Positions 1 through 53,150 of a DNA stretch of 53,150 nt are shown here, piece after piece. Position 1 is the stretch's first letter. Every line of letters starts with the position of its first letter. The DNA lies in the NCBI GenBank assembly GCA_023663225.1, contig JAMPHU010000017.1:1-53150 (forward strand), in the 5' to 3' direction. The translations under genes and the position numbers were made by a program. Source of the stretch: Candidatus Gastranaerophilales bacterium (GTDB lineage Bacteria; Bacillota; Clostridia; Lachnospirales; Lachnospiraceae). The notes beneath the pieces are model-generated. The model saw only the letters and a program-made list of their open reading frames with translations, had not been told where the DNA came from and did not search any database.

Positions 1-592
1 TTGCCCTTAAATGGCTGATATGTGTTTTTAACGAACTTTCTGTGCAATCAGGAGTGTCTTCACTGATATGGTCTAACAATTGTGATTTGGTAATAATCTG
101 TGTGGGATTTTGCATGAGTAGTTTGAGAATAGCGTATTCTGTGCGGGTCAGCTTAATTTCACGGGTTCCGATAGTGACAATATGCGTATCCACATGGAGA
201 GTTATATCAGCAAAGGTTAGGGTGGAAGCGACAGGGGCGATTACAGAACCTCGAAGCTGTACGGCAATTCTGGCTAAAAGCTCCTTTGTATTGAATGGTT
301 TTGTTACATAATCGGCAGCGCCGCCAAGCAGCAAATCGACCTTATTATCAATATCAACTTTTGCGCTCAATATAATAACAGGTATCCCTTCTATCTGCGG
401 AAGTACCTCCTCGCCGTTTAATCCAGGCAACATTAAATCAAGCAGCACAAGGTCTGGTTTGGACTGGGATAAAACAAGCAGAGCCTCCGTTCCGGAATAC
501 GCACGGGAAACTCTATATCCCTCTTTTGTAAGCGCTTCTTCAAGCGCATTTCCAATATAAATATCATCGTCAATAATCAGAATATTTTTCAA
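1..592 (-). CDS. OmpR/PhoB-family response regulator (3' end beyond window)
   Basis: The first 197 codons of a DNA-binding response regulator are visible; the gene continues past base 1. The N-terminal receiver domain shows the acidic pocket (IIDDD, residues 6-10), the phosphoacceptor Asp52 in LLDLMLPG and the conserved Lys98 in TKPF. A winged-helix output domain follows from about residue 130, with the TRTEYAIL and DHISEDTP...SLKTHISHLR type segments of OmpR proteins. The start is TTG at 592, because GGAG lies about eight bases upstream and the receiver fold begins immediately; no ATG fits. The cognate kinase is probably the next gene, outside the window. It sits directly behind the helix-turn-helix stub and aroA. 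Family is certain; target genes are unknown. Confidence 0.9.
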   Translation of the reverse strand, partial: MKNILIIDDDIYIGNALEEALTKEGYRVSRAYSGTEALLVLSQSKPDLVLLDLMLPGLNGEEVLPQIEGIPVIILSAKVDIDNKVDLLLGGAADYVTKPFNTKELLARIAVQLRGSVIAPVASTLTFADITLHVDTHIVTIGTREIKLTRTEYAILKLLMQNPTQIITKSQLLDHISEDTPDCTESSLKTHISHLRA

Positions 593-594
593 AA

Positions 595-678
595 TCAGTC
601 ATCTCCATATATCTGTATTCGCCGTTCGGAAATTTTCCATTTTTGAGCTGCTTCCTGTACTGTCATATACTCAAACAT
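595..678 (-). pseudogene. Truncated helix-turn-helix (excisionase/MerR-like) stub, 27 aa
   Basis: A short reading frame starts at ATG 678 with a very good AGGAGG six bases upstream, the site lying inside the end of aroA. It encodes MFEYMTVQEAAQKWKISERR and then runs out after seven more residues. The segment MTVQEAAQKWKISERRIQ is the start of the small DNA-binding proteins common in Firmicutes that carry a MerR/excisionase-type helix-turn-helix; intact members are roughly 60-150 residues. Here the recognition helix is cut short and the frame stops only three bases before the TTG start of the response regulator. It may be a decayed gene, or survive as a translated leader that couples ribosomes into the regulator gene. 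The homology is my recognition of the motif, not a search result. Confidence 0.55.
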
Positions 679-2066
679 AACAAACCTCCTCGAAGTTCCC
701 TGACCACCTGATCCAGCACATCGAAATATTCCTCGAAGGTCTTCTTGCAGCAACCCGGATTGTCAATAACGATGCCGGAAGCGCGCAGACCGGTGAGAGA
801 AAAACCCATAGCCATGCGGTGGTCGTCATAGGTCTCAATCAGTGCCGCTTTCGGCTGAGCGGGATAGATGGTAATGCTGCTTTCTGTCTCCTCGCACCGA
901 ATCCCCATCCTCCGAAGTTCTGTGATCATAGCGGTAATCCGGTCACTCTCCTGAAAACGGATATGTCCGATCCCTGTGATGGTGGTGGGACTGTCGGCAT
1001 AGGGCGCAATGGCAGCTAAGGTGATGGCCTGGTCAGAGTAGGCGGAGAGATCCGCCGTGATGCCATGGAAAACGCCGTCCGCGGGAGGCTCTACTAAGAT
1101 TCCGTCCTCCAGATCAGCGGCCTTACATCCCATTTTCTCCAGCAGGCGGATAAAAGCCACGTCTCCCTGCAGAGAGTTGAAATGCACATGACTCACCTGT
1201 ACTGAGATTCCTAACAGCGGACTCATTGCATAAAAATAACATGCCGCGGAAACATCCGGCTCGATCCGGTAATCCAGCGCCCGATAGGACTGTCCCGCCG
1301 CCGTTCGGTAACCCATGGGCAGAGTGCTGTTGATACAGCCGGTGCAACTGTGATTATCGCTGTTGCCGCCGCAGAAAAATAAAGGCGTGGCCTTCACGCC
1401 GAACTGTTCCATCATTTTTACTGTCATATCAATGTAAGATCGTCCGTGCGTCCCTTCTATATAAGTGGTGAAGGTTTCTTTTGACAGGCAGGACGCGATC
1501 AGAAGCGCGCTCAAAAACTGACTGCTGTGGGCGATGTCCACGGTGATCTCATTTTTCCCAAATCCGTGCCCCCGAAGTGTGAAAGGGAAAAACCCCTCAT
1601 GGCCGGTATCTTCGTAGATGATCTCGCATCCGAGCTCGCGCAGAGAGTCCAGCAAGGGTGCCATGGGGCGTTTTCGCATCTGTTTTGAGGCGTCCATATA
1701 GTAGGAACCTTCGGATACGCCCAGATAGGCGGTCAGAAAACGCGCCGCAGTACCGGCGCTGCCCACGTACTGATTTGCTTTCTCAAGGGGAACCCTGCCC
1801 CCGCAGCCTTTTACCGTGATCTGCCGCGCCTTTTCATCCGCCGTAGACTCGAACCCTAAGTCTTGTATGCATTTTAGAAAGTGCCTGGAATCGTCACTGA
1901 AAAGCGCGCCTCGCAGAGTCGATTCCCCCTCCGCCAGCGTGGCAAGGAGGAGCGCTCGATTGGTGATGCTTTTAGAGCCGCAAACGGCGACAGTTAAGAC
2001 ACTATTGAAAGGGGACGCTTGCAGAGCACGATAAATTTCAGGTACTTGGTAGGTCGATTTGTCCAT
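663..2066 (-). CDS. aroA: 3-phosphoshikimate 1-carboxyvinyltransferase (EPSP synthase)
   Basis: It catalyses the sixth step of the shikimate pathway, joining PEP to shikimate-3-phosphate on the way to chorismate. The 467-residue product shows GSKSITNRALLLATLAEG near residue 30, SAGTAARFLTA near 105, QMRKRPM, the SSQFLSALLIA segment, EPDVSAACYF, ESDRI and DDHRMAMGFSLTG near the C-terminus, all characteristic of EPSP synthases. I start it at ATG 2066, with GGAG five bases upstream; the frame is open to 2135 but those extra codons lack a binding site and homology. It is slightly longer than the usual 425-435 residues. It is a single gene here, not in an aro operon, and its last codons contain the ribosome binding site of the following helix-turn-helix stub. 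Confidence 0.95.
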   Translation of the reverse strand: MDKSTYQVPEIYRALQASPFNSVLTVAVCGSKSITNRALLLATLAEGESTLRGALFSDDSRHFLKCIQDLGFESTADEKARQITVKGCGGRVPLEKANQYVGSAGTAARFLTAYLGVSEGSYYMDASKQMRKRPMAPLLDSLRELGCEIIYEDTGHEGFFPFTLRGHGFGKNEITVDIAHSSQFLSALLIASCLSKETFTTYIEGTHGRSYIDMTVKMMEQFGVKATPLFFCGGNSDNHSCTGCINSTLPMGYRTAAGQSYRALDYRIEPDVSAACYFYAMSPLLGISVQVSHVHFNSLQGDVAFIRLLEKMGCKAADLEDGILVEPPADGVFHGITADLSAYSDQAITLAAIAPYADSPTTITGIGHIRFQESDRITAMITELRRMGIRCEETESSITIYPAQPKAALIETYDDHRMAMGFSLTGLRASGIVIDNPGCCKKTFEEYFDVLDQVVRELRGGLLCLSI

Positions 2067-2190
2067 GAAAACTCCATTCTGCCATCCCGAAAGGACGACT
2101 GAGATCAAATATAACTTACTTATTATATCATACACTGTTGTGCGATACCAATAAGTTTCTCGTTACCTCCGATCTTTTTTTAAAATATAC

Positions 2191-2219
2191 TTGACAGTGG
2201 CAGCCAAACGTAGTATTAT
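2191..2219 (+). promoter_or_regulatory. Sigma-A promoter of the met transport operon
   Basis: TTGACA (2191-2196) and TATTAT (2214-2219) are separated by exactly 17 bases. This is a near-consensus sigma-A promoter about 57 bases upstream of metN. The predicted 5' leader is only about 50 bases, too short for an S-box riboswitch. Confidence 0.8.
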
Positions 2220-2234
2220 GTCATTCATAATAAC

Positions 2235-2251
2235 CCTACAAGATTAGTAGG
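2235..2251 (+). promoter_or_regulatory. Probable Rrf2-family operator (CCTAC-N7-GTAGG)
   Basis: A perfect five-base inverted repeat, CCTAC and GTAGG around a seven-base spacer, lies just downstream of the -10 box of the metN promoter. The position suits repression by blocking elongation or initiation. The Rrf2-family gene at the end of the same operon is the natural candidate regulator. The site and its position are seen directly; the pairing with that protein is inference. Confidence 0.5.
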
Positions 2252-2275
2252 AATTGACAAAAGGTAAGGTGGGAT

Positions 2276-3322
2276 ATGGAGACACAGTCTATGATTCAGA
2301 TAAAGATGGAGACACAGCCTATTATTCAGATAAAGAATGTCACCAAGAGTTTTGTAGGAAAAGATAATACCGTGGAGGCTTTAAAGGGGATCAGTCTGGA
2401 TATCCAAAAAGGTGATATCTATGGGATCATCGGTATGAGCGGTGCGGGAAAGTCCACGCTGGTCCGCTGTCTCAATTTTCTGGAGAAGCCTACCACAGGT
2501 ACAGTGGTGATCGAGAACAGGGACTTGTCCAAGCAAAGCGAGAAGGAGCTTCGTCAGATTCGCACACGCATCGCGATGATCTTTCAGCATTTTAATCTGC
2601 TGATGCAGAGAAACGTGTTGGACAATGTGTGTTTCCCGTTGGAGATAGTCGGTGTGAAGCGGAAGGAGGCGGTTGCCAGAGCGATGGAGTTGCTTGAGAT
2701 CGTAGGACTTTCCGAGAAGGCCAAAAACTATCCCGCCCAACTTTCCGGCGGACAGAAGCAGAGGGTTGCGATCGCGAGAGCGTTGGCCACCAACCCGCAG
2801 ATCTTGCTCTGCGACGAGGCCACCAGCGCTTTGGATCCTACCACCACCAAGTCGATCTTGAAGCTGTTACAGGAGATCAATGCCCAATATGGCATTACGA
2901 TCGTGATCATCACCCATGAGATGTCGGTGGTGCAGGAGATTTGCTCTCATGTGGCTATCATAGATGAGGGGGTGTTGGTGGAGCATGGTACAGTGGAGGA
3001 GATTTTTTCCAGACCGCAGACCGACGCGGCCAAAAAGCTGGTATTCATGGTCAATCCCACAAGAGATCTGATGAGGGGCAGGCGATGTATCCGCATTGTA
3101 TACAAAGAAAATTCTTCCTTTGAACCTGTCATCGCCAATATGGTGTTGGAGTGCAAGGCCCCCGTGAATATATTGAAGGCGGAGACGGAGGATATCGGCG
3201 GTATTGCCCATGGGCAGATGATCCTGCAACTGCCGGAGGAGGATAGTGTGGCTGAGAGGATGATCCGTTATCTGGAAGAGAGAAAATTAGTGGTGGAGGA
3301 GTTGAAGGCATATGTGGAGTGA
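2276..3322 (+). CDS. metN: Methionine ABC transporter, ATP-binding protein MetN
   Basis: This is the cytoplasmic ATPase of the D/L-methionine importer. Walker A GMSGAGKST is at residues 53-61, followed by the Q-loop (QHFNLL), signature [15 protein letters not shown], Walker B LLCDEATSALD and the H-loop His in ITHEM. The last ~100 residues resemble the ACT-like NIL domain that senses methionine in MetN. Length (348) is normal. The N-terminus is odd: the first 60 bases are a tandem duplication of a 30-base unit differing at two positions, so the peptide begins with METQSMIQIK and METQPIIQIK in tandem. ATG 2276 has the best binding site (AGGTGGGAT), but ATG 2306 would restore a conventional N-terminus. 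metI overlaps its end by 11 bases. Confidence 0.95.
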   Translation: METQSMIQIKMETQPIIQIKNVTKSFVGKDNTVEALKGISLDIQKGDIYGIIGMSGAGKSTLVRCLNFLEKPTTGTVVIENRDLSKQSEKELRQIRTRIAMIFQHFNLLMQRNVLDNVCFPLEIVGVKRKEAVARAMELLEIVGLSEKAKNYPAQLSGGQKQRVAIARALATNPQILLCDEATSALDPTTTKSILKLLQEINAQYGITIVIITHEMSVVQEICSHVAIIDEGVLVEHGTVEEIFSRPQTDAAKKLVFMVNPTRDLMRGRRCIRIVYKENSSFEPVIANMVLECKAPVNILKAETEDIGGIAHGQMILQLPEEDSVAERMIRYLEERKLVVEELKAYVE

Positions 3323-3974
3323 AGCGGTTGTAATGATGATGGTGGAAGGCTTTTTTGTGACGCTGTACATAGCGCTGGTATCCACATTCTTGGCATATTG
3401 TATCGGACTTCCCATGGGAGTGGCGCTGGTGGTCACAGCCAAAGGCGGGTTGCGGCCAAACGCAATTATCTACAAAATACTGGATGTGATCGCCAACATT
3501 GTGAGGAGCATCCCGTTTTTGATCCTGCTGATTTTGGTGATTCCTCTGACGCGCCTGATCGTGGGCAAGACTTACGGTCCCACCTCGACGATTGTTCCGC
3601 TGGTGTTGGCGGCGGGGCCTTTCATCGCCAGAATGGTGGAGTCCTCCCTGTTGGAAGTGGACGCCGGAGTGATCGAGGCGGCGCAAAGCATGGGAGCGAG
3701 CACTTGGACGATCATTTGTAAGGTGATGATCGGGGAGGCGCGCACCTCGCTGGTCATGGGCGCCACAATTGTGCTGGGGACGGTGCTTGGATATTCCGCT
3801 ATGGCGGGGATCGTAGGCGGAGGCGGACTGGGAGACATTGCGATCCGATACGGCTACTATCGCTATCAGGTGGATATTATGGTCGTGGCGGTGGTGCTGT
3901 TGGTGCTGGTGGTACAAGTGTTACAGATGGTCGGCACCAAGATTTCCAAGGCCATGGATAAGCGCATCAAATAG
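3312..3974 (+). CDS. metI: Methionine ABC transporter permease MetI
   Basis: A 220-residue integral membrane protein with about five hydrophobic helices. The cytoplasmic coupling loop is around residues 110-135, where MVESSLLEVDAGVIEAAQSM matches the EAA-type motif of MetI (EAAxxMGA continues into GAS). It forms the dimeric channel of the methionine importer with MetN and receives substrate from MetQ. The start ATG at 3312 overlaps metN by 11 bases, which suggests translational coupling. The length is typical for the family. Confidence 0.93.
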   Translation: MWSEAVVMMMVEGFFVTLYIALVSTFLAYCIGLPMGVALVVTAKGGLRPNAIIYKILDVIANIVRSIPFLILLILVIPLTRLIVGKTYGPTSTIVPLVLAAGPFIARMVESSLLEVDAGVIEAAQSMGASTWTIICKVMIGEARTSLVMGATIVLGTVLGYSAMAGIVGGGGLGDIAIRYGYYRYQVDIMVVAVVLLVLVVQVLQMVGTKISKAMDKRIK

Positions 3975-3981
3975 TGACAGA

Positions 3982-4021
3982 CGGTGCGGACTCCGGCAGC
4001 TTAAAGGTTTGCGGAGCGCCG
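3982..4021 (+). other. Hairpin between metI and metQ
   Basis: CGGTG (3982-3986) and CTCCG (3991-3995) can pair with CGGAG (4012-4016) and CGCCG (4017-4021), giving an interrupted stem in the 86-base gap between metI and metQ. There is no U-tract, so it is unlikely to be a full terminator. A role in differential mRNA stability, favouring the abundant binding protein, is possible. Confidence 0.35.
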
Positions 4022-4060
4022 TTTGTAGATAAATATCAATACATTTAGGAGGAGAAGATT

Positions 4061-4867
4061 ATGAAAAAGAAGATTTTGGCACTGATCGGTGTGGCAGCGC
4101 TTTCCGCGGGACTGTTGACCGGATGTGGAAGTGGAGCTGATGACAAGACCATCAAGGTGGCGGCGAGCGCGACTCCCCACGCGGAGATACTGGAGCAGGC
4201 GGCTCCTATTTTGGAGGCGCAGGGTTATACGCTGGAGATTCAGGTGTTCAACGACTATGTTCAACCCAATGAGGTGGTAGAGTCGGGTGATTTTGACGCA
4301 AACTATTTTCAGCACATTCCCTATTTGGAGTCCTTTAATGAGGAAAAAGGAACGCACCTGGTAAATGCAGGCGGTATTCATTATGAGCCTTTTGGCCTCT
4401 ATCCCGGAAAAGAGAGTGATCTTGACAAGATGGAGGGAGCCACGATCGCGATTCCCAACGATACGACCAACGAGGCGCGCGCGCTGTTGCTGCTACAGGA
4501 TAACGGCTATATCACTCTGACTGACGGCGTCGGCATAACCGCTACGGTGAATGATATTGTAGATAACCCTTACGGTATCGAGCTGGTGGAGTTGGAGGCG
4601 GCGCAGATCCCCAGAACGCTTCCCGATGTGTCCTTTGGCATCCTGAACGGCAATTATGCTATGGAGGCAGGGATGACTGTCGCAAATGACGCGCTGTTCT
4701 ATGAGAGCAATGAGTCTGAGGCGGCGACCACTTATGTGAACGTCATAGCTGTGAAGGAAGGCAATGAGGATACGGCGAAGATCAAGGCTTTGGTGGATGC
4801 GCTCAAGTCGGATGAGATCAAAAATTACATCAACGAGACTTACAACGGAGCGGTCATTCCTTTTTAA
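4061..4867 (+). CDS. metQ: Methionine-binding lipoprotein MetQ (NlpA family)
   Basis: The extracytoplasmic methionine receptor of the importer. A type II signal peptide ends in the lipobox LLTGC with the lipidated Cys22. The mature protein shows KVAASATPHAEILEQAAPIL, the VQPNEVVESGDFDANYFQHIPYL region and PNDTTNEARALLLLQDNGYI, all hallmarks of the NlpA/MetQ family. Length 268 is typical. The start ATG follows AGGAGGAG at good spacing. It is third in the metNIQ operon, and the Rrf2 gene follows 28 bases later. Confidence 0.95.
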   Translation: MKKKILALIGVAALSAGLLTGCGSGADDKTIKVAASATPHAEILEQAAPILEAQGYTLEIQVFNDYVQPNEVVESGDFDANYFQHIPYLESFNEEKGTHLVNAGGIHYEPFGLYPGKESDLDKMEGATIAIPNDTTNEARALLLLQDNGYITLTDGVGITATVNDIVDNPYGIELVELEAAQIPRTLPDVSFGILNGNYAMEAGMTVANDALFYESNESEAATTYVNVIAVKEGNEDTAKIKALVDALKSDEIKNYINETYNGAVIPF

Positions 4868-4895
4868 TGAAAGTGAAAATGATAACAGGTGAAAC

Positions 4896-5336
4896 ATGAA
4901 AATTTCGACAAAAGGCAGATACGCGGTGCGGGTTATGTTGGATCTGGCGCTGCACAATACAGGTGAATGTATCAAGGTGAAAGATATCGCCGCAAGGCAG
5001 GGAATCTCCGAAAAATATTTGGAGCAGATCATTGCGATCCTAAACAAGGCAGGATGTGTGAAAAGCGTGCGCGGAGCGCAGGGAGGCTATCGCATTGCCG
5101 GAGATCCCGGGGAATATACGGTGGGGATGATCCTGAGACTGACGGAAGGTTCGCTTGCCCCCGTGGCATGCCTGGAGGAGAATACAAACGAGTGCAACAG
5201 GGTGGACACCTGCGAGACCATGCAGGTCTGGAAAGAACTGTACGCGGCCATCAATCATGTGGTGGACGGCGTCACGGTGGCCGACTTGGTGGAACAACAT
5301 AAAAAAAATCTGGATGTGATGGATTTCAGTATCTAA
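4896..5336 (+). CDS. Rrf2-family transcriptional regulator (cysteine/methionine or Fe-S type)
   Basis: A 146-residue winged-helix regulator. The N-terminal KISTKGRYAVRVMLDLALH and the helix-turn-helix at residues 27-50 (VKDIAARQGISEKYLEQII) define the Rrf2 family, and VRGAQGGYRIA is the wing. Three cysteines, C92, C100 and C106, sit where IscR holds its Fe-S cluster, although the spacing here is C-X7-C-X5-C. Clostridial members of this type include cysteine-metabolism (CymR-like) and IscR-like regulators; the sequence alone does not settle which. Its place as the last gene of a methionine uptake operon with a CCTAC-N7-GTAGG site at the promoter suggests autoregulated control of sulfur amino acid uptake. 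Confidence 0.85.
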   Translation: MKISTKGRYAVRVMLDLALHNTGECIKVKDIAARQGISEKYLEQIIAILNKAGCVKSVRGAQGGYRIAGDPGEYTVGMILRLTEGSLAPVACLEENTNECNRVDTCETMQVWKELYAAINHVVDGVTVADLVEQHKKNLDVMDFSI

Positions 5337-5352
5337 AAAGAAATAAGCGTAT

Positions 5353-5393
5353 GAAAATGCTCGGGTTGATCAAATGTCAGCCTGAGCATTTTC
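5353..5393. terminator. Bidirectional terminator
   Basis: GAAAATGCTCGGG and CCTGAGCATTTTC form a 13-base-pair stem with one G-T pair, around a 15-base loop. A/T runs lie on both sides of the stem. It separates the plus-strand met operon from the convergent minus-strand gene, whose stop codon lies at its edge. Confidence 0.8.
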
Positions 5394-6525
5394 AGTTCTG
5401 CGCCTGATATTCGCAGAGGGCGTCGGATATCGCGATCGTGTCGATCAACTGGAGTCCGTCTCGGGAACGCCTGAAAATTTGGATGGTTCCTGTGCCGGAG
5501 CCGCCGCTAAGAAGGGGTTGCGCAGGCAAGCTGCCGGAGGGCGACTCGTAGGTCAGCTCCATCATTTGTGCTTTGAGGCTGCTCAAGGAGATTTTGATGA
5601 CAGCGTTTCGGTTCTGCGCTTTGATATGCCAGATATAGCGTTTGTCGGTCTCCTTTATGCTCCACTTGCTGCGGGCCGGATCTCTGGGGTCGGCAAAATG
5701 AAACTCAAAATCTTCCCCTCTGTAAGTGAGTTGAATGAAGAGTTTGCGCCGCAAAGGGATGAAGAACAGTTTGGGGCAGCACCCGTCTATAGTCAGTGCG
5801 GAATTTTTGTACTCGTTGCCGGTGGATTTGCTGATCAGGTGTCCGGAGGCAAAACGCAGCAGCGGAGAGTTGAAACTCCTGCCCCAGTGCTTGTCGGCGT
5901 AGCCATAGCTAGTCTCGGGTGAGACCTCGTATAAGACACCGTTCAAAGAGACTGTGCCCCTATAAAAAGTGCGGATTCCTTCTCCGTGCCAAAAGCTTGT
6001 GAGTGCGCCGATCGCTGTACAGAACAGGCCGGAGAGGAAGCCGGTGTGACAGGACACCGCCTTGTGGACCTCCAGATCCCATTCCATATAGCCCTCATCG
6101 GTCATAAAAGAGCGATGTCTGGCCTCCTCCCTGGAAATCTCTACGAAACCGGTAATATGGTTTTCGCTGTAAAAACAGTCTTCCGCCTGGAGGATAAAAG
6201 GTTCTTTTGCAGATTTTAGGGAGGATATGGGGTAATAGGCGTTCAACTGCATACCGTCCATGTCGTCCGCGTTAGGGAATACGCCTGTTTTGACCAAGAT
6301 ATAGGAGGGTTTCATCCCCCGCTTTTTGAAATAAGGATGCTGTCCCAGGATAGGCTGCTCGCCGCCAAGAGCCGGATTGAGTATTCTGTACTCAATAAAA
6401 AAAGTGCGGACTTCCCTGGTGTCCGGCTGGACGCCTCGAAAAGAGTGGTACCAACTCATATAGCCGCGCCGCGCAAGAGAACCGTGCAGCATGTAGGCGT
6501 TCCTGTCTAAATCGGATCGATTCAT
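5392..6525 (-). CDS. Tocopherol-cyclase-like / lipocalin-like protein
   Basis: A 377-residue soluble protein with no signal peptide or membrane helix. It contains EWDLEVHKA-type beta strands and the segment YGYADKHWGRSFNSPLLRF, which resembles the conserved Trp-Gly region of tocopherol cyclase (VTE1)-like proteins; that fold is a pair of lipocalin-like barrels. Bacterial members in anaerobes are not expected to make tocopherol and their substrate is unknown. I start it at ATG 6525, with AGGAG ten bases upstream; the frame is open to 6651 but lacks a better site. It is monocistronic and convergent with the met operon. The family call is moderate and rests on one motif and overall beta-rich character. 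Confidence 0.5.
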   Translation of the reverse strand: MNRSDLDRNAYMLHGSLARRGYMSWYHSFRGVQPDTREVRTFFIEYRILNPALGGEQPILGQHPYFKKRGMKPSYILVKTGVFPNADDMDGMQLNAYYPISSLKSAKEPFILQAEDCFYSENHITGFVEISREEARHRSFMTDEGYMEWDLEVHKAVSCHTGFLSGLFCTAIGALTSFWHGEGIRTFYRGTVSLNGVLYEVSPETSYGYADKHWGRSFNSPLLRFASGHLISKSTGNEYKNSALTIDGCCPKLFFIPLRRKLFIQLTYRGEDFEFHFADPRDPARSKWSIKETDKRYIWHIKAQNRNAVIKISLSSLKAQMMELTYESPSGSLPAQPLLSGGSGTGTIQIFRRSRDGLQLIDTIAISDALCEYQAQN

Positions 6526-6660
6526 TCGTTCTTTACTCCTGTCGAAGGCATCTGGACGTTTACAAGATATCGTGGTACTTTTGTACATTATAATACTATA
6601 TATTGTAAATGACAATAGTGTCAAAGAAATTTTTTTAAAATTTTGTGGCAATGCACGCTT

Positions 6661-6817
6661 TTTTTAGGTTACGGCGAGTGTCATTGTGCGGATGGTATAT
6701 TCCAACGCAGACACGCTTTCGCTGCACCTCGCTCGTAGCGGCACGTAAGCTGCCAAAGTACGGCAGCTAAGTGCCGACGGCTCGCTAGCGTCTGCTCTTG
6801 GAATATATCATCCGCAC
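6661..6817. repeat. Long palindromic element, copy 1
   Basis: A leader at 6661-6700 (TTTTTAGGTTACGGCGAGTG then TCATTGTGCGGATGGTATAT) opens into a large imperfect palindrome. The outer arms are 6685-6714 and 6788-6817, about 30 bases each with few mismatches. An inner hairpin pairs CGGCACGTAAGCTGCC (6739-6754) with GGCAGCTAAGTGCCG (6762-6776). The leader recurs at 6911-6951 and its core again at 42675-42711, so this is a dispersed repeat family in the genome. No transposase is nearby. Confidence 0.7.
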
Positions 6818-6910
6818 AATTCGGACTCCGGCAAGTTATGTGCTAGCGAGGTGAGCTGCCTTGGCACTGATGTACTGACATTGGGTGTGAAAAGTAATAA
6901 CAATTTAGTC

Positions 6911-7127
6911 TTTTTTAGGCTGCTGTGAGTGTCATTGTGTGGATGGTATATCTTTTGGAATTGTGGGATACAGGAGCATAGGTTATGGAGCGGAGTTTCT
7001 GTGGCGTGAGTCGGATGTGGAGATGAGACTTAGACGTGCCCGTCCAATGGCGGACATTGCCGTGAATGAGGCTCATCGGAACGCCTATCCGGCCGTCACA
7101 GAAACTCCTCTCCATAACCTATGCTCC
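6911..7127. repeat. Long palindromic element, copy 2 (34-base arms)
   Basis: The leader at 6911-6951 closely matches the one at 6661-6700, but the following palindrome has a different sequence. Arm 6973-7006 begins GGAGCATAGGTTATGGAG, and arm 7094-7127 is its reverse complement at 32 of 34 positions. The 87-base centre contains smaller inverted repeats, including GATGAGAC with GGCTCATC. Sharing the leader but not the arms suggests a structured-repeat family whose fold is conserved rather than its sequence. Confidence 0.7.
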
Positions 7128-7268
7128 GTCCCTAAGTCGAAACCCAATCCCTTTATGGCTGAACGGTAACAGGCTGCTTTTGGGGCAAGGAAAATAGCAC
7201 TCGACAAAGAGCCGTGTTACGGGGTATAATTTTTATGAGATTGACTGAAATGGGAAAGGGTGTTTGTT

Positions 7269-7871
7269 ATGAAAAAAGAGGCAGTAGTTTTTTGTTTGAT
7301 GATTATGACACTGTCATTTGGGGGATGCGGATTGATCAGAACCAGAGGACTCGATCCTTCAGCCATGCAATCGTTAGAAAATCAAGTGCCGAGCGCGGCG
7401 GGATCAGGAGCAGGTCAGAGTCAGGCATCAGGCGCGGTGGATTTGGAGGCCGCAAAGGATATCGCGCTTTTGGACGCGGGTTTAGACGCGGATTCTGTGA
7501 CTTTTGTCAAAGCGGAGCAGGATTATGATGACGGCCGCGTGGAGTATGAGATAGAATTTGTGACAGATACCACGCGATATGAATATGAAGTCAGAGCAAG
7601 CGATGGTATGATCAGGGGGCGTTCGCAGGAACCCATCCAAAATATCCCGTCTGTCTTGCAGTCGCAGGGGACGATCAGTGTGGAGGACGCGAAGGCGGCG
7701 GCCTTGTCCTATGTGCAGGTGGGAGCAGATCAGGCGGTCTACACGGATATTGAAATGGACTATGACGACGGTGTGACGCAGTATGAGATCGAGTTTTGCG
7801 CGGGAGGAAAAGAGTACAGCGTTACGGTCAATGCAGCCAACGGTGAGATTTTAGAAGTGGAGATTGATTGA
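7269..7871 (+). CDS. Lipoprotein with two PepSY domains
   Basis: A 200-residue secreted lipoprotein. The signal peptide ends in FGGC, with lipidated Cys20. Two PepSY repeats follow, at about residues 60-115 and 135-200; each has an E/D-A-K-xxAL helix followed by VEYEIEF or TQYEIEF and a strand ending in DGMI or NGEILEVEID. PepSY domains bind or inhibit peptidases at the cell surface. ATG 7269 has AAAGGG eight bases upstream and gives the proper signal peptide. Its stop lies seven bases before the carboxypeptidase gene, so it may modulate that envelope enzyme; that link is inferred from position only. Confidence 0.85.
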   Translation: MKKEAVVFCLMIMTLSFGGCGLIRTRGLDPSAMQSLENQVPSAAGSGAGQSQASGAVDLEAAKDIALLDAGLDADSVTFVKAEQDYDDGRVEYEIEFVTDTTRYEYEVRASDGMIRGRSQEPIQNIPSVLQSQGTISVEDAKAAALSYVQVGADQAVYTDIEMDYDDGVTQYEIEFCAGGKEYSVTVNAANGEILEVEID

Positions 7872-7878
7872 GGTTGAG

Positions 7879-9165
7879 ATGGAAGACCGATACAGTGAGG
7901 ATGAAGATCTGCGGAGGCAGCAGAGGGCAGAGCGTTTAAACCGCATGAGGCGGGAAAAAGAAAAACGGGAAAAATTAAACCGGATCGCAAGAAAATGTGT
8001 GTTGTACGGCGGCTGTGTCTTGTGCGTGGTTGTAGGATTGTGGATCGGGAGTATACTGAGACATCGGTTCGGCGGGGAGAAAGAGATATCCGATGAGACG
8101 GAAGGTGCTTCCGTGGCTTCCGCAGAGTCGATGCAAGAGTCTTCGGAGGACGGTTCCGAGTTGCCCCAGAAGTCTTTGGCGGCTGCGGAACCGCTGTTTC
8201 CGGATCAGGAACAGGAAGGCGCAGGAAGCCTTTTTATCGGAAGTATAGACAAGGCAGAGCCTCCGCCGGAGCCTGAGCCGATCGCAGGCCCGCCGGAAAT
8301 TGTGGACGGCAAGGTGCAGGTGGGAGACGTGGAGTTTCTGGCGGCGCTTGAGGCCATCGCGAATGATTCTACGATCACGGTGGGAGATTCGGATGTGCTC
8401 AGCGACTATGCGCTGTTGATCGATGAGAGCACCAATGAGATCGTGGCTCAGAAAAACGCCCAGGCAACCATCAATCCGGCATCTATGACCAAGATTTTAA
8501 CAGTTTTGGTGGCGGCGGAGCATGTGTCAGATCTGGACGAGAAGGTCACGATCACGGTGGAGATGACAGACTATGCCTATATCAATGACTGTTCGATCGC
8601 CGGTTTTGAAGTGGGGGAGGTTGTGACAGTCAGGGATCTGTTCTATGGCACGATTCTTCCATCCGGTGCGGAGGCAGCGGCGGCGCTGGCCGAGCATGTG
8701 GCAGGCTCCAGGGAGGCGTTTGTGGAACTGATGAATGATAAACTGGAGGAACTGGGCATTTCTGATACTGCGCATTTTACCAACTGTGTGGGGATCTATG
8801 ATGAAAATCACTACTGTAAAGTCAGCGACATGGCGATCATTTTAAAGGCTGCGGTAGAGGATGACTGGTGCAGAGAGGTGTTGTCGGCGCACCGTTACAC
8901 GACCTCCGCCACGGTGGAGCATCCTGAAGGACTTACGATTTCCAACTTGTTTTTGCGCCGCATTGAAGATCATTTGACCGGCGGTGAAGTGTTGTGCGCC
9001 AAGACCGGTTTTGTGGATGAGTCCCGAAACTGTGCCGCAAGTTATTTTGTGTCGGACAGCGGTGTGCCCTATATCTGTGTGACGGCAGGCGCGCAGAGTT
9101 CTTGGAGATGTATTTACGATCATGTCGCAATGTACAGCTTGTATGCGGGAGGAGAGAAAAAATGA
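7879..9165 (+). CDS. Serine D-Ala-D-Ala carboxypeptidase (peptidase S11, DacA-like)
   Basis: A 428-residue membrane-anchored enzyme that trims D-Ala from peptidoglycan stem peptides. A highly charged cytoplasmic tail (about 39 residues, rich in Arg, Lys and Glu) precedes one membrane helix at about 40-60, then a low-complexity Ser/Glu/Pro linker to about 150. The catalytic SxxK is Ser192-Met-Thr-Lys195 and the KTG triad is at 365-367 (AKTGFVDES). The usual SxN triad appears as SGA (about 252-254) instead of SGN. An N-terminal anchor with a long linker differs from the C-terminal amphipathic anchor of classical PBP5. Its stop overlaps the next start (ATGA). Confidence 0.88.
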   Translation: MEDRYSEDEDLRRQQRAERLNRMRREKEKREKLNRIARKCVLYGGCVLCVVVGLWIGSILRHRFGGEKEISDETEGASVASAESMQESSEDGSELPQKSLAAAEPLFPDQEQEGAGSLFIGSIDKAEPPPEPEPIAGPPEIVDGKVQVGDVEFLAALEAIANDSTITVGDSDVLSDYALLIDESTNEIVAQKNAQATINPASMTKILTVLVAAEHVSDLDEKVTITVEMTDYAYINDCSIAGFEVGEVVTVRDLFYGTILPSGAEAAAALAEHVAGSREAFVELMNDKLEELGISDTAHFTNCVGIYDENHYCKVSDMAIILKAAVEDDWCREVLSAHRYTTSATVEHPEGLTISNLFLRRIEDHLTGGEVLCAKTGFVDESRNCAASYFVSDSGVPYICVTAGAQSSWRCIYDHVAMYSLYAGGEKK

Positions 9166-10280
9166 AGAAGCTGGGTTTTGGAACAATGAGACTGCCATTG
9201 TTGATCGAGGGGGATGCAAAAAGTATCGACCACGACCAGGTGTGCCGTATGGTGGATGCGTTTTTGGAGAGAGGTTTTGTGTATTTTGATACGGCCTATC
9301 CTTACCACGGAGAACTGTCGGAAGATGCGGTGAAACGCTGCCTGGTGGAGCGGTATCCCCGCGACCGCTATCTGCTTGCGGATAAAATGCCTATTCTCAG
9401 GGTGAAGGACTCGTCGGAGTACCCCATGTATTTTGAGGAACAGTTAAAACGCTGCGGCGTGGAATATTTTGACTACTATCTGCTCCATAATATCGGTAAA
9501 GAACGTTATGTCAATACGGTAAAGTACGGCGGATTTGAGTTTATGTCCAGGATGAAGGAGCAGGGTTTGGTAAAGCATATCGGTTTTTCTTATCACGATG
9601 ACGCAAAGCTCTTAGATCAGATTTTGACGGAGCATCCCGAAGTGGATTTTGTTCAGTTGCAGCTCAATTATTTGGATTGGGAAAGTCCTGTGATCCAGTC
9701 GGGAGCCTGCTACGAGACTGCCTGCCGTCACGGAAAGTCGGTCATTGTCATGGAGCCGGTAAAGGGCGGAAAACTGGCGAATCTTCCAAAAGAGGCAAGG
9801 GAGGCGTTTGACGCCGCGCATGCGACAGGTTCCCCCGCTTCTTATGCGGTTCGTTATGCGGCGTCGCTGGACAATGTCATGTTGGTCTTGAGCGGTATGA
9901 GCAATCTGGAACAGCTTTTGGACAATACCTCCTACATGCAGGATTTCAGGCCGCTTGATCGAGACGAGCAGGAAATGCTCAAGCGAATCACCGATATTTT
10001 GAATGCCGGCAACGCGATCCCCTGCACGGACTGTCGATATTGTACGGAGGAGTGTCCGAAGAATATCAATATTCCCGCTTACTTTGGGTTGTACAATATG
10101 TATCAGGTCACAGGCAGCAAGACACAGATGTATTATGACCGTCATGCAATGGGGCGGGGAAAAGCCTCGGAATGTATCAAATGCGGGAAATGTGAGCAGA
10201 TTTGCCCGCAGCATATCGGCATCCGAGAGGGGTTGGAGAAGTTTGCGGATCTCTATGAAAAGCAGGGAGAGGGAAGATGA
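9162..10280 (+). CDS. Aldo/keto reductase with C-terminal ferredoxin domain
   Basis: A 372-residue oxidoreductase of the clostridial type. The AKR barrel starts KKLGFGTMRLPLL. Its catalytic tetrad is visible as Asp43 and Tyr48 in FDTAYPYHG, Lys in LADKMP and His in LLHNIG. The C-terminal 80 residues add two 4Fe-4S motifs, CTDCRYCTEECPKNINI and CIKCGKCEQICPQHIGI. Such fusions are common in anaerobes and may couple sugar or aldehyde reduction to ferredoxin; the substrate is unknown. It is translationally coupled to the carboxypeptidase gene upstream and to the epimerase gene downstream, both by ATGA overlaps. Confidence 0.9.
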   Translation: MKKLGFGTMRLPLLIEGDAKSIDHDQVCRMVDAFLERGFVYFDTAYPYHGELSEDAVKRCLVERYPRDRYLLADKMPILRVKDSSEYPMYFEEQLKRCGVEYFDYYLLHNIGKERYVNTVKYGGFEFMSRMKEQGLVKHIGFSYHDDAKLLDQILTEHPEVDFVQLQLNYLDWESPVIQSGACYETACRHGKSVIVMEPVKGGKLANLPKEAREAFDAAHATGSPASYAVRYAASLDNVMLVLSGMSNLEQLLDNTSYMQDFRPLDRDEQEMLKRITDILNAGNAIPCTDCRYCTEECPKNINIPAYFGLYNMYQVTGSKTQMYYDRHAMGRGKASECIKCGKCEQICPQHIGIREGLEKFADLYEKQGEGR

Positions 10281-11179
10281 AGATCTTGGTGGTCGGAGGC
10301 AGCTATTTTTTGGGAAAGGCTTTTGTGGAGATGGCTGCAAAACTCCACGAGGTACATGTGGTCAATCGAGGCAGCAGACCTTTGCAAAAACCGGATGTCA
10401 GGGAGTATTTTCTGGACCGACATGACGGGAAAGCTCTGGCGGCTATCGAAGAGACACGCTTTGACGTGATCGTGGATTTCTGCGCCTATCAAAAAGGGGA
10501 TATCCGCTTTTTGACAGAGCATTTGGGCGCTTCCTTTGAACAGTATATCTTTATCAGCACTTGTGATGTGTACAGACGGGGCACGGGAACCAAGATTGGT
10601 GAGGACTCTGCGCTGGAGGATCGGGATTTCGGCGGTGAGGCAGGCGCTTATATCATCGGGAAGGCGGCGCTTGAGAGCGAGCTGCGGGAGTGCTGCCAAA
10701 GGCGGGAAGCCGCCTATACTTCCATCAGACCGGCGTTCATATATGGCCCTGATAATTATGCCCCTCGGGAAGGAATTTATTTTAAGTGGCTCACATCGGC
10801 TGGACAGATCATTCATCCGGCGGATGCCACAGGAGAATTTCAGATGGTATATGTGAGAGATGTCGCCCGGGCGGTTCTCGCCGCCTGCGGTCATCCGGAC
10901 GCCCGCGACAAGGCCTACAATCTCTGCAACGGCGAAAGTATGACCTATGATTCCTTTGCCACGCTTTTGCGCGAAGCCACGGGGACGGACTTTGAGAAGG
11001 TGAAAGTGTCTGTGCGGGATGTGATTGAAAAGGGGATCCCGCTGCCCTTTCCGCTGACTGATGAAGAGTCGGAGCATTACGACGGAGAGCGGGTGACAGA
11101 GCTGGGGGTGACGTACACCCCCATAGGGGAAGGGATGGCGGAAACCTTCCGCGCATATCTGAAAATACAGGAGGAGTGA
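10277..11179 (+). CDS. NAD-dependent epimerase/dehydratase (extended SDR)
   Basis: A 300-residue extended short-chain dehydrogenase. The Rossmann nucleotide motif is at the N-terminus (KILVVGGSYFLGKAFVE). The usual Thr/Ser is in ISTCDVY and the active-site region is AYIIGKAALE, followed by SIRPAFIYGPDNY, a segment typical of nucleotide-sugar epimerases. Its placement between an aldo/keto reductase and an arabinofuranosidase suggests sugar interconversion, but no specific substrate can be read. It overlaps the preceding gene by four bases and the next start lies within a few bases of its stop. Confidence 0.85.
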   Translation: MKILVVGGSYFLGKAFVEMAAKLHEVHVVNRGSRPLQKPDVREYFLDRHDGKALAAIEETRFDVIVDFCAYQKGDIRFLTEHLGASFEQYIFISTCDVYRRGTGTKIGEDSALEDRDFGGEAGAYIIGKAALESELRECCQRREAAYTSIRPAFIYGPDNYAPREGIYFKWLTSAGQIIHPADATGEFQMVYVRDVARAVLAACGHPDARDKAYNLCNGESMTYDSFATLLREATGTDFEKVKVSVRDVIEKGIPLPFPLTDEESEHYDGERVTELGVTYTPIGEGMAETFRAYLKIQEE

Positions 11180-11181
11180 GT

Positions 11182-13362
11182 ATGGACGCAGAGAAATTCA
11201 GCGCGCCGCCGGATCTTTTCGATGTCAGGATCACGGACGCATTTTGGGGAAGAGAACAGGAACTTGTGAGGCGGGAGGTCATTCCCTACCAGTGGGAAGC
11301 GTTGAATGACAGAGTGCCGGGTGCGGATCCCAGCTTTTGTATGCACAATTTTAAGGCAGCAGGGCGGCTGATGCGGGAGCGGCGGACGCACAAAGATTTT
11401 GTGCCGCCGGCATATACGTTTAGAGGCTTTCAAGTGCTTCCGGAGGAGGGAAAGGCGCCGGAGGAAGACAAGTTCTATGGTTTTGTGTTTCAGGACAGTG
11501 ATTTTTCCAAGTGGATCGAGGCGGTGGGATATTCTCTCATAAATTGTCCGGATGCCGCGCTTGAGCGGACTGCGGACGAGGCGATCGACATTGTGTGCGC
11601 CGCCCAGGCGCCGAACGGTTATCTCGACACGTATTATATTATCAATGGTATGGATCGCATTTTCACCAATCTGCGGGATCACCATGAGCTATATTGCTTC
11701 GGGCATCTGGTGGAGGGCGCCATATCCTATTATCAGGCGACAGGTAAGGATAAACTCCTGAAGGCAGCTCTGCGTTACGGTGATTTTGTGAATTCTGTTT
11801 TTGGACCGGAGGAGGGTCGTCTACAGGGGTATCCGGGGCATGAGATCGCGGAGATGGCTCTGGCGAGATTGTATGAGCTGACCGGAGAGAAAAAGTATTT
11901 GGATCTGGGGAAATTTTTTATTGATATGCGTGGGAGGAAACCTTATTACTTTGACTTGGAGGAAAAGGAACGGGCGGAGCACGAGGGGAGAGTCTATCGG
12001 GAGGACGCAGATCCCAACCGCTATGCTTATCATCAGGCAAACCAGCCGGTGCGGGAACAAACGGAGGCTGTCGGTCACGCGGTGCGCGCTGTCTATCTGT
12101 ACAGCGGCATGGCCGATATGGCAAGGCTGACGCGGGATCAGGAGTTATATCAGGCATGTGAGCGTCTCTGGAACAGCATTGTCAGAGAGAAGCTTTATAT
12201 CACAGGCGGGATCGGAGGGACTCATATGGGCGAGGCGTTCTCCTATCCTTACGATCTGCCAGGGGATACCGCTTATTCCGAGACTTGCGCGGCCATCGGT
12301 CTGGTTTTCTTTGCCAGAAGGATGCTGGAGCTTCAGGCAAATGCCGAGTATGGGGATGTGATGGAGCGGGCTCTCTACAATACTGTACTGGCGGGCATGG
12401 CCTTGGACGGAAAGAGTTTTTTCTATGTCAATCCTCTGGAGGTGGATCCGGTGGCCTGCGCGCAGGACGGCAGAAAGGCGCATGTGAAGCCTGTGCGGCA
12501 AAAATGGTTCGGCTGTGCCTGTTGTCCGCCGAATATCGCCCGACTTGTGAGTTCGTTGGGGGCATATATTTACACGCAAAATCCGGACATGCTGTTTGTC
12601 CATCTGTATGTGGGAAGCCGGATCACAGTAAAGACGCGAAACGGCGAGTTGGCGGCAGAATTAAAGAGTGGTTTCCCCTGGCAGGGAAAGGTCAGTATGA
12701 CCTTGCATTTGAAAAACGCACCCTTCAGGCACACGTTGGCGTTCCGCATCCCCGCCTGGTGTGACAGCGCATGTGTGGAGATTTGGCGAAAGGATCAAGA
12801 ACTGGTCAGTCTGCATATAGAGGGCGGACAACTCAAAACCACGGCGGCCAGGCTGTCACAGGAGCAGCTTGCCCAAGTGCTTGCCACAGGTCAGACGGCC
12901 CCTGAGAGCGCAGAAGAACCCAAGATGTATTTGGAGAAAGGTTATCTGTATCTGACCGGAGCGTGGCAGGACGGCGATGAGATCGCGCTGGATCTGAAAA
13001 TGGAGGTCAAGTGCCTGCAGGCGCACACAAAAGTGCGGGAAGAAATCGGGAAGGTTGCGTTTGTGAGAGGGCCGATCTGTTACTGTATGGAGGAGGCGGA
13101 CAATGGGAAGGATCTGCATTTGTGCAATGTGGATATGAGCGCGTTGCGGGATATTGCGGCGGAGCCTGACGAGACGCTGGGACATATCATGTACATATTG
13201 CGAGTGCCCGGCGAAAGACGACAGACGTCAGGGGAGGAGGCGGCGCTCTATCAGCCGTATAAGCCTCCCGTGCGGCGGAAGACTACGCTCACGCTGATTC
13301 CTTATTATGCGTGGGCCAACCGCGGCGAGGGTGAGATGCGTGTGTGGATCGCAGGGGGGTGA
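11182..13362 (+). CDS. Glycoside hydrolase family 127 (beta-L-arabinofuranosidase-like)
   Basis: A 726-residue cytoplasmic hydrolase of the GH127 (DUF1680) family, which releases beta-linked L-arabinofuranose from plant glycans. The catalytic cluster of the family, in which a Zn ion is held by Glu and three Cys, is visible: Glu367 and Cys369 in YSETCAAIG, and Cys447-Cys448 in FGCACCPPN. An all-helical barrel fills the N-terminal two thirds, and the C-terminal beta domains follow from about residue 480. There is no signal peptide, so its substrate must be imported as an oligosaccharide. I prefer ATG 11182, eight bases after AGGAGG, over GTG 11176. Xylulokinase follows, consistent with pentose use. 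Confidence 0.9.
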   Translation: MDAEKFSAPPDLFDVRITDAFWGREQELVRREVIPYQWEALNDRVPGADPSFCMHNFKAAGRLMRERRTHKDFVPPAYTFRGFQVLPEEGKAPEEDKFYGFVFQDSDFSKWIEAVGYSLINCPDAALERTADEAIDIVCAAQAPNGYLDTYYIINGMDRIFTNLRDHHELYCFGHLVEGAISYYQATGKDKLLKAALRYGDFVNSVFGPEEGRLQGYPGHEIAEMALARLYELTGEKKYLDLGKFFIDMRGRKPYYFDLEEKERAEHEGRVYREDADPNRYAYHQANQPVREQTEAVGHAVRAVYLYSGMADMARLTRDQELYQACERLWNSIVREKLYITGGIGGTHMGEAFSYPYDLPGDTAYSETCAAIGLVFFARRMLELQANAEYGDVMERALYNTVLAGMALDGKSFFYVNPLEVDPVACAQDGRKAHVKPVRQKWFGCACCPPNIARLVSSLGAYIYTQNPDMLFVHLYVGSRITVKTRNGELAAELKSGFPWQGKVSMTLHLKNAPFRHTLAFRIPAWCDSACVEIWRKDQELVSLHIEGGQLKTTAARLSQEQLAQVLATGQTAPESAEEPKMYLEKGYLYLTGAWQDGDEIALDLKMEVKCLQAHTKVREEIGKVAFVRGPICYCMEEADNGKDLHLCNVDMSALRDIAAEPDETLGHIMYILRVPGERRQTSGEEAALYQPYKPPVRRKTTLTLIPYYAWANRGEGEMRVWIAGG

Positions 13363-13434
13363 CGAATCAGGGGTGAGGCAAAGCATGAAGGATACTGTAG
13401 ACGAAGAAATATCACAATTTAAAGGAGGACATTT

Positions 13435-14904
13435 ATGTTGTATATAGGCGTTGATTTGGGAACTTCCGCGGTGAAGCTTTTGTTGATGGACAGCGAGGGG
13501 CAGATCTGTAATATCGTATCTAAGGAGTACCCTCTTTTCTTTCCGCATCCCGGATGGTCGGAGCAAAACCCACAGGACTGGTATGAGCAGACGATAGAAG
13601 GGATCAAGGAACTTTTGCAGGGCGCGGACAAAAGCCAAGTGGCAGGAATCAGCTTTGGCGGACAGATGCATGGTCTGGTGATCCTGGATGAGGAGGATCA
13701 GGTGATCCGTCCGGCTATTCTCTGGAATGACGGCAGGACTGCGGAGGAATGTGATTATCTGAACAATGTGATAGGCAGGGAAAAGCTTTCCGCGTACACG
13801 GCTAATATCGCTTTCACCGGCTTCACAGCGCCGAAGATTTTGTGGGTGAAAAAGAACGAGCCGGAGAATTTCGCCCGTATCGCAAAGATTATGCTGCCCA
13901 AAGATTATATCGCGTATCGGCTGACCGGAGTACATTGCACAGATGTGTCGGACGCTTCCGGTATGTTGCTGTTTGATGTGAAGAATCGCAGATGGTCGAA
14001 GGAGATGTGTGAGATCTGCGGCATCCGGGAGGAGCAGCTTGCCACCTGTTTTGAGAGCTATGAAAAGGTGGGAACCGTGCTTCCCCAAGTGGCAAAAGAA
14101 CTTGGAATCCCTGATGGAACAGTTGTTGCAGCAGGGGCCGGAGACAACGCTGCAGCGGCTGTTGGCACCGGCACGGTGGGAGACAATATGTGCAATATTT
14201 CTCTTGGCACCAGCGGGACCGTATTTATTTCTTCCAAGGCGTTTGGCGTAGATCAGAATAACGCGCTCCATTCCTTCGCGCACGCCGACGGCAGTTATCA
14301 TTTGATGGGTTGTATGCTCAGCGCCGCTTCCTGCAATAAATGGTGGATGGATGACATTATCGGCACAAAGGACTATGCAAAGGAGCAGGAGCAGATCAAA
14401 GGACTGGGTGAGAATCATGTGTACTTCCTGCCCTATCTGATGGGAGAGCGTTCTCCTCACAATGATCCCAACGCCAGAGGCACCTTTATTGGTATGACCA
14501 TGGATACCTCTCGGGCGGATATGACGCAGGCAGTTCTCGAAGGCGTGGCGTTTGCCCTCAGAGATTCTCTGGAGGTCGCCAAGTCTTTGGGGATCCGGCT
14601 GGAGCGCACGAAGATCTGCGGCGGCGGAGCCAAGAGTCCTCTATGGCGGCAAATTATCGCAAATGTGCTCGATCTGAAAGTGGATATCATAGAAAGTGAG
14701 GAAGGCCCCGCGTTGGGCGGCGCGATGCTGGCGGCAGTGGCCTGCGGCGAATACGCCAATGTGGAGGAGATCGCCGCAAAGGTAGTGAAGGTAGTAAAGA
14801 CGGTGGAGCCGGATCCTGATCTGGTGGAAAAGTACAATGGACGTTATGCGAAGTTTAAGGAAATCTATCCGGTGTGTAAGCCGCTCTTTGAAATGTTAGG
14901 GTGA
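13435..14904 (+). CDS. xylB: Xylulokinase (FGGY carbohydrate kinase)
   Basis: It phosphorylates D-xylulose for entry into the pentose phosphate pathway. The 489-residue protein has the N-terminal ATPase loop YIGVDLGTSAVKLLLMD, the GGQMHGLVILD and AILWNDGRT substrate segments, and the catalytic Asp in GAGDNAAAAVGTGTV, followed by the LGTSGTVF loop and GGGAKSPLWRQ in the C-terminal lobe. These are xylulokinase-type FGGY signatures. The start ATG follows AAAGGAGG. With the GH127 gene immediately upstream it would consume arabinose- or xylose-derived ketopentose; L-ribulokinase activity is less likely given the GQMHG motif. Confidence 0.92.
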   Translation: MLYIGVDLGTSAVKLLLMDSEGQICNIVSKEYPLFFPHPGWSEQNPQDWYEQTIEGIKELLQGADKSQVAGISFGGQMHGLVILDEEDQVIRPAILWNDGRTAEECDYLNNVIGREKLSAYTANIAFTGFTAPKILWVKKNEPENFARIAKIMLPKDYIAYRLTGVHCTDVSDASGMLLFDVKNRRWSKEMCEICGIREEQLATCFESYEKVGTVLPQVAKELGIPDGTVVAAGAGDNAAAAVGTGTVGDNMCNISLGTSGTVFISSKAFGVDQNNALHSFAHADGSYHLMGCMLSAASCNKWWMDDIIGTKDYAKEQEQIKGLGENHVYFLPYLMGERSPHNDPNARGTFIGMTMDTSRADMTQAVLEGVAFALRDSLEVAKSLGIRLERTKICGGGAKSPLWRQIIANVLDLKVDIIESEEGPALGGAMLAAVACGEYANVEEIAAKVVKVVKTVEPDPDLVEKYNGRYAKFKEIYPVCKPLFEMLG

Positions 14905-14911
14905 ATGTGCT

Positions 14912-16807
14912 ATGCTTTACCAAATTATGGACGGTACGGTCACGGTGGGAGGAGAGACGGTTCTTTCCCATATTGATTTTGAGGTAAAGGGCAGAGAGAA
15001 AATTGCTCTGGTGGGGCCAAACGGAGCGGGGAAGACTACTCTTTTGAGGCTGATCGCGGGCGAGCTGGAATTGGATCGGGATGACAGGCGAGTGGGATTG
15101 GGAGTGACCGCCTCCCACAAGATGACGATAGGGATCCTGCACCAAAACAGCCGCCCGGATTGGGATAAGACGGTGGAGGAGATTTTGCTGGAGGCGTGTC
15201 CGTCCCGAGAAGAATTTTCCAGAGAGCGCTATGCCTATGAGACGGAATATAACAAGCTCTTTACGGGATTCGGATTTGCCGGAGAGCAGAAAAACAGGAC
15301 GCTTTCTTCCTTTTCCGGCGGGGAACAGACCAAGATTTCCCTGATTCGCCTGCTTTTGATGAAGCCGGATATTTTGTTGCTGGACGAACCTACCAATCAC
15401 TTGGATGTCGGAACCGTGGAATGGCTGGAAGATTATCTGAAAAAATATGAAAAGGCTGTGGTGATAGTGTCGCACGACCGCTTTTTTCTGGATCAGGTGG
15501 CGGAGTGCGTCTATGAGCTGCGAAAGGGCCGCTTAAAGCGCTATGCGGGCAATTATACGGATTATCGCATACAGAAACGTAAGGATCTGGCTGTTCAGCG
15601 GAAGGCTTATGAAAGGCAGCAGGCGGAGATCAAGCGTTTGGAGGCGTTGGTGGAGCAGTTTAAAAATAAACCCAACAAGGCCAGTTTCGCGCGCTCCCGC
15701 AGGAGTATTCTGGAGCGCATGGAGCGGATTGCGAAGCCGGAGGAAGACGATGTGCATATTTTTACCGGCGAACTGGAACCCCGACTGCCCGGCAGCAAGT
15801 GGGTGATCGAGGCGGAGCGTTTGAAGATCGGATATCGGACGCCGCTTTTGGAGTTGTCGCTCAGGGTGCGTCGGGGGCAGAAGATCGGTATCATCGGGGA
15901 AAACGGGGTAGGCAAAAGCACGCTTTTGAAGACCATCGCCGGACTGGTGGAGCCTTTGGGCGGGAAGTGCGTGCTGGGCAATCATATTTTGATGGGATAT
16001 TTTGATCAGCAGACGGCGGCTCTGTCCTCCGAGAAGCAGGTTGTGGAGCATTTCCACGATCTGTTTCCCGCCATGACACAAAAACAGGTGCGCCAGATTT
16101 TGGGGGCTTATTTGTTCACAGGGAAAGCCGCCGGAAAGCGAGTGTCGGATTTGTCGGGCGGGGAGAAGGCTCGTCTGGTGCTGGCGGAGCTTTTGACGGA
16201 GAGACCCAATCTGCTCCTTTTGGACGAACCCACCAACCATATGGACATTCAGGCAAAAGAGACTTGCGAGTCCGCCTTTTTGGCTTATTCCGGGACGATC
16301 CTCTTTATCTCCCATGACCGCTATTTTATCCGCCAGGTGGCGGATGCGATTTTAGTTCTGGACGGGCGGACAGTCCTTTATTACCCTTTTGGTTATGAGC
16401 ATTATCTGCGTCACAGCGGAGGGGAGCAGGGAGAGAATTTGTCGGCGTTGATCCAGGCGGAGGATCAGGCGATGATTGCCGACTTGCGGGCCGTCCCCAA
16501 GGCGGAGCGGCATTTTTTGGGAGAAATGGGCACGGAGGAAGCTTATCTGGATTGGAAACTGCGTTTGGCCGGGGAACCGATGGAAGAGGCCAGGGAACGG
16601 GTGGAAGAGCTGTGGGAGAGTTTTAATCTGTGCCGGACAAAGCGCATGGAGGAAGAATTGCGCTGTTTTCTGAAAGCCGAAGAGGGAAGCGCGCAGGAGA
16701 GCGGTACTTTGGAGGATGAAGAACGCCTGAAGCGGGAGTTGAACGCCGCCTGGGAGCGTTGGACGGCTCGATGCCTGGAATGGTTTGAGGCGGCGGAGTT
16801 TGTGTGA
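14912..16807 (+). CDS. ABC-F family ATP-binding protein
   Basis: A 631-residue soluble protein with two ABC domains and no membrane segment, which places it in the ribosome-acting ABC-F family. Domain 1 has GPNGAGKTT, FSGGEQTK and LLLDEPTNHLD. The linker (about residues 220-300) is basic and carries the SFARSRRSILERM stretch of the P-site tRNA interaction motif. Domain 2 has GENGVGKST, LSGGEKARL and LLLDEPTNHMD. A charged C-terminal tail of about 110 residues follows. Members either adjust translation or protect ribosomes from antibiotics; the sequence alone does not decide. It starts seven bases after xylB, so it is probably cotranscribed. Confidence 0.9.
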   Translation: MLYQIMDGTVTVGGETVLSHIDFEVKGREKIALVGPNGAGKTTLLRLIAGELELDRDDRRVGLGVTASHKMTIGILHQNSRPDWDKTVEEILLEACPSREEFSRERYAYETEYNKLFTGFGFAGEQKNRTLSSFSGGEQTKISLIRLLLMKPDILLLDEPTNHLDVGTVEWLEDYLKKYEKAVVIVSHDRFFLDQVAECVYELRKGRLKRYAGNYTDYRIQKRKDLAVQRKAYERQQAEIKRLEALVEQFKNKPNKASFARSRRSILERMERIAKPEEDDVHIFTGELEPRLPGSKWVIEAERLKIGYRTPLLELSLRVRRGQKIGIIGENGVGKSTLLKTIAGLVEPLGGKCVLGNHILMGYFDQQTAALSSEKQVVEHFHDLFPAMTQKQVRQILGAYLFTGKAAGKRVSDLSGGEKARLVLAELLTERPNLLLLDEPTNHMDIQAKETCESAFLAYSGTILFISHDRYFIRQVADAILVLDGRTVLYYPFGYEHYLRHSGGEQGENLSALIQAEDQAMIADLRAVPKAERHFLGEMGTEEAYLDWKLRLAGEPMEEARERVEELWESFNLCRTKRMEEELRCFLKAEEGSAQESGTLEDEERLKRELNAAWERWTARCLEWFEAAEFV

Positions 16808-16822
16808 CGCAGTCCGCCGTCG

Positions 16823-16906
16823 GGAAGGCAGGAAAGACAGAAAGGCAGGGGAGTAGGAAGACAGGGAAGCAGGAAAGACAAAAGACAGGAAGGCAGAAAA
16901 ATGCAG
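16823..16906. repeat. Degenerate octamer tandem repeat (GGAARGCA)
   Basis: About ten imperfect tandem copies of an octamer, for example GGAAGGCA, GGAAAGACA, GAAAGGCA, GGAAGACA and GGGAAGCA, fill the gap between two convergent genes. The plus strand is almost purely purine plus C. There is no hairpin terminator in this gap, so the tract may be the only feature between the opposing transcripts. Confidence 0.65.
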
Positions 16907-16909
16907 GAA

Positions 16910-18808
16910 TCACGCGGACTGTGCCTCGAGAAAGGCGATAAATTCTTCCGCGGGCAGAGGCTTGGAAAAATAATATCCCTGTATATAGCTGATGCCCAGA
17001 TCACGCATGGTCTGGTATTGTTCTTTGGTCTCAATTCCTTCGGAGACGATCTTGAGGTTCATCCCGTGGATCATATGGATCGCCGCGTCCATGACATATT
17101 TCGCCCTGCCGTTTTCAAAGTAGGCATTTGTCATGCTGCTGTCAAATTTAATGATATCTACCGGCATATCTACAATATAGTTCAAATTGGATTGTCCTGT
17201 CCCGAAATCATCCAGTGAGAATCGAACTCCATACTGCATCAGATTTTCCATGTTGCCGAGAAGCGTCTTTTTGGCGCTGATGGAGGCGGACTCAGTGATC
17301 TCCAGATTGATATGTTTAGAATCGATGCCGTACTTTTCCATGATGTGGATGTAGTCCTGCGCCAGACGGGCGTAGGCGCACTGTACCACGGAGAGGTTCA
17401 CCTCGATATAGTGCAGGCCGTAGCGCTCCAGGGGATGCTTGCGGATAAAATCGCAGACCTTCTCAAACACGATCTCTCCCAATCTTAAGATCATGCCGGT
17501 TTTTTCCGCTATCTCGATAAAGACGCCCGGCGGAATAATTTTTCCTTCCCTGTCTCGGATGCGAACCAAGGCTTCCGCCGTTGTGATGCGTTGTTCCGTT
17601 GTGGAAAAGATGGGTTGGAAAAACACTTCCACTCGATCCTCCTCCATGGCTTCCAGAATCAACTGTTCGGTCGCTTTTTCCCGCTCCATTTTATCGACGC
17701 TGTCCTTTCCGATGAGAAGGAAATCGTTTTCGGTAGACACCTGTCCGTCATGCCTGATATAACGGATCAGGTAGAGCAGACTTTCCGCCTGTTCCACCAC
17801 ATTCGCATGAGGCAGATACAGCCAGTAGGGCTGCACCGGATAAGAACCGTTTTCACCCCATCCCAAGCGAAAACGCCGACGTATCTCATGGACATTTTTT
17901 TCGGCGGTCTCTCTGTCCGAAAACAGCACATAAAATTCATCCTCTGTACTTTTGAAAGAGAGGGCGTCGGGCAGCTTTAGGAGGTATTCGATGATCTCCA
18001 TTTTGACTGATTCCCTTTTTTCCAGCGGGACGTTCTGATAGGCGCTGTTTTCAAACAGGATTACCAACGCGGCAAAATCCTGTTCTTTAAAAAAGAGTTG
18101 TCTGGTATATTGGTACAGCGTGCTGCTGTTAAACAGACCGGTGATTCTGTCAAGGTTCGTCTCAGGGTTTTCCAGTTTCAGATAGAGTACCATGATGCCG
18201 ATGGAACCGGCATATCCCACGATCAGGATATTGGTGTACATAAACTGGATCTGGGACGCGACAATCCAGACGAAGAGCCAGAGGCACACAGCCTCCCGCC
18301 GCCTGGGATTGATCTTGGCCTTCTCTTTTTTCAGGAGGTAGAGTATGACGGCAAAAAAGATCAGCGCCGTGCCGTAGGTCACATACAGGCTGGGGCCGTG
18401 GGTGTAGAGTATGGTTTCCCCGTCCTCAGCGTAATGATAATAGATGGGAACGACGTAGGTGCCGATCGTCGCGATGCCTCCCAATATCAGAAATTTGCGC
18501 ATTTTCCGAAGATAGAGCTCCCGCGTCGTGTAGATGTCCACGCACATGTAGGACAGCGCGCTGAGAGCTACCGACAGTAGTGTCACAAGATAGGTCTTTG
18601 CCACAAAGTTCACCAACCATGCAGGCAGCATATGTCTGCCTTCAATGACACCGATGGAAAGAATGTCAAAGGTGATGCAAAAAAAGGTCGCCGCAAACAC
18701 TCTGAAAAAGGCTTTCTGCGTGTTGAGAGAGATCCTTTTTTGACGTATATAAAAATAAAAAAGTACCAGCATTAGGACAATACCGCAACATTGTATCTGT
18801 ATCTGCAT
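16910..18808 (-). CDS. Membrane-bound c-di-GMP phosphodiesterase (degenerate GGDEF + EAL)
   Basis: A 632-residue signalling protein. The N-terminal ~200 residues contain about seven hydrophobic helices, a probable sensor. A GGDEF-like domain (about 215-370) starts with DRITGLFNSSTLY but has SFKSTEDEFYVLF where GG(D/E)EF should be, so it cannot be a cyclase. The EAL domain (about 385-630) looks active: EALVRI, NLSVVQ, LEITES, SLDDFGTGQSNL, KFDSSM, EGIETKEQ and QGYYFSKPLP are present. It should hydrolyse c-di-GMP in response to a membrane cue. ATG 18808 has AAAGGA upstream; the frame extends to 18847 without a site. It is monocistronic. Confidence 0.92.
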   Translation of the reverse strand: MQIQIQCCGIVLMLVLFYFYIRQKRISLNTQKAFFRVFAATFFCITFDILSIGVIEGRHMLPAWLVNFVAKTYLVTLLSVALSALSYMCVDIYTTRELYLRKMRKFLILGGIATIGTYVVPIYYHYAEDGETILYTHGPSLYVTYGTALIFFAVILYLLKKEKAKINPRRREAVCLWLFVWIVASQIQFMYTNILIVGYAGSIGIMVLYLKLENPETNLDRITGLFNSSTLYQYTRQLFFKEQDFAALVILFENSAYQNVPLEKRESVKMEIIEYLLKLPDALSFKSTEDEFYVLFSDRETAEKNVHEIRRRFRLGWGENGSYPVQPYWLYLPHANVVEQAESLLYLIRYIRHDGQVSTENDFLLIGKDSVDKMEREKATEQLILEAMEEDRVEVFFQPIFSTTEQRITTAEALVRIRDREGKIIPPGVFIEIAEKTGMILRLGEIVFEKVCDFIRKHPLERYGLHYIEVNLSVVQCAYARLAQDYIHIMEKYGIDSKHINLEITESASISAKKTLLGNMENLMQYGVRFSLDDFGTGQSNLNYIVDMPVDIIKFDSSMTNAYFENGRAKYVMDAAIHMIHGMNLKIVSEGIETKEQYQTMRDLGISYIQGYYFSKPLPAEEFIAFLEAQSA

Positions 18809-18934
18809 AAGGGATCCTTTCGTCAATAGGCTTGACCGCTTGGGCATGAGAGTTGTCGCTATTGTTATTATATTTCACTCTTTTGCAGAAAGCAAGAGGT
18901 CATTCTATAGTAGATTAATGTTGGATAACAGCTA

Positions 18935-18963
18935 TTGAAATATCATTCACTATAGATTACAAT
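18935..18963 (+). promoter_or_regulatory. Sigma-A promoter of the GH140-like gene
   Basis: TTGAAA (18935-18940) and TACAAT (18958-18963) are separated by 17 bases, 57 bases upstream of the ATG at 19020. Overlapping AT-rich inverted sequences (CTATAG/CTATAG) lie around it. Confidence 0.6.
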
Positions 18964-19019
18964 AATAGTAGAAATTTTGACCACATTCTGACAAATAAGA
19001 ATTAATGCGGAGGTGCTTT

Positions 19020-20312
19020 ATGAAACCATGGGAAAACGGAGCGTTGAAGGTCAGTGAAAATCACAGGTATCTGCAGAATGGGGATGTCCCTTTTTTCTGG
19101 CTGGGGGATACGGAATGGCTGATCTTTTCCAATTTACAGGAGGAAGAGGCGTATGCCTGTCTGAAAAACCGTGCTGTAAAGGGATTCAATGTGATACAGG
19201 CGGTGTTGGTGTACGCCACCCCCGAGTTGAGCGATATCAATAAAATGTCGCTGCATAATTGTGACTATAGCGATATGGCCTATTGGGAGCACTGTGATCG
19301 GGTGATCGACATGGCGGAAGAATTGGGCATGTATATGGCGCTTCTGCCGTCCTGGGGAAGTCTGGTCAAAAGAGGGATCATCAACAGTGAAAACATTGCG
19401 CGGTACGGGGAATTTTTGGCCGAACGGTTTGGCAAGCGCAAGAACGTCATATGGCTGTTGGGAGGAGATATCAAAGCGGCGGATTATTGTCCGATTTACA
19501 ATGCGCTTGCCGCTGTCCTGCGTGAGAAGACTTGTGAGCAGTTGATCGGTTTTCACCCCTTTGGCAGATGTTCTTCCACCATGTGGTTTGCGGATGCAGA
19601 GTGGCTTGATTTCAATATGTTTCAGTCGGGACATCGGCGGTATGATCAGGCTTCCCTGGGAAGCTGGGATGATAACGCGGTGAAGGACGGTTTCTTCGGG
19701 GAGGATAATTGGAGATATGTCCTGCGGGATCATGCGCTGTGCGACAAACCCACTCTGGACGGGGAACCTTCCTACGAGCGAATCCTGCAGGGACTCCATG
19801 ACAACACGCAGCCTTATTGGACGGCCAAGGATGTGCGTCGGTACGCATACTGGTCTGTGTTTGCGGGCGCCTGCGGACATACCTATGGCGACAATTCTGT
19901 GATGCAGTATTATACGGAAGAGTCAAAAGGGGTTACTTACGGGGCACAAGATTATTGGCAGGACGCCATACACCACGAAGGTTCCGGACAGATGGGGCAT
20001 TTGAAGAGATTGATGGAATCGGTGGACTTCACAAGCGGGACGATCAGGGACGATCTGTTGGTGAACGGACAAAAAGAAAAGTATGAGAGGATCGCCGTGT
20101 TTGCGGGAAAGGATTTCCTGCTGGCCTATGATTATCTGGGCGTTCCTTTTGAGATCGACTTGTCCCAATACTCGGATGCGGAACTGTGGTATTTTATGCC
20201 CGCCACGGGAGTTTTCAGCTATATCGGCAGGACGGCGGGAGGCCGCTACGATTGCAGGCCGCCGCGGTGCTATGATGAGAATAGTGATATCGTGCTGGTG
20301 GTGAAGTATTGA
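19020..20312 (+). CDS. GH140-like glycoside hydrolase (DUF4038 family)
   Basis: A 430-residue protein resembling the DUF4038 TIM-barrel hydrolases that include the GH140 apiosidases. The N-terminus reads NGDVPFFWLGDTEWLIF, followed by the helix with AVKGFNVIQAVLVY and the strand NVIWLLGGDIK, all landmarks of that family. DGEPSYERI near residue 245 probably carries a catalytic acid. The C-terminal beta domain (about 340-430) is the usual small appendage. There is no signal peptide, so it acts on imported oligosaccharides. It stands alone behind its own promoter, with RBS CGGAGGTG. The precise linkage cleaved is unknown. Confidence 0.7.
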   Translation: MKPWENGALKVSENHRYLQNGDVPFFWLGDTEWLIFSNLQEEEAYACLKNRAVKGFNVIQAVLVYATPELSDINKMSLHNCDYSDMAYWEHCDRVIDMAEELGMYMALLPSWGSLVKRGIINSENIARYGEFLAERFGKRKNVIWLLGGDIKAADYCPIYNALAAVLREKTCEQLIGFHPFGRCSSTMWFADAEWLDFNMFQSGHRRYDQASLGSWDDNAVKDGFFGEDNWRYVLRDHALCDKPTLDGEPSYERILQGLHDNTQPYWTAKDVRRYAYWSVFAGACGHTYGDNSVMQYYTEESKGVTYGAQDYWQDAIHHEGSGQMGHLKRLMESVDFTSGTIRDDLLVNGQKEKYERIAVFAGKDFLLAYDYLGVPFEIDLSQYSDAELWYFMPATGVFSYIGRTAGGRYDCRPPRCYDENSDIVLVVKY

Positions 20313-20367
20313 TTCGCGTGAGCAATGAGCTATAGTAAGCGCAATTCTTGTCTGGAGGACAGTTTCG

Positions 20368-21948
20368 ATGGGGACATATCTGGATCCTGGAAATAAAGGG
20401 TTTCAAGAGATTTTACAGTCGGAATATGTGGATAAAACCGGTTTGATCGCATTGATCAATAAAACCGTGGGAACAATGGGAAAGCTGACCTGTATCAGCA
20501 GGCCGAGGCGTTTTGGGAAGTCATATGCGGCGAAGATGCTGTGCGCCTACTATGACTGTTCCTGTGATTCCCATGCGCTTTTTGATGATAAGGAAATCGC
20601 GCGGACGGAAGGGTATCTGACTCATTTGAACCAGTACCATGTGATCAATCTTGATATTACCAGTTTTATTTCCGATGCAATCAGAATGGATATGCCTTTT
20701 TCAAATGTGCCCAATATGATCGCTGACGCGGTTTATGGAGAGTTGATAGAAGACTATCCGGAACTTAGCGGCAAAAGCCTTACGGACGCTATGATCCGCT
20801 ATGTGGAAAAGTCAGGGAGAGAGTTTGTGTTTATTATTGATGAGTGGGATGCTCTGAACCGCGAGGTGAAAAGCGATCCGGCGGCACAGAAGAAATATCT
20901 GAATTTCCTCAGAGGGTGGTTTAAAAACAGCAGCTTTACACCAAGGGTAGTGGCTGCAGCTTATATGACGGGGATTCTGCCGATCAAGAAGGACGGCTCG
21001 CAGTCGGATATTTCGGATTTTAGAGAATATACCATTTTGGGGCCGGGCAAGTTTGTGGAATTTACCGGTTTTACGGAAAGAGATGTCCGTTTGTTGTGTG
21101 AGAAACACGGGATGGACTTTGAGGATGTCAGACAATGGTACGATGGATATGATTTTTCTGGATATGGAGCGATTTATAATCCTTATTCTGTGATGTGTGC
21201 CATGCAGGATCATAGGTGCTGTTCTTATTGGAGGAGAACTTCGGCGGCGGAATCGCTGATGACTTATATCAATATGGATTTTGAAGGGTTGCAGGAGATT
21301 ATTGCGCGGTTGATAGCCGGAGAAGAAGTCGAGGTCAGGACGGATCGGTTTGAAAATGATTTTGCGACATTCAAGAGCAGGGATGATGTGCTGACACTGT
21401 TGATTCATTTGGGGTATCTTACTTGGCGCGAGGAAGACGAGACGGCGAGTATTCCAAATGAAGAGGTACGAATCGAGTTTGAGAAGATTCTCGAAGGAGC
21501 AGGGGTAAACAGAAAGTGGGTAGAATTGATCGATCGCTCCAGGAAGCTTTTGGAGGATACGATCGCGGGAAATGAGGAGGCGGTAGTCAAGGCGATAGAG
21601 GAGATACGCAATACGCAATATGCGCCGACTTTCTATAATGATGAACAGGCACTGCGGTATGTGATCAAGTTTGCGTATATTGCTGCGGTAGACCAGTATT
21701 TGAAAATAGAGGAGCTTCCATCCGGCAAAGGAATTGCCGATGTAGTGTATCTGCCGAAGCGGAAGTCTACGCTTCCGGCGTTGGTCATTGAGCTGAAATG
21801 GAACCAGTCATCCGAAGGCGCGATCCGGCAGATCAGGGAAAAAAATTATCCGGCAATATTGAAAGAGTATGGCGGCGAGGTCGTGTTGGTCGGCATCAAT
21901 TATGACGCCAAGACGAAAGAGCATGGATGTGTGATAGAGTTCGAATGA
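20368..21948 (+). CDS. AAA-ATPase-like protein with PD-(D/E)XK nuclease-like C-terminus
   Basis: A 526-residue protein of the family often annotated 'AAA family ATPase / DUF1703', usually multicopy in Clostridia and Bacteroidetes. The N-terminus has YVDKTGLIALINK and SRPRRFGKSYAAKML, where RRFGKS takes the place of a Walker A. FVFIIDEWDAL is the Walker B. The C-terminal domain has KGIADVVYLPKR and LVIELKWNQSS, which fit the D-(E)XK pattern of nuclease-like folds. Biological role is unknown; mobility or defence has been suggested for related families. The start ATG follows GGAGG. It borders the AT-rich defence island. Confidence 0.85.
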   Translation: MGTYLDPGNKGFQEILQSEYVDKTGLIALINKTVGTMGKLTCISRPRRFGKSYAAKMLCAYYDCSCDSHALFDDKEIARTEGYLTHLNQYHVINLDITSFISDAIRMDMPFSNVPNMIADAVYGELIEDYPELSGKSLTDAMIRYVEKSGREFVFIIDEWDALNREVKSDPAAQKKYLNFLRGWFKNSSFTPRVVAAAYMTGILPIKKDGSQSDISDFREYTILGPGKFVEFTGFTERDVRLLCEKHGMDFEDVRQWYDGYDFSGYGAIYNPYSVMCAMQDHRCCSYWRRTSAAESLMTYINMDFEGLQEIIARLIAGEEVEVRTDRFENDFATFKSRDDVLTLLIHLGYLTWREEDETASIPNEEVRIEFEKILEGAGVNRKWVELIDRSRKLLEDTIAGNEEAVVKAIEEIRNTQYAPTFYNDEQALRYVIKFAYIAAVDQYLKIEELPSGKGIADVVYLPKRKSTLPALVIELKWNQSSEGAIRQIREKNYPAILKEYGGEVVLVGINYDAKTKEHGCVIEFE

Positions 21949-22498
21949 AAACTCTTGAAATGCTGCAGAGTATTTCCCGCAATTGAATAAATCTTTTCTG
22001 GAACGGTCATCCAACACATAAAGATCAGCAATAAGTTGCTCAACCATCGAAAGTTCACTGTAATCAATTTTTTTGATGATTTCGGAGGTTCTGTAGGAAA
22101 TAGAGGTCTTAAACTAGTCTTAAACTAGTATTTAAGATATTCTTGAAGGAGAAAATCTATAGTGATATAATTTAAGCATCAAAAGTGATCATTCAATAAA
22201 GCGGTTGCGATATAATGAGCGTAGGACTTCATATAAACAACTTTATGATGTGCTTTGTTTTTGAAAGATGTCCTTTTGATGGGGGATTATAACATTTGGG
22301 TATGGTTTTTTGATGTGGTTCGAGATAGTGGAAGTATGAAATATATTATAGAAAATTTTGAGAGGCAGGATAACAAATTAAGTAGAACTACGCAGGATAC
22401 AAAAATTACAACGATTGCTGGGGCAAAGTTAGAACATACTGAAGGTGTAGTAGTGCAATAGTCTATAATTTACTTTAGCGGAAAAGGAAGAAATTACC
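21949..22498. other. Non-coding interval at the island's left edge, with gene remnants
   Basis: The sequence becomes abruptly AT-rich. On the minus strand about 21949-22100 reads as a coding-like fragment (EIIKKIDYSELSMVEQLIAD and onward) without a start, probably a gene remnant. At 22107-22128 TCTTAAACTAG is tandemly duplicated, followed by TATTTAAG. On the plus strand 22255-22461 is a 68-codon open frame without a convincing ribosome binding site; its second half could be the tail of a lost gene. I identify no function for any of these. Confidence 0.4.
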
Positions 22499-23880
22499 AT
22501 GGCTAAGAAAAGAACTGCTGAAAAAGCCTTGAACATAGATAATATTTTGTTTAATTGCAGGGATATTTTGCGTGCTGCGCGTAATTCAGGATCTTTCTTT
22601 GAAAAGAGGGATATGATGCTTACTCTTGTATTCCTGCGTTTTATTGGTGAGAAATACGATGACGGAATCGAAAAACTCCGTCAGACTTTGATTGAACAGG
22701 GACTTGATCCTGAAGACGAGAATATCAGGGCAGCTTTCTTTGAAGATGCTACCTTTACAGATGGAACCTACCATCTGCCACCGGAAGCCAGATGGTCAAC
22801 AACTATTGTTAATACCCCTGCCCCTGCACTTAATGTTGCGCTTGACACGGCGCTTCGCAGCATTGCGGCAGAATCTAAGGATTTGAAAGGATGCTTTATA
22901 GAAGGAACATTTACCGCCCGTAACCTTGCGCCGAATGATATAAAGAAGCTTGTGGATGAAGTAAACAAAATTAGCCACAAAGCAACAGAATCAATATTTA
23001 TGGACAGGAAAAGGATGCGGCCACTTATCGCCTTGCTAAAATGAATCTTGCACTTCGTGGACTTAGCCATAATCTTGGTGAAACGAACGATTCTTCCTTT
23101 ACCCATGACTTACATAAAGGGATTTATTTTAATTACATCATGGCGAATCCGCCTTTTAATCTTAAAGGTTGGTATGATGATAATCTGAAAAATGACCCTC
23201 GTTGGGTTGACTATCAGACACCGCCGGAGAGCAATGCAAATTATGCCTGGATTTTACACATGCTTTCCCATCTGAAGAAGATGGACGGTGTCGCGGGATT
23301 TCTTCTTGCCAATGGTGCGTTGAATGACAGCGATACTTTGGAAATTCGTAAAAAGCTAATTCAGAGGGATAAGGTGGAAGCCATAATTGTACTCCCGAGA
23401 GAATTATTCATAACTACGGATATCAGCGTTACCCTATGGATTTTGAATCAGAATAAAAAAGGTGGCAACTATCACGGTAGGGTATTGCGCAATCGTGAGT
23501 ACGAAATACTTTTTATGGATTTGCGTACTTGGACGGAAAATTCAGTTAAGGGTGAAAATAAGAAAAAAGTCTGTTTAGTGGAAGAGCAGATTGAAAAAGC
23601 TGCGGCCATATACCATACATGGCAAAGTGAGGGAACAGATGGAAAGAAATATGAGGTGCCTGAACTTTACCGGAGCGTAGGCATGAAAGAAATGGAAAAC
23701 AAAGGCTGGACGCTCACACCGAGTAAATATATTGAATTTATTGACCATGATTTAGAGATTGACTATGAAAAAGAAATGGTTCGTATTCAGGCGGAAATGA
23801 AAGAAATTATGGAGCAGGAAAAGAAATCCCAGCAGATGATGGAAGAAGCATTTAGGAGGATTGGTTATGGCATTGAGTAA
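22499..23880 (+). pseudogene. hsdM: Type I DNA methyltransferase subunit HsdM, internally deleted
   Basis: The first 160 codons encode a normal HsdM N-terminal helical domain (NIDNILFNCRDILRAARNSG ... LVDEVNKISHK). The sequence then jumps, out of frame, to NRINIYGQEKDAATYRLAKM, which in intact HsdM lies about 100 residues further on. The missing part holds the helicase-like junction and SAM motif I (DPxxGTGG). The N-terminal frame stops at 23044, and the rest (ATG 23041 to 23880) keeps motif IV NPPF at residues 36-39 and a complete C-terminus. The ATGA overlap could permit both halves to be translated, but without motif I no methylation is expected. Confidence 0.9.
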
Positions 23881-24943
23881 GAAAACTTCTACAAAAGATT
23901 TACTGAATGACAAAAACTATTCAGAATGGCTTAAAGAGTTGAAAAGTCGGTATCAAGGCGCCCAAATAAAAGCCTCCGTTTGTGTCAATAAGGAACTTTT
24001 ACAGTTTTATTTTGAACTTGGCAATGATATCGAGGAAAAAGCATTTGCAAACGAATATGGAAGTGGTTTTTTCAATAAATTAAGCAGGGATTTAATGTCT
24101 GCGTTGCCCAATAGAAAAGGATTTTCTCCCAGAAATTTAAGTTATGCGCATAAATTCTATTTACTTTACAATGCAATTTTGCAACAACCTGTTGCAAAAT
24201 TCACTTTAGATGATTTATTTTCAATTCCATGGGGACATCACCAGCGAATAATGGATAAATGTGGTAAAAATGCTCAAAAAGCTCTTTTTTATGTAAGCAA
24301 AACAATAGAAAACAATTGGTCAAGAAATGTTCTACTCAATTTTTTGGATACAGACCTTTTTGAGCGTCAGGGAAAAGCCGTCTCTAATTTTTCAAGCAAA
24401 TTGCCTGCTGTACAAAGCAATTTGGCTCAGCAAGTGACAAAGGATCCATACATCTTTGATTTTTTATCCTTACAGGAGAATTACGATGAAAAGGAACTAA
24501 AAAATGCTCTTATAAAAAATATTGAAAAATTTCTTATCGAACTTGGCAGGGGTTTTGCTTTTATGGGCAGAGAATACAGACTTAAAGTCGGTGATACCGA
24601 ACAATTTTTGGATATGCTTTTCTATAACACCAATATACATTCATATATTGTGATTGAAGTTAAAACAGGTTTGTTTCATGCGTCAAATATAGGCCAACTT
24701 GGTACTTATGTAAGCGCAGTAAATCATTTGTTAAAAAAAGAAAATGACAACCCTACGATTGGTCTTTTGATTTGCAAAAATAAAGACAATGTATTAGCAA
24801 AATATGCTTTGGAAAGTTCTTCACAACCCCTTGCTGTTTCAGAATATGAACTTCAAAAATTGTTCCCCGAAAACTTCAAGACCAGCATGCCAACCATTGA
24901 AGAGATTGAAAGCGGATTGAAAGGTTTTGATAATGATGAATAA
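23867..24943 (+). CDS. DUF1016 (YhcG-type) PD-(D/E)XK nuclease-domain protein
   Basis: A 358-residue protein with the DUF1016 N-terminal domain (SVCVNKELLQFYFELGNDIE ... FSPRNLSYAHKFY) and C-terminal nuclease-like domain. The PD-(D/E)XK residues are recognisable as Asp249, Glu264 and Lys266 in FLDMLFYNTNIHSYIVIEVK. Members are frequent next to type I restriction genes and on mobile elements; a role in DNA repair or defence is suspected but not established here. ATG 23867 has AGGAGG seven bases upstream, inside the end of hsdM, so the gene overlaps it by 14 bases. It appears intact, in contrast to its neighbours. Confidence 0.88.
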   Translation: MALSKKTSTKDLLNDKNYSEWLKELKSRYQGAQIKASVCVNKELLQFYFELGNDIEEKAFANEYGSGFFNKLSRDLMSALPNRKGFSPRNLSYAHKFYLLYNAILQQPVAKFTLDDLFSIPWGHHQRIMDKCGKNAQKALFYVSKTIENNWSRNVLLNFLDTDLFERQGKAVSNFSSKLPAVQSNLAQQVTKDPYIFDFLSLQENYDEKELKNALIKNIEKFLIELGRGFAFMGREYRLKVGDTEQFLDMLFYNTNIHSYIVIEVKTGLFHASNIGQLGTYVSAVNHLLKKENDNPTIGLLICKNKDNVLAKYALESSSQPLAVSEYELQKLFPENFKTSMPTIEEIESGLKGFDNDE

Positions 24944-25031
24944 GACTTATAAACTTGGCGAGTTAATCGAACAACGCACGTTGATGCGGACAAAAACGGT
25001 ATTTCGGGGGATTGATTATGGCATTGACTAA
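24936..25031 (+). pseudogene. Remnant of an HsdS start fused to an hsdM-like tail
   Basis: A 31-codon frame begins MNKTYKLGELIEQR, which is the N-terminus of a type I specificity subunit, then loses the family sequence and ends VFRGIDYGID, which resembles the HsdM C-terminus FRRIGYGIE. The same KLGELIEQ start recurs 82 bases downstream. It is debris of a duplicated or recombined hsdM/hsdS boundary rather than a functional gene. Confidence 0.6.
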
Positions 25032-25449
25032 ATATAAGCTGGGGGAGTTAATTGAACAGAAGAATAAACAGAATTTCGACAACGAATACACATTAGATGA
25101 TGTTAAAGGAATATCTATTAAAAAAAGCTTTATTGAAACTAAGGCAGATATGTTGGGAGTGGCATTAAATTCATACATTCTGCACAGAATAGTCAATGAT
25201 AGAGATCAGGAGATGGTAAAACGTCTTGTGCCGGATACTTTAGGCAAACTTTTAGATGAGCTACCATCTTTGCCGACAAAAAAGGCTATCGTATTAGGAG
25301 CGGCGGTTCCGATTCCTACGGTAGTTGACATTAAAGAACTACCGAAAGAAAAAAGACCTAAATCGGAAAATCCAGAGTTTGGTGATGTATGGTCTGGTAA
25401 ATGTTGTCGCCCTTTGGATTGGAAAGAAGTTGTGGACGAATGGATATGA
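25018..25449 (+). pseudogene. Chimera of HsdS N-terminus and HerA-like ATPase C-terminus
   Basis: The 143-codon frame starts MALTKYKLGELIEQKNKQNF and continues DDVKGISIKKSFIETKADM, matching the beginning of a type I specificity subunit. From about residue 50 it switches to ILHRIVNDRDQEMVKRLVPD and then LLDELPSLPTKKAIVLG ... PIPTVVDIKELPKEKRP, which is the C-terminal end of a HerA/DUF87-type ATPase. A deletion has therefore removed most of hsdS and most of the ATPase gene and joined the two in frame. No ATPase motif and no target-recognition domain remain. Both halves are recognised by family knowledge; a search would fix the exact junction near base 25165. Confidence 0.75.
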
Positions 25450-25595
25450 TGAGAGTACAATTTGGGTACATCAGTTTTGAAATCATATAAACCGAAACAA
25501 TAACACAACCATATTAAAAGAATAGGATTTCGAGAGAAAAAGCAACGAAAAACAGATATATTTGAAAATATTGAGATTTAAGTAGGAGGCTTGGC

Positions 25596-26836
25596 ATGGC
25601 AAGATCAAAAGAATATTTGGAAAGCTTGGTAAGAGAGTTGGCGAAGCTTCCTACAGAGGTTGAATGGGTAGAGTTTAAGTGCAATAATAAAGATCCGGAA
25701 CGCATTGCAAAATATATATCCGGACTAAGCAATGCTGCTGTCTTGTGTGAAAAACCGAAAGCGTATTTGATTTGGGGCGTTGAGAATAATACGCATAAGA
25801 TTATTGGGACGGATTTTAAATATAGACAAGCAAAAAGGGGAATGAAGAACTTGAAGCATGGCTTGTGCGCATGATTAATCCTAAAATTAATTTCCGTTTT
25901 TATGAGGTGCAGATGGGAAAAGACGAGCAGGGGAACGACATTAGTGTGACTATGATTGAAATCCCGGCTGCAGAAACGGAGCCTACAAAGTTTGAGAAGA
26001 CTGCATATATACGAGTCGGTACGAATCTTAAATCGTTGGTCGATTATAAGGAAAAAGAAGCTGAGCTATGGAGTATGTTTGATGCAACGCCATATGAATT
26101 AAGAACAGCGTATTTTAATGCAACTGATGAAGAAGTCGCAGCATTATTGGATTACACAAAATATTATGATAAGTTGGAGCTGCCTATTCCGAGCAACAGG
26201 GAAAAGGTGCTGGAGGATTTTGAAAATGAAAAATTTATTCGCCGGAATGATGCAAAGCATTGGGATATTACAAATTATGGTGTTTTGATGTTGGCTAAAA
26301 ATTTTAGAAAATTTGAAGGCTTAATGCGCAGAGGAATCCGTGTTATTCGTTATCAGGATGATACAAGGCTGCATGGAATTGATGAAGAAACTTTTAATAG
26401 TGGCTATGCAATTTCCTTTGAGGAAGTCGTAAAATATATTATGACTATTTCATCACATGAAGAGATACTGGAAGGTAATATTCGAAAAAAGGCAACTACA
26501 TTTCCGGAAATTGCGATCAGGGAACTTTTGGCGAATATTATGATTCATCAGGCGCTGGAACAAAAAGGCACGAATCCTATGGTGGAATTGTTTTCTGATA
26601 GAATAGAATTTTCAAATGCGGGTGCACCGTTAGTTGCGATTGAAAGAATAGTAGATACTGTACCAATATCAAGAAATGAAAATATTGCCGGTTTTATGCA
26701 TAGATGTGGTATTTGTGAGGAGCGAGGAAGCGGCTATGACAAAATCATTGGAGAAACCGGTAGATTTTCTTTGCTTGCGCCAAGAATAGAAAATCAAAAT
26801 AATCAGTTCACAAAAGTGGTTATGTTTGCGGCATAG
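25596..26836 (+). pseudogene. AlbA_2/Schlafen-type ATP-binding protein, frameshifted
   Basis: The first frame (25596-25874) reads EVEWVEFKCNN, KYISGLSNAA and AYLIWGVEN, the AlbA_2 (AAA_4, Schlafen-like) fold. At GCAAAAAGGGG (about 25830) the frame breaks. The protein resumes one frame back as GNEELEAWLVRMINPKINF and continues to 26836 with a middle region, FPEIAIRELLANIMIHQ (the family's ATP-site-like motif), a winged-helix end and ERGSGYDKII. The break lies in adjacent A5 and G4 runs, so a single-base indel is the simplest cause. These proteins occur in defence islands and as regulators. RBS AGGAGG precedes ATG 25596. Confidence 0.8.
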
Positions 26837-26837
26837 C

Positions 26838-26968
26838 ATTTAAGTTATCGTAAGTTTCACTAAAAGATGATTTTGGATAAGTAACAATAATTTGTTATAT
26901 GGAAAAAGGCTTAAAATAGGAGAATTCCATAAAATATCTTATAAAGATTTAAGTTACCGTAAGTTTCA
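26838..26968. repeat. Pair of 22-base direct repeats upstream of the Mrr gene
   Basis: ATTTAAGTTATCGTAAGTTT at 26838 onward and ATTTAAGTTACCGTAAGTTT at 26947 onward match at 21 of 22 positions, 109 bases apart. They lie wholly in the gap before the restriction gene. They could be paired operator sites or footprints of an excised segment. Confidence 0.55.
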
Positions 26969-27013
26969 TAATAGTCAGTAAAATAGTATCAACAGGAAAA
27001 ATGGAGGTACAAG

Positions 27014-28042
27014 ATGAGCATTTGGCTATTCAGAGCCGGAAAAAATGGCGAATATGAAGAAAAATTTTTGACAGATAGCAGGATATATCTCACATGGCAG
27101 GATTTGAAGATAAATTTGAAGGACTATAAAGATAGGGTGGCACATTTGCACAAATTGCAAGAGTTATATCCTTCAGAGAAGATAAACACGATAAAAAACT
27201 GGGAAACGCAAATCTATCCAATCGCTCATCGTATGGAAATTGGCGACTGGATTGTTTTGCCGAGCAAGAGGACAAGTACAATTCATATCGGTAAAGTTAT
27301 CGGTGAGTATACATATGATGTCAACAATGGGAATCCATATTACCATTACAGAGACATAGATTGGTTTGCGAAAGATATTCCAAGAAATAATTTTGATCGA
27401 GATATTCTGTATTCGTTTGGCGCATTTATGACTGTCTGCAAAATCACAAGAAATGATGCCGAAAATAGAATGAAAGCCATGGAAGCAAACGGTTGGAAAG
27501 TTCCGGAGGTATCAAATTCTGTGTTTTCAGAGGCGGATGACACACAGGAGGCGGCTTCTTCCACCAATTTGGAAGAAGCGATTCAGGACGCCATTGCGAA
27601 ATATATTATTCAAAAGTTTAAAGGATATAAAATGGAAACCTTAATTGAAGAGATTCTTAAGGCAAAAGGTTTTACAGTGTACCATAGTAAACAGGGGGCG
27701 GATGGCGGTAAAGATTTGTTGGCTTCCGGCGGAGAGATGGGATTTGGTTCGCCTAAGATTTGTGTGCAGGTAAAGACTTTAGATACACCTGTCGATAGAC
27801 CTACCTTAGATCAATTAGGCGGTGTGATGAACAATGTGCGAGCTGAGTACGGTCTGCTTGTATCATGGAATGGATTTAAAGATAGCGTCGCCAGAGAAGA
27901 AGGCAATCAGTTTTTCAAGATTCGTCTGTGGGATTCTACGGATGTCATCAGGGAATTATTTGATCATTATGAGAAATTGAGCCCTGCTATCAAGGCGGAA
28001 ATACCGCTCAAGCGGATCTGGATATTGAGTGAGGAAGAATAG
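27014..28042 (+). CDS. Mrr-type (type IV-like) restriction endonuclease
   Basis: A 342-residue enzyme. The C-terminal catalytic domain (about 200-320) has the Mrr arrangement: KMETLIEEILKAKGFTVYHS, then Asp234 in ADGGKD and the Q-x-K pair Gln252/Lys254 in ICVQVKTLD, followed by LGGVMNNV and YGLLVSWNGF. The N-terminal ~160 residues (IWLFRAGKNGEYEEKFL, HRMEIGDWIVLPS) resemble PUA/EVE-like modules that read modified bases. A modification-dependent restriction role is likely. It appears intact, has an RBS GGAGG, and is the only complete restriction gene in the island. Confidence 0.85.
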   Translation: MSIWLFRAGKNGEYEEKFLTDSRIYLTWQDLKINLKDYKDRVAHLHKLQELYPSEKINTIKNWETQIYPIAHRMEIGDWIVLPSKRTSTIHIGKVIGEYTYDVNNGNPYYHYRDIDWFAKDIPRNNFDRDILYSFGAFMTVCKITRNDAENRMKAMEANGWKVPEVSNSVFSEADDTQEAASSTNLEEAIQDAIAKYIIQKFKGYKMETLIEEILKAKGFTVYHSKQGADGGKDLLASGGEMGFGSPKICVQVKTLDTPVDRPTLDQLGGVMNNVRAEYGLLVSWNGFKDSVAREEGNQFFKIRLWDSTDVIRELFDHYEKLSPAIKAEIPLKRIWILSEEE

Positions 28043-28053
28043 AAAAATAGTTC

Positions 28054-28082
28054 TTGACACATAGGTGAAATTGTGATAGGTT
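28054..28082 (+). promoter_or_regulatory. Putative promoter of the tyrS leader
   Basis: A perfect TTGACA (28054-28059) is followed after 17 bases by TAGGTT (28077-28082), a weak -10. It lies 22 bases upstream of the leader peptide start, the expected position for a short attenuated leader. Confidence 0.55.
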
Positions 28083-28103
28083 AATAAAAAAGTTGAGGAG
28101 AAC

Positions 28104-28166
28104 ATGGAAATGCAGAACTTACATCATACAATGAGCTATATGTACATGTATTACGGACGTACTTAG
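28104..28166 (+). CDS. Tyrosine-rich leader peptide of tyrS
   Basis: A 20-codon frame with a GAGGAG ribosome binding site encodes a peptide that ends TMSYMYMYYGRT. Four tyrosine codons (TAT, TAC, TAT, TAC) fall within six codons, directly before a tyrosyl-tRNA synthetase gene. ATG 28110 is an in-frame alternative start with better spacing. This is the classical layout of ribosome-mediated attenuation: scarcity of charged tRNA-Tyr would stall the ribosome on these codons and change the folding of the RNA downstream. Tyrosine leader peptides are not what one expects in Firmicutes, where T-boxes usually do this job. Confidence 0.75.
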   Translation: MEMQNLHHTMSYMYMYYGRT

Positions 28167-28314
28167 AAGTAATTGTGTTCCGATTGGATGCACAGTTACG
28201 CAGGTAGGTCTGATATGTCTGTGCATAGAAATCGGTAGATGTAAGTTATAATTACAATTAATAACCGATCGTTTTAGAAGTGCACTGGACATATTATGTT
28301 TGGTGCATTTTTTT
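28116..28314 (+). promoter_or_regulatory. Transcription attenuator of tyrS
   Basis: Competing pairings are visible. AACTTACATC (28116-28125, inside the leader peptide) is perfectly complementary to GATGTAAGTT (28238-28247). CCGATT and GGATGCACAG (28180-28195) pair with CTGTGCAT and AATCGG (28219-28235). A terminator stem at 28279-28309, AGTGCACT with GGTGCATT, ends in seven Ts (28308-28314). The GTGCA at 28221-28225 can also pair with the TGCAC of the terminator, so an antiterminator form exists. No conserved T-box sequence (AGGGTGG-type) is present. Confidence 0.65.
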
Positions 28315-28343
28315 GTTTGGAAAGGAGCGGAAAGGACAGAACG

Positions 28344-29555
28344 ATGACATTTGAAGAAAGAGAAAAGAGAGTTGACGAAATTTTATCAAGAGGTATTATC
28401 GTGGAGATTTTACCTTCCAGGGAAGAATTTAGAAAGGCTTTATTAGAGAAAAAATTGATTTTCTATATTGGGGCAGACCCCACGGGAGATTCCCTGCATT
28501 TAAGCCATGCAAAGAACTTTATGCTGCTTGAGGAATTCAGACAACTTGGACACCATGTGAATGTTTTATTTGGTGATTTTACTGCATGTATAGGGGATCC
28601 TAGCGATAGAGAATCCTCAAGAACAATGCTTACAAGAGAAAAGGCCAGAGAAAATGCAGCAAGTTGGGTCAGCCAGATTTCCCGAATCATAAACTTTGAT
28701 GATTCAGAAAATCCCGCGCACGTAAGATATAACAGTGAATGGATCGATCAGTTGACTCCCCTTGAGATGGTCGATTTGTTTACGCACACAACCGTTCAAC
28801 AACTGATTGAACGCGATATGTTCCAGAGAAGGCTCGATGCGGATAAGCCTATTTTCTTGAATGAATTTGTGTATCCTATGTTCCAGGGATATGACAGCGT
28901 CGCTATGGATGTCGATGTTGAATTGTGCGGCACGGACCAGATATTTAATGCGCTTATGGGCAGGTCGCTTGTCCGTGATTTCAACAATAAGGAGAAGTTT
29001 GTAGTAGCGGTGAATCTCATGGCAAATCCTGTTACAGGTGAGCTTATGTCTAAAAGTAACGGAACCGGTGTTTTTCTTAAGAGTGGTTCTGTCGATATGT
29101 TTGGACAGCTCATGCAACAGCCGGATGAAATGATTGAAATTATTCTGATCAACAACACCAGGATTCCCTTAGAGAATATAAAGGAGCTTGACATTCCCAA
29201 TCATCCTATGGAAGCTAAAATGTTTATGGCATATGAAGTGACAAAAATCTTCCATGGTGAAGATGCCGCAGATCACGCAAAGGAAACTTTTATAAGCACA
29301 TTTAGCAAGCGCAAGTTCCCCGAAAATGCGCCCATTGTAAATACCGAGAATGAGAAAATCGGAATACTTGACTTAGTATGCAAATGTATGCCTAATGAGA
29401 GTAAGAGTAATGCCAGAAGATTGATTTCTCAGTCATCTGTCAGTATCGATGGCGAGAAACATAGCGAACTGGATGAGATGATAGAGATTCCTTCCGAGGG
29501 TTTTCTTGAGGTGAAAATAGGGAAAAGAGGATTCTATAGGGTTCAGCAGGAATGA
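28344..29555 (+). CDS. tyrS: Tyrosyl-tRNA synthetase
   Basis: A 403-residue class I synthetase that charges tRNA-Tyr. The HIGH-equivalent is HLSH (52-55) in GADPTGDSLHLSHAKNF, the tyrosine site includes MFQGYDSVAMDVDVELCGTD, and the KMSKS loop is LMSKSNG. A C-terminal S4 RNA-binding domain begins at about residue 335 and ends VKIGKRGFYRV. ATG 28344 has AAAGGA seven bases upstream; the open frame back to 28296 lies inside the terminator. Its location in an accessory island, behind Mrr and before a toxin-antitoxin pair, suggests it may be an acquired or second copy. Whether another tyrS exists is not visible from this window. Confidence 0.93.
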   Translation: MTFEEREKRVDEILSRGIIVEILPSREEFRKALLEKKLIFYIGADPTGDSLHLSHAKNFMLLEEFRQLGHHVNVLFGDFTACIGDPSDRESSRTMLTREKARENAASWVSQISRIINFDDSENPAHVRYNSEWIDQLTPLEMVDLFTHTTVQQLIERDMFQRRLDADKPIFLNEFVYPMFQGYDSVAMDVDVELCGTDQIFNALMGRSLVRDFNNKEKFVVAVNLMANPVTGELMSKSNGTGVFLKSGSVDMFGQLMQQPDEMIEIILINNTRIPLENIKELDIPNHPMEAKMFMAYEVTKIFHGEDAADHAKETFISTFSKRKFPENAPIVNTENEKIGILDLVCKCMPNESKSNARRLISQSSVSIDGEKHSELDEMIEIPSEGFLEVKIGKRGFYRVQQE

Positions 29556-29584
29556 AATACGGGGAGCGGTGCATCTAATGCGAG

Positions 29585-29628
29585 TTTGTAAAGTAAATGC
29601 TTTACAAAAACATGAAAAGTGATATAAT
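29585..29628 (+). promoter_or_regulatory. Promoter and palindromic operator of the relB-yoeB pair
   Basis: TTTGTAAAG (29585-29593) and CTTTACAAA (29600-29608) form a perfect nine-base inverted repeat. The -35 TTTACA (29601-29606) lies inside its right arm and TATAAT (29623-29628) follows after 16 bases. An operator over the -35 box fits autorepression by the antitoxin. Confidence 0.75.
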
Positions 29629-29676
29629 GAGTGTTAGCGAGTGTAGATAATGAAATGGAACAGGAGGTATGATACG

Positions 29677-29943
29677 ATGGCACAAACAAGTGTAAATTTT
29701 CGTATGGATGCAGATTTAAAGGAATCTGTGGAAGAAATTTGCCGCAAAATGGGCATGAATCTTACAACGGCAATAACTATTTTCTGTACAAAAGTAGCGC
29801 AAGAGAGACGAATTCCTTTTGAAATCACTGCAGATCCGGATCCTTTTTATAGTGAAAGCAATATTCGGTATTTGGAGAAGAAAATGGAAGACTACAAGGC
29901 AGGACGGTTAAAATTTGTAGAACACGAACAGATAGAGGAATAA
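29677..29943 (+). CDS. RelB/DinJ-family antitoxin
   Basis: An 88-residue ribbon-helix-helix antitoxin: TSVNFRMDADLKESVEEICR and MGMNLTTAITIFCTKVA are the DNA-binding strand and helices of RelB/DinJ proteins. The acidic C-terminus (about 45-88) would wrap the toxin. ATG 29677 has AGGAGG nine bases upstream; the frame opens earlier at 29650 without a site. It is followed eight bases later by the toxin gene and should repress the pair through the palindrome at the promoter. Confidence 0.9.
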   Translation: MAQTSVNFRMDADLKESVEEICRKMGMNLTTAITIFCTKVAQERRIPFEITADPDPFYSESNIRYLEKKMEDYKAGRLKFVEHEQIEE

Positions 29944-29951
29944 GGGATCAT

Positions 29952-30218
29952 ATGCAGATAGAACGGATACAATGGGACTACGACGCATGGGAAGAATATT
30001 GCGAATGGCAACGGACGGATAAAATCGTTGTAAAGCGTATCAATGCGTTGATAAGAGATATACGACGGAATCCCTTTGAAGGTATCGGTAAGCCGGAACC
30101 GCTAAAAGGGAAGCTGAGTGGTTTCTGGAGCCGTCGGATTGATAAGGAGCATAGGATTGTCTACGCGGTGGAAAATGATAATGTGATGATTATCGCATGT
30201 AGGGGACATTATGAGTAA
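29952..30218 (+). CDS. yoeB: YoeB/Txe-family mRNA interferase toxin
   Basis: An 88-residue toxin of the YoeB (RelE fold) family, a ribosome-dependent endoribonuclease. The diagnostic segments are present: WDYDAWEEYCEW at the N-terminus, NPFEGIGKPEPLKG with candidate general base Glu49, SRRIDKEHRIVY with Arg61 and Arg68, and the C-terminal ACRGHYE with His86. Length matches the family. It pairs with the upstream RelB/DinJ antitoxin; a YefM antitoxin is the more common partner of YoeB, so this pairing is slightly unusual. Confidence 0.9.
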   Translation: MQIERIQWDYDAWEEYCEWQRTDKIVVKRINALIRDIRRNPFEGIGKPEPLKGKLSGFWSRRIDKEHRIVYAVENDNVMIIACRGHYE

Positions 30219-30233
30219 TGTCAAAATGTGAAC

Positions 30234-30277
30234 ATAGCCGCCGTTATGGAGCGTTTCGCGCCCATATCGACGGCTAT
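30234..30277. terminator. Hairpin between yoeB and purC
   Basis: ATAGCCGCCGTTATGG (30234-30249) pairs with CCATATCGACGGCTAT (30262-30277) with few mismatches, a long stem between convergent genes. There is no T-tract on either side, so termination efficiency is uncertain. It also marks the right edge of the AT-rich island. Confidence 0.55.
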
Positions 30278-30341
30278 CACTTCGTTCAGCAGTATTTACT
30301 TATATTCACTGTAGATTTTCCTATTCGTGCAGGCCGATGCC

Positions 30342-31217
30342 CTACAGTTTCTTCCCTGTCAACATCTCGTATCCCTGCAGATACTTGGCGATGGTCTTCT
30401 CCACAATTTCTTCCGGCAGCGTCCAATCGTTGTCGGGATTGGTTTTCAGCCAGTCTCTCGCGAACTGCTTGTCGAAGGAAGGTTGGCCGTGTCCCGGCTC
30501 GTATTCGTCAGCGGGCCAGAAGCGGGAACTGTCCGGAGTGAGCATCTCGTCGCCTACCACAATGTCGCCGCTTTCGTCCAGGCCGAACTCAAACTTGGTG
30601 TCCGCGATGATGATGCCGCGGGTCAGGGCGTAATCAGCGCATTTTTTGTAGAGGGCGATGGTGAGATCCCGCAGCTTTTCCGCGTATTCCTGCCCTTTGC
30701 CGGGGAAACGTTCCTCCAAGTAATCAACGCTCTGCGCAAAGGAAATATTCTCGTCGTGTTCCCCCAACTCTGCCTTGGTAGAGGGAGTGTAGATGGGTTC
30801 GGGCAGTTTGTCGGATTCCTTCAGTCCCTCCGGCAGGCGGATGCCGCATACGGTGCCGTTCTTGACATAGCTTGTCCAGCCGCTTCCGGTGATGTATCCC
30901 CGTACAATACACTCGATGGGAAGCATGTTCAGCTTCCGGCACATCATACTGTTGCCGTCAAAGCGAGGCTGACGGAAAAATTCCGGCATATCCTTCACGT
31001 CCACGGAGATCATATGGTTGGGAACGATGTCCTTTGTCATGTCAAACCAAAACTTGGAGATCTGGGTCAGTACAGTTCCCTTTTTGGTCACGGAATTGTT
31101 TAATATAACGTCAAAACAACTGATGCGGTCGGTAGCTACCATGATCAGGCTGTCGCCATTGTCATAAATCTCGCGGACTTTCCCCTCTTTGATCGGTTGT
31201 AATTCTTTTGCGCTCAT
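30342..31217 (-). CDS. purC: SAICAR synthetase (PurC)
   Basis: It joins aspartate to CAIR in purine biosynthesis. The 291-residue protein starts [19 protein letters not shown] and has [25 protein letters not shown] and [18 protein letters not shown], the standard PurC motifs. Length fits the longer (yeast-like) subgroup with a C-terminal extension ending [25 protein letters not shown]. It lies 19 bases after an amino-acid ABC ATPase gene on the same strand, so it is probably the last gene of that operon, an uncommon partnership; the shared substrate aspartate is a possible reason. Confidence 0.95.
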
Positions 31218-31236
31218 TTTTCTCCTCCATTTATTT

Positions 31237-32040
31237 CTATCTCTTTTCTTTGGCTTGTTCTGTTTGGAAGCGTGCCAAAAATTGTTTCGTTCTCTCCTGT
31301 TTGGGATGTTCGATCACTTGGGCGGGGTCGCCCTGCTCCAAGATACGCCCGTCGTCCATAAAAATTACTTGATTTGCCACATCTCTGGCGAAAGCCATCT
31401 CATGGGTGACAATGATCATGGTGGTGTTTTGCGCTGCAAGTTCCCGCATCACTTTTAACACTTCTCCCGTGAGCTCGGGATCCAGGGCGGATGTGGGTTC
31501 GTCAAAGCATAGGATATCAGGCTGCAGGGACAGAGCGCGGGCGATAGCGACGCGCTGGCACTGGCCTCCCGAGAGCTGGTGTGGATAATTGTCCATGCGG
31601 TCGCCCAATCCCATCTGTGCGAGCAGCGCCTCAGCCTGTGCCTCGATCTCGTGGTGAATCTCGTTTTTGCGGCTCTTGTAATCAGGCTGTTCTTTGGCCA
31701 ACAGTTCCTTGGCCAGCATCACATTTTGTCTGGCAGTATACTGTGGAAACAGATTGAAAGATTGGAACACAAGGCCGAAATGCAGTCTTTTTTTGCGGAT
31801 ATCCGCCTCCTGCATCCTTTTGGGAGCGTCCGCGTCAAACAGCGTCTCCCCATTCACGCGGATGACGCCCTTGTCCGGCCGTTCCAAAAAATTCAGGCAG
31901 CGCAGAAGGGTGGTCTTGCCGCTTCCCGAAGAACCGATAATGGAGAGCACCTGTCCCTTCTCCAGGGAAAAGCTGATATCCTTGAGCACCTCGGTGTGAT
32001 CAAAGTTTTTTTGAATATGTTCCGCTTCTAAGATAGGCAT
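31237..32040 (-). CDS. Polar amino acid ABC transporter, ATP-binding protein
   Basis: A 267-residue ATPase of the GlnQ/HisP type. Walker A is GSSGSGKTT (near 38), the Q-loop is FQSFNLFPQ, the signature [15 protein letters not shown], Walker [14 protein letters not shown] and the H-loop [11 protein letters not shown]. An insertion of about 20 charged residues ([17 protein letters not shown]) lies between the Q-loop and signature. It energises the permease encoded immediately upstream. Confidence 0.93.
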
Positions 32041-32051
32041 ATTTGTCTCCT

Positions 32052-32738
32052 TTACCTAAAATAGTTCAGCTTTTTCTCAACGCGTCCCAACAGTACAGTC
32101 AAAACGCCGATGCTTGCCAGATAGTAGACGGCGGTGAAGAAGAGCGGCCAGATGGCGCCCGAGATGCCCTGCGATCCCTTCATAAACGCCTGACCGGCCC
32201 AGATGATCTCCTGTAGCGCGATGATACGAGCAAGGGAGGTGTCTTTGACCAACGTGATGATCTCGTTGGACATGGGCGGCACGATCCGCTTGATCATCTG
32301 CAGCAGAGTGACCTTAAAGAAAATCTGTCGTTTGGTCATACCCAGCACAAGTCCCGCTTCCTCCTGCCCCACGGGGACACTTTGAATACCGCCGCGGTAG
32401 ATCTCGGAGAAATAGCAGGCATAGTTGATGATAAATGCCAAAGATGCAGCCAAAAACCGCCCTGCCTCCCCGCCTCCCCAGATGGGATTGTTCAACACCA
32501 GGCCGGGGAAGTAATAGATGATCAGCAGTTGAATCATCAGGGGCGTTCCTCTGATCACCCAGACAAAGAATCTCGACAGATAGCAGAGCGGTTTCCATTT
32601 AGACATGGAGCCAAAGGCGATGACGAGTCCCAGAGGAAACGCGCCGATCAATGTGACAAAAAAGAGCTTTAATGTCTGCAAAAAACCGACGTTCAGGGAA
32701 TGTATGACAATTGGCATCTGTTCCATGATCAATTCCAT
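32052..32738 (-). CDS. Polar amino acid ABC transporter, permease
   Basis: A 228-residue HisM/GlnP-type permease with about five membrane helices. The N-terminal segment GFLQTLKLFFVTLIGAFPLG and RGTPLMIQLLIIYY are typical. The coupling loop is SVPVGQEEAGLVLGMTKRQIF, close to the EAA consensus. ATG 32738 has AGAGG upstream; the frame extends to 32819 without a site. It is the middle gene of a binding protein-permease-ATPase operon. Confidence 0.92.
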   Translation of the reverse strand: MELIMEQMPIVIHSLNVGFLQTLKLFFVTLIGAFPLGLVIAFGSMSKWKPLCYLSRFFVWVIRGTPLMIQLLIIYYFPGLVLNNPIWGGGEAGRFLAASLAFIINYACYFSEIYRGGIQSVPVGQEEAGLVLGMTKRQIFFKVTLLQMIKRIVPPMSNEIITLVKDTSLARIIALQEIIWAGQAFMKGSQGISGAIWPLFFTAVYYLASIGVLTVLLGRVEKKLNYFR

Positions 32739-32837
32739 AGTTACCTCTATTCTGAAGCGTGTATGTAACAGTTCAGTCATGCCGTTATGTGGGACGTCCG
32801 CCCTATAGAAATAAATCAACTGTTACATGTGTACAGA

Positions 32838-33638
32838 TTACGGTTCTGTGATTGCCGCTTCCAGGTTGTAAGTGGCGGCACACTCCAATAAGCTGCCGTC
32901 AGCATAGCTTGCTGTGAGGAAATCGTTGAGCGCTGCGGCGAGATCGGATCCTTTGCGGAAACCCACGCCATATTCCTCGCTGCTGAGTCCGATGGTGTAG
33001 GTCAGATCGGCATAACCGGTTCCTTCGCCCACCATGACAGCCGCCATCAGCAAGTCGATGACTGCGGCATCGGAAGTACCGGCGGCAACTTCCATCAGAG
33101 CGTCCGCCTGGCTCTCCACAGGGGTATAGTTCAGGCCGCGGGAAGATACCGCTTCTTCGCCGGCGCTGCCTGCTTCCACGGCAAAGGTCAGATCGGAGAG
33201 GTTGTCCTCATTCTGGTACTGACCTGCTATCGCAGCGGGCACCACCACGATCTGCCAGTTGAGGCAGTAGGGGTTGGAACACTCCATGGAGCTTGTGACT
33301 TCGGAAGTCAGCGTCATGCCGTTCCATACGCAGTCGATGGTCTTACCGTCCAATTCCATGATCTTGTTGGCCCAAGTGATCTCCATAAATTCCACATCCA
33401 CGCCGATGCTCTCTCCAAAGGCCTTTGCCATGTCGGCGTCAAAGCCGATCCATTCGCCGTTTGCGTCCTTGTAGTCCATTGGGGCAAAGTCGGTGATCCC
33501 GACCACCAGAGTGCCCTTATCCTGCACATACGCCAGATCGCTGCTCTCTGTGTTCTGACCGGAGACGGCGGTATCTCCGCAGCCGGTGGCGGTCAGAGCC
33601 ATAACGACAGTCAACATTAATGCAAAAAATTTTTTCAT
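32838..33638 (-). CDS. Amino acid ABC transporter, substrate-binding lipoprotein
   Basis: A 266-residue class 3 periplasmic-binding-type protein. The signal peptide ends TATGC, giving a lipid anchor. LVVGITDFAPMDYKDANGEW and GFDADMAKAFGESIGVDVEF are the canonical start of the SBP_bac_3 fold. WANKIMELDGKTIDCVWNGM, with the Arg-equivalent region altered, makes the exact ligand hard to predict. ATG 33638 has AAAGGGAG upstream. It is first in the operon, behind a strong promoter. Confidence 0.93.
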   Translation of the reverse strand: MKKFFALMLTVVMALTATGCGDTAVSGQNTESSDLAYVQDKGTLVVGITDFAPMDYKDANGEWIGFDADMAKAFGESIGVDVEFMEITWANKIMELDGKTIDCVWNGMTLTSEVTSSMECSNPYCLNWQIVVVPAAIAGQYQNEDNLSDLTFAVEAGSAGEEAVSSRGLNYTPVESQADALMEVAAGTSDAAVIDLLMAAVMVGEGTGYADLTYTIGLSSEEYGVGFRKGSDLAAALNDFLTASYADGSLLECAATYNLEAAITEP

Positions 33639-33682
33639 AATAATCTCCCTTTCTATGTAATGATTCATAGAGTTACTTCATT

Positions 33683-33711
33683 ATATTAGCAATTTGCTCT
33701 GTTAAAGTCAA
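33683..33711 (-). promoter_or_regulatory. Sigma-A promoter of the amino-acid ABC-purC operon
   Basis: On the minus strand TTGACT (33711-33706) and TAATAT (33688-33683) are separated by 17 bases, about 45 bases before the binding-protein start. No purine riboswitch or T-box fits in the short leader. Confidence 0.75.
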
Positions 33712-33726
33712 CAGATACTTTTGCTT

Positions 33727-34536
33727 TCAATTCCCAGAGCTTTTATAATACCGCAGTCCAAACCTCCAAAACAGGTATGAGAGCAGATACATCCCCGCCC
33801 CGACCGGAAAGGTAATATAGAGGAAAAACTTCGGGAACCCCGCCATATCCGGTTTGTGCAGAAGAAACTGTGCCGGAAAATAATTTACAAAGGCCATGGG
33901 GATCACATAGATCATAAAACCCTGAATTGCCTTGTGGAAGATACTGATCGGGTATCCGGCGAACTTGCGGGGGTTGTAGTATAAAAGCTCTTTCAGACTT
34001 CCCGTCTCCAAAAGAAAGATGTTCAGTGTGGCGAGAAACAAAAAGATTGCGCCCTGGATCAAAACGCCTCCTGCCACCGCCAGCACATAATAGAGGATGG
34101 TTCCGGCGTTCCAGCGGATACCGACGCTGCCCGCCGTGACCACAAAGAGCAGGATACCGAGGCCGCCGTGTCCCACCGCGGCGAACCAATCCGCATTGAC
34201 AAAGATCATCTGAAACAAAAGTCCCCTGGGGCGCAAAATATAACGGTCAAATTTTCCGGTGCGCACCATTGCGCCGAAATCCCGCAGTCCTGTGAAAAAG
34301 ATGATCAGAATCCCATAGGTCAAAAAGAGCAGACTGTACAAAAACATCATTTCTTTTAGTCGCCATCCGTTCAAGTTGTCAAATTTCAACAAGGTAAAAT
34401 AAATGGCAATCACTCCTGTGGCCTCCCGCAGAAACACTGCCACAGAACGCAGCAGAGCATCCACGCGGTACTGGAACCAGGAACGTATGGTGGTTCTCAT
34501 ATACAGTCTGATCAATTCCAATGTGTTATTTCTCAT
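33727..34536 (-). CDS. ABC-2 type exporter permease (DUF990-like), second subunit
   Basis: A 269-residue membrane protein with six predicted helices, matching the ABC-2 permeases of the COG3694 type: LYMRTTIRSWFQYRVDALL at the N-terminus, the GKFDRYILRPRG loop and FPAQFLLHKPDM near the last helices. It forms a heteromeric exporter with the permease encoded upstream. ATG 34536 has GGGAGG eight bases away. Its start overlaps nothing, since the previous gene ends at 34541 on the same strand. The substrate is unknown. Confidence 0.85.
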   Translation of the reverse strand: MRNNTLELIRLYMRTTIRSWFQYRVDALLRSVAVFLREATGVIAIYFTLLKFDNLNGWRLKEMMFLYSLLFLTYGILIIFFTGLRDFGAMVRTGKFDRYILRPRGLLFQMIFVNADWFAAVGHGGLGILLFVVTAGSVGIRWNAGTILYYVLAVAGGVLIQGAIFLFLATLNIFLLETGSLKELLYYNPRKFAGYPISIFHKAIQGFMIYVIPMAFVNYFPAQFLLHKPDMAGFPKFFLYITFPVGAGMYLLSYLFWRFGLRYYKSSGN

Positions 34537-34540
34537 GCTC

Positions 34541-35335
34541 TCATCCTCCCTGCACAACCAGTTTTTTCTGTCCTCTGCGCCACAGAAAATCTCCCAGCAG
34601 AAAGATTCCCACCGCCCACAAGAGTTGTACGATACAGCGGCTCCCGATCTCCTTCAAAGAAAGCTGGCCGAGATAGATCTGCACAGGCGTAAAATAGATG
34701 GAAGAAAAGGGCGTCAGCTTGAGCGCTCCCCCCATCCAGTCGGGCATGAACCACAGCGGAACCAGAGAGCCGGAAAGGAGATTCACAAAAACATTTTTGA
34801 TGGTAAACAGACTCCAGGTATTGATGAGCCAGAAAGCCGTCATCTGGCAGGCGAAGCTGATCGCCCAGAGAACGCCATAGCCTAAAATGGCGCTCACTAT
34901 AAAGAGCAGGACGCTCCTGGCGTCCGCCGGCGGCTGGATGCCCACGATACAGACGGAGACAAACACCGCCGGAGCAAACCGGAAAATCAGATTAAACAGT
35001 GCATTTCCCAAATTTTCCGCAAGCATACGCCCCTTAAAGTTAATGGGATGTAAAAGCTCTGTGGCAATGCTCCCGTCCCTGATCTTGCGGGCCAGATAGC
35101 CGTCGTCAGTGTAAAAAGCTTCCTTGAGCCCCATGGACAAAACAAAATTCGTCGTCACCATCGCCATAGTGATGCCGTCCACTTCCGCTCGTTGTCCATA
35201 CAGGGCGCGGTAGATATTCCAATAGATAAAAACCTGTAGACATGTGGAAAAAATACCCATCAAATGATCGAAACGGTAGGCGCTGCGTCCTAAAAAACTC
35301 TTTTTGGCATAGGCAAAATAGGGAGTTAGTCTCAT
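34541..35335 (-). CDS. ABC-2 type exporter permease (DUF990-like), first subunit
   Basis: A 264-residue, six-helix membrane protein of the COG4587 type. Its RLTPYFAYAKKSFLGRSAYR start, the RKIRDGSIATELLHPINFKG loop and NLLSGSLVPLWFMPDWMG segment match this family. Paired COG4586/4587/3694 genes form an exporter often linked to antimicrobial or stress functions. Its start overlaps the ATPase stop by four bases (ATGA). Confidence 0.85.
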   Translation of the reverse strand: MRLTPYFAYAKKSFLGRSAYRFDHLMGIFSTCLQVFIYWNIYRALYGQRAEVDGITMAMVTTNFVLSMGLKEAFYTDDGYLARKIRDGSIATELLHPINFKGRMLAENLGNALFNLIFRFAPAVFVSVCIVGIQPPADARSVLLFIVSAILGYGVLWAISFACQMTAFWLINTWSLFTIKNVFVNLLSGSLVPLWFMPDWMGGALKLTPFSSIYFTPVQIYLGQLSLKEIGSRCIVQLLWAVGIFLLGDFLWRRGQKKLVVQGG

Positions 35336-36324
35336 AAAATGGCCTCCTCTCCCTGATAGATTCTGCGGATGATCCCCTCGATCGCGGGTTCCGTGATATT
35401 CAGATCTCGGACGGGGTACTTGGTCAAAAGATGGTTCATGAGATCCTGAATCTCCACTGTGGCGTTTTCAAACAGGAACCGTTTTTTATAAGTGTCTATT
35501 TCCTGGATTGTCACATGGGCGATCGGGCGCACAGTAAGACTTTCGGCAAACTCTACGTCAAGCTGCCTGACAGCGCTGTACTTGGCCTTGATTCCTTCCA
35601 GCGAACCGTCATATACCTTGCGGCCGTCGTCGATGATCAGAAGTCTCTGACAGGTCTTTTCGATATCCTGCATGTCGTGAGTGGTAAAAATCATGGTCAG
35701 TTTGTCGTTCTCATTCAGTTCTCTCAAAAAGCTGCGGATGACCTCCTTTCCTGACACATCGACGCCGATGGTGGGTTCATCAAAAAAGACGATTCGGGGA
35801 GAGTGTAGCAAAGCCGCCACGATGTCGGCGCGCATACGCTGTCCCAGGGAAAGCTGTCTCACAGGCTGATGTAAGAAACCGCTCATGTTTAACATTTCCG
35901 TATACCGTTCCAGGTTCTTGCGGTAAATCTCATCGGGGATGCGATAGATCGCCTTTAACAGCTCAAAGCTGTCTATCACAGGCAGATCCCATTGCAACTG
36001 TGATTTCTGTCCGAATACCACGCCGATCTGGGACACATATTCCCTGCGCTGCCTGTAGGGGATATAGCCTGCCACCTGCAGGCTGCCGCTGTCCGGATAT
36101 AAAATGCCGGACAACATTTTGATGGTGGTGGATTTTCCTGCCCCGTTGGGGCCTATGAATCCGACCATTTCCCCTTCTTTGATCGTAAAGCTCACGTTTT
36201 TGACTGCGGTTTTTTTCTCGTATTTGGGCACAAACAGATTGGCCACCATGCCCGGAATCCCTCTGCCCCTTTTGCTGATTTGGAAGGTCTTGCTCAAATC
36301 CCTGACTTCAATTAAATTTTCCAT
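35332..36324 (-). CDS. ABC exporter ATP-binding protein (COG4586 type)
   Basis: A 330-residue ATPase. Walker A GPNGAGKST (near 59), the Q-loop region VVFGQKSQLQWDLP typical of this subgroup, signature LSLGQRMRADIVAALLH in place of LSGGQ, Walker B IVFFDEPTIGVD and the switch His in FTTHDMQDIEKTC. The C-terminal ~90 residues are a small regulatory domain. It energises the two permeases downstream in the same operon. Confidence 0.92.
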   Translation of the reverse strand: MENLIEVRDLSKTFQISKRGRGIPGMVANLFVPKYEKKTAVKNVSFTIKEGEMVGFIGPNGAGKSTTIKMLSGILYPDSGSLQVAGYIPYRQRREYVSQIGVVFGQKSQLQWDLPVIDSFELLKAIYRIPDEIYRKNLERYTEMLNMSGFLHQPVRQLSLGQRMRADIVAALLHSPRIVFFDEPTIGVDVSGKEVIRSFLRELNENDKLTMIFTTHDMQDIEKTCQRLLIIDDGRKVYDGSLEGIKAKYSAVRQLDVEFAESLTVRPIAHVTIQEIDTYKKRFLFENATVEIQDLMNHLLTKYPVRDLNITEPAIEGIIRRIYQGEEAIL

Positions 36325-36332
36325 GGCTCCTC

Positions 36333-37214
36333 CTATTCGATTTGTGAAAACACATCCTCCAGACTGGCTCTGTGGATGTCTACCGACTGCAGATTGGTCT
36401 GCCGCAGCAGTTGTTTTAAGATTTCCGCCGCCGTGATATGCGTTGGACAGAAACGCAGTTTGAGGTCGTCGCCGTCCAAGGCATAAGAAACCAGAGGCAG
36501 ATCTTCCAGATCCGGAAGCCTGCCGGACAGCTTTACCGTGATTTCTTCCGGAGGGGCATAGCGTTGTAACAGCGTTCGTTCGCTGCCATAATAGAGCAGC
36601 TTTCCTTCTTTTAGTAATGCCAGACGGCTGCAGAGCGTTGATATTTCGTTCATATCATGGGATGTTACAAGTGTTACAGCTCCTTCTCTGCGGCGTTCTG
36701 TCATAATCTCCAGAAGCGCCATTTTACCGTTTACGTCCAGTCCGCTGGCAGGCTCGTCCAGCAAAAGCACCTCCGGTTCCGGCAAAAGCGCCGCTCCCAG
36801 GCGGACACGCGCTCTTTGTCCCGCAGACAGATCCTTGCATTTACTTCCGGCCAATTCTTTGAAGCACAGCCGTGCCGACAGCTCCTCGTAGCGTTTACAA
36901 TACTGCTTTTTTGGAATCTCATAGATTGCCTGCAGCATCCGAAAACCTTCCTCTACGGTATCGTCCCCTTCCATCAGGGGGATGCCGGCGATACAGACGC
37001 CCAGCGAGCGTTTGATGAGCGCTCTGGCTTCCAGAGGATCCCTGTCGAGAACTCGCACGCGCCCCTGTTTCGGCGCAAGCAGTCCGCAGGCCAGTTTCAA
37101 GAGAGTCGTCTTCCCCGCTCCGGAGGGGCCGATAATCCCCACCGTCTGGCCTTTTGGAACACAAAAGCTGACGTCGGACAATATGAATTTGCTCACCTTT
37201 TCAAAGCATATCAT
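36333..37214 (-). CDS. ABC transporter ATP-binding protein (second ATPase of the exporter operon)
   Basis: A 293-residue ATPase. Walker A is GPSGAGKTT, the signature is LSAGQRARVRLG (Ala replacing the second Gly of LSGGQ), Walker B LLLDEPASGLD and the switch His SHDMNEIS. The Q-loop Gln is not obvious: VCIAGIPLMEGDDT occupies its place. It differs clearly from the ATPase that follows eight bases later, so the exporter may use a heterodimer of one canonical and one degenerate ATPase. First gene of the operon, with RBS CGGAGG. Confidence 0.85.
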   Translation of the reverse strand: MICFEKVSKFILSDVSFCVPKGQTVGIIGPSGAGKTTLLKLACGLLAPKQGRVRVLDRDPLEARALIKRSLGVCIAGIPLMEGDDTVEEGFRMLQAIYEIPKKQYCKRYEELSARLCFKELAGSKCKDLSAGQRARVRLGAALLPEPEVLLLDEPASGLDVNGKMALLEIMTERRREGAVTLVTSHDMNEISTLCSRLALLKEGKLLYYGSERTLLQRYAPPEEITVKLSGRLPDLEDLPLVSYALDGDDLKLRFCPTHITAAEILKQLLRQTNLQSVDIHRASLEDVFSQIE

Positions 37215-37257
37215 TTCTGCCTCCGATCATTTCACAGTAAAAGCATAATAAAAGAAT

Positions 37258-37286
37258 AACCTTTGCAATGACGTATTGCAAAGGTT
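37258..37286 (-). terminator. Terminator of the kinase-regulator operon
   Basis: AACCTTTGCAAT and ATTGCAAAGGTT form a perfect 12-base-pair stem around GACGT. On the minus strand it is followed by ATTCTTTTATT. It lies just after the kinase gene and isolates it from the ABC operon. Confidence 0.85.
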
Positions 37287-37301
37287 TGGGATAAACAGGT
37301 C

Positions 37302-38024
37302 TTATTCAGGGATAAACGCGCAGGCACAGAAAAAGCCGTCCTCCTCATAGAAGTCGCAGAGCCCTTGATACTTGTCCACAATGCTTCTGATCTGAGGGAT
37401 CCCCATACCGTGGGCAGCGCCGTCCGGTTTCGATGAGCGAAGAGTCGGATTCTGGGCCAGCACCGGTGCGGCGATGCGGTTGCGGATCTGTATCATTTCA
37501 TATCCTCTGCGTTTTCCGATCTCCACTTGCAGCAGGGGAGAAGAGACTGTTTCACACGCCTCGATGGCATTGTCCAGCATGTTGGACAAAAGCGCAGAGA
37601 AATCCAGACTGTCCATTTTCGCAAAAGAAAGCATCTGTATACTGGCTTTCACCGCGATGCCCTTACTCCGCGCCAACTCCAATTTTTCATTGAGAATATG
37701 GTTCATCAGGGAATTGCCTGTCTCCACATAACTGTGAATGGCGTTTAGCTGATCCAGCATCCCCGAAGTGTATTCTCTCGCGGCCGCGTAATCTTCCGCG
37801 TTCAGACAGGAGGCGATCACCAGCAGATGGTTTTTCATGTCATGTTTCAGCCTTCGCACATTTTCGTGGAGTTTGCGGATCTCCTGATCCTGTTCCCTGA
37901 CATGGCCCCATTCCTCCTTCAAGGCTTGTAATTCCAACTCCAATTCGCCCTTCTCCGCCAAGAGCGCGGTGCAGCGTATATCCAGTGCCTCTATTTTCAG
38001 TCTGTAGTCTTCCAGCTTTTTCAT
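37302..38024 (-). CDS. GHKL (AgrC-type) histidine kinase without membrane sensor
   Basis: A 240-residue cytoplasmic kinase. The first ~55 residues are a charged coiled coil (IEALDIRCTALLAEKGELEL and onward). The H-box is LKHDMKNHLLVI with His61, the N-box is LLSNMLDNAIEAC and the G-box is HGMGIPQI, as in AgrC-type GHKL kinases. AgrC relatives carry a six-helix peptide sensor at the N-terminus; here there is none, so the signal must be intracellular or arrive through a partner. It is cotranscribed with the LytTR regulator upstream. Confidence 0.88.
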   Translation of the reverse strand: MKKLEDYRLKIEALDIRCTALLAEKGELELELQALKEEWGHVREQDQEIRKLHENVRRLKHDMKNHLLVIASCLNAEDYAAAREYTSGMLDQLNAIHSYVETGNSLMNHILNEKLELARSKGIAVKASIQMLSFAKMDSLDFSALLSNMLDNAIEACETVSSPLLQVEIGKRRGYEMIQIRNRIAAPVLAQNPTLRSSKPDGAAHGMGIPQIRSIVDKYQGLCDFYEEDGFFCACAFIPE

Positions 38025-38043
38025 ACCTCGTCAACTCCTATCA

Positions 38044-38751
38044 TCATATATCGCCTTCGGCGGCCGTCATGTATCGTATCAGCCGTCTCCTTGCCGACGA
38101 CGCGTAACTTTTTCCGATGGGAAGACAGGTTCCTTCTTCCAACGTAATCTCGTTTCCCCGTATCGTTCTGATAGTCCGCTGATTTACCAGAAAACCTTTG
38201 TGGATGCGGACAAAACCATTTCCGGACAGCGCCGCTTCCAGGGAATAAAGCGTATCCCGAAAGCGATATATTTCTCCTGATTTGACGGCCAGCTTCACAT
38301 AATTTCCTTCCGATTCAAAAAATAAGATTTCCGATAAAGGCAGTTTGATCCTTTCCGCTCCCGACTGAAAGGAAAAATACCTTTCTCGGCTCTCTAATTC
38401 CTCCGCGCAGTCCGTCAACAGCTTTTCCATCTCTTCTGCAAAATATGCTTTTCGCACAAAACCGAAGGGATGGAATTTCAGACTGTCGTATACCAGCTCG
38501 TCATGGCTGGTCACAAAGACAAGCAAAGGCTTTGCCTCCAGCTTATCCATCAGGGCAGCCAGCTCCAGACCGCTTATCTGTGGCATATCGATGTCCAGGC
38601 AGAGCACATCGCATCGCTCCGTTCTTAGAGATTCCCATAAGTCCAGGCTTTTCTCGTAGCATTTGACAAGACTGTCCGGCTGCATAACCTGTATTTTTGT
38701 AGCCATATCCTGCAAGATCTGTTTTTCGTCATCACATAGATAAATTCTCAT
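38044..38751 (-). CDS. LytTR-family response regulator (AgrA-like)
   Basis: A 235-residue regulator. The receiver domain (1-120) has CDDEK at residues 6-10, the phosphoacceptor Asp53 in LCLDIDMP and the conserved Lys in GFVRKAY. The LytTR DNA-binding domain (about 135-230) shows ILFFESEGNYVKLAVKSGEI, FVRIHKGFLVNQRTI and LPIGKSY. It pairs with the downstream GHKL kinase. Regulated genes may include the ABC exporter next to it; this is inference. Confidence 0.92.
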   Translation of the reverse strand: MRIYLCDDEKQILQDMATKIQVMQPDSLVKCYEKSLDLWESLRTERCDVLCLDIDMPQISGLELAALMDKLEAKPLLVFVTSHDELVYDSLKFHPFGFVRKAYFAEEMEKLLTDCAEELESRERYFSFQSGAERIKLPLSEILFFESEGNYVKLAVKSGEIYRFRDTLYSLEAALSGNGFVRIHKGFLVNQRTIRTIRGNEITLEEGTCLPIGKSYASSARRRLIRYMTAAEGDI

Positions 38752-38848
38752 GGGGCCTCCCTCCGGCCATCCGGCCGTTCCCTGCCTTGAATAAGGTCAT
38801 CATATCATAAAAAACAAATGGCAGCTACTAAAATCTTGATGGTTGTAA

Positions 38849-38876
38849 TTGAGGCTCAAATAGAGTAGAATAAGAT
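38849..38876 (+). promoter_or_regulatory. Possible promoter of the retron locus
   Basis: TTGAGG (38849-38854) and TAAGAT (38871-38876) are 16 bases apart and lie 36 bases before the start of the 233-residue gene. The fit is moderate. No better promoter stands between that gene and the retron RNA. Confidence 0.45.
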
Positions 38877-38911
38877 GGAAAATAGTCGTAATGAAAATCT
38901 AAGGGGATAAA

Positions 38912-39613
38912 TTGGAAAATACAAAAGAATCAGGGAAAAATTTTATCAGAGATTTGGATGACCAGGCGCGAAAAACCACTATGCAGTATATTTTTAAAAA
39001 GGTGATATTCGATGCAGGCGGCAGGCACAATGAAAATTTCTTATTTAGAAAGGAAACGAGGGCCAGAAAGCGGGATATTGGGAAAACAAGGATTCTGTAT
39101 ATCAAAGATCATGTCAGGGTGAGATTTACCGATAACGATATTTTGGATATGATATTGAGAATAGAGAAGAAGGAAGTCGTATGTCAGCTCCTTAAAAACC
39201 TTAAAGCGATATATGTGGGAAAATATACGAAAACTGTGATGGTTATGGGGCAAGACAAATATGAGATCCCGCTTTTGCCCGCTATTGAATATGATCAATT
39301 ATTAGATAACAGGAAAGACATTTGTATCGCTTTTGAGGACTTGTATGTGCTGATCAATCTGATCATAGCGAAGGATATCGCGGCAAACGATACGGTTGAT
39401 GCAATTGATTTTTTCGAGCGAACGCTATACAAGTATATACTTGTGATTGGTTATTACTATTTTCATGGAGCAAAAGAAAAGACATTGTTTGACCGGATGA
39501 AGATAGAGTCCACAGGCGACTTTTATTTCGATTTTGAAGTCGGAGGATATGCAAAGGAGAATCTGCAGAAAATAACCAATTACAAACAATTTGATTTTTC
39601 TGAAATTTTGTGA
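38912..39613 (+). CDS. Protein of unknown function upstream of the retron RNA
   Basis: A 233-residue protein that I do not recognise. It starts at TTG 38912 with AAGGGG upstream. It is mixed alpha/beta with a basic N-terminus (TRARKRDIGKTRILYIKDHV), a central strand-rich part (IYVGKYTKTVMVMGQDKYEI) and a helical segment (VLINLIIAKDIAAND). There is no signal peptide and no obvious catalytic motif. Its stop codon lies only ten bases before the a1 arm of the msr-msd RNA, it shares the AT-rich composition of the retron and it is on the same strand. It is therefore a candidate extra component, or the source of the transcript from which the retron RNA is made. Confidence 0.7.
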   Translation: MENTKESGKNFIRDLDDQARKTTMQYIFKKVIFDAGGRHNENFLFRKETRARKRDIGKTRILYIKDHVRVRFTDNDILDMILRIEKKEVVCQLLKNLKAIYVGKYTKTVMVMGQDKYEIPLLPAIEYDQLLDNRKDICIAFEDLYVLINLIIAKDIAANDTVDAIDFFERTLYKYILVIGYYYFHGAKEKTLFDRMKIESTGDFYFDFEVGGYAKENLQKITNYKQFDFSEIL

Positions 39614-39623
39614 TAACATGTAG

Positions 39624-39837
39624 AAAGGATTCTAGTAAGGCATTTAGCCCCCTCAGCGTCTGAGGATAATGCATTGAAAATTTGGTTAAATTTGTTCGAC
39701 TACCGTCGAATTATTTGAGAGATCAAGCTGAAATCAAACGAACCCTTCAATTGAAGCCGACTGGCTTCAATTGAACGAACCCTTCGCTTTCATCTTGATT
39801 TTCAATAAATTCTTTCCAAATTTAAGTAGAATCCTTT
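39624..39837 (+). ncRNA. Retron msr-msd RNA
   Basis: The terminal a1 arm AAAGGATTCTA (39624-39634) is perfectly complementary to the a2 arm TAGAATCCTTT (39827-39837). After a1 comes TTTAGC with candidate branching G at 39647. The msr stem-loops are CCTCAG-CGT-CTGAGG (39651-39665) and TTCGAC-TACC-GTCGAA (39695-39710). The msd is a long hairpin at 39721-39800: the top 13 pairs are perfect (TTCAATTGAAGCC with GGCTTCAATTGAA, loop GACT), and the lower stem pairs TCAAGCTGAAA with TTTCATCTTGA, separated by an internal loop containing CGAACCC on both sides. AAATTTGG (39678-39685) also pairs with CCAAATTT (39816-39823). The order matches known retrons. Confidence 0.85.
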
Positions 39838-39852
39838 TTTGATGGAGATTTT

Positions 39853-40947
39853 ATGGGAGACTATTATTTTAAAGAAAATATCCGAATAAGTGATTATACC
39901 TACATTTTTTTGTGTGGAGTATCTTTGAATTATCAAGACATGCAGCGCGATAAAAGAGTTGTGCTAAGTGAATTTTTGAAGGCGGTGGATGAGAATAATC
40001 GGCCTATTATTCTTGAAAAGTATTTTGTTCCGAAGAACAAATCCTATCCCAAAAAATTAACTTATGCGGAGGCCGGATTTGATAATTTATACCAAGTGGA
40101 AATGTTGGTAAATTTCCTGTCAGACGCTAATTTTATTATATTGGAAAGTATATCCACAGGCGCCGAGGCGGGGTTGTTTTTGGGTGTTCCTGACGCGCAA
40201 AAGAAGACGTGTCTGTTGGTTCCGGATGAGATGGCAGTTGAAGAGGATAAACTAGGGGCGTTTTTACGCGCTGCGTTTGGCGACACTTATGTGAATATTT
40301 TGAAATTTTATCCTCAAATCAAGCGCAATAAAATTTCTCAAAATGTTTTTCATTGGTTGACCTTTTTTCATCAAAATGAGATTGGAAAGGAATTAGGCGC
40401 TAATATTCGAGATTTTATAGACAAAAACATAGGGAAAAGAGGAGTTTGCTTTACCGTCAATAAATCAGATATCGTACAGGGAGAGATTTATTATAAAATA
40501 GAAGAGGATCATTTACAAATTGAAATACAGCCGCGTATGCTGATGTTCTGTTTTGCCGCTATCTTGAATTGTGCGGAATATGAATCTGAATTTTTCTCAA
40601 AAGCAGGATACACCGTTCTGGAAATCGAGAAAAGAGTTGTTGATTGGCTTAAGGAAACCTTTATCAACAGCATTGCTGAAAAGGTTGGAAAGAAAGCTTT
40701 TTATTGTTCGATCAAGGTGAATACCAATATTGAGCAGATGAGTGTCAATAGAGCGATTGGGATGATTTTGTATTTGTTCTCCGCAGCAGAGCTTTTATCC
40801 ATCAAGAAGAGCGCGGACTACAAAACAACAAATAGAATTGTGATTTCCAAAAAGATGATTCGTCTCGACGGAAGGGAAAACCAGTATTTTTATCATAAAT
40901 ACAGGGATTGCGTGGCTGCGGTGATTGAAAGGAAGATAAGGATATAG
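39853..40947 (+). CDS. Retron effector, nucleoside deoxyribosyltransferase-like with C-terminal domain
   Basis: A 364-residue protein in the effector position of an Ec86-like retron. The N-terminal ~165 residues follow the NDT-like pattern: YIFLCGVSL (18-25), LSEFLKAV, LYQVEMLVNFLSDANFIILES and STGAEAGLFLGV, with Glu98 and Glu105 as candidate active-site residues. In the Ec86 system the corresponding effector is an N-glycosidase-type toxin held by the RNA-DNA-RT complex. The remaining ~200 residues are longer than in Ec86 and include a probable winged helix near 300-350 (AIGMILYLFSAAELLSI). It begins 15 bases after a2 with GGAG upstream, and the RT gene follows after 10 bases. Confidence 0.8.
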   Translation: MGDYYFKENIRISDYTYIFLCGVSLNYQDMQRDKRVVLSEFLKAVDENNRPIILEKYFVPKNKSYPKKLTYAEAGFDNLYQVEMLVNFLSDANFIILESISTGAEAGLFLGVPDAQKKTCLLVPDEMAVEEDKLGAFLRAAFGDTYVNILKFYPQIKRNKISQNVFHWLTFFHQNEIGKELGANIRDFIDKNIGKRGVCFTVNKSDIVQGEIYYKIEEDHLQIEIQPRMLMFCFAAILNCAEYESEFFSKAGYTVLEIEKRVVDWLKETFINSIAEKVGKKAFYCSIKVNTNIEQMSVNRAIGMILYLFSAAELLSIKKSADYKTTNRIVISKKMIRLDGRENQYFYHKYRDCVAAVIERKIRI

Positions 40948-40957
40948 TGGTGCAAAG

Positions 40958-41884
40958 ATGGCGGAAGATTTTGTTGTAAAATATATAAGAAGGAAAAATA
41001 AAATTCGCAAAATTGTAACCTATCAGGAATCATCTGAATTGCGAAAGTATCACGAGGCTGTGGTTGATTTTTTGCGTAAAAATGTATATGATTCTATATT
41101 TGCAAAAGCGTATGTTCCAGGAGCTTCCATATACAAAAATGCAGAGGCACATCTGTATAACGATATTTATGTGAAGGTAGATATTAAACAATTTTTTCCG
41201 AGCATTAATTTGAAGATCATGGAGGAACAACTGTATAAGGAGATCAGTAAAGTAGGAGAAATCAGCCGATTTGAATGTCACGAAATTGTGACTCGATGCA
41301 GCGTTGGTCAAAAAGGACTGCCGCTTGGCTTGGTATCCTCGCCCGCTCTTGCCAATATTTATTTAAAAGAATTTGATGGAATTTTGTACGGCAAGATGAA
41401 GAAATTAAAATTGGAGAATTTGATCTATACAAGATATGCAGACGACATGGTTATATCATTTAGAATCAAAGAGGGGGAAGAATACCGACAAAGCGTGGCG
41501 GAAATGCTCCGAATGATCACACGTTTGCTGGGGAAATACAAATTGAAGATCAATGAAAACAAGACGCAGATTATTAATTTATATCGATCCAACCATGTGA
41601 GAATAACGGGGGTGTCCGTTGTCAGACAGGAAAATAATTACCGCCATATCAGCGTAGGGCGAAAAACGAAAAATGAAATTTTTTGGGAGGCGATCAAGTT
41701 GTATGATGCAGAACAAATTGACTATAAAGAATTGAGTCATTTGAAGGGATTGCTATCATTTGTTTTGTCAATTGAGAAAAAGGGAATAGAAAATGTCTAT
41801 TCTGAAAAGATGATGAGCATGTTAAAGGAGAGAGGTGCGGATTCCGTCAAAGAGTTGTTAAAAAAAGCGGAACAACGGCAATAG
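40958..41884 (+). CDS. Retron reverse transcriptase
   Basis: A 308-residue reverse transcriptase that would copy the msd into branched msDNA. Retron hallmarks are present: NAEAH (61-65, the NAxxH motif), KVDIKQFFPSI with the first catalytic Asp75, GLPLGLVSSPALANIYL, the catalytic YADD (160-163) in LIYTRYADDMVIS, and ITG (216-218), the VTG-type motif, followed by the C-terminal HLKGLLSFVLSIEK thumb region. GLPLG replaces the more usual GLPQG. There is no maturase, endonuclease or integrase domain. The similarity in order and motifs to the Ec86 RT is clear. truA starts 17 bases later. Confidence 0.92.
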   Translation: MAEDFVVKYIRRKNKIRKIVTYQESSELRKYHEAVVDFLRKNVYDSIFAKAYVPGASIYKNAEAHLYNDIYVKVDIKQFFPSINLKIMEEQLYKEISKVGEISRFECHEIVTRCSVGQKGLPLGLVSSPALANIYLKEFDGILYGKMKKLKLENLIYTRYADDMVISFRIKEGEEYRQSVAEMLRMITRLLGKYKLKINENKTQIINLYRSNHVRITGVSVVRQENNYRHISVGRKTKNEIFWEAIKLYDAEQIDYKELSHLKGLLSFVLSIEKKGIENVYSEKMMSMLKERGADSVKELLKKAEQRQ

Positions 41885-41901
41885 AGGAGTAAAAACGTTA
41901 G

Positions 41902-42645
41902 ATGAAACAGAATTACAGACTGACGATCGCATATGACGGCTCGCGTTATTATGGCTGGGAGCATCAGCCAGGCACAGACATGACCATACAGGGAAAGCTG
42001 GAAAATGTGTTGGCCTTGATGGTGGGAGAACCTGTGGAGGTTATCGGAGCGGGGCGGACGGACGCGGGCGTCCACGCGAAAGCTATGACGGCCAATGCTT
42101 TTTTGCACACGGAATGGTCCGAGGAGGAGATCCGCGGGTATCTGAACCGTTATCTGCCGGATGATATATGCGTCAGTGAGGTACGCAGGGCGGGAGATCG
42201 CTTTCACAGCCGTTATAATGCGTTGGGCAAGACCTATGTCTATACCTGTTATGTGGGAGCGTCCAAACCGGTTTTTGATCGAAAATATGTGTATGCGTTG
42301 GAGGAGATGCCCGACGTGGAGAGGATGCGGCAGGCGGCGGAATATTTGAAAGGCGAGAAAGATTTTGCCAGTTTTTGCAGCAACCCCAGGATGAAAAAGT
42401 CTACGATCCGCAAGGTGGATAGAATCGACATCCGGCAAAAAGGGGACTATCTGACCTTTACTTACCATGGCACAGGATTTTTGCAGCATATGGTGCGGAT
42501 TCTGACGGGGACGCTGTTGGAGGTGGGATACGGCAGACGCGCGCCGGAGAGTATGGAAGAGCTGATCCCTGCGAAAAAGCGCGCGCTGGCAGGGCCTACG
42601 GCTCCCGCGCAGGGATTGTGTATGATGGAAGTGGACTACCATTGA
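41902..42645 (+). CDS. truA: tRNA pseudouridine(38-40) synthase TruA
   Basis: It isomerises uridines 38-40 in the anticodon arm of tRNAs. The 247-residue protein has the family start YRLTIAYDGSRYYGWEHQPG, the catalytic Asp54 in GAGRTDAGVHA, SRYNALGKTYVYT and the KDFASFCS and GFLQHMVRILTG segments. Length is typical. Codon choice and GC content return to those of the host, so this gene marks the right border of the retron insertion. Confidence 0.95.
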   Translation: MKQNYRLTIAYDGSRYYGWEHQPGTDMTIQGKLENVLALMVGEPVEVIGAGRTDAGVHAKAMTANAFLHTEWSEEEIRGYLNRYLPDDICVSEVRRAGDRFHSRYNALGKTYVYTCYVGASKPVFDRKYVYALEEMPDVERMRQAAEYLKGEKDFASFCSNPRMKKSTIRKVDRIDIRQKGDYLTFTYHGTGFLQHMVRILTGTLLEVGYGRRAPESMEELIPAKKRALAGPTAPAQGLCMMEVDYH

Positions 42646-42674
42646 TGCAGGGGCGGTAGCCGAGGACATAGCAA

Positions 42675-42711
42675 GTGTCATTGTGCGAATGGTATCTTCC
42701 AACGCAGACAC
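42675..42711 (+). repeat. Third copy of the dispersed repeat core
   Basis: GTGTCATTGTGCGAATGGTA and the following TCTTCCAACGCAGACAC closely match 6678-6714 (two mismatches and one or two indel bases). It begins GTGTC and ends GACAC. It lies 33 bases upstream of the citrate synthase start, without the long palindrome seen at 6.7 kb. Confidence 0.7.
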
Positions 42712-42743
42712 TAAAGAGTGCAGTTCAAATAGAGGAGGAGAGT

Positions 42744-44132
42744 ATGATAAACGAAAAGACAAACGAAATGCTGGGATTGGATGAGATGGGAGAACTGAGG
42801 CAGGATATGGATATCCTCCAGAAAGAGTTGATGAAGAGCCATCTGATCGACCAGAATCTGTATGCGGAGTACGATGTGAAAAGAGGACTTCGGGATGCCA
42901 CGGGAAAGGGCGTTCTCACGGGTCTGACGGAGATATCGGATGTATGCGCCTACCGGCTGGAGGGAGGACGCGGGATTCCGGCGGAAGGAGAGCTTTACTA
43001 CCAGGGGATCAATGTCCAGGACATCATACGCGGACTGGAGGGCAGAAAATACGGTTTTGAGGAGACTAGCTATCTGTTGTTGTTCGGCAAACTGCCCAAT
43101 CAGGAGGAGCTTGATCGGTTTCTGCATGTGATGGCGGAGCTGCAGGAGATCGGCGGGCGGTTTTTGAGAGATGTGGTAATGAAAGCGTCCAATGCCAATA
43201 TTATGAACGCCCTGCAGAGATGCGTTTTGACGCTGTATACTTATGACAGTAATCCGGATGAGACCAGCGCGCAGAATGTGCTGCGTCAGTCGTTGGAGCT
43301 GATCAACAAGCTTCCCTTGATCGCGGTATATTCCTACCACGCGTATCTGCATTTCAGAAAGGACGAGACTTTGATGATCCGCAATCCGCAAAAGGGATTG
43401 TCTCTGGCGGAGAATATTCTGTTGATGCTGCGCAATGACGGCAAATACACAGAGCTGGAGGCGAAGGTGCTGGATATTGCTTTGATCTTGCACGCGGAAC
43501 ACGGCGGCGGCAACAATTCTACTTTTACCACCCATGTGGTGTCCTCCTCCGGCACAGACACTTATTCTTCCATGGCGGCGTCGATCGGCTCTCTGAAAGG
43601 GCCAAAGCATGGAGGCGCCAATTTGAAAGTGCAGAACATGTTTGACGACATCAAGAAAAATGTGGCGGATTGGGAGGACGAGCAGGAGATTGCGGATTAC
43701 CTTTTGAAGATACTGAATAAGGACGCTTTTGACAAGACAGGCTTGATCTACGGCATGGGGCACGCTGTGTACACGCTCTCCGATCCCAGAGAGGTCATAT
43801 TGAAAAAGTATGCCAAGAGCCTGGCGGAAGAGAAGGGAATGTTGGCGGAGTTTGGCCTCTACGACAGAGTGGAGCATATTGCCGGACGCCTGATCATGGA
43901 GCAGAGAAAGATTTTCAAGCATATCTGTGCCAATGTGGACTTTTACAGCGGATTTGTGTATTCTATGCTGGGCATACCGGAAGAGTTGTTCACGCCGATC
44001 TTCGCCATCGCCAGAATACCCGGCTGGAGCGCTCACAGGCTGGAGGAACTGATCAACGCGGGCAAGATCATCCGTCCTGCCTACAAATATGTAGGAAGCC
44101 ACACGCCCTACCTGAATATGGAGGAGAGATAG
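42744..44132 (+). CDS. gltA: Citrate synthase
   Basis: A 462-residue type I/II citrate synthase that condenses oxaloacetate and acetyl-CoA. The conserved His and Arg segments are visible: LILHAEHGGGNNSTFTTHV, GSLKGPKHGGANLKVQNM and YGMGHAVYTLSDPREVI, with the late EELFTPIFAIARIPGW. The protein has an N-terminal extension of about 60 residues relative to short bacterial forms, as in many Clostridia. ATG 42744 has AGAGGAGGAG upstream. It is monocistronic or follows truA loosely. Confidence 0.95.
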   Translation: MINEKTNEMLGLDEMGELRQDMDILQKELMKSHLIDQNLYAEYDVKRGLRDATGKGVLTGLTEISDVCAYRLEGGRGIPAEGELYYQGINVQDIIRGLEGRKYGFEETSYLLLFGKLPNQEELDRFLHVMAELQEIGGRFLRDVVMKASNANIMNALQRCVLTLYTYDSNPDETSAQNVLRQSLELINKLPLIAVYSYHAYLHFRKDETLMIRNPQKGLSLAENILLMLRNDGKYTELEAKVLDIALILHAEHGGGNNSTFTTHVVSSSGTDTYSSMAASIGSLKGPKHGGANLKVQNMFDDIKKNVADWEDEQEIADYLLKILNKDAFDKTGLIYGMGHAVYTLSDPREVILKKYAKSLAEEKGMLAEFGLYDRVEHIAGRLIMEQRKIFKHICANVDFYSGFVYSMLGIPEELFTPIFAIARIPGWSAHRLEELINAGKIIRPAYKYVGSHTPYLNMEER

Positions 44133-44149
44133 GGCGCTGCCTCAAAGGA

Positions 44150-44584
44150 TTATAAATATTGGCGCAGATCCTTGCACAGGGTTTCTTCAATGTCAGAGAG
44201 CTTGCCGCAGATGGCCTTGGAGGTCTTGTCGGCCGTCTGGTATTGATTTAAGTACCTGTGCAGGGTTTTGACGCCCATGTTGCAGCCGTCGGTGATCAGG
44301 TCTGCCACGGTGGCGTCGCTGTTGTCCATTCCCATCTTCATATTGGTCTTTATCCAGGACATTCCCTTTGCCATGACGCTTGGCTCCTTGTCCTCGCTGC
44401 CGTGCTGTGTCAACAGGTCATGGATCTCATTTCCCAGTTTTTCGTGATGTTCCTTGCTCTCACACAATAGATCCTTCATTCTCCGATCCTGTATCTGATC
44501 TAAGACCTCGTCAATGGAGGACACCGCCATCTTGGTGCCCGCGTCACATTCTTTCAAAAGCTTGATCGTATCATCGTTGTTCAT
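44150..44584 (-). CDS. Small helical protein, ferritin-like four-helix bundle predicted
   Basis: A 144-residue protein made almost wholly of amphipathic helices, with repeated acidic and His residues (SKEHHEKLGNEIHDLLTQHG) and TLHRYLNQYQTADKTSKAICG near the end. The pattern resembles DUF2383/PA2169-type four-helix proteins, often stress related. No metal-ligand set can be assigned with confidence. It is monocistronic, with an RBS AGGAGG before ATG 44584, and converges on citrate synthase with only 17 bases between the stop codons. The family call is tentative. Confidence 0.6.
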   Translation of the reverse strand: MNNDDTIKLLKECDAGTKMAVSSIDEVLDQIQDRRMKDLLCESKEHHEKLGNEIHDLLTQHGSEDKEPSVMAKGMSWIKTNMKMGMDNSDATVADLITDGCNMGVKTLHRYLNQYQTADKTSKAICGKLSDIEETLCKDLRQYL

Positions 44585-44699
44585 AATACACCTCCTGTTT
44601 TTTTGATAGAAGTAGTGTGCCCAGGATTCTTTTTTTTATGTCAATAATTCAGCTATAAAGGGATTGTTACTTTCGGTAGTCCAATTTTTGAGGTGAGTC

Positions 44700-44728
44700 T
44701 TGCAATCAGAGCAGATAGTGTGTAAAAT
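44700..44728 (+). promoter_or_regulatory. Promoter of the MacB-like ABC operon
   Basis: TTGCAA (44700-44705) and TAAAAT (44723-44728) are 17 bases apart, 36 bases before the ATPase start. Confidence 0.6.
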
Positions 44729-44763
44729 CAATAACAAAAGATCGTGGACAGGGAGAGGATGCG

Positions 44764-45468
44764 ATGGGAGCATTTGTAGTCTTTGACAAAGTGCAGAAGG
44801 TTTACAAAACGGGAGAGGTGGAGATTCCCGCTCTCAGGGATGTGAGCTTTGAAATAGAAAAAGGCGAATTTTGTGTGATCGTGGGGGCGTCCGGCGCCGG
44901 CAAGACGACCGTGTTGAATATCTTGGGCGGAATGGATGTTCTCACGAGCGGGCGGGTTCTGTTGGACGGGGAGGAAATCTCCCGCTATGACAAAAAGCGG
45001 CTCACCACTTACAGACGTCTGGACATCGGTTTTGTATTTCAGTTTTATAATCTGGTTCAAAATCTGACGGCATTGGAAAATGTGGAGTTGGCCGCACAGA
45101 TCTGTAAGGATCCTTTGGATGCGGCGGAGGTGCTGAAAGATGTGGGGCTGGAGGCGAGAATGAATAACTTTCCGGCGCAGCTTTCCGGCGGAGAGCAGCA
45201 GCGCGTGGCGATCGCCAGGGCGCTGGCCAAAAATCCCAAGCTGCTTTTGTGCGACGAACCTACGGGAGCGTTGGATTACAACACCGGAAAAGCGGTTTTG
45301 AAGCTGCTGCAGGATACTTGCAGACAAAAAGGCAAGACCGTGGTAGTCATCACGCACAATCAGGCTTTGACGGCGATGGCGGATCGCATCATCACGGTGA
45401 AGAACGGCGCCATAGTCAGTATGGTGAAGAATGATCATATTGTGGATATCGAGAAGATCGAGTGGTAA
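44764..45468 (+). CDS. MacB/LolD-type ABC transporter ATP-binding protein
   Basis: A 234-residue ATPase. Walker [10 protein letters not shown] (near 46), Q-loop [13 protein letters not shown], signature [15 protein letters not shown], Walker [12 protein letters not shown] and the switch His in [13 protein letters not shown] define the MacB family, which works as a mechanotransmission machine rather than a pump. Its partner is the large FtsX-type permease that follows 22 bases later. Confidence 0.93.
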
Positions 45469-45490
45469 GAATGAGGGCAGACAAAAGCGT

Positions 45491-48400
45491 ATGAAAAGAA
45501 GCGCATTAGGAAAATCTACAGTCAGAGAGATCAGGCAGAGCTTTGGACGTTTTTTTGCGATCATGGCAATCATAGCGCTGGGGGTGGGCCTTTTTGCGGG
45601 GTTGAAGGTGTCTAAGACCGCGATGGTGCTGACTGGGGAAGCGTATTTTGAGCGGACACAGTTTTATGATTATAGGCTGATCTCCACTCTGGGTTATGAG
45701 GAGGAGGACGTGGCCTTTTTGAGGCAGCAGGAAAATGTGCGCGCGGCGGAAGGGGCGCTTACTTTTGATGTTCTGTACGAGGATGTTTCGGGGAAGGAAG
45801 GGGTGGTCAAAGTCCATTCTCTGACCCAGGATGTCAACCAGGTGCAGTTGTTGGAGGGCAGGATGCCACAGGAGGGGTATGAGTGTGTGGCGGACGCGAA
45901 ATTGTTTGACGCTTCCGCCATCGGCAGCAGCATTTTTCTCTCTGAGGGAAATGCTGAGGAGGATCTGGAGCATTTTGCCTACAGGGAATACACGATCACC
46001 GGTGTGGTGAAGTCGCCGATCTATGTTCAGTTTGAGCGGGGAAACACTTCTCTGGGTGTGGGGAGCGTGAGCGGATTTGTGTATCTGTTGCCGGAAGGGT
46101 TTGCGGAGGACTATTATACGGAGGTCTATGTGAAGTTTGACGCGGATTTTCCGCTTTACAGCGAGGCTTACGATTCCTATATGGAGGAGATCGAGGCGGC
46201 GTGGGAGACCAGAGCCGAGCAGGCGGCGGACGGCCGTTTTGAACGAATTGTGGCGGACGCGGAGGAAGAACTTGCGGATGCGGAGGAAACATTTGCGGAG
46301 GAGAAAGCCGATGCGGAGGCGGAGCTTGCGGATGCGAGGAGGGAGCTTGCGGACGCGGCAGAGCAGCTTGCCGACGGGGAGCGGCAGATAGAGGACGCGA
46401 GGCAGGAATTACTAGACGGCAGAAAGACTTTGGCGGAGAGTGAGATCGAGCTTGCGGATGCCAGAGAGCTGATAGCGGAAAAAGAGAGAGAATTGGCCGA
46501 CGGGGAGCGTGAACTTGCGGACGGTATCGAGCAGGCTGAGGCAGGAGACAGAGAACTGGCAGCGGGGGAGAAAGAACTAAATGAGGGGAGAACACTGCTG
46601 GAAGAGCAGCGCGCTGTGATCGATGCGCAGGAGAAGGTACTATTGCAGGGGGAAGCGGAGCTTGCGGCGGCGGAGGCGGAAGTGTCCGCAGCGGAGGCAC
46701 AGCTTGCGGAGGCGGAGCAGTCCCTAAAGGAGGTCGAGGCTTTGTTGGCGCAGATGGAGGCTATGCCGCCGGATATGCAGGATGCGAATATGATTGCCGC
46801 TCTGACTGCCCAGATCGCGGCGGGTCGCGCCTCTGTCGAGGAAGGCTATGCGCAGCTTGCGGCGCCGAGGCAGGAACTTGCGGCGAGCCGCGCAACACTG
46901 GAGGCCGGAAAAGCCGCGCTTGCGGACGGGAAAGCGCAGATCGCGGCATATCAGGCGCAGCTTGACGAGGGGCAGGCACAACTCGATGAAGGACGGAAGG
47001 ATTTGAGCGCGGCGTGGCGTGAGATTCAAAAGGGTCAGGAGGAGATCGCGGAGGGCCGTGCGGCGCTTGCGGATGCGAGGCAGGAGCTTGCGGACGGAGA
47101 GAGGCAGCTTGCGGATGCGAGAAAAGAGCTTGCGGACGGAGAGAGGCAGCTTGCGGATGCGAGAGAGGAGCTTGCGGACGCCAGACAGGAATATGCGGAT
47201 GGACAAAAAGAATATGAGGAGGCGCTTTTGGAATTTGACGAGCAGATTGCCGAGGCGGAGGAAGAGCTTGCGGATGCCAGACAGGAAATTGCCGATTTGA
47301 AAGAACCGGACGTGTTTGTGCTGGGCAGGGACACGAATGTGGGTTATGTCTGCTTTGAAAGCGATTCTTCTATTGTGGATGGGATTGCCAATGTGCTGCC
47401 GGTATTCTTTTTCCTGGTGTCAGCGTTGGTGTGTATGACCACGATGAGCCGTATGGTGGAGGAGCAGCGCACGCAGATCGGGGTGCTGAAAGCGCTGGGG
47501 TATGGAGAGGGCGCCATTTTGTCAAAATATATGGTGTATTCGGGGACGGGAGCCGTGACAGGGTGTGTTTTTGGGTTTGTTGTGGGCACATGGCTGATGC
47601 CCTGGGTGATCTGGAAATGTTACGGTATGATGTATCTGATGGACGATATTGTCTATGTCTTTGACTGGAAGCTCGCGGGGATTTCCCTGGCCGCTTCTGT
47701 CTGCTGTTCTATGGGAGTGACTTATGTGTGCTGCCGCAGAGAGCTTGCCTTGGCGGCGGCGGAGCTGATGCGCCCAAAGGCCCCCAAGGCGGGGAAGCGG
47801 ATCTTTATGGAGTATCTGCCTTTTATCTGGAAGCGGCTCAGTTTTTTGCGGAAGGTTTCTCTGCGCAATATTTTCCGTTACAAGAAAAGGCTTTTTATGA
47901 TGGTGATCGGCATCAGCGGCTGCACGGCCCTTCTGGTCACGGGTTTTGGACTGAAGGATTCCATCGCGCATGTGGCGGATAAGCAATATGGAGAGATACA
48001 GGTTTATGATGCGGAGGTAATTTTTTCGGATCCCGTCGAGGAGGATATGCGCGCCGCGATAGCGGACAGCGTGGGTGAAAATTTGGAGGACGCTCTCTGG
48101 GTGATGGAGAGCAGCGTGGATGTCGTGTCAGAAAACGGCATGAAGAGTATTACTCTGGTCGTGTCGGACTTTGGCAGAGACGTATCGGCATTTCTGAGAT
48201 TTGCCGCTTTGGATGGCGAAGCATGCGCCTATCCGGAGATTGGTGAGGGGATCATAACGCACAGGATTGCGGAGAATTTGGGCGTGCAGGTGGGGGATAC
48301 CATCCGTCTCCAGAATGAGGATATGGAGAGCATCGAAGTGACCATATCCGGAATCTGCCAAAATTATATCTATAATTATGTCTATGTGGGAGAGGGTACT

Positions 48401-48970
48401 TACGAGGAACAAATGGGGAGAGCGCCGGAATATAAGACCGCGTTTGTAAATGTGGCGGAGGGCGTGGATGTGCACACTGTGTCCGCCGTTTTTATGGGCA
48501 TGGAAGATGTGGCCAGCGTCACGGTCAGCCAGGATGTGCGGGAGCGGGTGTCCACCATGATGAAGAGTATGAATCTGATCGTGGCGGTGATCATTCTCTG
48601 CGGGGCCGGACTGGCATTTATTGTTCTGTATAATCTGACCAACATCAATATCACGGAGCGCATCCGAGAGATCGCTACGGTCAAGGTGCTGGGATTCTAT
48701 AAAAATGAGACGGCATCCTATGTCTTTCGGGAGAATATCCTTTTGACGTTCATGGGAGCGCTGGCGGGACTGGTTCTTGGACGCTATCTGCATCTGTTTG
48801 TGATGAGTCAGATCAATATCGACATGATGGCGTTTGATGTGAATATTCATTTCTCCAGTTATCTGTATAGTGTGATTCTGACCTTTGTGTTTGCCTGGGC
48901 CGTCAACAGATTCATGCGGATCAAGTTAGACCATGTCAGTATGACAGAGTCGTTGAAGAGCGTAGACTAA
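45491..48970 (+). CDS. Giant FtsX-type permease with extracellular coiled coil
   Basis: A 1159-residue membrane protein. The N-terminal helix (FFAIMAIIALGVGLFAG) is followed by a MacB-like periplasmic region, then about 390 residues of ELADARxELADGxRQ-type heptads, an extracellular coiled coil. Three helices follow near residue 640-760 (VLPVFFFLVSALVCMTTMSR), a second FtsX-like extracytoplasmic domain, and three final helices. Part of the coil is encoded by near-identical 42-base tandem repeats. The architecture fits a large ABC mechanotransducer that could drive a cell-wall hydrolase or export process. ATG 45491 has only a weak ribosome binding site; the open frame upstream overlaps the ATPase gene. 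Confidence 0.9.
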   Translation: MKRSALGKSTVREIRQSFGRFFAIMAIIALGVGLFAGLKVSKTAMVLTGEAYFERTQFYDYRLISTLGYEEEDVAFLRQQENVRAAEGALTFDVLYEDVSGKEGVVKVHSLTQDVNQVQLLEGRMPQEGYECVADAKLFDASAIGSSIFLSEGNAEEDLEHFAYREYTITGVVKSPIYVQFERGNTSLGVGSVSGFVYLLPEGFAEDYYTEVYVKFDADFPLYSEAYDSYMEEIEAAWETRAEQAADGRFERIVADAEEELADAEETFAEEKADAEAELADARRELADAAEQLADGERQIEDARQELLDGRKTLAESEIELADARELIAEKERELADGERELADGIEQAEAGDRELAAGEKELNEGRTLLEEQRAVIDAQEKVLLQGEAELAAAEAEVSAAEAQLAEAEQSLKEVEALLAQMEAMPPDMQDANMIAALTAQIAAGRASVEEGYAQLAAPRQELAASRATLEAGKAALADGKAQIAAYQAQLDEGQAQLDEGRKDLSAAWREIQKGQEEIAEGRAALADARQELADGERQLADARKELADGERQLADAREELADARQEYADGQKEYEEALLEFDEQIAEAEEELADARQEIADLKEPDVFVLGRDTNVGYVCFESDSSIVDGIANVLPVFFFLVSALVCMTTMSRMVEEQRTQIGVLKALGYGEGAILSKYMVYSGTGAVTGCVFGFVVGTWLMPWVIWKCYGMMYLMDDIVYVFDWKLAGISLAASVCCSMGVTYVCCRRELALAAAELMRPKAPKAGKRIFMEYLPFIWKRLSFLRKVSLRNIFRYKKRLFMMVIGISGCTALLVTGFGLKDSIAHVADKQYGEIQVYDAEVIFSDPVEEDMRAAIADSVGENLEDALWVMESSVDVVSENGMKSITLVVSDFGRDVSAFLRFAALDGEACAYPEIGEGIITHRIAENLGVQVGDTIRLQNEDMESIEVTISGICQNYIYNYVYVGEGTYEEQMGRAPEYKTAFVNVAEGVDVHTVSAVFMGMEDVASVTVSQDVRERVSTMMKSMNLIVAVIILCGAGLAFIVLYNLTNINITERIREIATVKVLGFYKNETASYVFRENILLTFMGALAGLVLGRYLHLFVMSQINIDMMAFDVNIHFSSYLYSVILTFVFAWAVNRFMRIKLDHVSMTESLKSVD
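47084..47206 (+). repeat. 42-base tandem repeats inside the coiled-coil coding region
   Basis: GAGCTTGCGGACGGAGAG starts at 47084 and again at 47126, with 39 of 42 bases repeated exactly; a third partial copy begins at 47168. Each unit encodes ELADGERQLADARK, two heptads of the coil. Such repeats allow the coil to change length by recombination in steps of 14 residues. Confidence 0.85.
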
Positions 48971-48998
48971 AAACTTTCTTTTTCCTCTTTTTTCCTTT

Positions 48999-49028
48999 TT
49001 GACTTTTTTTGGTTGTGATTCGTTATAA
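48999..49028 (+). promoter_or_regulatory. Putative promoter of the sigma-factor operon
   Basis: TTGACT (48999-49004) and TTATAA (49023-49028) are separated by 18 bases, downstream of a pyrimidine-rich run that follows the previous stop. It lies 39 bases before the sigma-factor start. Confidence 0.5.
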
Positions 49029-49066
49029 CATATAGACGTAAGAGATAAGCGGACGGAGGTGGAGGC

Positions 49067-49564
49067 TTGACGGATGAAGTTTTGCTGCGCCGCGCGAGGA
49101 GCGGGGACAAGGATGCCCTGGAGACGTTGGTGCGGCGCTATTATGACAAAATCTATTCTTATTGCTTTCACCATGTGGGAGACAGGCAGACGGCGGAAGA
49201 TCTCTGTCAGGAGACCTTTTGCAGTATGCTGGAGCATCTGGAGGAGTACAGGCACTATGACCGGTTTGGAAATTATCTCTATGTGATCGCCGGAAACAAG
49301 TGTAAAGATTTCTTTAAAAAGAAAAAACCCCTCTATCTCGAAGCGCTCCCGCAGGAAGGGGAAACTATGTCTGCGGCCGACGAGGAGATCTCCATGCGGG
49401 AGCTGGTGCACAAGCTTCCAAGGGAGTTGGAGGAGGTAGTGATCCTGCGATTTTATCAGGATTTGAAATATCAGGACATTGCCAAGATCCTCGGGATCAG
49501 CAGTTCTCTTGTCAAATACCGTGCAAAAAAAGCGGTGGCACTGTTAAAGGAAGTCTGCGAGTAG
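49067..49564 (+). CDS. RNA polymerase sigma factor, ECF-like sigma-70 family
   Basis: A 165-residue sigma factor with region 2 (LVRRYYDKIYSYCFHHVGDR ... AEDLCQETFCSMLEHLEEY) and region 4 (LPRELEEVVILRFYQDLKYQ ... ISSSLVKYRAKKAVALLKEV). There is no region 1 or 3, as in group IV (ECF) factors. It starts at TTG 49067, preceded by GGAGG. It is followed by a membrane protein and an ABC exporter, a layout typical of envelope-stress or antimicrobial-peptide response modules. Confidence 0.9.
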   Translation: MTDEVLLRRARSGDKDALETLVRRYYDKIYSYCFHHVGDRQTAEDLCQETFCSMLEHLEEYRHYDRFGNYLYVIAGNKCKDFFKKKKPLYLEALPQEGETMSAADEEISMRELVHKLPRELEEVVILRFYQDLKYQDIAKILGISSSLVKYRAKKAVALLKEVCE

Positions 49565-49615
49565 GGTGAAAAGAAATTCTAATGCTCGCAGCAAAGCAGC
49601 GGCGTGGAGGGTAGC

Positions 49616-50377
49616 GTGAGAGAGAAAGATATCATCGGAGAATTGAAAAATGCAGCGAAGGTTCCAATTCCCTGCGATGAGGAAAGGAAGGAGGCGTTTC
49701 TCGTCCGGATACGGGAGAGGAGCGTTCCGGTCAGAAAGAGAGGGAGCTTTGGGGCGTTTGTATGGTCTCAGATATATTTTATGGACAGAATGGTCCTTTT
49801 CTGGCAGGGATTGTGGCTGTTGCTCTTTTTCCTGCTGACAGGGCAGGGTGAAAGCTCTCTGCTCACGGACAAGATATTGTGTATTCTGTCCATGGCGCCG
49901 CCGCTTTTGCTGCTTTTGACGGTAGAGGAGGTGAGTCGGGTATACAATAAGAGTATGTTGGAGATCGAGTATGCCACAAAGTATTCCCTGAAAAAAGCGG
50001 TGATGGTGAGGATGCTGCTTTTAAGCCTGCTGAACGGCGTGTTTTTGGCGGTGGGAATCCTATACGCAAAAGGGCGGATCGGCCTGACTCTTTCGGAGGC
50101 GCTGGCATATGGACTGACGCCGCTCTTGTTGATGACCTGTCTTTTGCTTATGTTTATGCAGAGATGGCGCGGGGACAAATTAAAATATGCCGGCATATCG
50201 GTCTATGTGCTGATATCGGTGTTTGTACTCGTGGGACAGAGCGGCAGATGGAATATCTACAGCGAGGACTTGTTGGGGATATGGCTGTCCGTCCTGGCTG
50301 TCAGTGCGGTGGCAGTAGTCTATGAGTGGAGGAGACTGATGCGCCGTCTGGAATATTTGGGATGGATGATGGAGTAG
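49616..50377 (+). CDS. Membrane protein of unknown function, possible anti-sigma factor
   Basis: A 253-residue protein with a cytoplasmic N-terminal ~60 residues (KDIIGELKNAAKVPIPCDEE) and then about six membrane helices. Its position immediately after an ECF sigma gene, with a soluble N-terminus, fits an anti-sigma or signal-transducing role, but no anti-sigma motif is recognisable. GTG 49616 is preferred because GGAGG lies just upstream; GTG 49604 has no site. The last helices resemble those of ABC-2 permeases in composition only. Confidence 0.65.
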   Translation: MREKDIIGELKNAAKVPIPCDEERKEAFLVRIRERSVPVRKRGSFGAFVWSQIYFMDRMVLFWQGLWLLLFFLLTGQGESSLLTDKILCILSMAPPLLLLLTVEEVSRVYNKSMLEIEYATKYSLKKAVMVRMLLLSLLNGVFLAVGILYAKGRIGLTLSEALAYGLTPLLLMTCLLLMFMQRWRGDKLKYAGISVYVLISVFVLVGQSGRWNIYSEDLLGIWLSVLAVSAVAVVYEWRRLMRRLEYLGWMME

Positions 50378-50435
50378 ATGCGTTTTGGCGGAATGTAGGC
50401 ACAAATCGTAACAGCAGAAAGGTATGGTTGTAAGG

Positions 50436-51323
50436 ATGGAATTGAAAATTGACAGAGTTACCAAACAATACAAGAATAAGATCGCTGTGGACCGCATTTC
50501 TGAGGTGTTGGAATATGGAGTCTATGGATTGTTGGGAGAAAACGGAGCGGGTAAGACCACTCTGATGCGCATGATCTGCGGAATCCTCTCTCCCAGCAGC
50601 GGAGAGATCAAGTTGGATGGAAAGGAGATCTTGGGGTTGGGGGAGGAGTACCGAGATCTTTTGGGGTATCTGCCGCAGGACTTCGGATATTATCCCAATT
50701 TTACCGCGTGGAATTTTATGCTTTACATCGCGTCTCTGAAAGGAATGGACGAGCGGTATGCAAAGGAGAGAGGCAAGGAACTTTTGCGTCTGGTGGGGTT
50801 GGAGAATGAGTGGAAGGCCAAGATCAAAACCTTTTCCGGCGGTATGCGAAAGCGGCTGGGAATCGCGCAGGCGCTACTCAACGATCCAAAGATCCTGGTG
50901 TTGGATGAACCTACCGCCGGTCTGGACCCCAAGGAGAGGGTGCGGTTTCGGAAGATGATAGCGGATCTGGGAAAGGACAGGATCGTGATCTTGTCCACGC
51001 ACATCGTGTCCGATGTGGAGGCGATCGCGGATAAACTGCTGATTATGAAGCAGGGGCAGATGATCACCGAGGGTTCGGTGGAGGAGCTGGAAGCGCAGCT
51101 TGTTCACAAGGTTTGGATGTATGAGGGCGATGAGGAGGAAGCGGAAGCCATAGAGGAGCGATACCTGGTGGGGAACAGGCATCACCACGGAGGAAAGACC
51201 AGCTACCGCATTATCTCCGACACAAAGCCTTTTCCCGAGGCCGTGGAGGAGCAGGGGACACTGGAGGATCTGTACTTGTATTATTTTAGAACCATTCATA
51301 GGCAAGATGGAGGATTAGGCTGA
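50436..51323 (+). CDS. ABC exporter ATP-binding protein
   Basis: A 295-residue ATPase. Walker A GENGAGKTT, Q-loop LPQDFGYYPNFT, signature FSGGMRKRLGIAQALL, Walker B LVLDEPTAGLD and switch His LSTHIVSD place it with bacitracin/lantibiotic-type exporter ATPases. The start may be ATG 50424 or 50436; the latter fits the family N-terminus (MELKIDRVTKQYKN). Its stop codon TGA is the first base triplet of a strong hairpin. The permease gene follows after a 140-base structured gap. Confidence 0.9.
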   Translation: MELKIDRVTKQYKNKIAVDRISEVLEYGVYGLLGENGAGKTTLMRMICGILSPSSGEIKLDGKEILGLGEEYRDLLGYLPQDFGYYPNFTAWNFMLYIASLKGMDERYAKERGKELLRLVGLENEWKAKIKTFSGGMRKRLGIAQALLNDPKILVLDEPTAGLDPKERVRFRKMIADLGKDRIVILSTHIVSDVEAIADKLLIMKQGQMITEGSVEELEAQLVHKVWMYEGDEEEAEAIEERYLVGNRHHHGGKTSYRIISDTKPFPEAVEEQGTLEDLYLYYFRTIHRQDGGLG

Positions 51324-51452
51324 AAAATAAGCTTGATAGCTTATTTTTCAACCGGCTATTTGTTTCTGAGCGAAAACAAATAGCCTTGATGGCAGACGAG
51401 AAATCGCCTTCGCGAATTTCTCGTCGCCTCTTCGCGACAAATCGCTCAGAAA
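51321..51452 (+). ncRNA. Multi-hairpin intercistronic RNA element
   Basis: Three strong stems lie in series: TGAAAAATAAGCT with AGCTTATTTTTCA (51321-51350, loop TGAT), GGCTATTTGTTT with AAACAAATAGCC (51354-51385), and GACGAGAAAT with ATTTCTCGTC (51395-51425). The loop of the second stem, within TTTCTGAGCGA (51363-51373), is perfectly complementary to TCGCTCAGAAA (51442-51452). That stretch directly precedes the permease's ribosome binding site. GTCGC and GCGAC (51423-51438) form a competing small stem. This can be a pseudoknot that controls the downstream gene. Confidence 0.6.
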
Positions 51453-51463
51453 TGAGGATTAGT

Positions 51464-52690
51464 ATGAAAAATATGATACGATTTGAACTTCAGAAGATAT
51501 GGGAAAAGAGGCTGAATAAGATCGCTATGTTTGCGGGTTATCTTTTGATAGCGGTCTGTGTGATAGCCTTTTTGATGGACAACAGTTTTTATGATGTGGA
51601 GACGCAAAGTTACATAGAGGGGTTGGAGGCCATCAGGCGGGATCAGGAGAGGTGCCGGTCAATGCCGGACGTTTTGACGGAGGATTATCTGACTGATCTG
51701 GTGGTGGAAATGCAAGAGCAGGTAAAGTTTCTGGACAGTGAGGATGAGATCTACGCGAAGGCGGCGCGGCCTCTGGGGGATCTGTTCTGGGTAGTCTGCA
51801 GTGTTTACAGAGATGCGGGTGTTGAGTATACTCAATACTTGAAGATCAAGGAGATACCCACGCAGGGAGGGATCGGATTCTACGAGCGGAGATTGGAGCA
51901 GGTGGAAGAATATCTGAATCTGGATTTCTCCTATGGGAATTACTCGGAAGCAGAGAAAGCGTTCTGGATGGCAAAGGAGCGGCAGGTGCAGACTCCCTTT
52001 GCCTGGGAGAGTAAAGTGGTCATGGATATCGTTTGGGATATCGTAAAGATTGCCTTCTTTTTGACTTTGGTCATCGCCGTGTGTATTTCGCCTGTATTTG
52101 CGGCGGAATATGAGTCGGGTGCGGTGGCGCTGCTTCTGACCACAAAGCATGGAAAAGGGAAACTGATCTATGCCAAAATACTGGCTTCGGTTCTTTTTGC
52201 CATGGGATATATGATGGCGGGGATCGGATTGGCCGTGGCCGTTGTAGGAATCTTGTTTGGTTTTCAGGGGGCGGAGCTTCCGGTGCAGTTGTGGCGGTCC
52301 ATGATCCCTTACAATTGGACCGTGGGGGAGGCGTGCCTGGTGAGCCTTGGTGTGGAACTGTTGATCGCGCTGGCGATCACATTGTTTGTGGCATGTATCT
52401 CTTCCAGGTTCAAGAGCAGTATGGTATCTCTGGCATTGTCGGCACTTTTGCTGCTGGGGTCGGTATTTTTGGATATGAGCAAGGAGAGCAGGCTGTGGAA
52501 CCGCATCAATTATCTGATGCCGGTTCGAGTCATGAATGTGTCGGATGTGATCAGCACGTTTAACAGTTATCAGTTTGGGAATGTGGTGATATCTTATTTG
52601 GCGATGACTGTGATCGTGTATTCGGCGATATGCGTGGTCAGCCTGTTGGGGATAAAAGGGGGATTTGCGAGGCATCAGGTGAGGAATTAG
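51464..52690 (+). CDS. ABC-2 type exporter permease
   Basis: A 408-residue membrane protein. One N-terminal helix (AMFAGYLLIAVCVIAFLMD) is followed by an extracytoplasmic domain of about 150 residues and then five to six helices, starting IVKIAFFLTLVIAVCISPVFA. EYESGAVALLLTTKHGKGKL is the conserved coupling segment of ABC-2 permeases. ATG 51464 has GAGGA upstream; the frame is open to 51386 only because it runs through the structured RNA element. It works with the ATPase encoded upstream. Confidence 0.85.
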   Translation: MKNMIRFELQKIWEKRLNKIAMFAGYLLIAVCVIAFLMDNSFYDVETQSYIEGLEAIRRDQERCRSMPDVLTEDYLTDLVVEMQEQVKFLDSEDEIYAKAARPLGDLFWVVCSVYRDAGVEYTQYLKIKEIPTQGGIGFYERRLEQVEEYLNLDFSYGNYSEAEKAFWMAKERQVQTPFAWESKVVMDIVWDIVKIAFFLTLVIAVCISPVFAAEYESGAVALLLTTKHGKGKLIYAKILASVLFAMGYMMAGIGLAVAVVGILFGFQGAELPVQLWRSMIPYNWTVGEACLVSLGVELLIALAITLFVACISSRFKSSMVSLALSALLLLGSVFLDMSKESRLWNRINYLMPVRVMNVSDVISTFNSYQFGNVVISYLAMTVIVYSAICVVSLLGIKGGFARHQVRN

Positions 52691-52722
52691 AGGGGGACGT
52701 GCAGGGAAACGTGCCAACAGGA

Positions 52723-52767
52723 AAAAAGACTTGGGACAATCGAGTTTCGGTTGGGTCAAGTCTTTTT
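52723..52767. terminator. Bidirectional terminator
   Basis: AAAAAGACTTG and CAAGTCTTTTT form an 11-base-pair stem around a 23-base loop, between the plus-strand exporter operon and the convergent minus-strand toxin gene. A and T runs on the two sides serve both directions. Confidence 0.85.
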
Positions 52768-52768
52768 G

Positions 52769-53041
52769 CTACATTCCGAACAGATCCGCATGGCTACCGG
52801 TGCGGTCAAGGAGCAGCTCTGTATCAGATTGTTTATATGTGAGCAGCCAGTCCGGTGCTATGTGACATTCTTTGTATCCGGAGAAATTGCCGCTCAGATT
52901 GTGTTCTCGGTTCTTTGCTGGCAGCGGAGCCGGGATGCGGAGAGTATCAATAACCTGCTGCAATAGCGCCATCTTATAACCGCGTTTTACGCAGGTCTTG
53001 AAGTCCTTTTTGAATCTGGTGGAGTATCTCACATTGAGCAT
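52769..53041 (-). CDS. YafQ-family (RelE superfamily) mRNA interferase toxin
   Basis: A 90-residue toxin. YSTRFKKDFKTCVKRGYKM at the N-terminus, LPAKNREHNLSGNFSGYKEC and CHIAPDWLLTYKQ ... LLLDRTGSHADLF match the YafQ/RelE type, with His and Asp candidates for catalysis in HIAPDW and TGSHADLF. It lies two bases after its antitoxin's stop codon on the same strand, with RBS GGAGGG inside the antitoxin gene. Complete and apparently intact. Confidence 0.9.
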   Translation of the reverse strand: MLNVRYSTRFKKDFKTCVKRGYKMALLQQVIDTLRIPAPLPAKNREHNLSGNFSGYKECHIAPDWLLTYKQSDTELLLDRTGSHADLFGM

Positions 53042-53043
53042 GG

Positions 53044-53150
53044 CTATCCCTCCATCAGTTCAGCAAACAACTCTTCCGTGCTGCCGGTGAATAGGGTGCC
53101 GCCGCCGCTTTCCAGTTCCTCTATTGAGGCTATGGTTTCAGCATTGGGCA
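53044..53150 (-). CDS. RelB/DinJ-type antitoxin, C-terminal part
   Basis: Only the last ~34 codons are inside the window; the start lies beyond base 53150. The visible end reads ESGGGTLFTGSTEELFAELM, an acidic antitoxin tail of the RelB/DinJ type. Its position directly before the YafQ-type toxin supports the call. Confidence 0.7.
   Translation of the reverse strand, partial: PNAETIASIEELESGGGTLFTGSTEELFAELMEG

What the first reader, a model, noticed from the sequence alone, without database searches (positions are those of the whole stretch)
38912..41884. Retron with an additional upstream gene of unknown function
Four elements of like AT-rich composition lie on one strand between host-like genes: an unrecognised 233-residue protein, an msr-msd RNA, an NDT-like effector and a retron RT. 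RNA, effector and RT follow the Ec86 (type II) order. The upstream protein stops ten bases before the RNA's a1 arm and is not part of the Ec86 arrangement I know. It could be a third protein component (adaptor, inhibitor or trigger sensor), or simply the gene through which the RNA is transcribed. Host-composition genes resume at truA.
Basis: partly seen in the sequence, partly recalled or inferred. Interest (0 to 1): 0.9.

Follow-up and report, generated by a model that had tools for sequence, protein, structure and literature searches.

The report
Retron with a conserved third protein
This is a bacterial anti-phage retron of the Ec86-like kind that carries an extra protein gene just upstream of its RNA; relatives in quite different bacteria carry the same extra gene, so it looks like a real, unstudied part of the system rather than a chance neighbour.

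Summary
Window 38912-41884 carries a 233-aa ORF ("UP"), an msr-msd RNA, an NDT-domain effector and a retron RT, at about 37% GC between genes at about 50%. All 7 have the order UP - RNA - NDT - RT. UP homology is firm: a profile of five finds the sixth at E 1e-15 to 1e-32. UP was seen in none of 143 other RT loci, 97 of them with enough upstream DNA to tell, and in no other of 398 phylum genomes. Covariation supports the RNA; a promoter-like site lies just before a1 in 6 of 6, so UP is probably not merely the RNA's leader. A related ATPase-RT fusion has a similar RNA but no UP; NDT retrons outside the clade also lack UP. No known family matches UP. Best reading: a lineage-specific accessory or regulatory protein of a type II-A-like retron.

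The parts
38843..38871 (+). weak promoter-like site before UP (TTGTAA-17-TAGAAT, 9 of 12)
   Evidence: 11 such sites found in the region against 10.8 in shuffles, so position is its only merit
38912..39613 (+). UP, 233-aa upstream protein, TTG start, family conserved in this RT clade
39591..39619 (+). promoter-like site of the RNA: TTGATT-17-TAACAT with extended -10 (TG); the UP stop codon TGA lies inside it
   Evidence: best site has an extended -10 in 6 of 6 loci, 4-9 bases before the a1 core; summed score 65 against shuffled mean 47.7, 0 of 1000; the window's own site alone is not significant (0.08)
39620..39840 (+). msr-msd RNA
39626..39634 (+). a1 arm, pairs with 39827-39835; 7 of 9 pairs show changes on both sides
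39635..39635 (+). invariant G after a1, candidate branching guanosine
   Evidence: its role is recalled from known retrons
39639..39649 (+). msr hairpin 1 (3 pairs)
39650..39666 (+). msr hairpin 2 (7 pairs)
39686..39825 (+). msd long hairpin; base stem 39686-39694 with 39817-39825
39827..39840 (+). a2 arm ending in a run of six T; a run of at least five T stands at the end of a2 in all seven RNAs folded
39853..40947 (+). NDT-domain effector, 364 aa; E105 aligns with the Glu of the Ec86 effector that reads Ala in PDB 8qbl
40958..41884 (+). retron RT, 308 aa, YADD, NAxxH, ITG; short N-terminus compared with the Ec86 RT chain

Best explanation
This is a type II-A-like retron lineage with a third protein of its own. 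Shown by comparison: UP, RNA, NDT effector and RT occur as one unit in at least four named families of Bacillota, and a promoter-like site stands just behind UP at the start of the RNA. Inferred from Ec86/Eco1: the RT makes msDNA from the RNA, RT plus msDNA hold the NDT effector in check, and a phage trigger releases the effector to cleave a nucleotide or NAD and stop the cell. Inferred with less certainty: UP is a regulatory or accessory subunit that works with the NDT effector of this lineage, either keeping it safe until triggered or helping it sense or act, because UP is absent from a related retron in which the NDT effector is replaced by an ATPase.
For: UP present in 7 of 7 clade loci and 0 of 143 other RT loci (rows L096 and L097 were too short to show UP, but the wider fetches of the same places, L106 and L107, do). 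Leave-one-out profiles find each of 6 UPs at E 1.6e-15 to 1.3e-32 among 4241 ORFs. Single copy, only at the retron. Order and strand constant. Pairwise identities of UP correlate with effector (r 0.78) and RT (r 0.79), so the unit travels together (15 pairs from 6 sequences). The NDT-RT fusion L011 keeps a separate upstream ORF in the same place that is probably a distant UP (first against 798 background proteins, E 0.022; above all 500 sampled by hhalign). A decayed locus, L010, still shows the start of UP (E 1.8e-4). L012 has a similar RNA start and consensus promoter hexamers (by eye) but an ATPase-RT fusion and no UP. The RNA is real by covariation: 14 of 28 pairs with changes on both sides, 0 of 500 shuffles.
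Against: Only seven loci, two of them near-copies. That UP goes with NDT rests on one locus, L012, whose RT is a long branch of unsure place; and NDT effectors in general do not need UP: 19 NDT-bearing RT rows outside the clade, L011 included, show none by profile (14 of them with at least 2.5 kb upstream). UP of L011 is not proven homologous: hhalign probability 5.5%, E 0.007, margin over the best background protein small (21.8 against 21.2), no hit at E <= 1 in its genome. In the Anaerovorax pair UP is short (207 aa as called, 180 from an inner ATG) and lacks the C-terminal part, which may mean it is dispensable there; there I also took an inner ATG for the effector, since the longest ORF runs into the RNA. 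In that pair UP has 3 synonymous and 8 non-synonymous changes as called (dN/dS 0.57), 3 and 4 from the inner start: too few to show selection.
Confidence: 0.55

Rival explanations
1. UP is the trigger sensor or adaptor: it binds a phage protein or a damaged host complex and passes the signal to the RT-msDNA-NDT complex.
For: UP diverges about as fast as the effector (median identity 0.23 against 0.29; RT 0.47), as one might expect of a protein facing phage factors.
Against: No sensor domain found; in known retrons msDNA and RT themselves sense the trigger (recalled).
Confidence: 0.3
2. UP is an inhibitor (antitoxin-like) or chaperone of the NDT effector.
For: The gene lies first, as many antitoxin genes do (general knowledge); a probable UP persists in the NDT-RT fusion L011, and UP is absent where NDT is absent in L012.
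Against: In Ec86 the RT-msDNA already holds the effector (recalled); NDT retrons outside the clade show no UP; no known inhibitor family matches.
Confidence: 0.3
3. UP is a second toxin or enzyme, for example a co-effector.
For: Size and fast divergence fit; extra genes of some other defence systems are effectors (recalled).
Against: No catalytic motif recognised; the eight invariant residues of six UPs are D, I, L and K.
Confidence: 0.15
4. UP is only a transcription leader or passenger gene.
For: It directly abuts the RNA, with its stop codon inside the promoter-like site.
Against: Protein sequence conserved across families; promoter-like site before a1 in 6 of 6 loci; on three phage contigs with ordinary NDT retrons the upstream place is held by unrelated genes; L012 does without it.
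Confidence: 0.07

Closest known systems
Retron Ec86 / Eco1 (type II-A, NDT effector)
   Same: Order RNA - NDT effector - RT; the effector profile matches the NDT part of the Ec86 effector, weakly (PDB 7v9x E 0.0029, 8qbl E 0.054), with the active-site Glu kept; the RT profile matches the Ec86 RT (5.8e-20); best PADLOC models RT_II-A (2.2e-45) and NDT_II-A (3.1e-9).
   Different: A third protein upstream; effectors of 352-398 aa against 307 in the Ec86 chain; RT profile position 6 aligns with chain residue 49 of 7v9x_A, so the N-terminal part is short; separate RT clade.
NCBIfam retron St85 family effector and RT (NF038232, NF038233)
   Same: Best NCBIfam matches: effector 6.2e-13, RT 3.5e-46.
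   Different: Both score far under the curated cut-offs (49.1 against 100; 157.8 against 235 bits).
   Same: Grouped with L011 (100/100) on the UP clade's side of the tree (100/99; L012 is a long branch); msr-msd-like RNA beginning like that of L011.
   Different: The N-terminal part is P-loop ATPase-like (NPHP3_N 8.3e-5, NACHT 2.9e-4, both under the cut-offs), fused to the RT; no UP; a divergent gene lies upstream.

Membership tests
Retron | RT of the retron group with YxDD active site | tested here: met
   RVT_1 2.2e-21, retron RTs on top in PADLOC and NCBIfam; YADD invariant in 6
Retron | retron RT motifs NAxxH and VTG (recalled, from no call) | tested here: met
   N61, A62, H65 invariant; the VTG place reads ITG or LTG, T217 and G218 invariant
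Retron | adjacent structured RNA with a1/a2 arms, msr hairpins and msd stem | tested here: met
   covariation on six RNAs; similar folds in the near-copy L107 and in L011
Retron | makes msDNA with a 2'-5' branch | not testable with these tools
   the invariant G after a1 is compatible
Type II-A (NDT) retron | NDT-domain effector between RNA and RT | tested here: met
   the Glu is invariant in 6 of 6
Type II-A (NDT) retron | C-terminal DNA-binding (winged helix) domain of the effector | tested here: inconclusive
   no profile match beyond the NDT part; the C-terminus looks similar by eye only
Type II-A (NDT) retron | effector and RT without a further protein (as recalled for Ec86) | tested here: not met
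   UP in 7 of 7 clade loci
NCBI retron St85 family | scores above curated cut-offs | tested here: not met
Any known family for UP | match to Pfam, NCBIfam, PADLOC, PHROGs or PDB sequence | tested here: not met
   none for the window UP at E up to 1. Six UPs: Pfam only single weak matches, best 0.0092; PADLOC 0 of 6; PDB profile search none at E up to 10. PHROGs, five UPs: best 0.13. NCBIfam was run on the window UP only.

The most novel reading that the evidence does not exclude
A four-part retron: a lineage across Bacillota in which a dedicated extra protein, of no known family, controls an NDT effector together with msDNA, so that threat sensing or effector release does not run through msDNA and RT alone as in Ec86.
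Probability: 0.4. Interest if true: 0.78.

Novelty: new variant of a known kind. Interest (0 to 1): 0.63.

Why it matters
Retrons are described as three-part systems (RNA, RT, effector). A conserved extra protein inside one NDT lineage would give a handle on an open question, how the effector is held and released, and would add a retron subtype whose extra gene is not in PADLOC-DB 2.0.0. It also gives a practical warning: test constructs cut at the RNA would leave a component out.

Tried and rejected
Single-sequence searches with UP found nothing in genome contigs, viral contigs or plasmids, and only weak Aeromonas phage hits (E 0.1-0.2) in phages; the family appeared only by going through the RT. 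The UP of Cohnella found nothing in plasmids. The effector alone found only itself in 397 genomes. Rfam gave two matches at E about 4, far under their gathering scores. RT scans of viral contigs kept the best 80 of 359 relatives each; the best had E 5e-23, so none is of the clade. A UP profile scan of viral contigs found nothing, nor did the L011 upstream protein. The 150-aa ORFs upstream of NDT retrons on three phage contigs were considered as a possible shorter UP and rejected: no UP score (E 0.38 or worse), and like phage morphogenesis proteins by my reading. Synonymous against non-synonymous changes in the close pair were uninformative. An empty site was sought before truA in three genus mates: none has the retron or the window's LytTR gene there by blastn; two share one long gene before truA and the third has another, so the state before insertion is unclear. 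Literature: nine searches, seen as listings only, showed no title or abstract about such an upstream protein; I saw passages of PMC12548924 and PMC12887533, no whole paper. The key classification paper (Mestre 2020, doi 10.1093/nar/gkaa1149) is not held, so I cannot say whether it lists this gene.
Full report
What is in the window. Between a LytTR response regulator (38044-38751, minus) and truA (41902-42645, plus) lie four plus-strand elements at about 37% GC, against about 50% around them. They are UP (38912-39613, 233 aa), a structured RNA (about 39620-39840), an effector (39853-40947, 364 aa) and an RT (40958-41884, 308 aa). UP has no match in Pfam, PADLOC or NCBIfam at E up to 1. The effector matches PADLOC NDT_II-A (3.1e-9) and the NCBIfam retron St85 effector (6.2e-13, under its cut-off). 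The RT matches RT_II-A (2.2e-45) and the retron St85 RT (3.5e-46, under its cut-off). UP occurs once in the window's genome.

Finding the relatives. UP alone is too divergent to search with. The RT was searched in 397 genomes of the family; 7 matched at E <= 1e-15, the window's own genome included. Three of the others matter here: L010, a decayed piece 64% identical to RT residues 193-276; L011, an NDT-RT fusion; and L012, an ATPase-RT fusion. An RT profile over 392 genomes of the order gave 11 at E <= 1e-18; besides the window, two stood far out (5.5e-70 and 8.9e-70, next 4.3e-21). A scan of the species genomes in genome contigs with an alignment of these RTs gave 67 loci, of which four stood out (E <= 5e-76, next 1e-19): Fictibacillus nanhaiensis (L110), a Lachnospiraceae MAG (L111), Cohnella faecalis (L112) and Anaerovorax sp. 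IOR16 (L113), the last a near-copy of the order hit L107. That scan needs an exact match to one of two short RT peptides, so the clade may be larger than seen; the patterns do not depend on UP. RT searches of 197, 24 and 55 genomes in the families of three members found no further clade member.

UP is part of the unit. Every clade locus has an ORF of 207-237 aa on the same strand directly before the RNA, then the NDT effector, then the RT. A profile of five UPs finds the one left out at 9.5e-17 (window), 1.8e-24, 1.6e-15, 1.3e-32, 9.9e-19 and 2.2e-26 among 4241 ORFs, so they are one family although pairwise identity is only 0.18-0.40. Over 9586 ORFs from 262 records there were 150 distinct RTs: 7 in the clade and 143 outside. 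Five of the 7 rows carry UP in the same record; the other two (L096, L097) are short fetches whose wider versions, L106 and L107, carry it. None of the 143 others shows UP; 97 of them have at least 2.5 kb of DNA before the RT and 126 at least 1 kb, so the absence is not fully tested in the rest. Nineteen of the 143 carry an NDT effector, so NDT effectors in general do without UP. Among nine genomes, eight give one UP match each, all at the retron or, in one, its remnant; the ninth, that of L011, gives none at E <= 1. Elsewhere UP was found in 1 of 398 phylum genomes, the window's own, and in 1 of 34 genomes of the Fictibacillus family, Fictibacillus itself. The decayed L010 keeps the start of UP (1.8e-4).

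The RNA. Folding energies of seven RNAs (six of the clade and L011) lie 4.6 to 8.3 standard deviations under 60 shuffles each. On six aligned RNAs the a1/a2 stem, two msr hairpins and the msd base stem give 91.1% paired cells (57.1% at most when slid), 14 of 28 pairs with changes on both sides (shuffled mean 6.3, 0 of 500 as high) and covariation score 0.445 against 0.208 (0 of 500). The count of further pair types (19) is not above shuffles (377 of 500 reach it). The structure was drawn from the same alignment, which favours it over slid versions. A G directly after a1 is invariant. In all seven RNAs a run of at least five T stands at the end of a2, so a1/a2 may also act as a terminator between the RNA and the effector gene; this was not tested. 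The best promoter-like site before a1 has an extended -10 in 6 of 6, 4-9 bases from the a1 core; with a bonus of 2 for the extended -10 the summed score is 65 against a shuffled mean of 47.7 scored the same way (0 of 1000); taken singly, window and L112 are not significant (0.08 and 0.32). The general promoter scan of the window region finds no excess and does not list this site.

Related loci. In a tree of 50 RTs the UP clade (6 rows) is one side of a branch (88/98) and joins L011 and L012 with 100/99; the other NDT retrons lie elsewhere; the root is not inferred and L012 is a long branch. L011: NDT fused to RT (666 aa), an msr-msd-like RNA (z -5.3), and a 228-aa ORF just before it. That ORF ranks first against 798 background proteins with the UP profile, but weakly (E 0.022), and above all 500 sampled by hhalign by a small margin (21.8 against 21.2); the direct profile comparison gives probability 5.5%, E 0.007. 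Call it a probable distant UP. L012: a P-loop ATPase-like part (weak Pfam matches, under the cut-offs) fused to an RT (927 aa), an RNA that starts like that of L011 (CCTAG, then a hairpin), promoter consensus hexamers before it (by eye), and no UP; the next long ORF upstream is on the other strand. Within this group UP thus seems to go with the NDT effector, on the strength of one contrasting locus.

Likely working. The NDT domain aligns with the Ec86 effector, including the Glu that reads Ala in PDB 8qbl, and this residue is invariant in 6 of 6. PMC12887533 (passages) calls the Retron-Eco1 effector NDT-like and filament-forming, and its reference list has a paper titled as describing NAD-hydrolysing filaments. 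By analogy RT and msDNA hold the effector until a phage trigger. UP is then best read as an accessory subunit of the effector complex; whether it restrains, senses or helps is open. The RT profile of this clade begins where chain residue 49 of the Ec86 RT lies; that UP replaces the missing part is possible but only a thought.

Known or new. No UP model was found in PADLOC-DB or Pfam (six UPs), PHROGs (five) or NCBIfam (the window UP), and nine paper searches listed nothing about it that I could see. Mestre 2020, where such a gene could be listed, could not be read. I file it as a new variant of a known kind.

Noticed in passing
L012 (G298) 3305-6088 minus, RNA just upstream: RT fused to a P-loop ATPase-like part (927 aa) behind an msr-msd-like RNA with promoter consensus hexamers; this fusion may be a retron type of its own.
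   Followed up: partly
L011 (G265) 3524-6578 minus: NDT effector fused to the RT (666 aa), followed by a 185-aa protein with no Pfam match (looks membrane-like by eye) and a TIR-domain ORF (TIR_2 1.7e-11).
   Followed up: partly
window 39835-39840 and the matching place in six other RNAs: A run of at least five T stands at the end of the a2 arm in all seven RNAs folded; a1/a2 could double as a terminator or attenuator before the effector gene.
   Followed up: no
L107 7789-10973 minus: Gabija-like GajB and GajA genes (PADLOC 1.2e-220 and 3.3e-204) lie directly upstream of UP; L113 has like ORFs, not scanned.
   Followed up: partly
L111 174-686 and 5668-6180: Two almost identical genes, acetyltransferase-like by eye, flank the retron in direct orientation, as if it sat in a duplication.
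   Followed up: no
L010 (G339) about 5381-5939 minus: Decayed retron: start of UP next to the end of the RT, beside a type II restriction enzyme gene (REase_II 2.7e-96) and methylase-like ORFs.
   Followed up: partly
L016, L019, L029 (viral contigs): Ordinary NDT retrons sit behind a shared 150-aa ORF that looks like a phage morphogenesis gene by eye.
   Followed up: no
L293 and L294, before truA: Two genus mates share a long ORF (813 and 786 aa) before truA where the window has the retron; the third mate, L292, has another gene.
   Followed up: no
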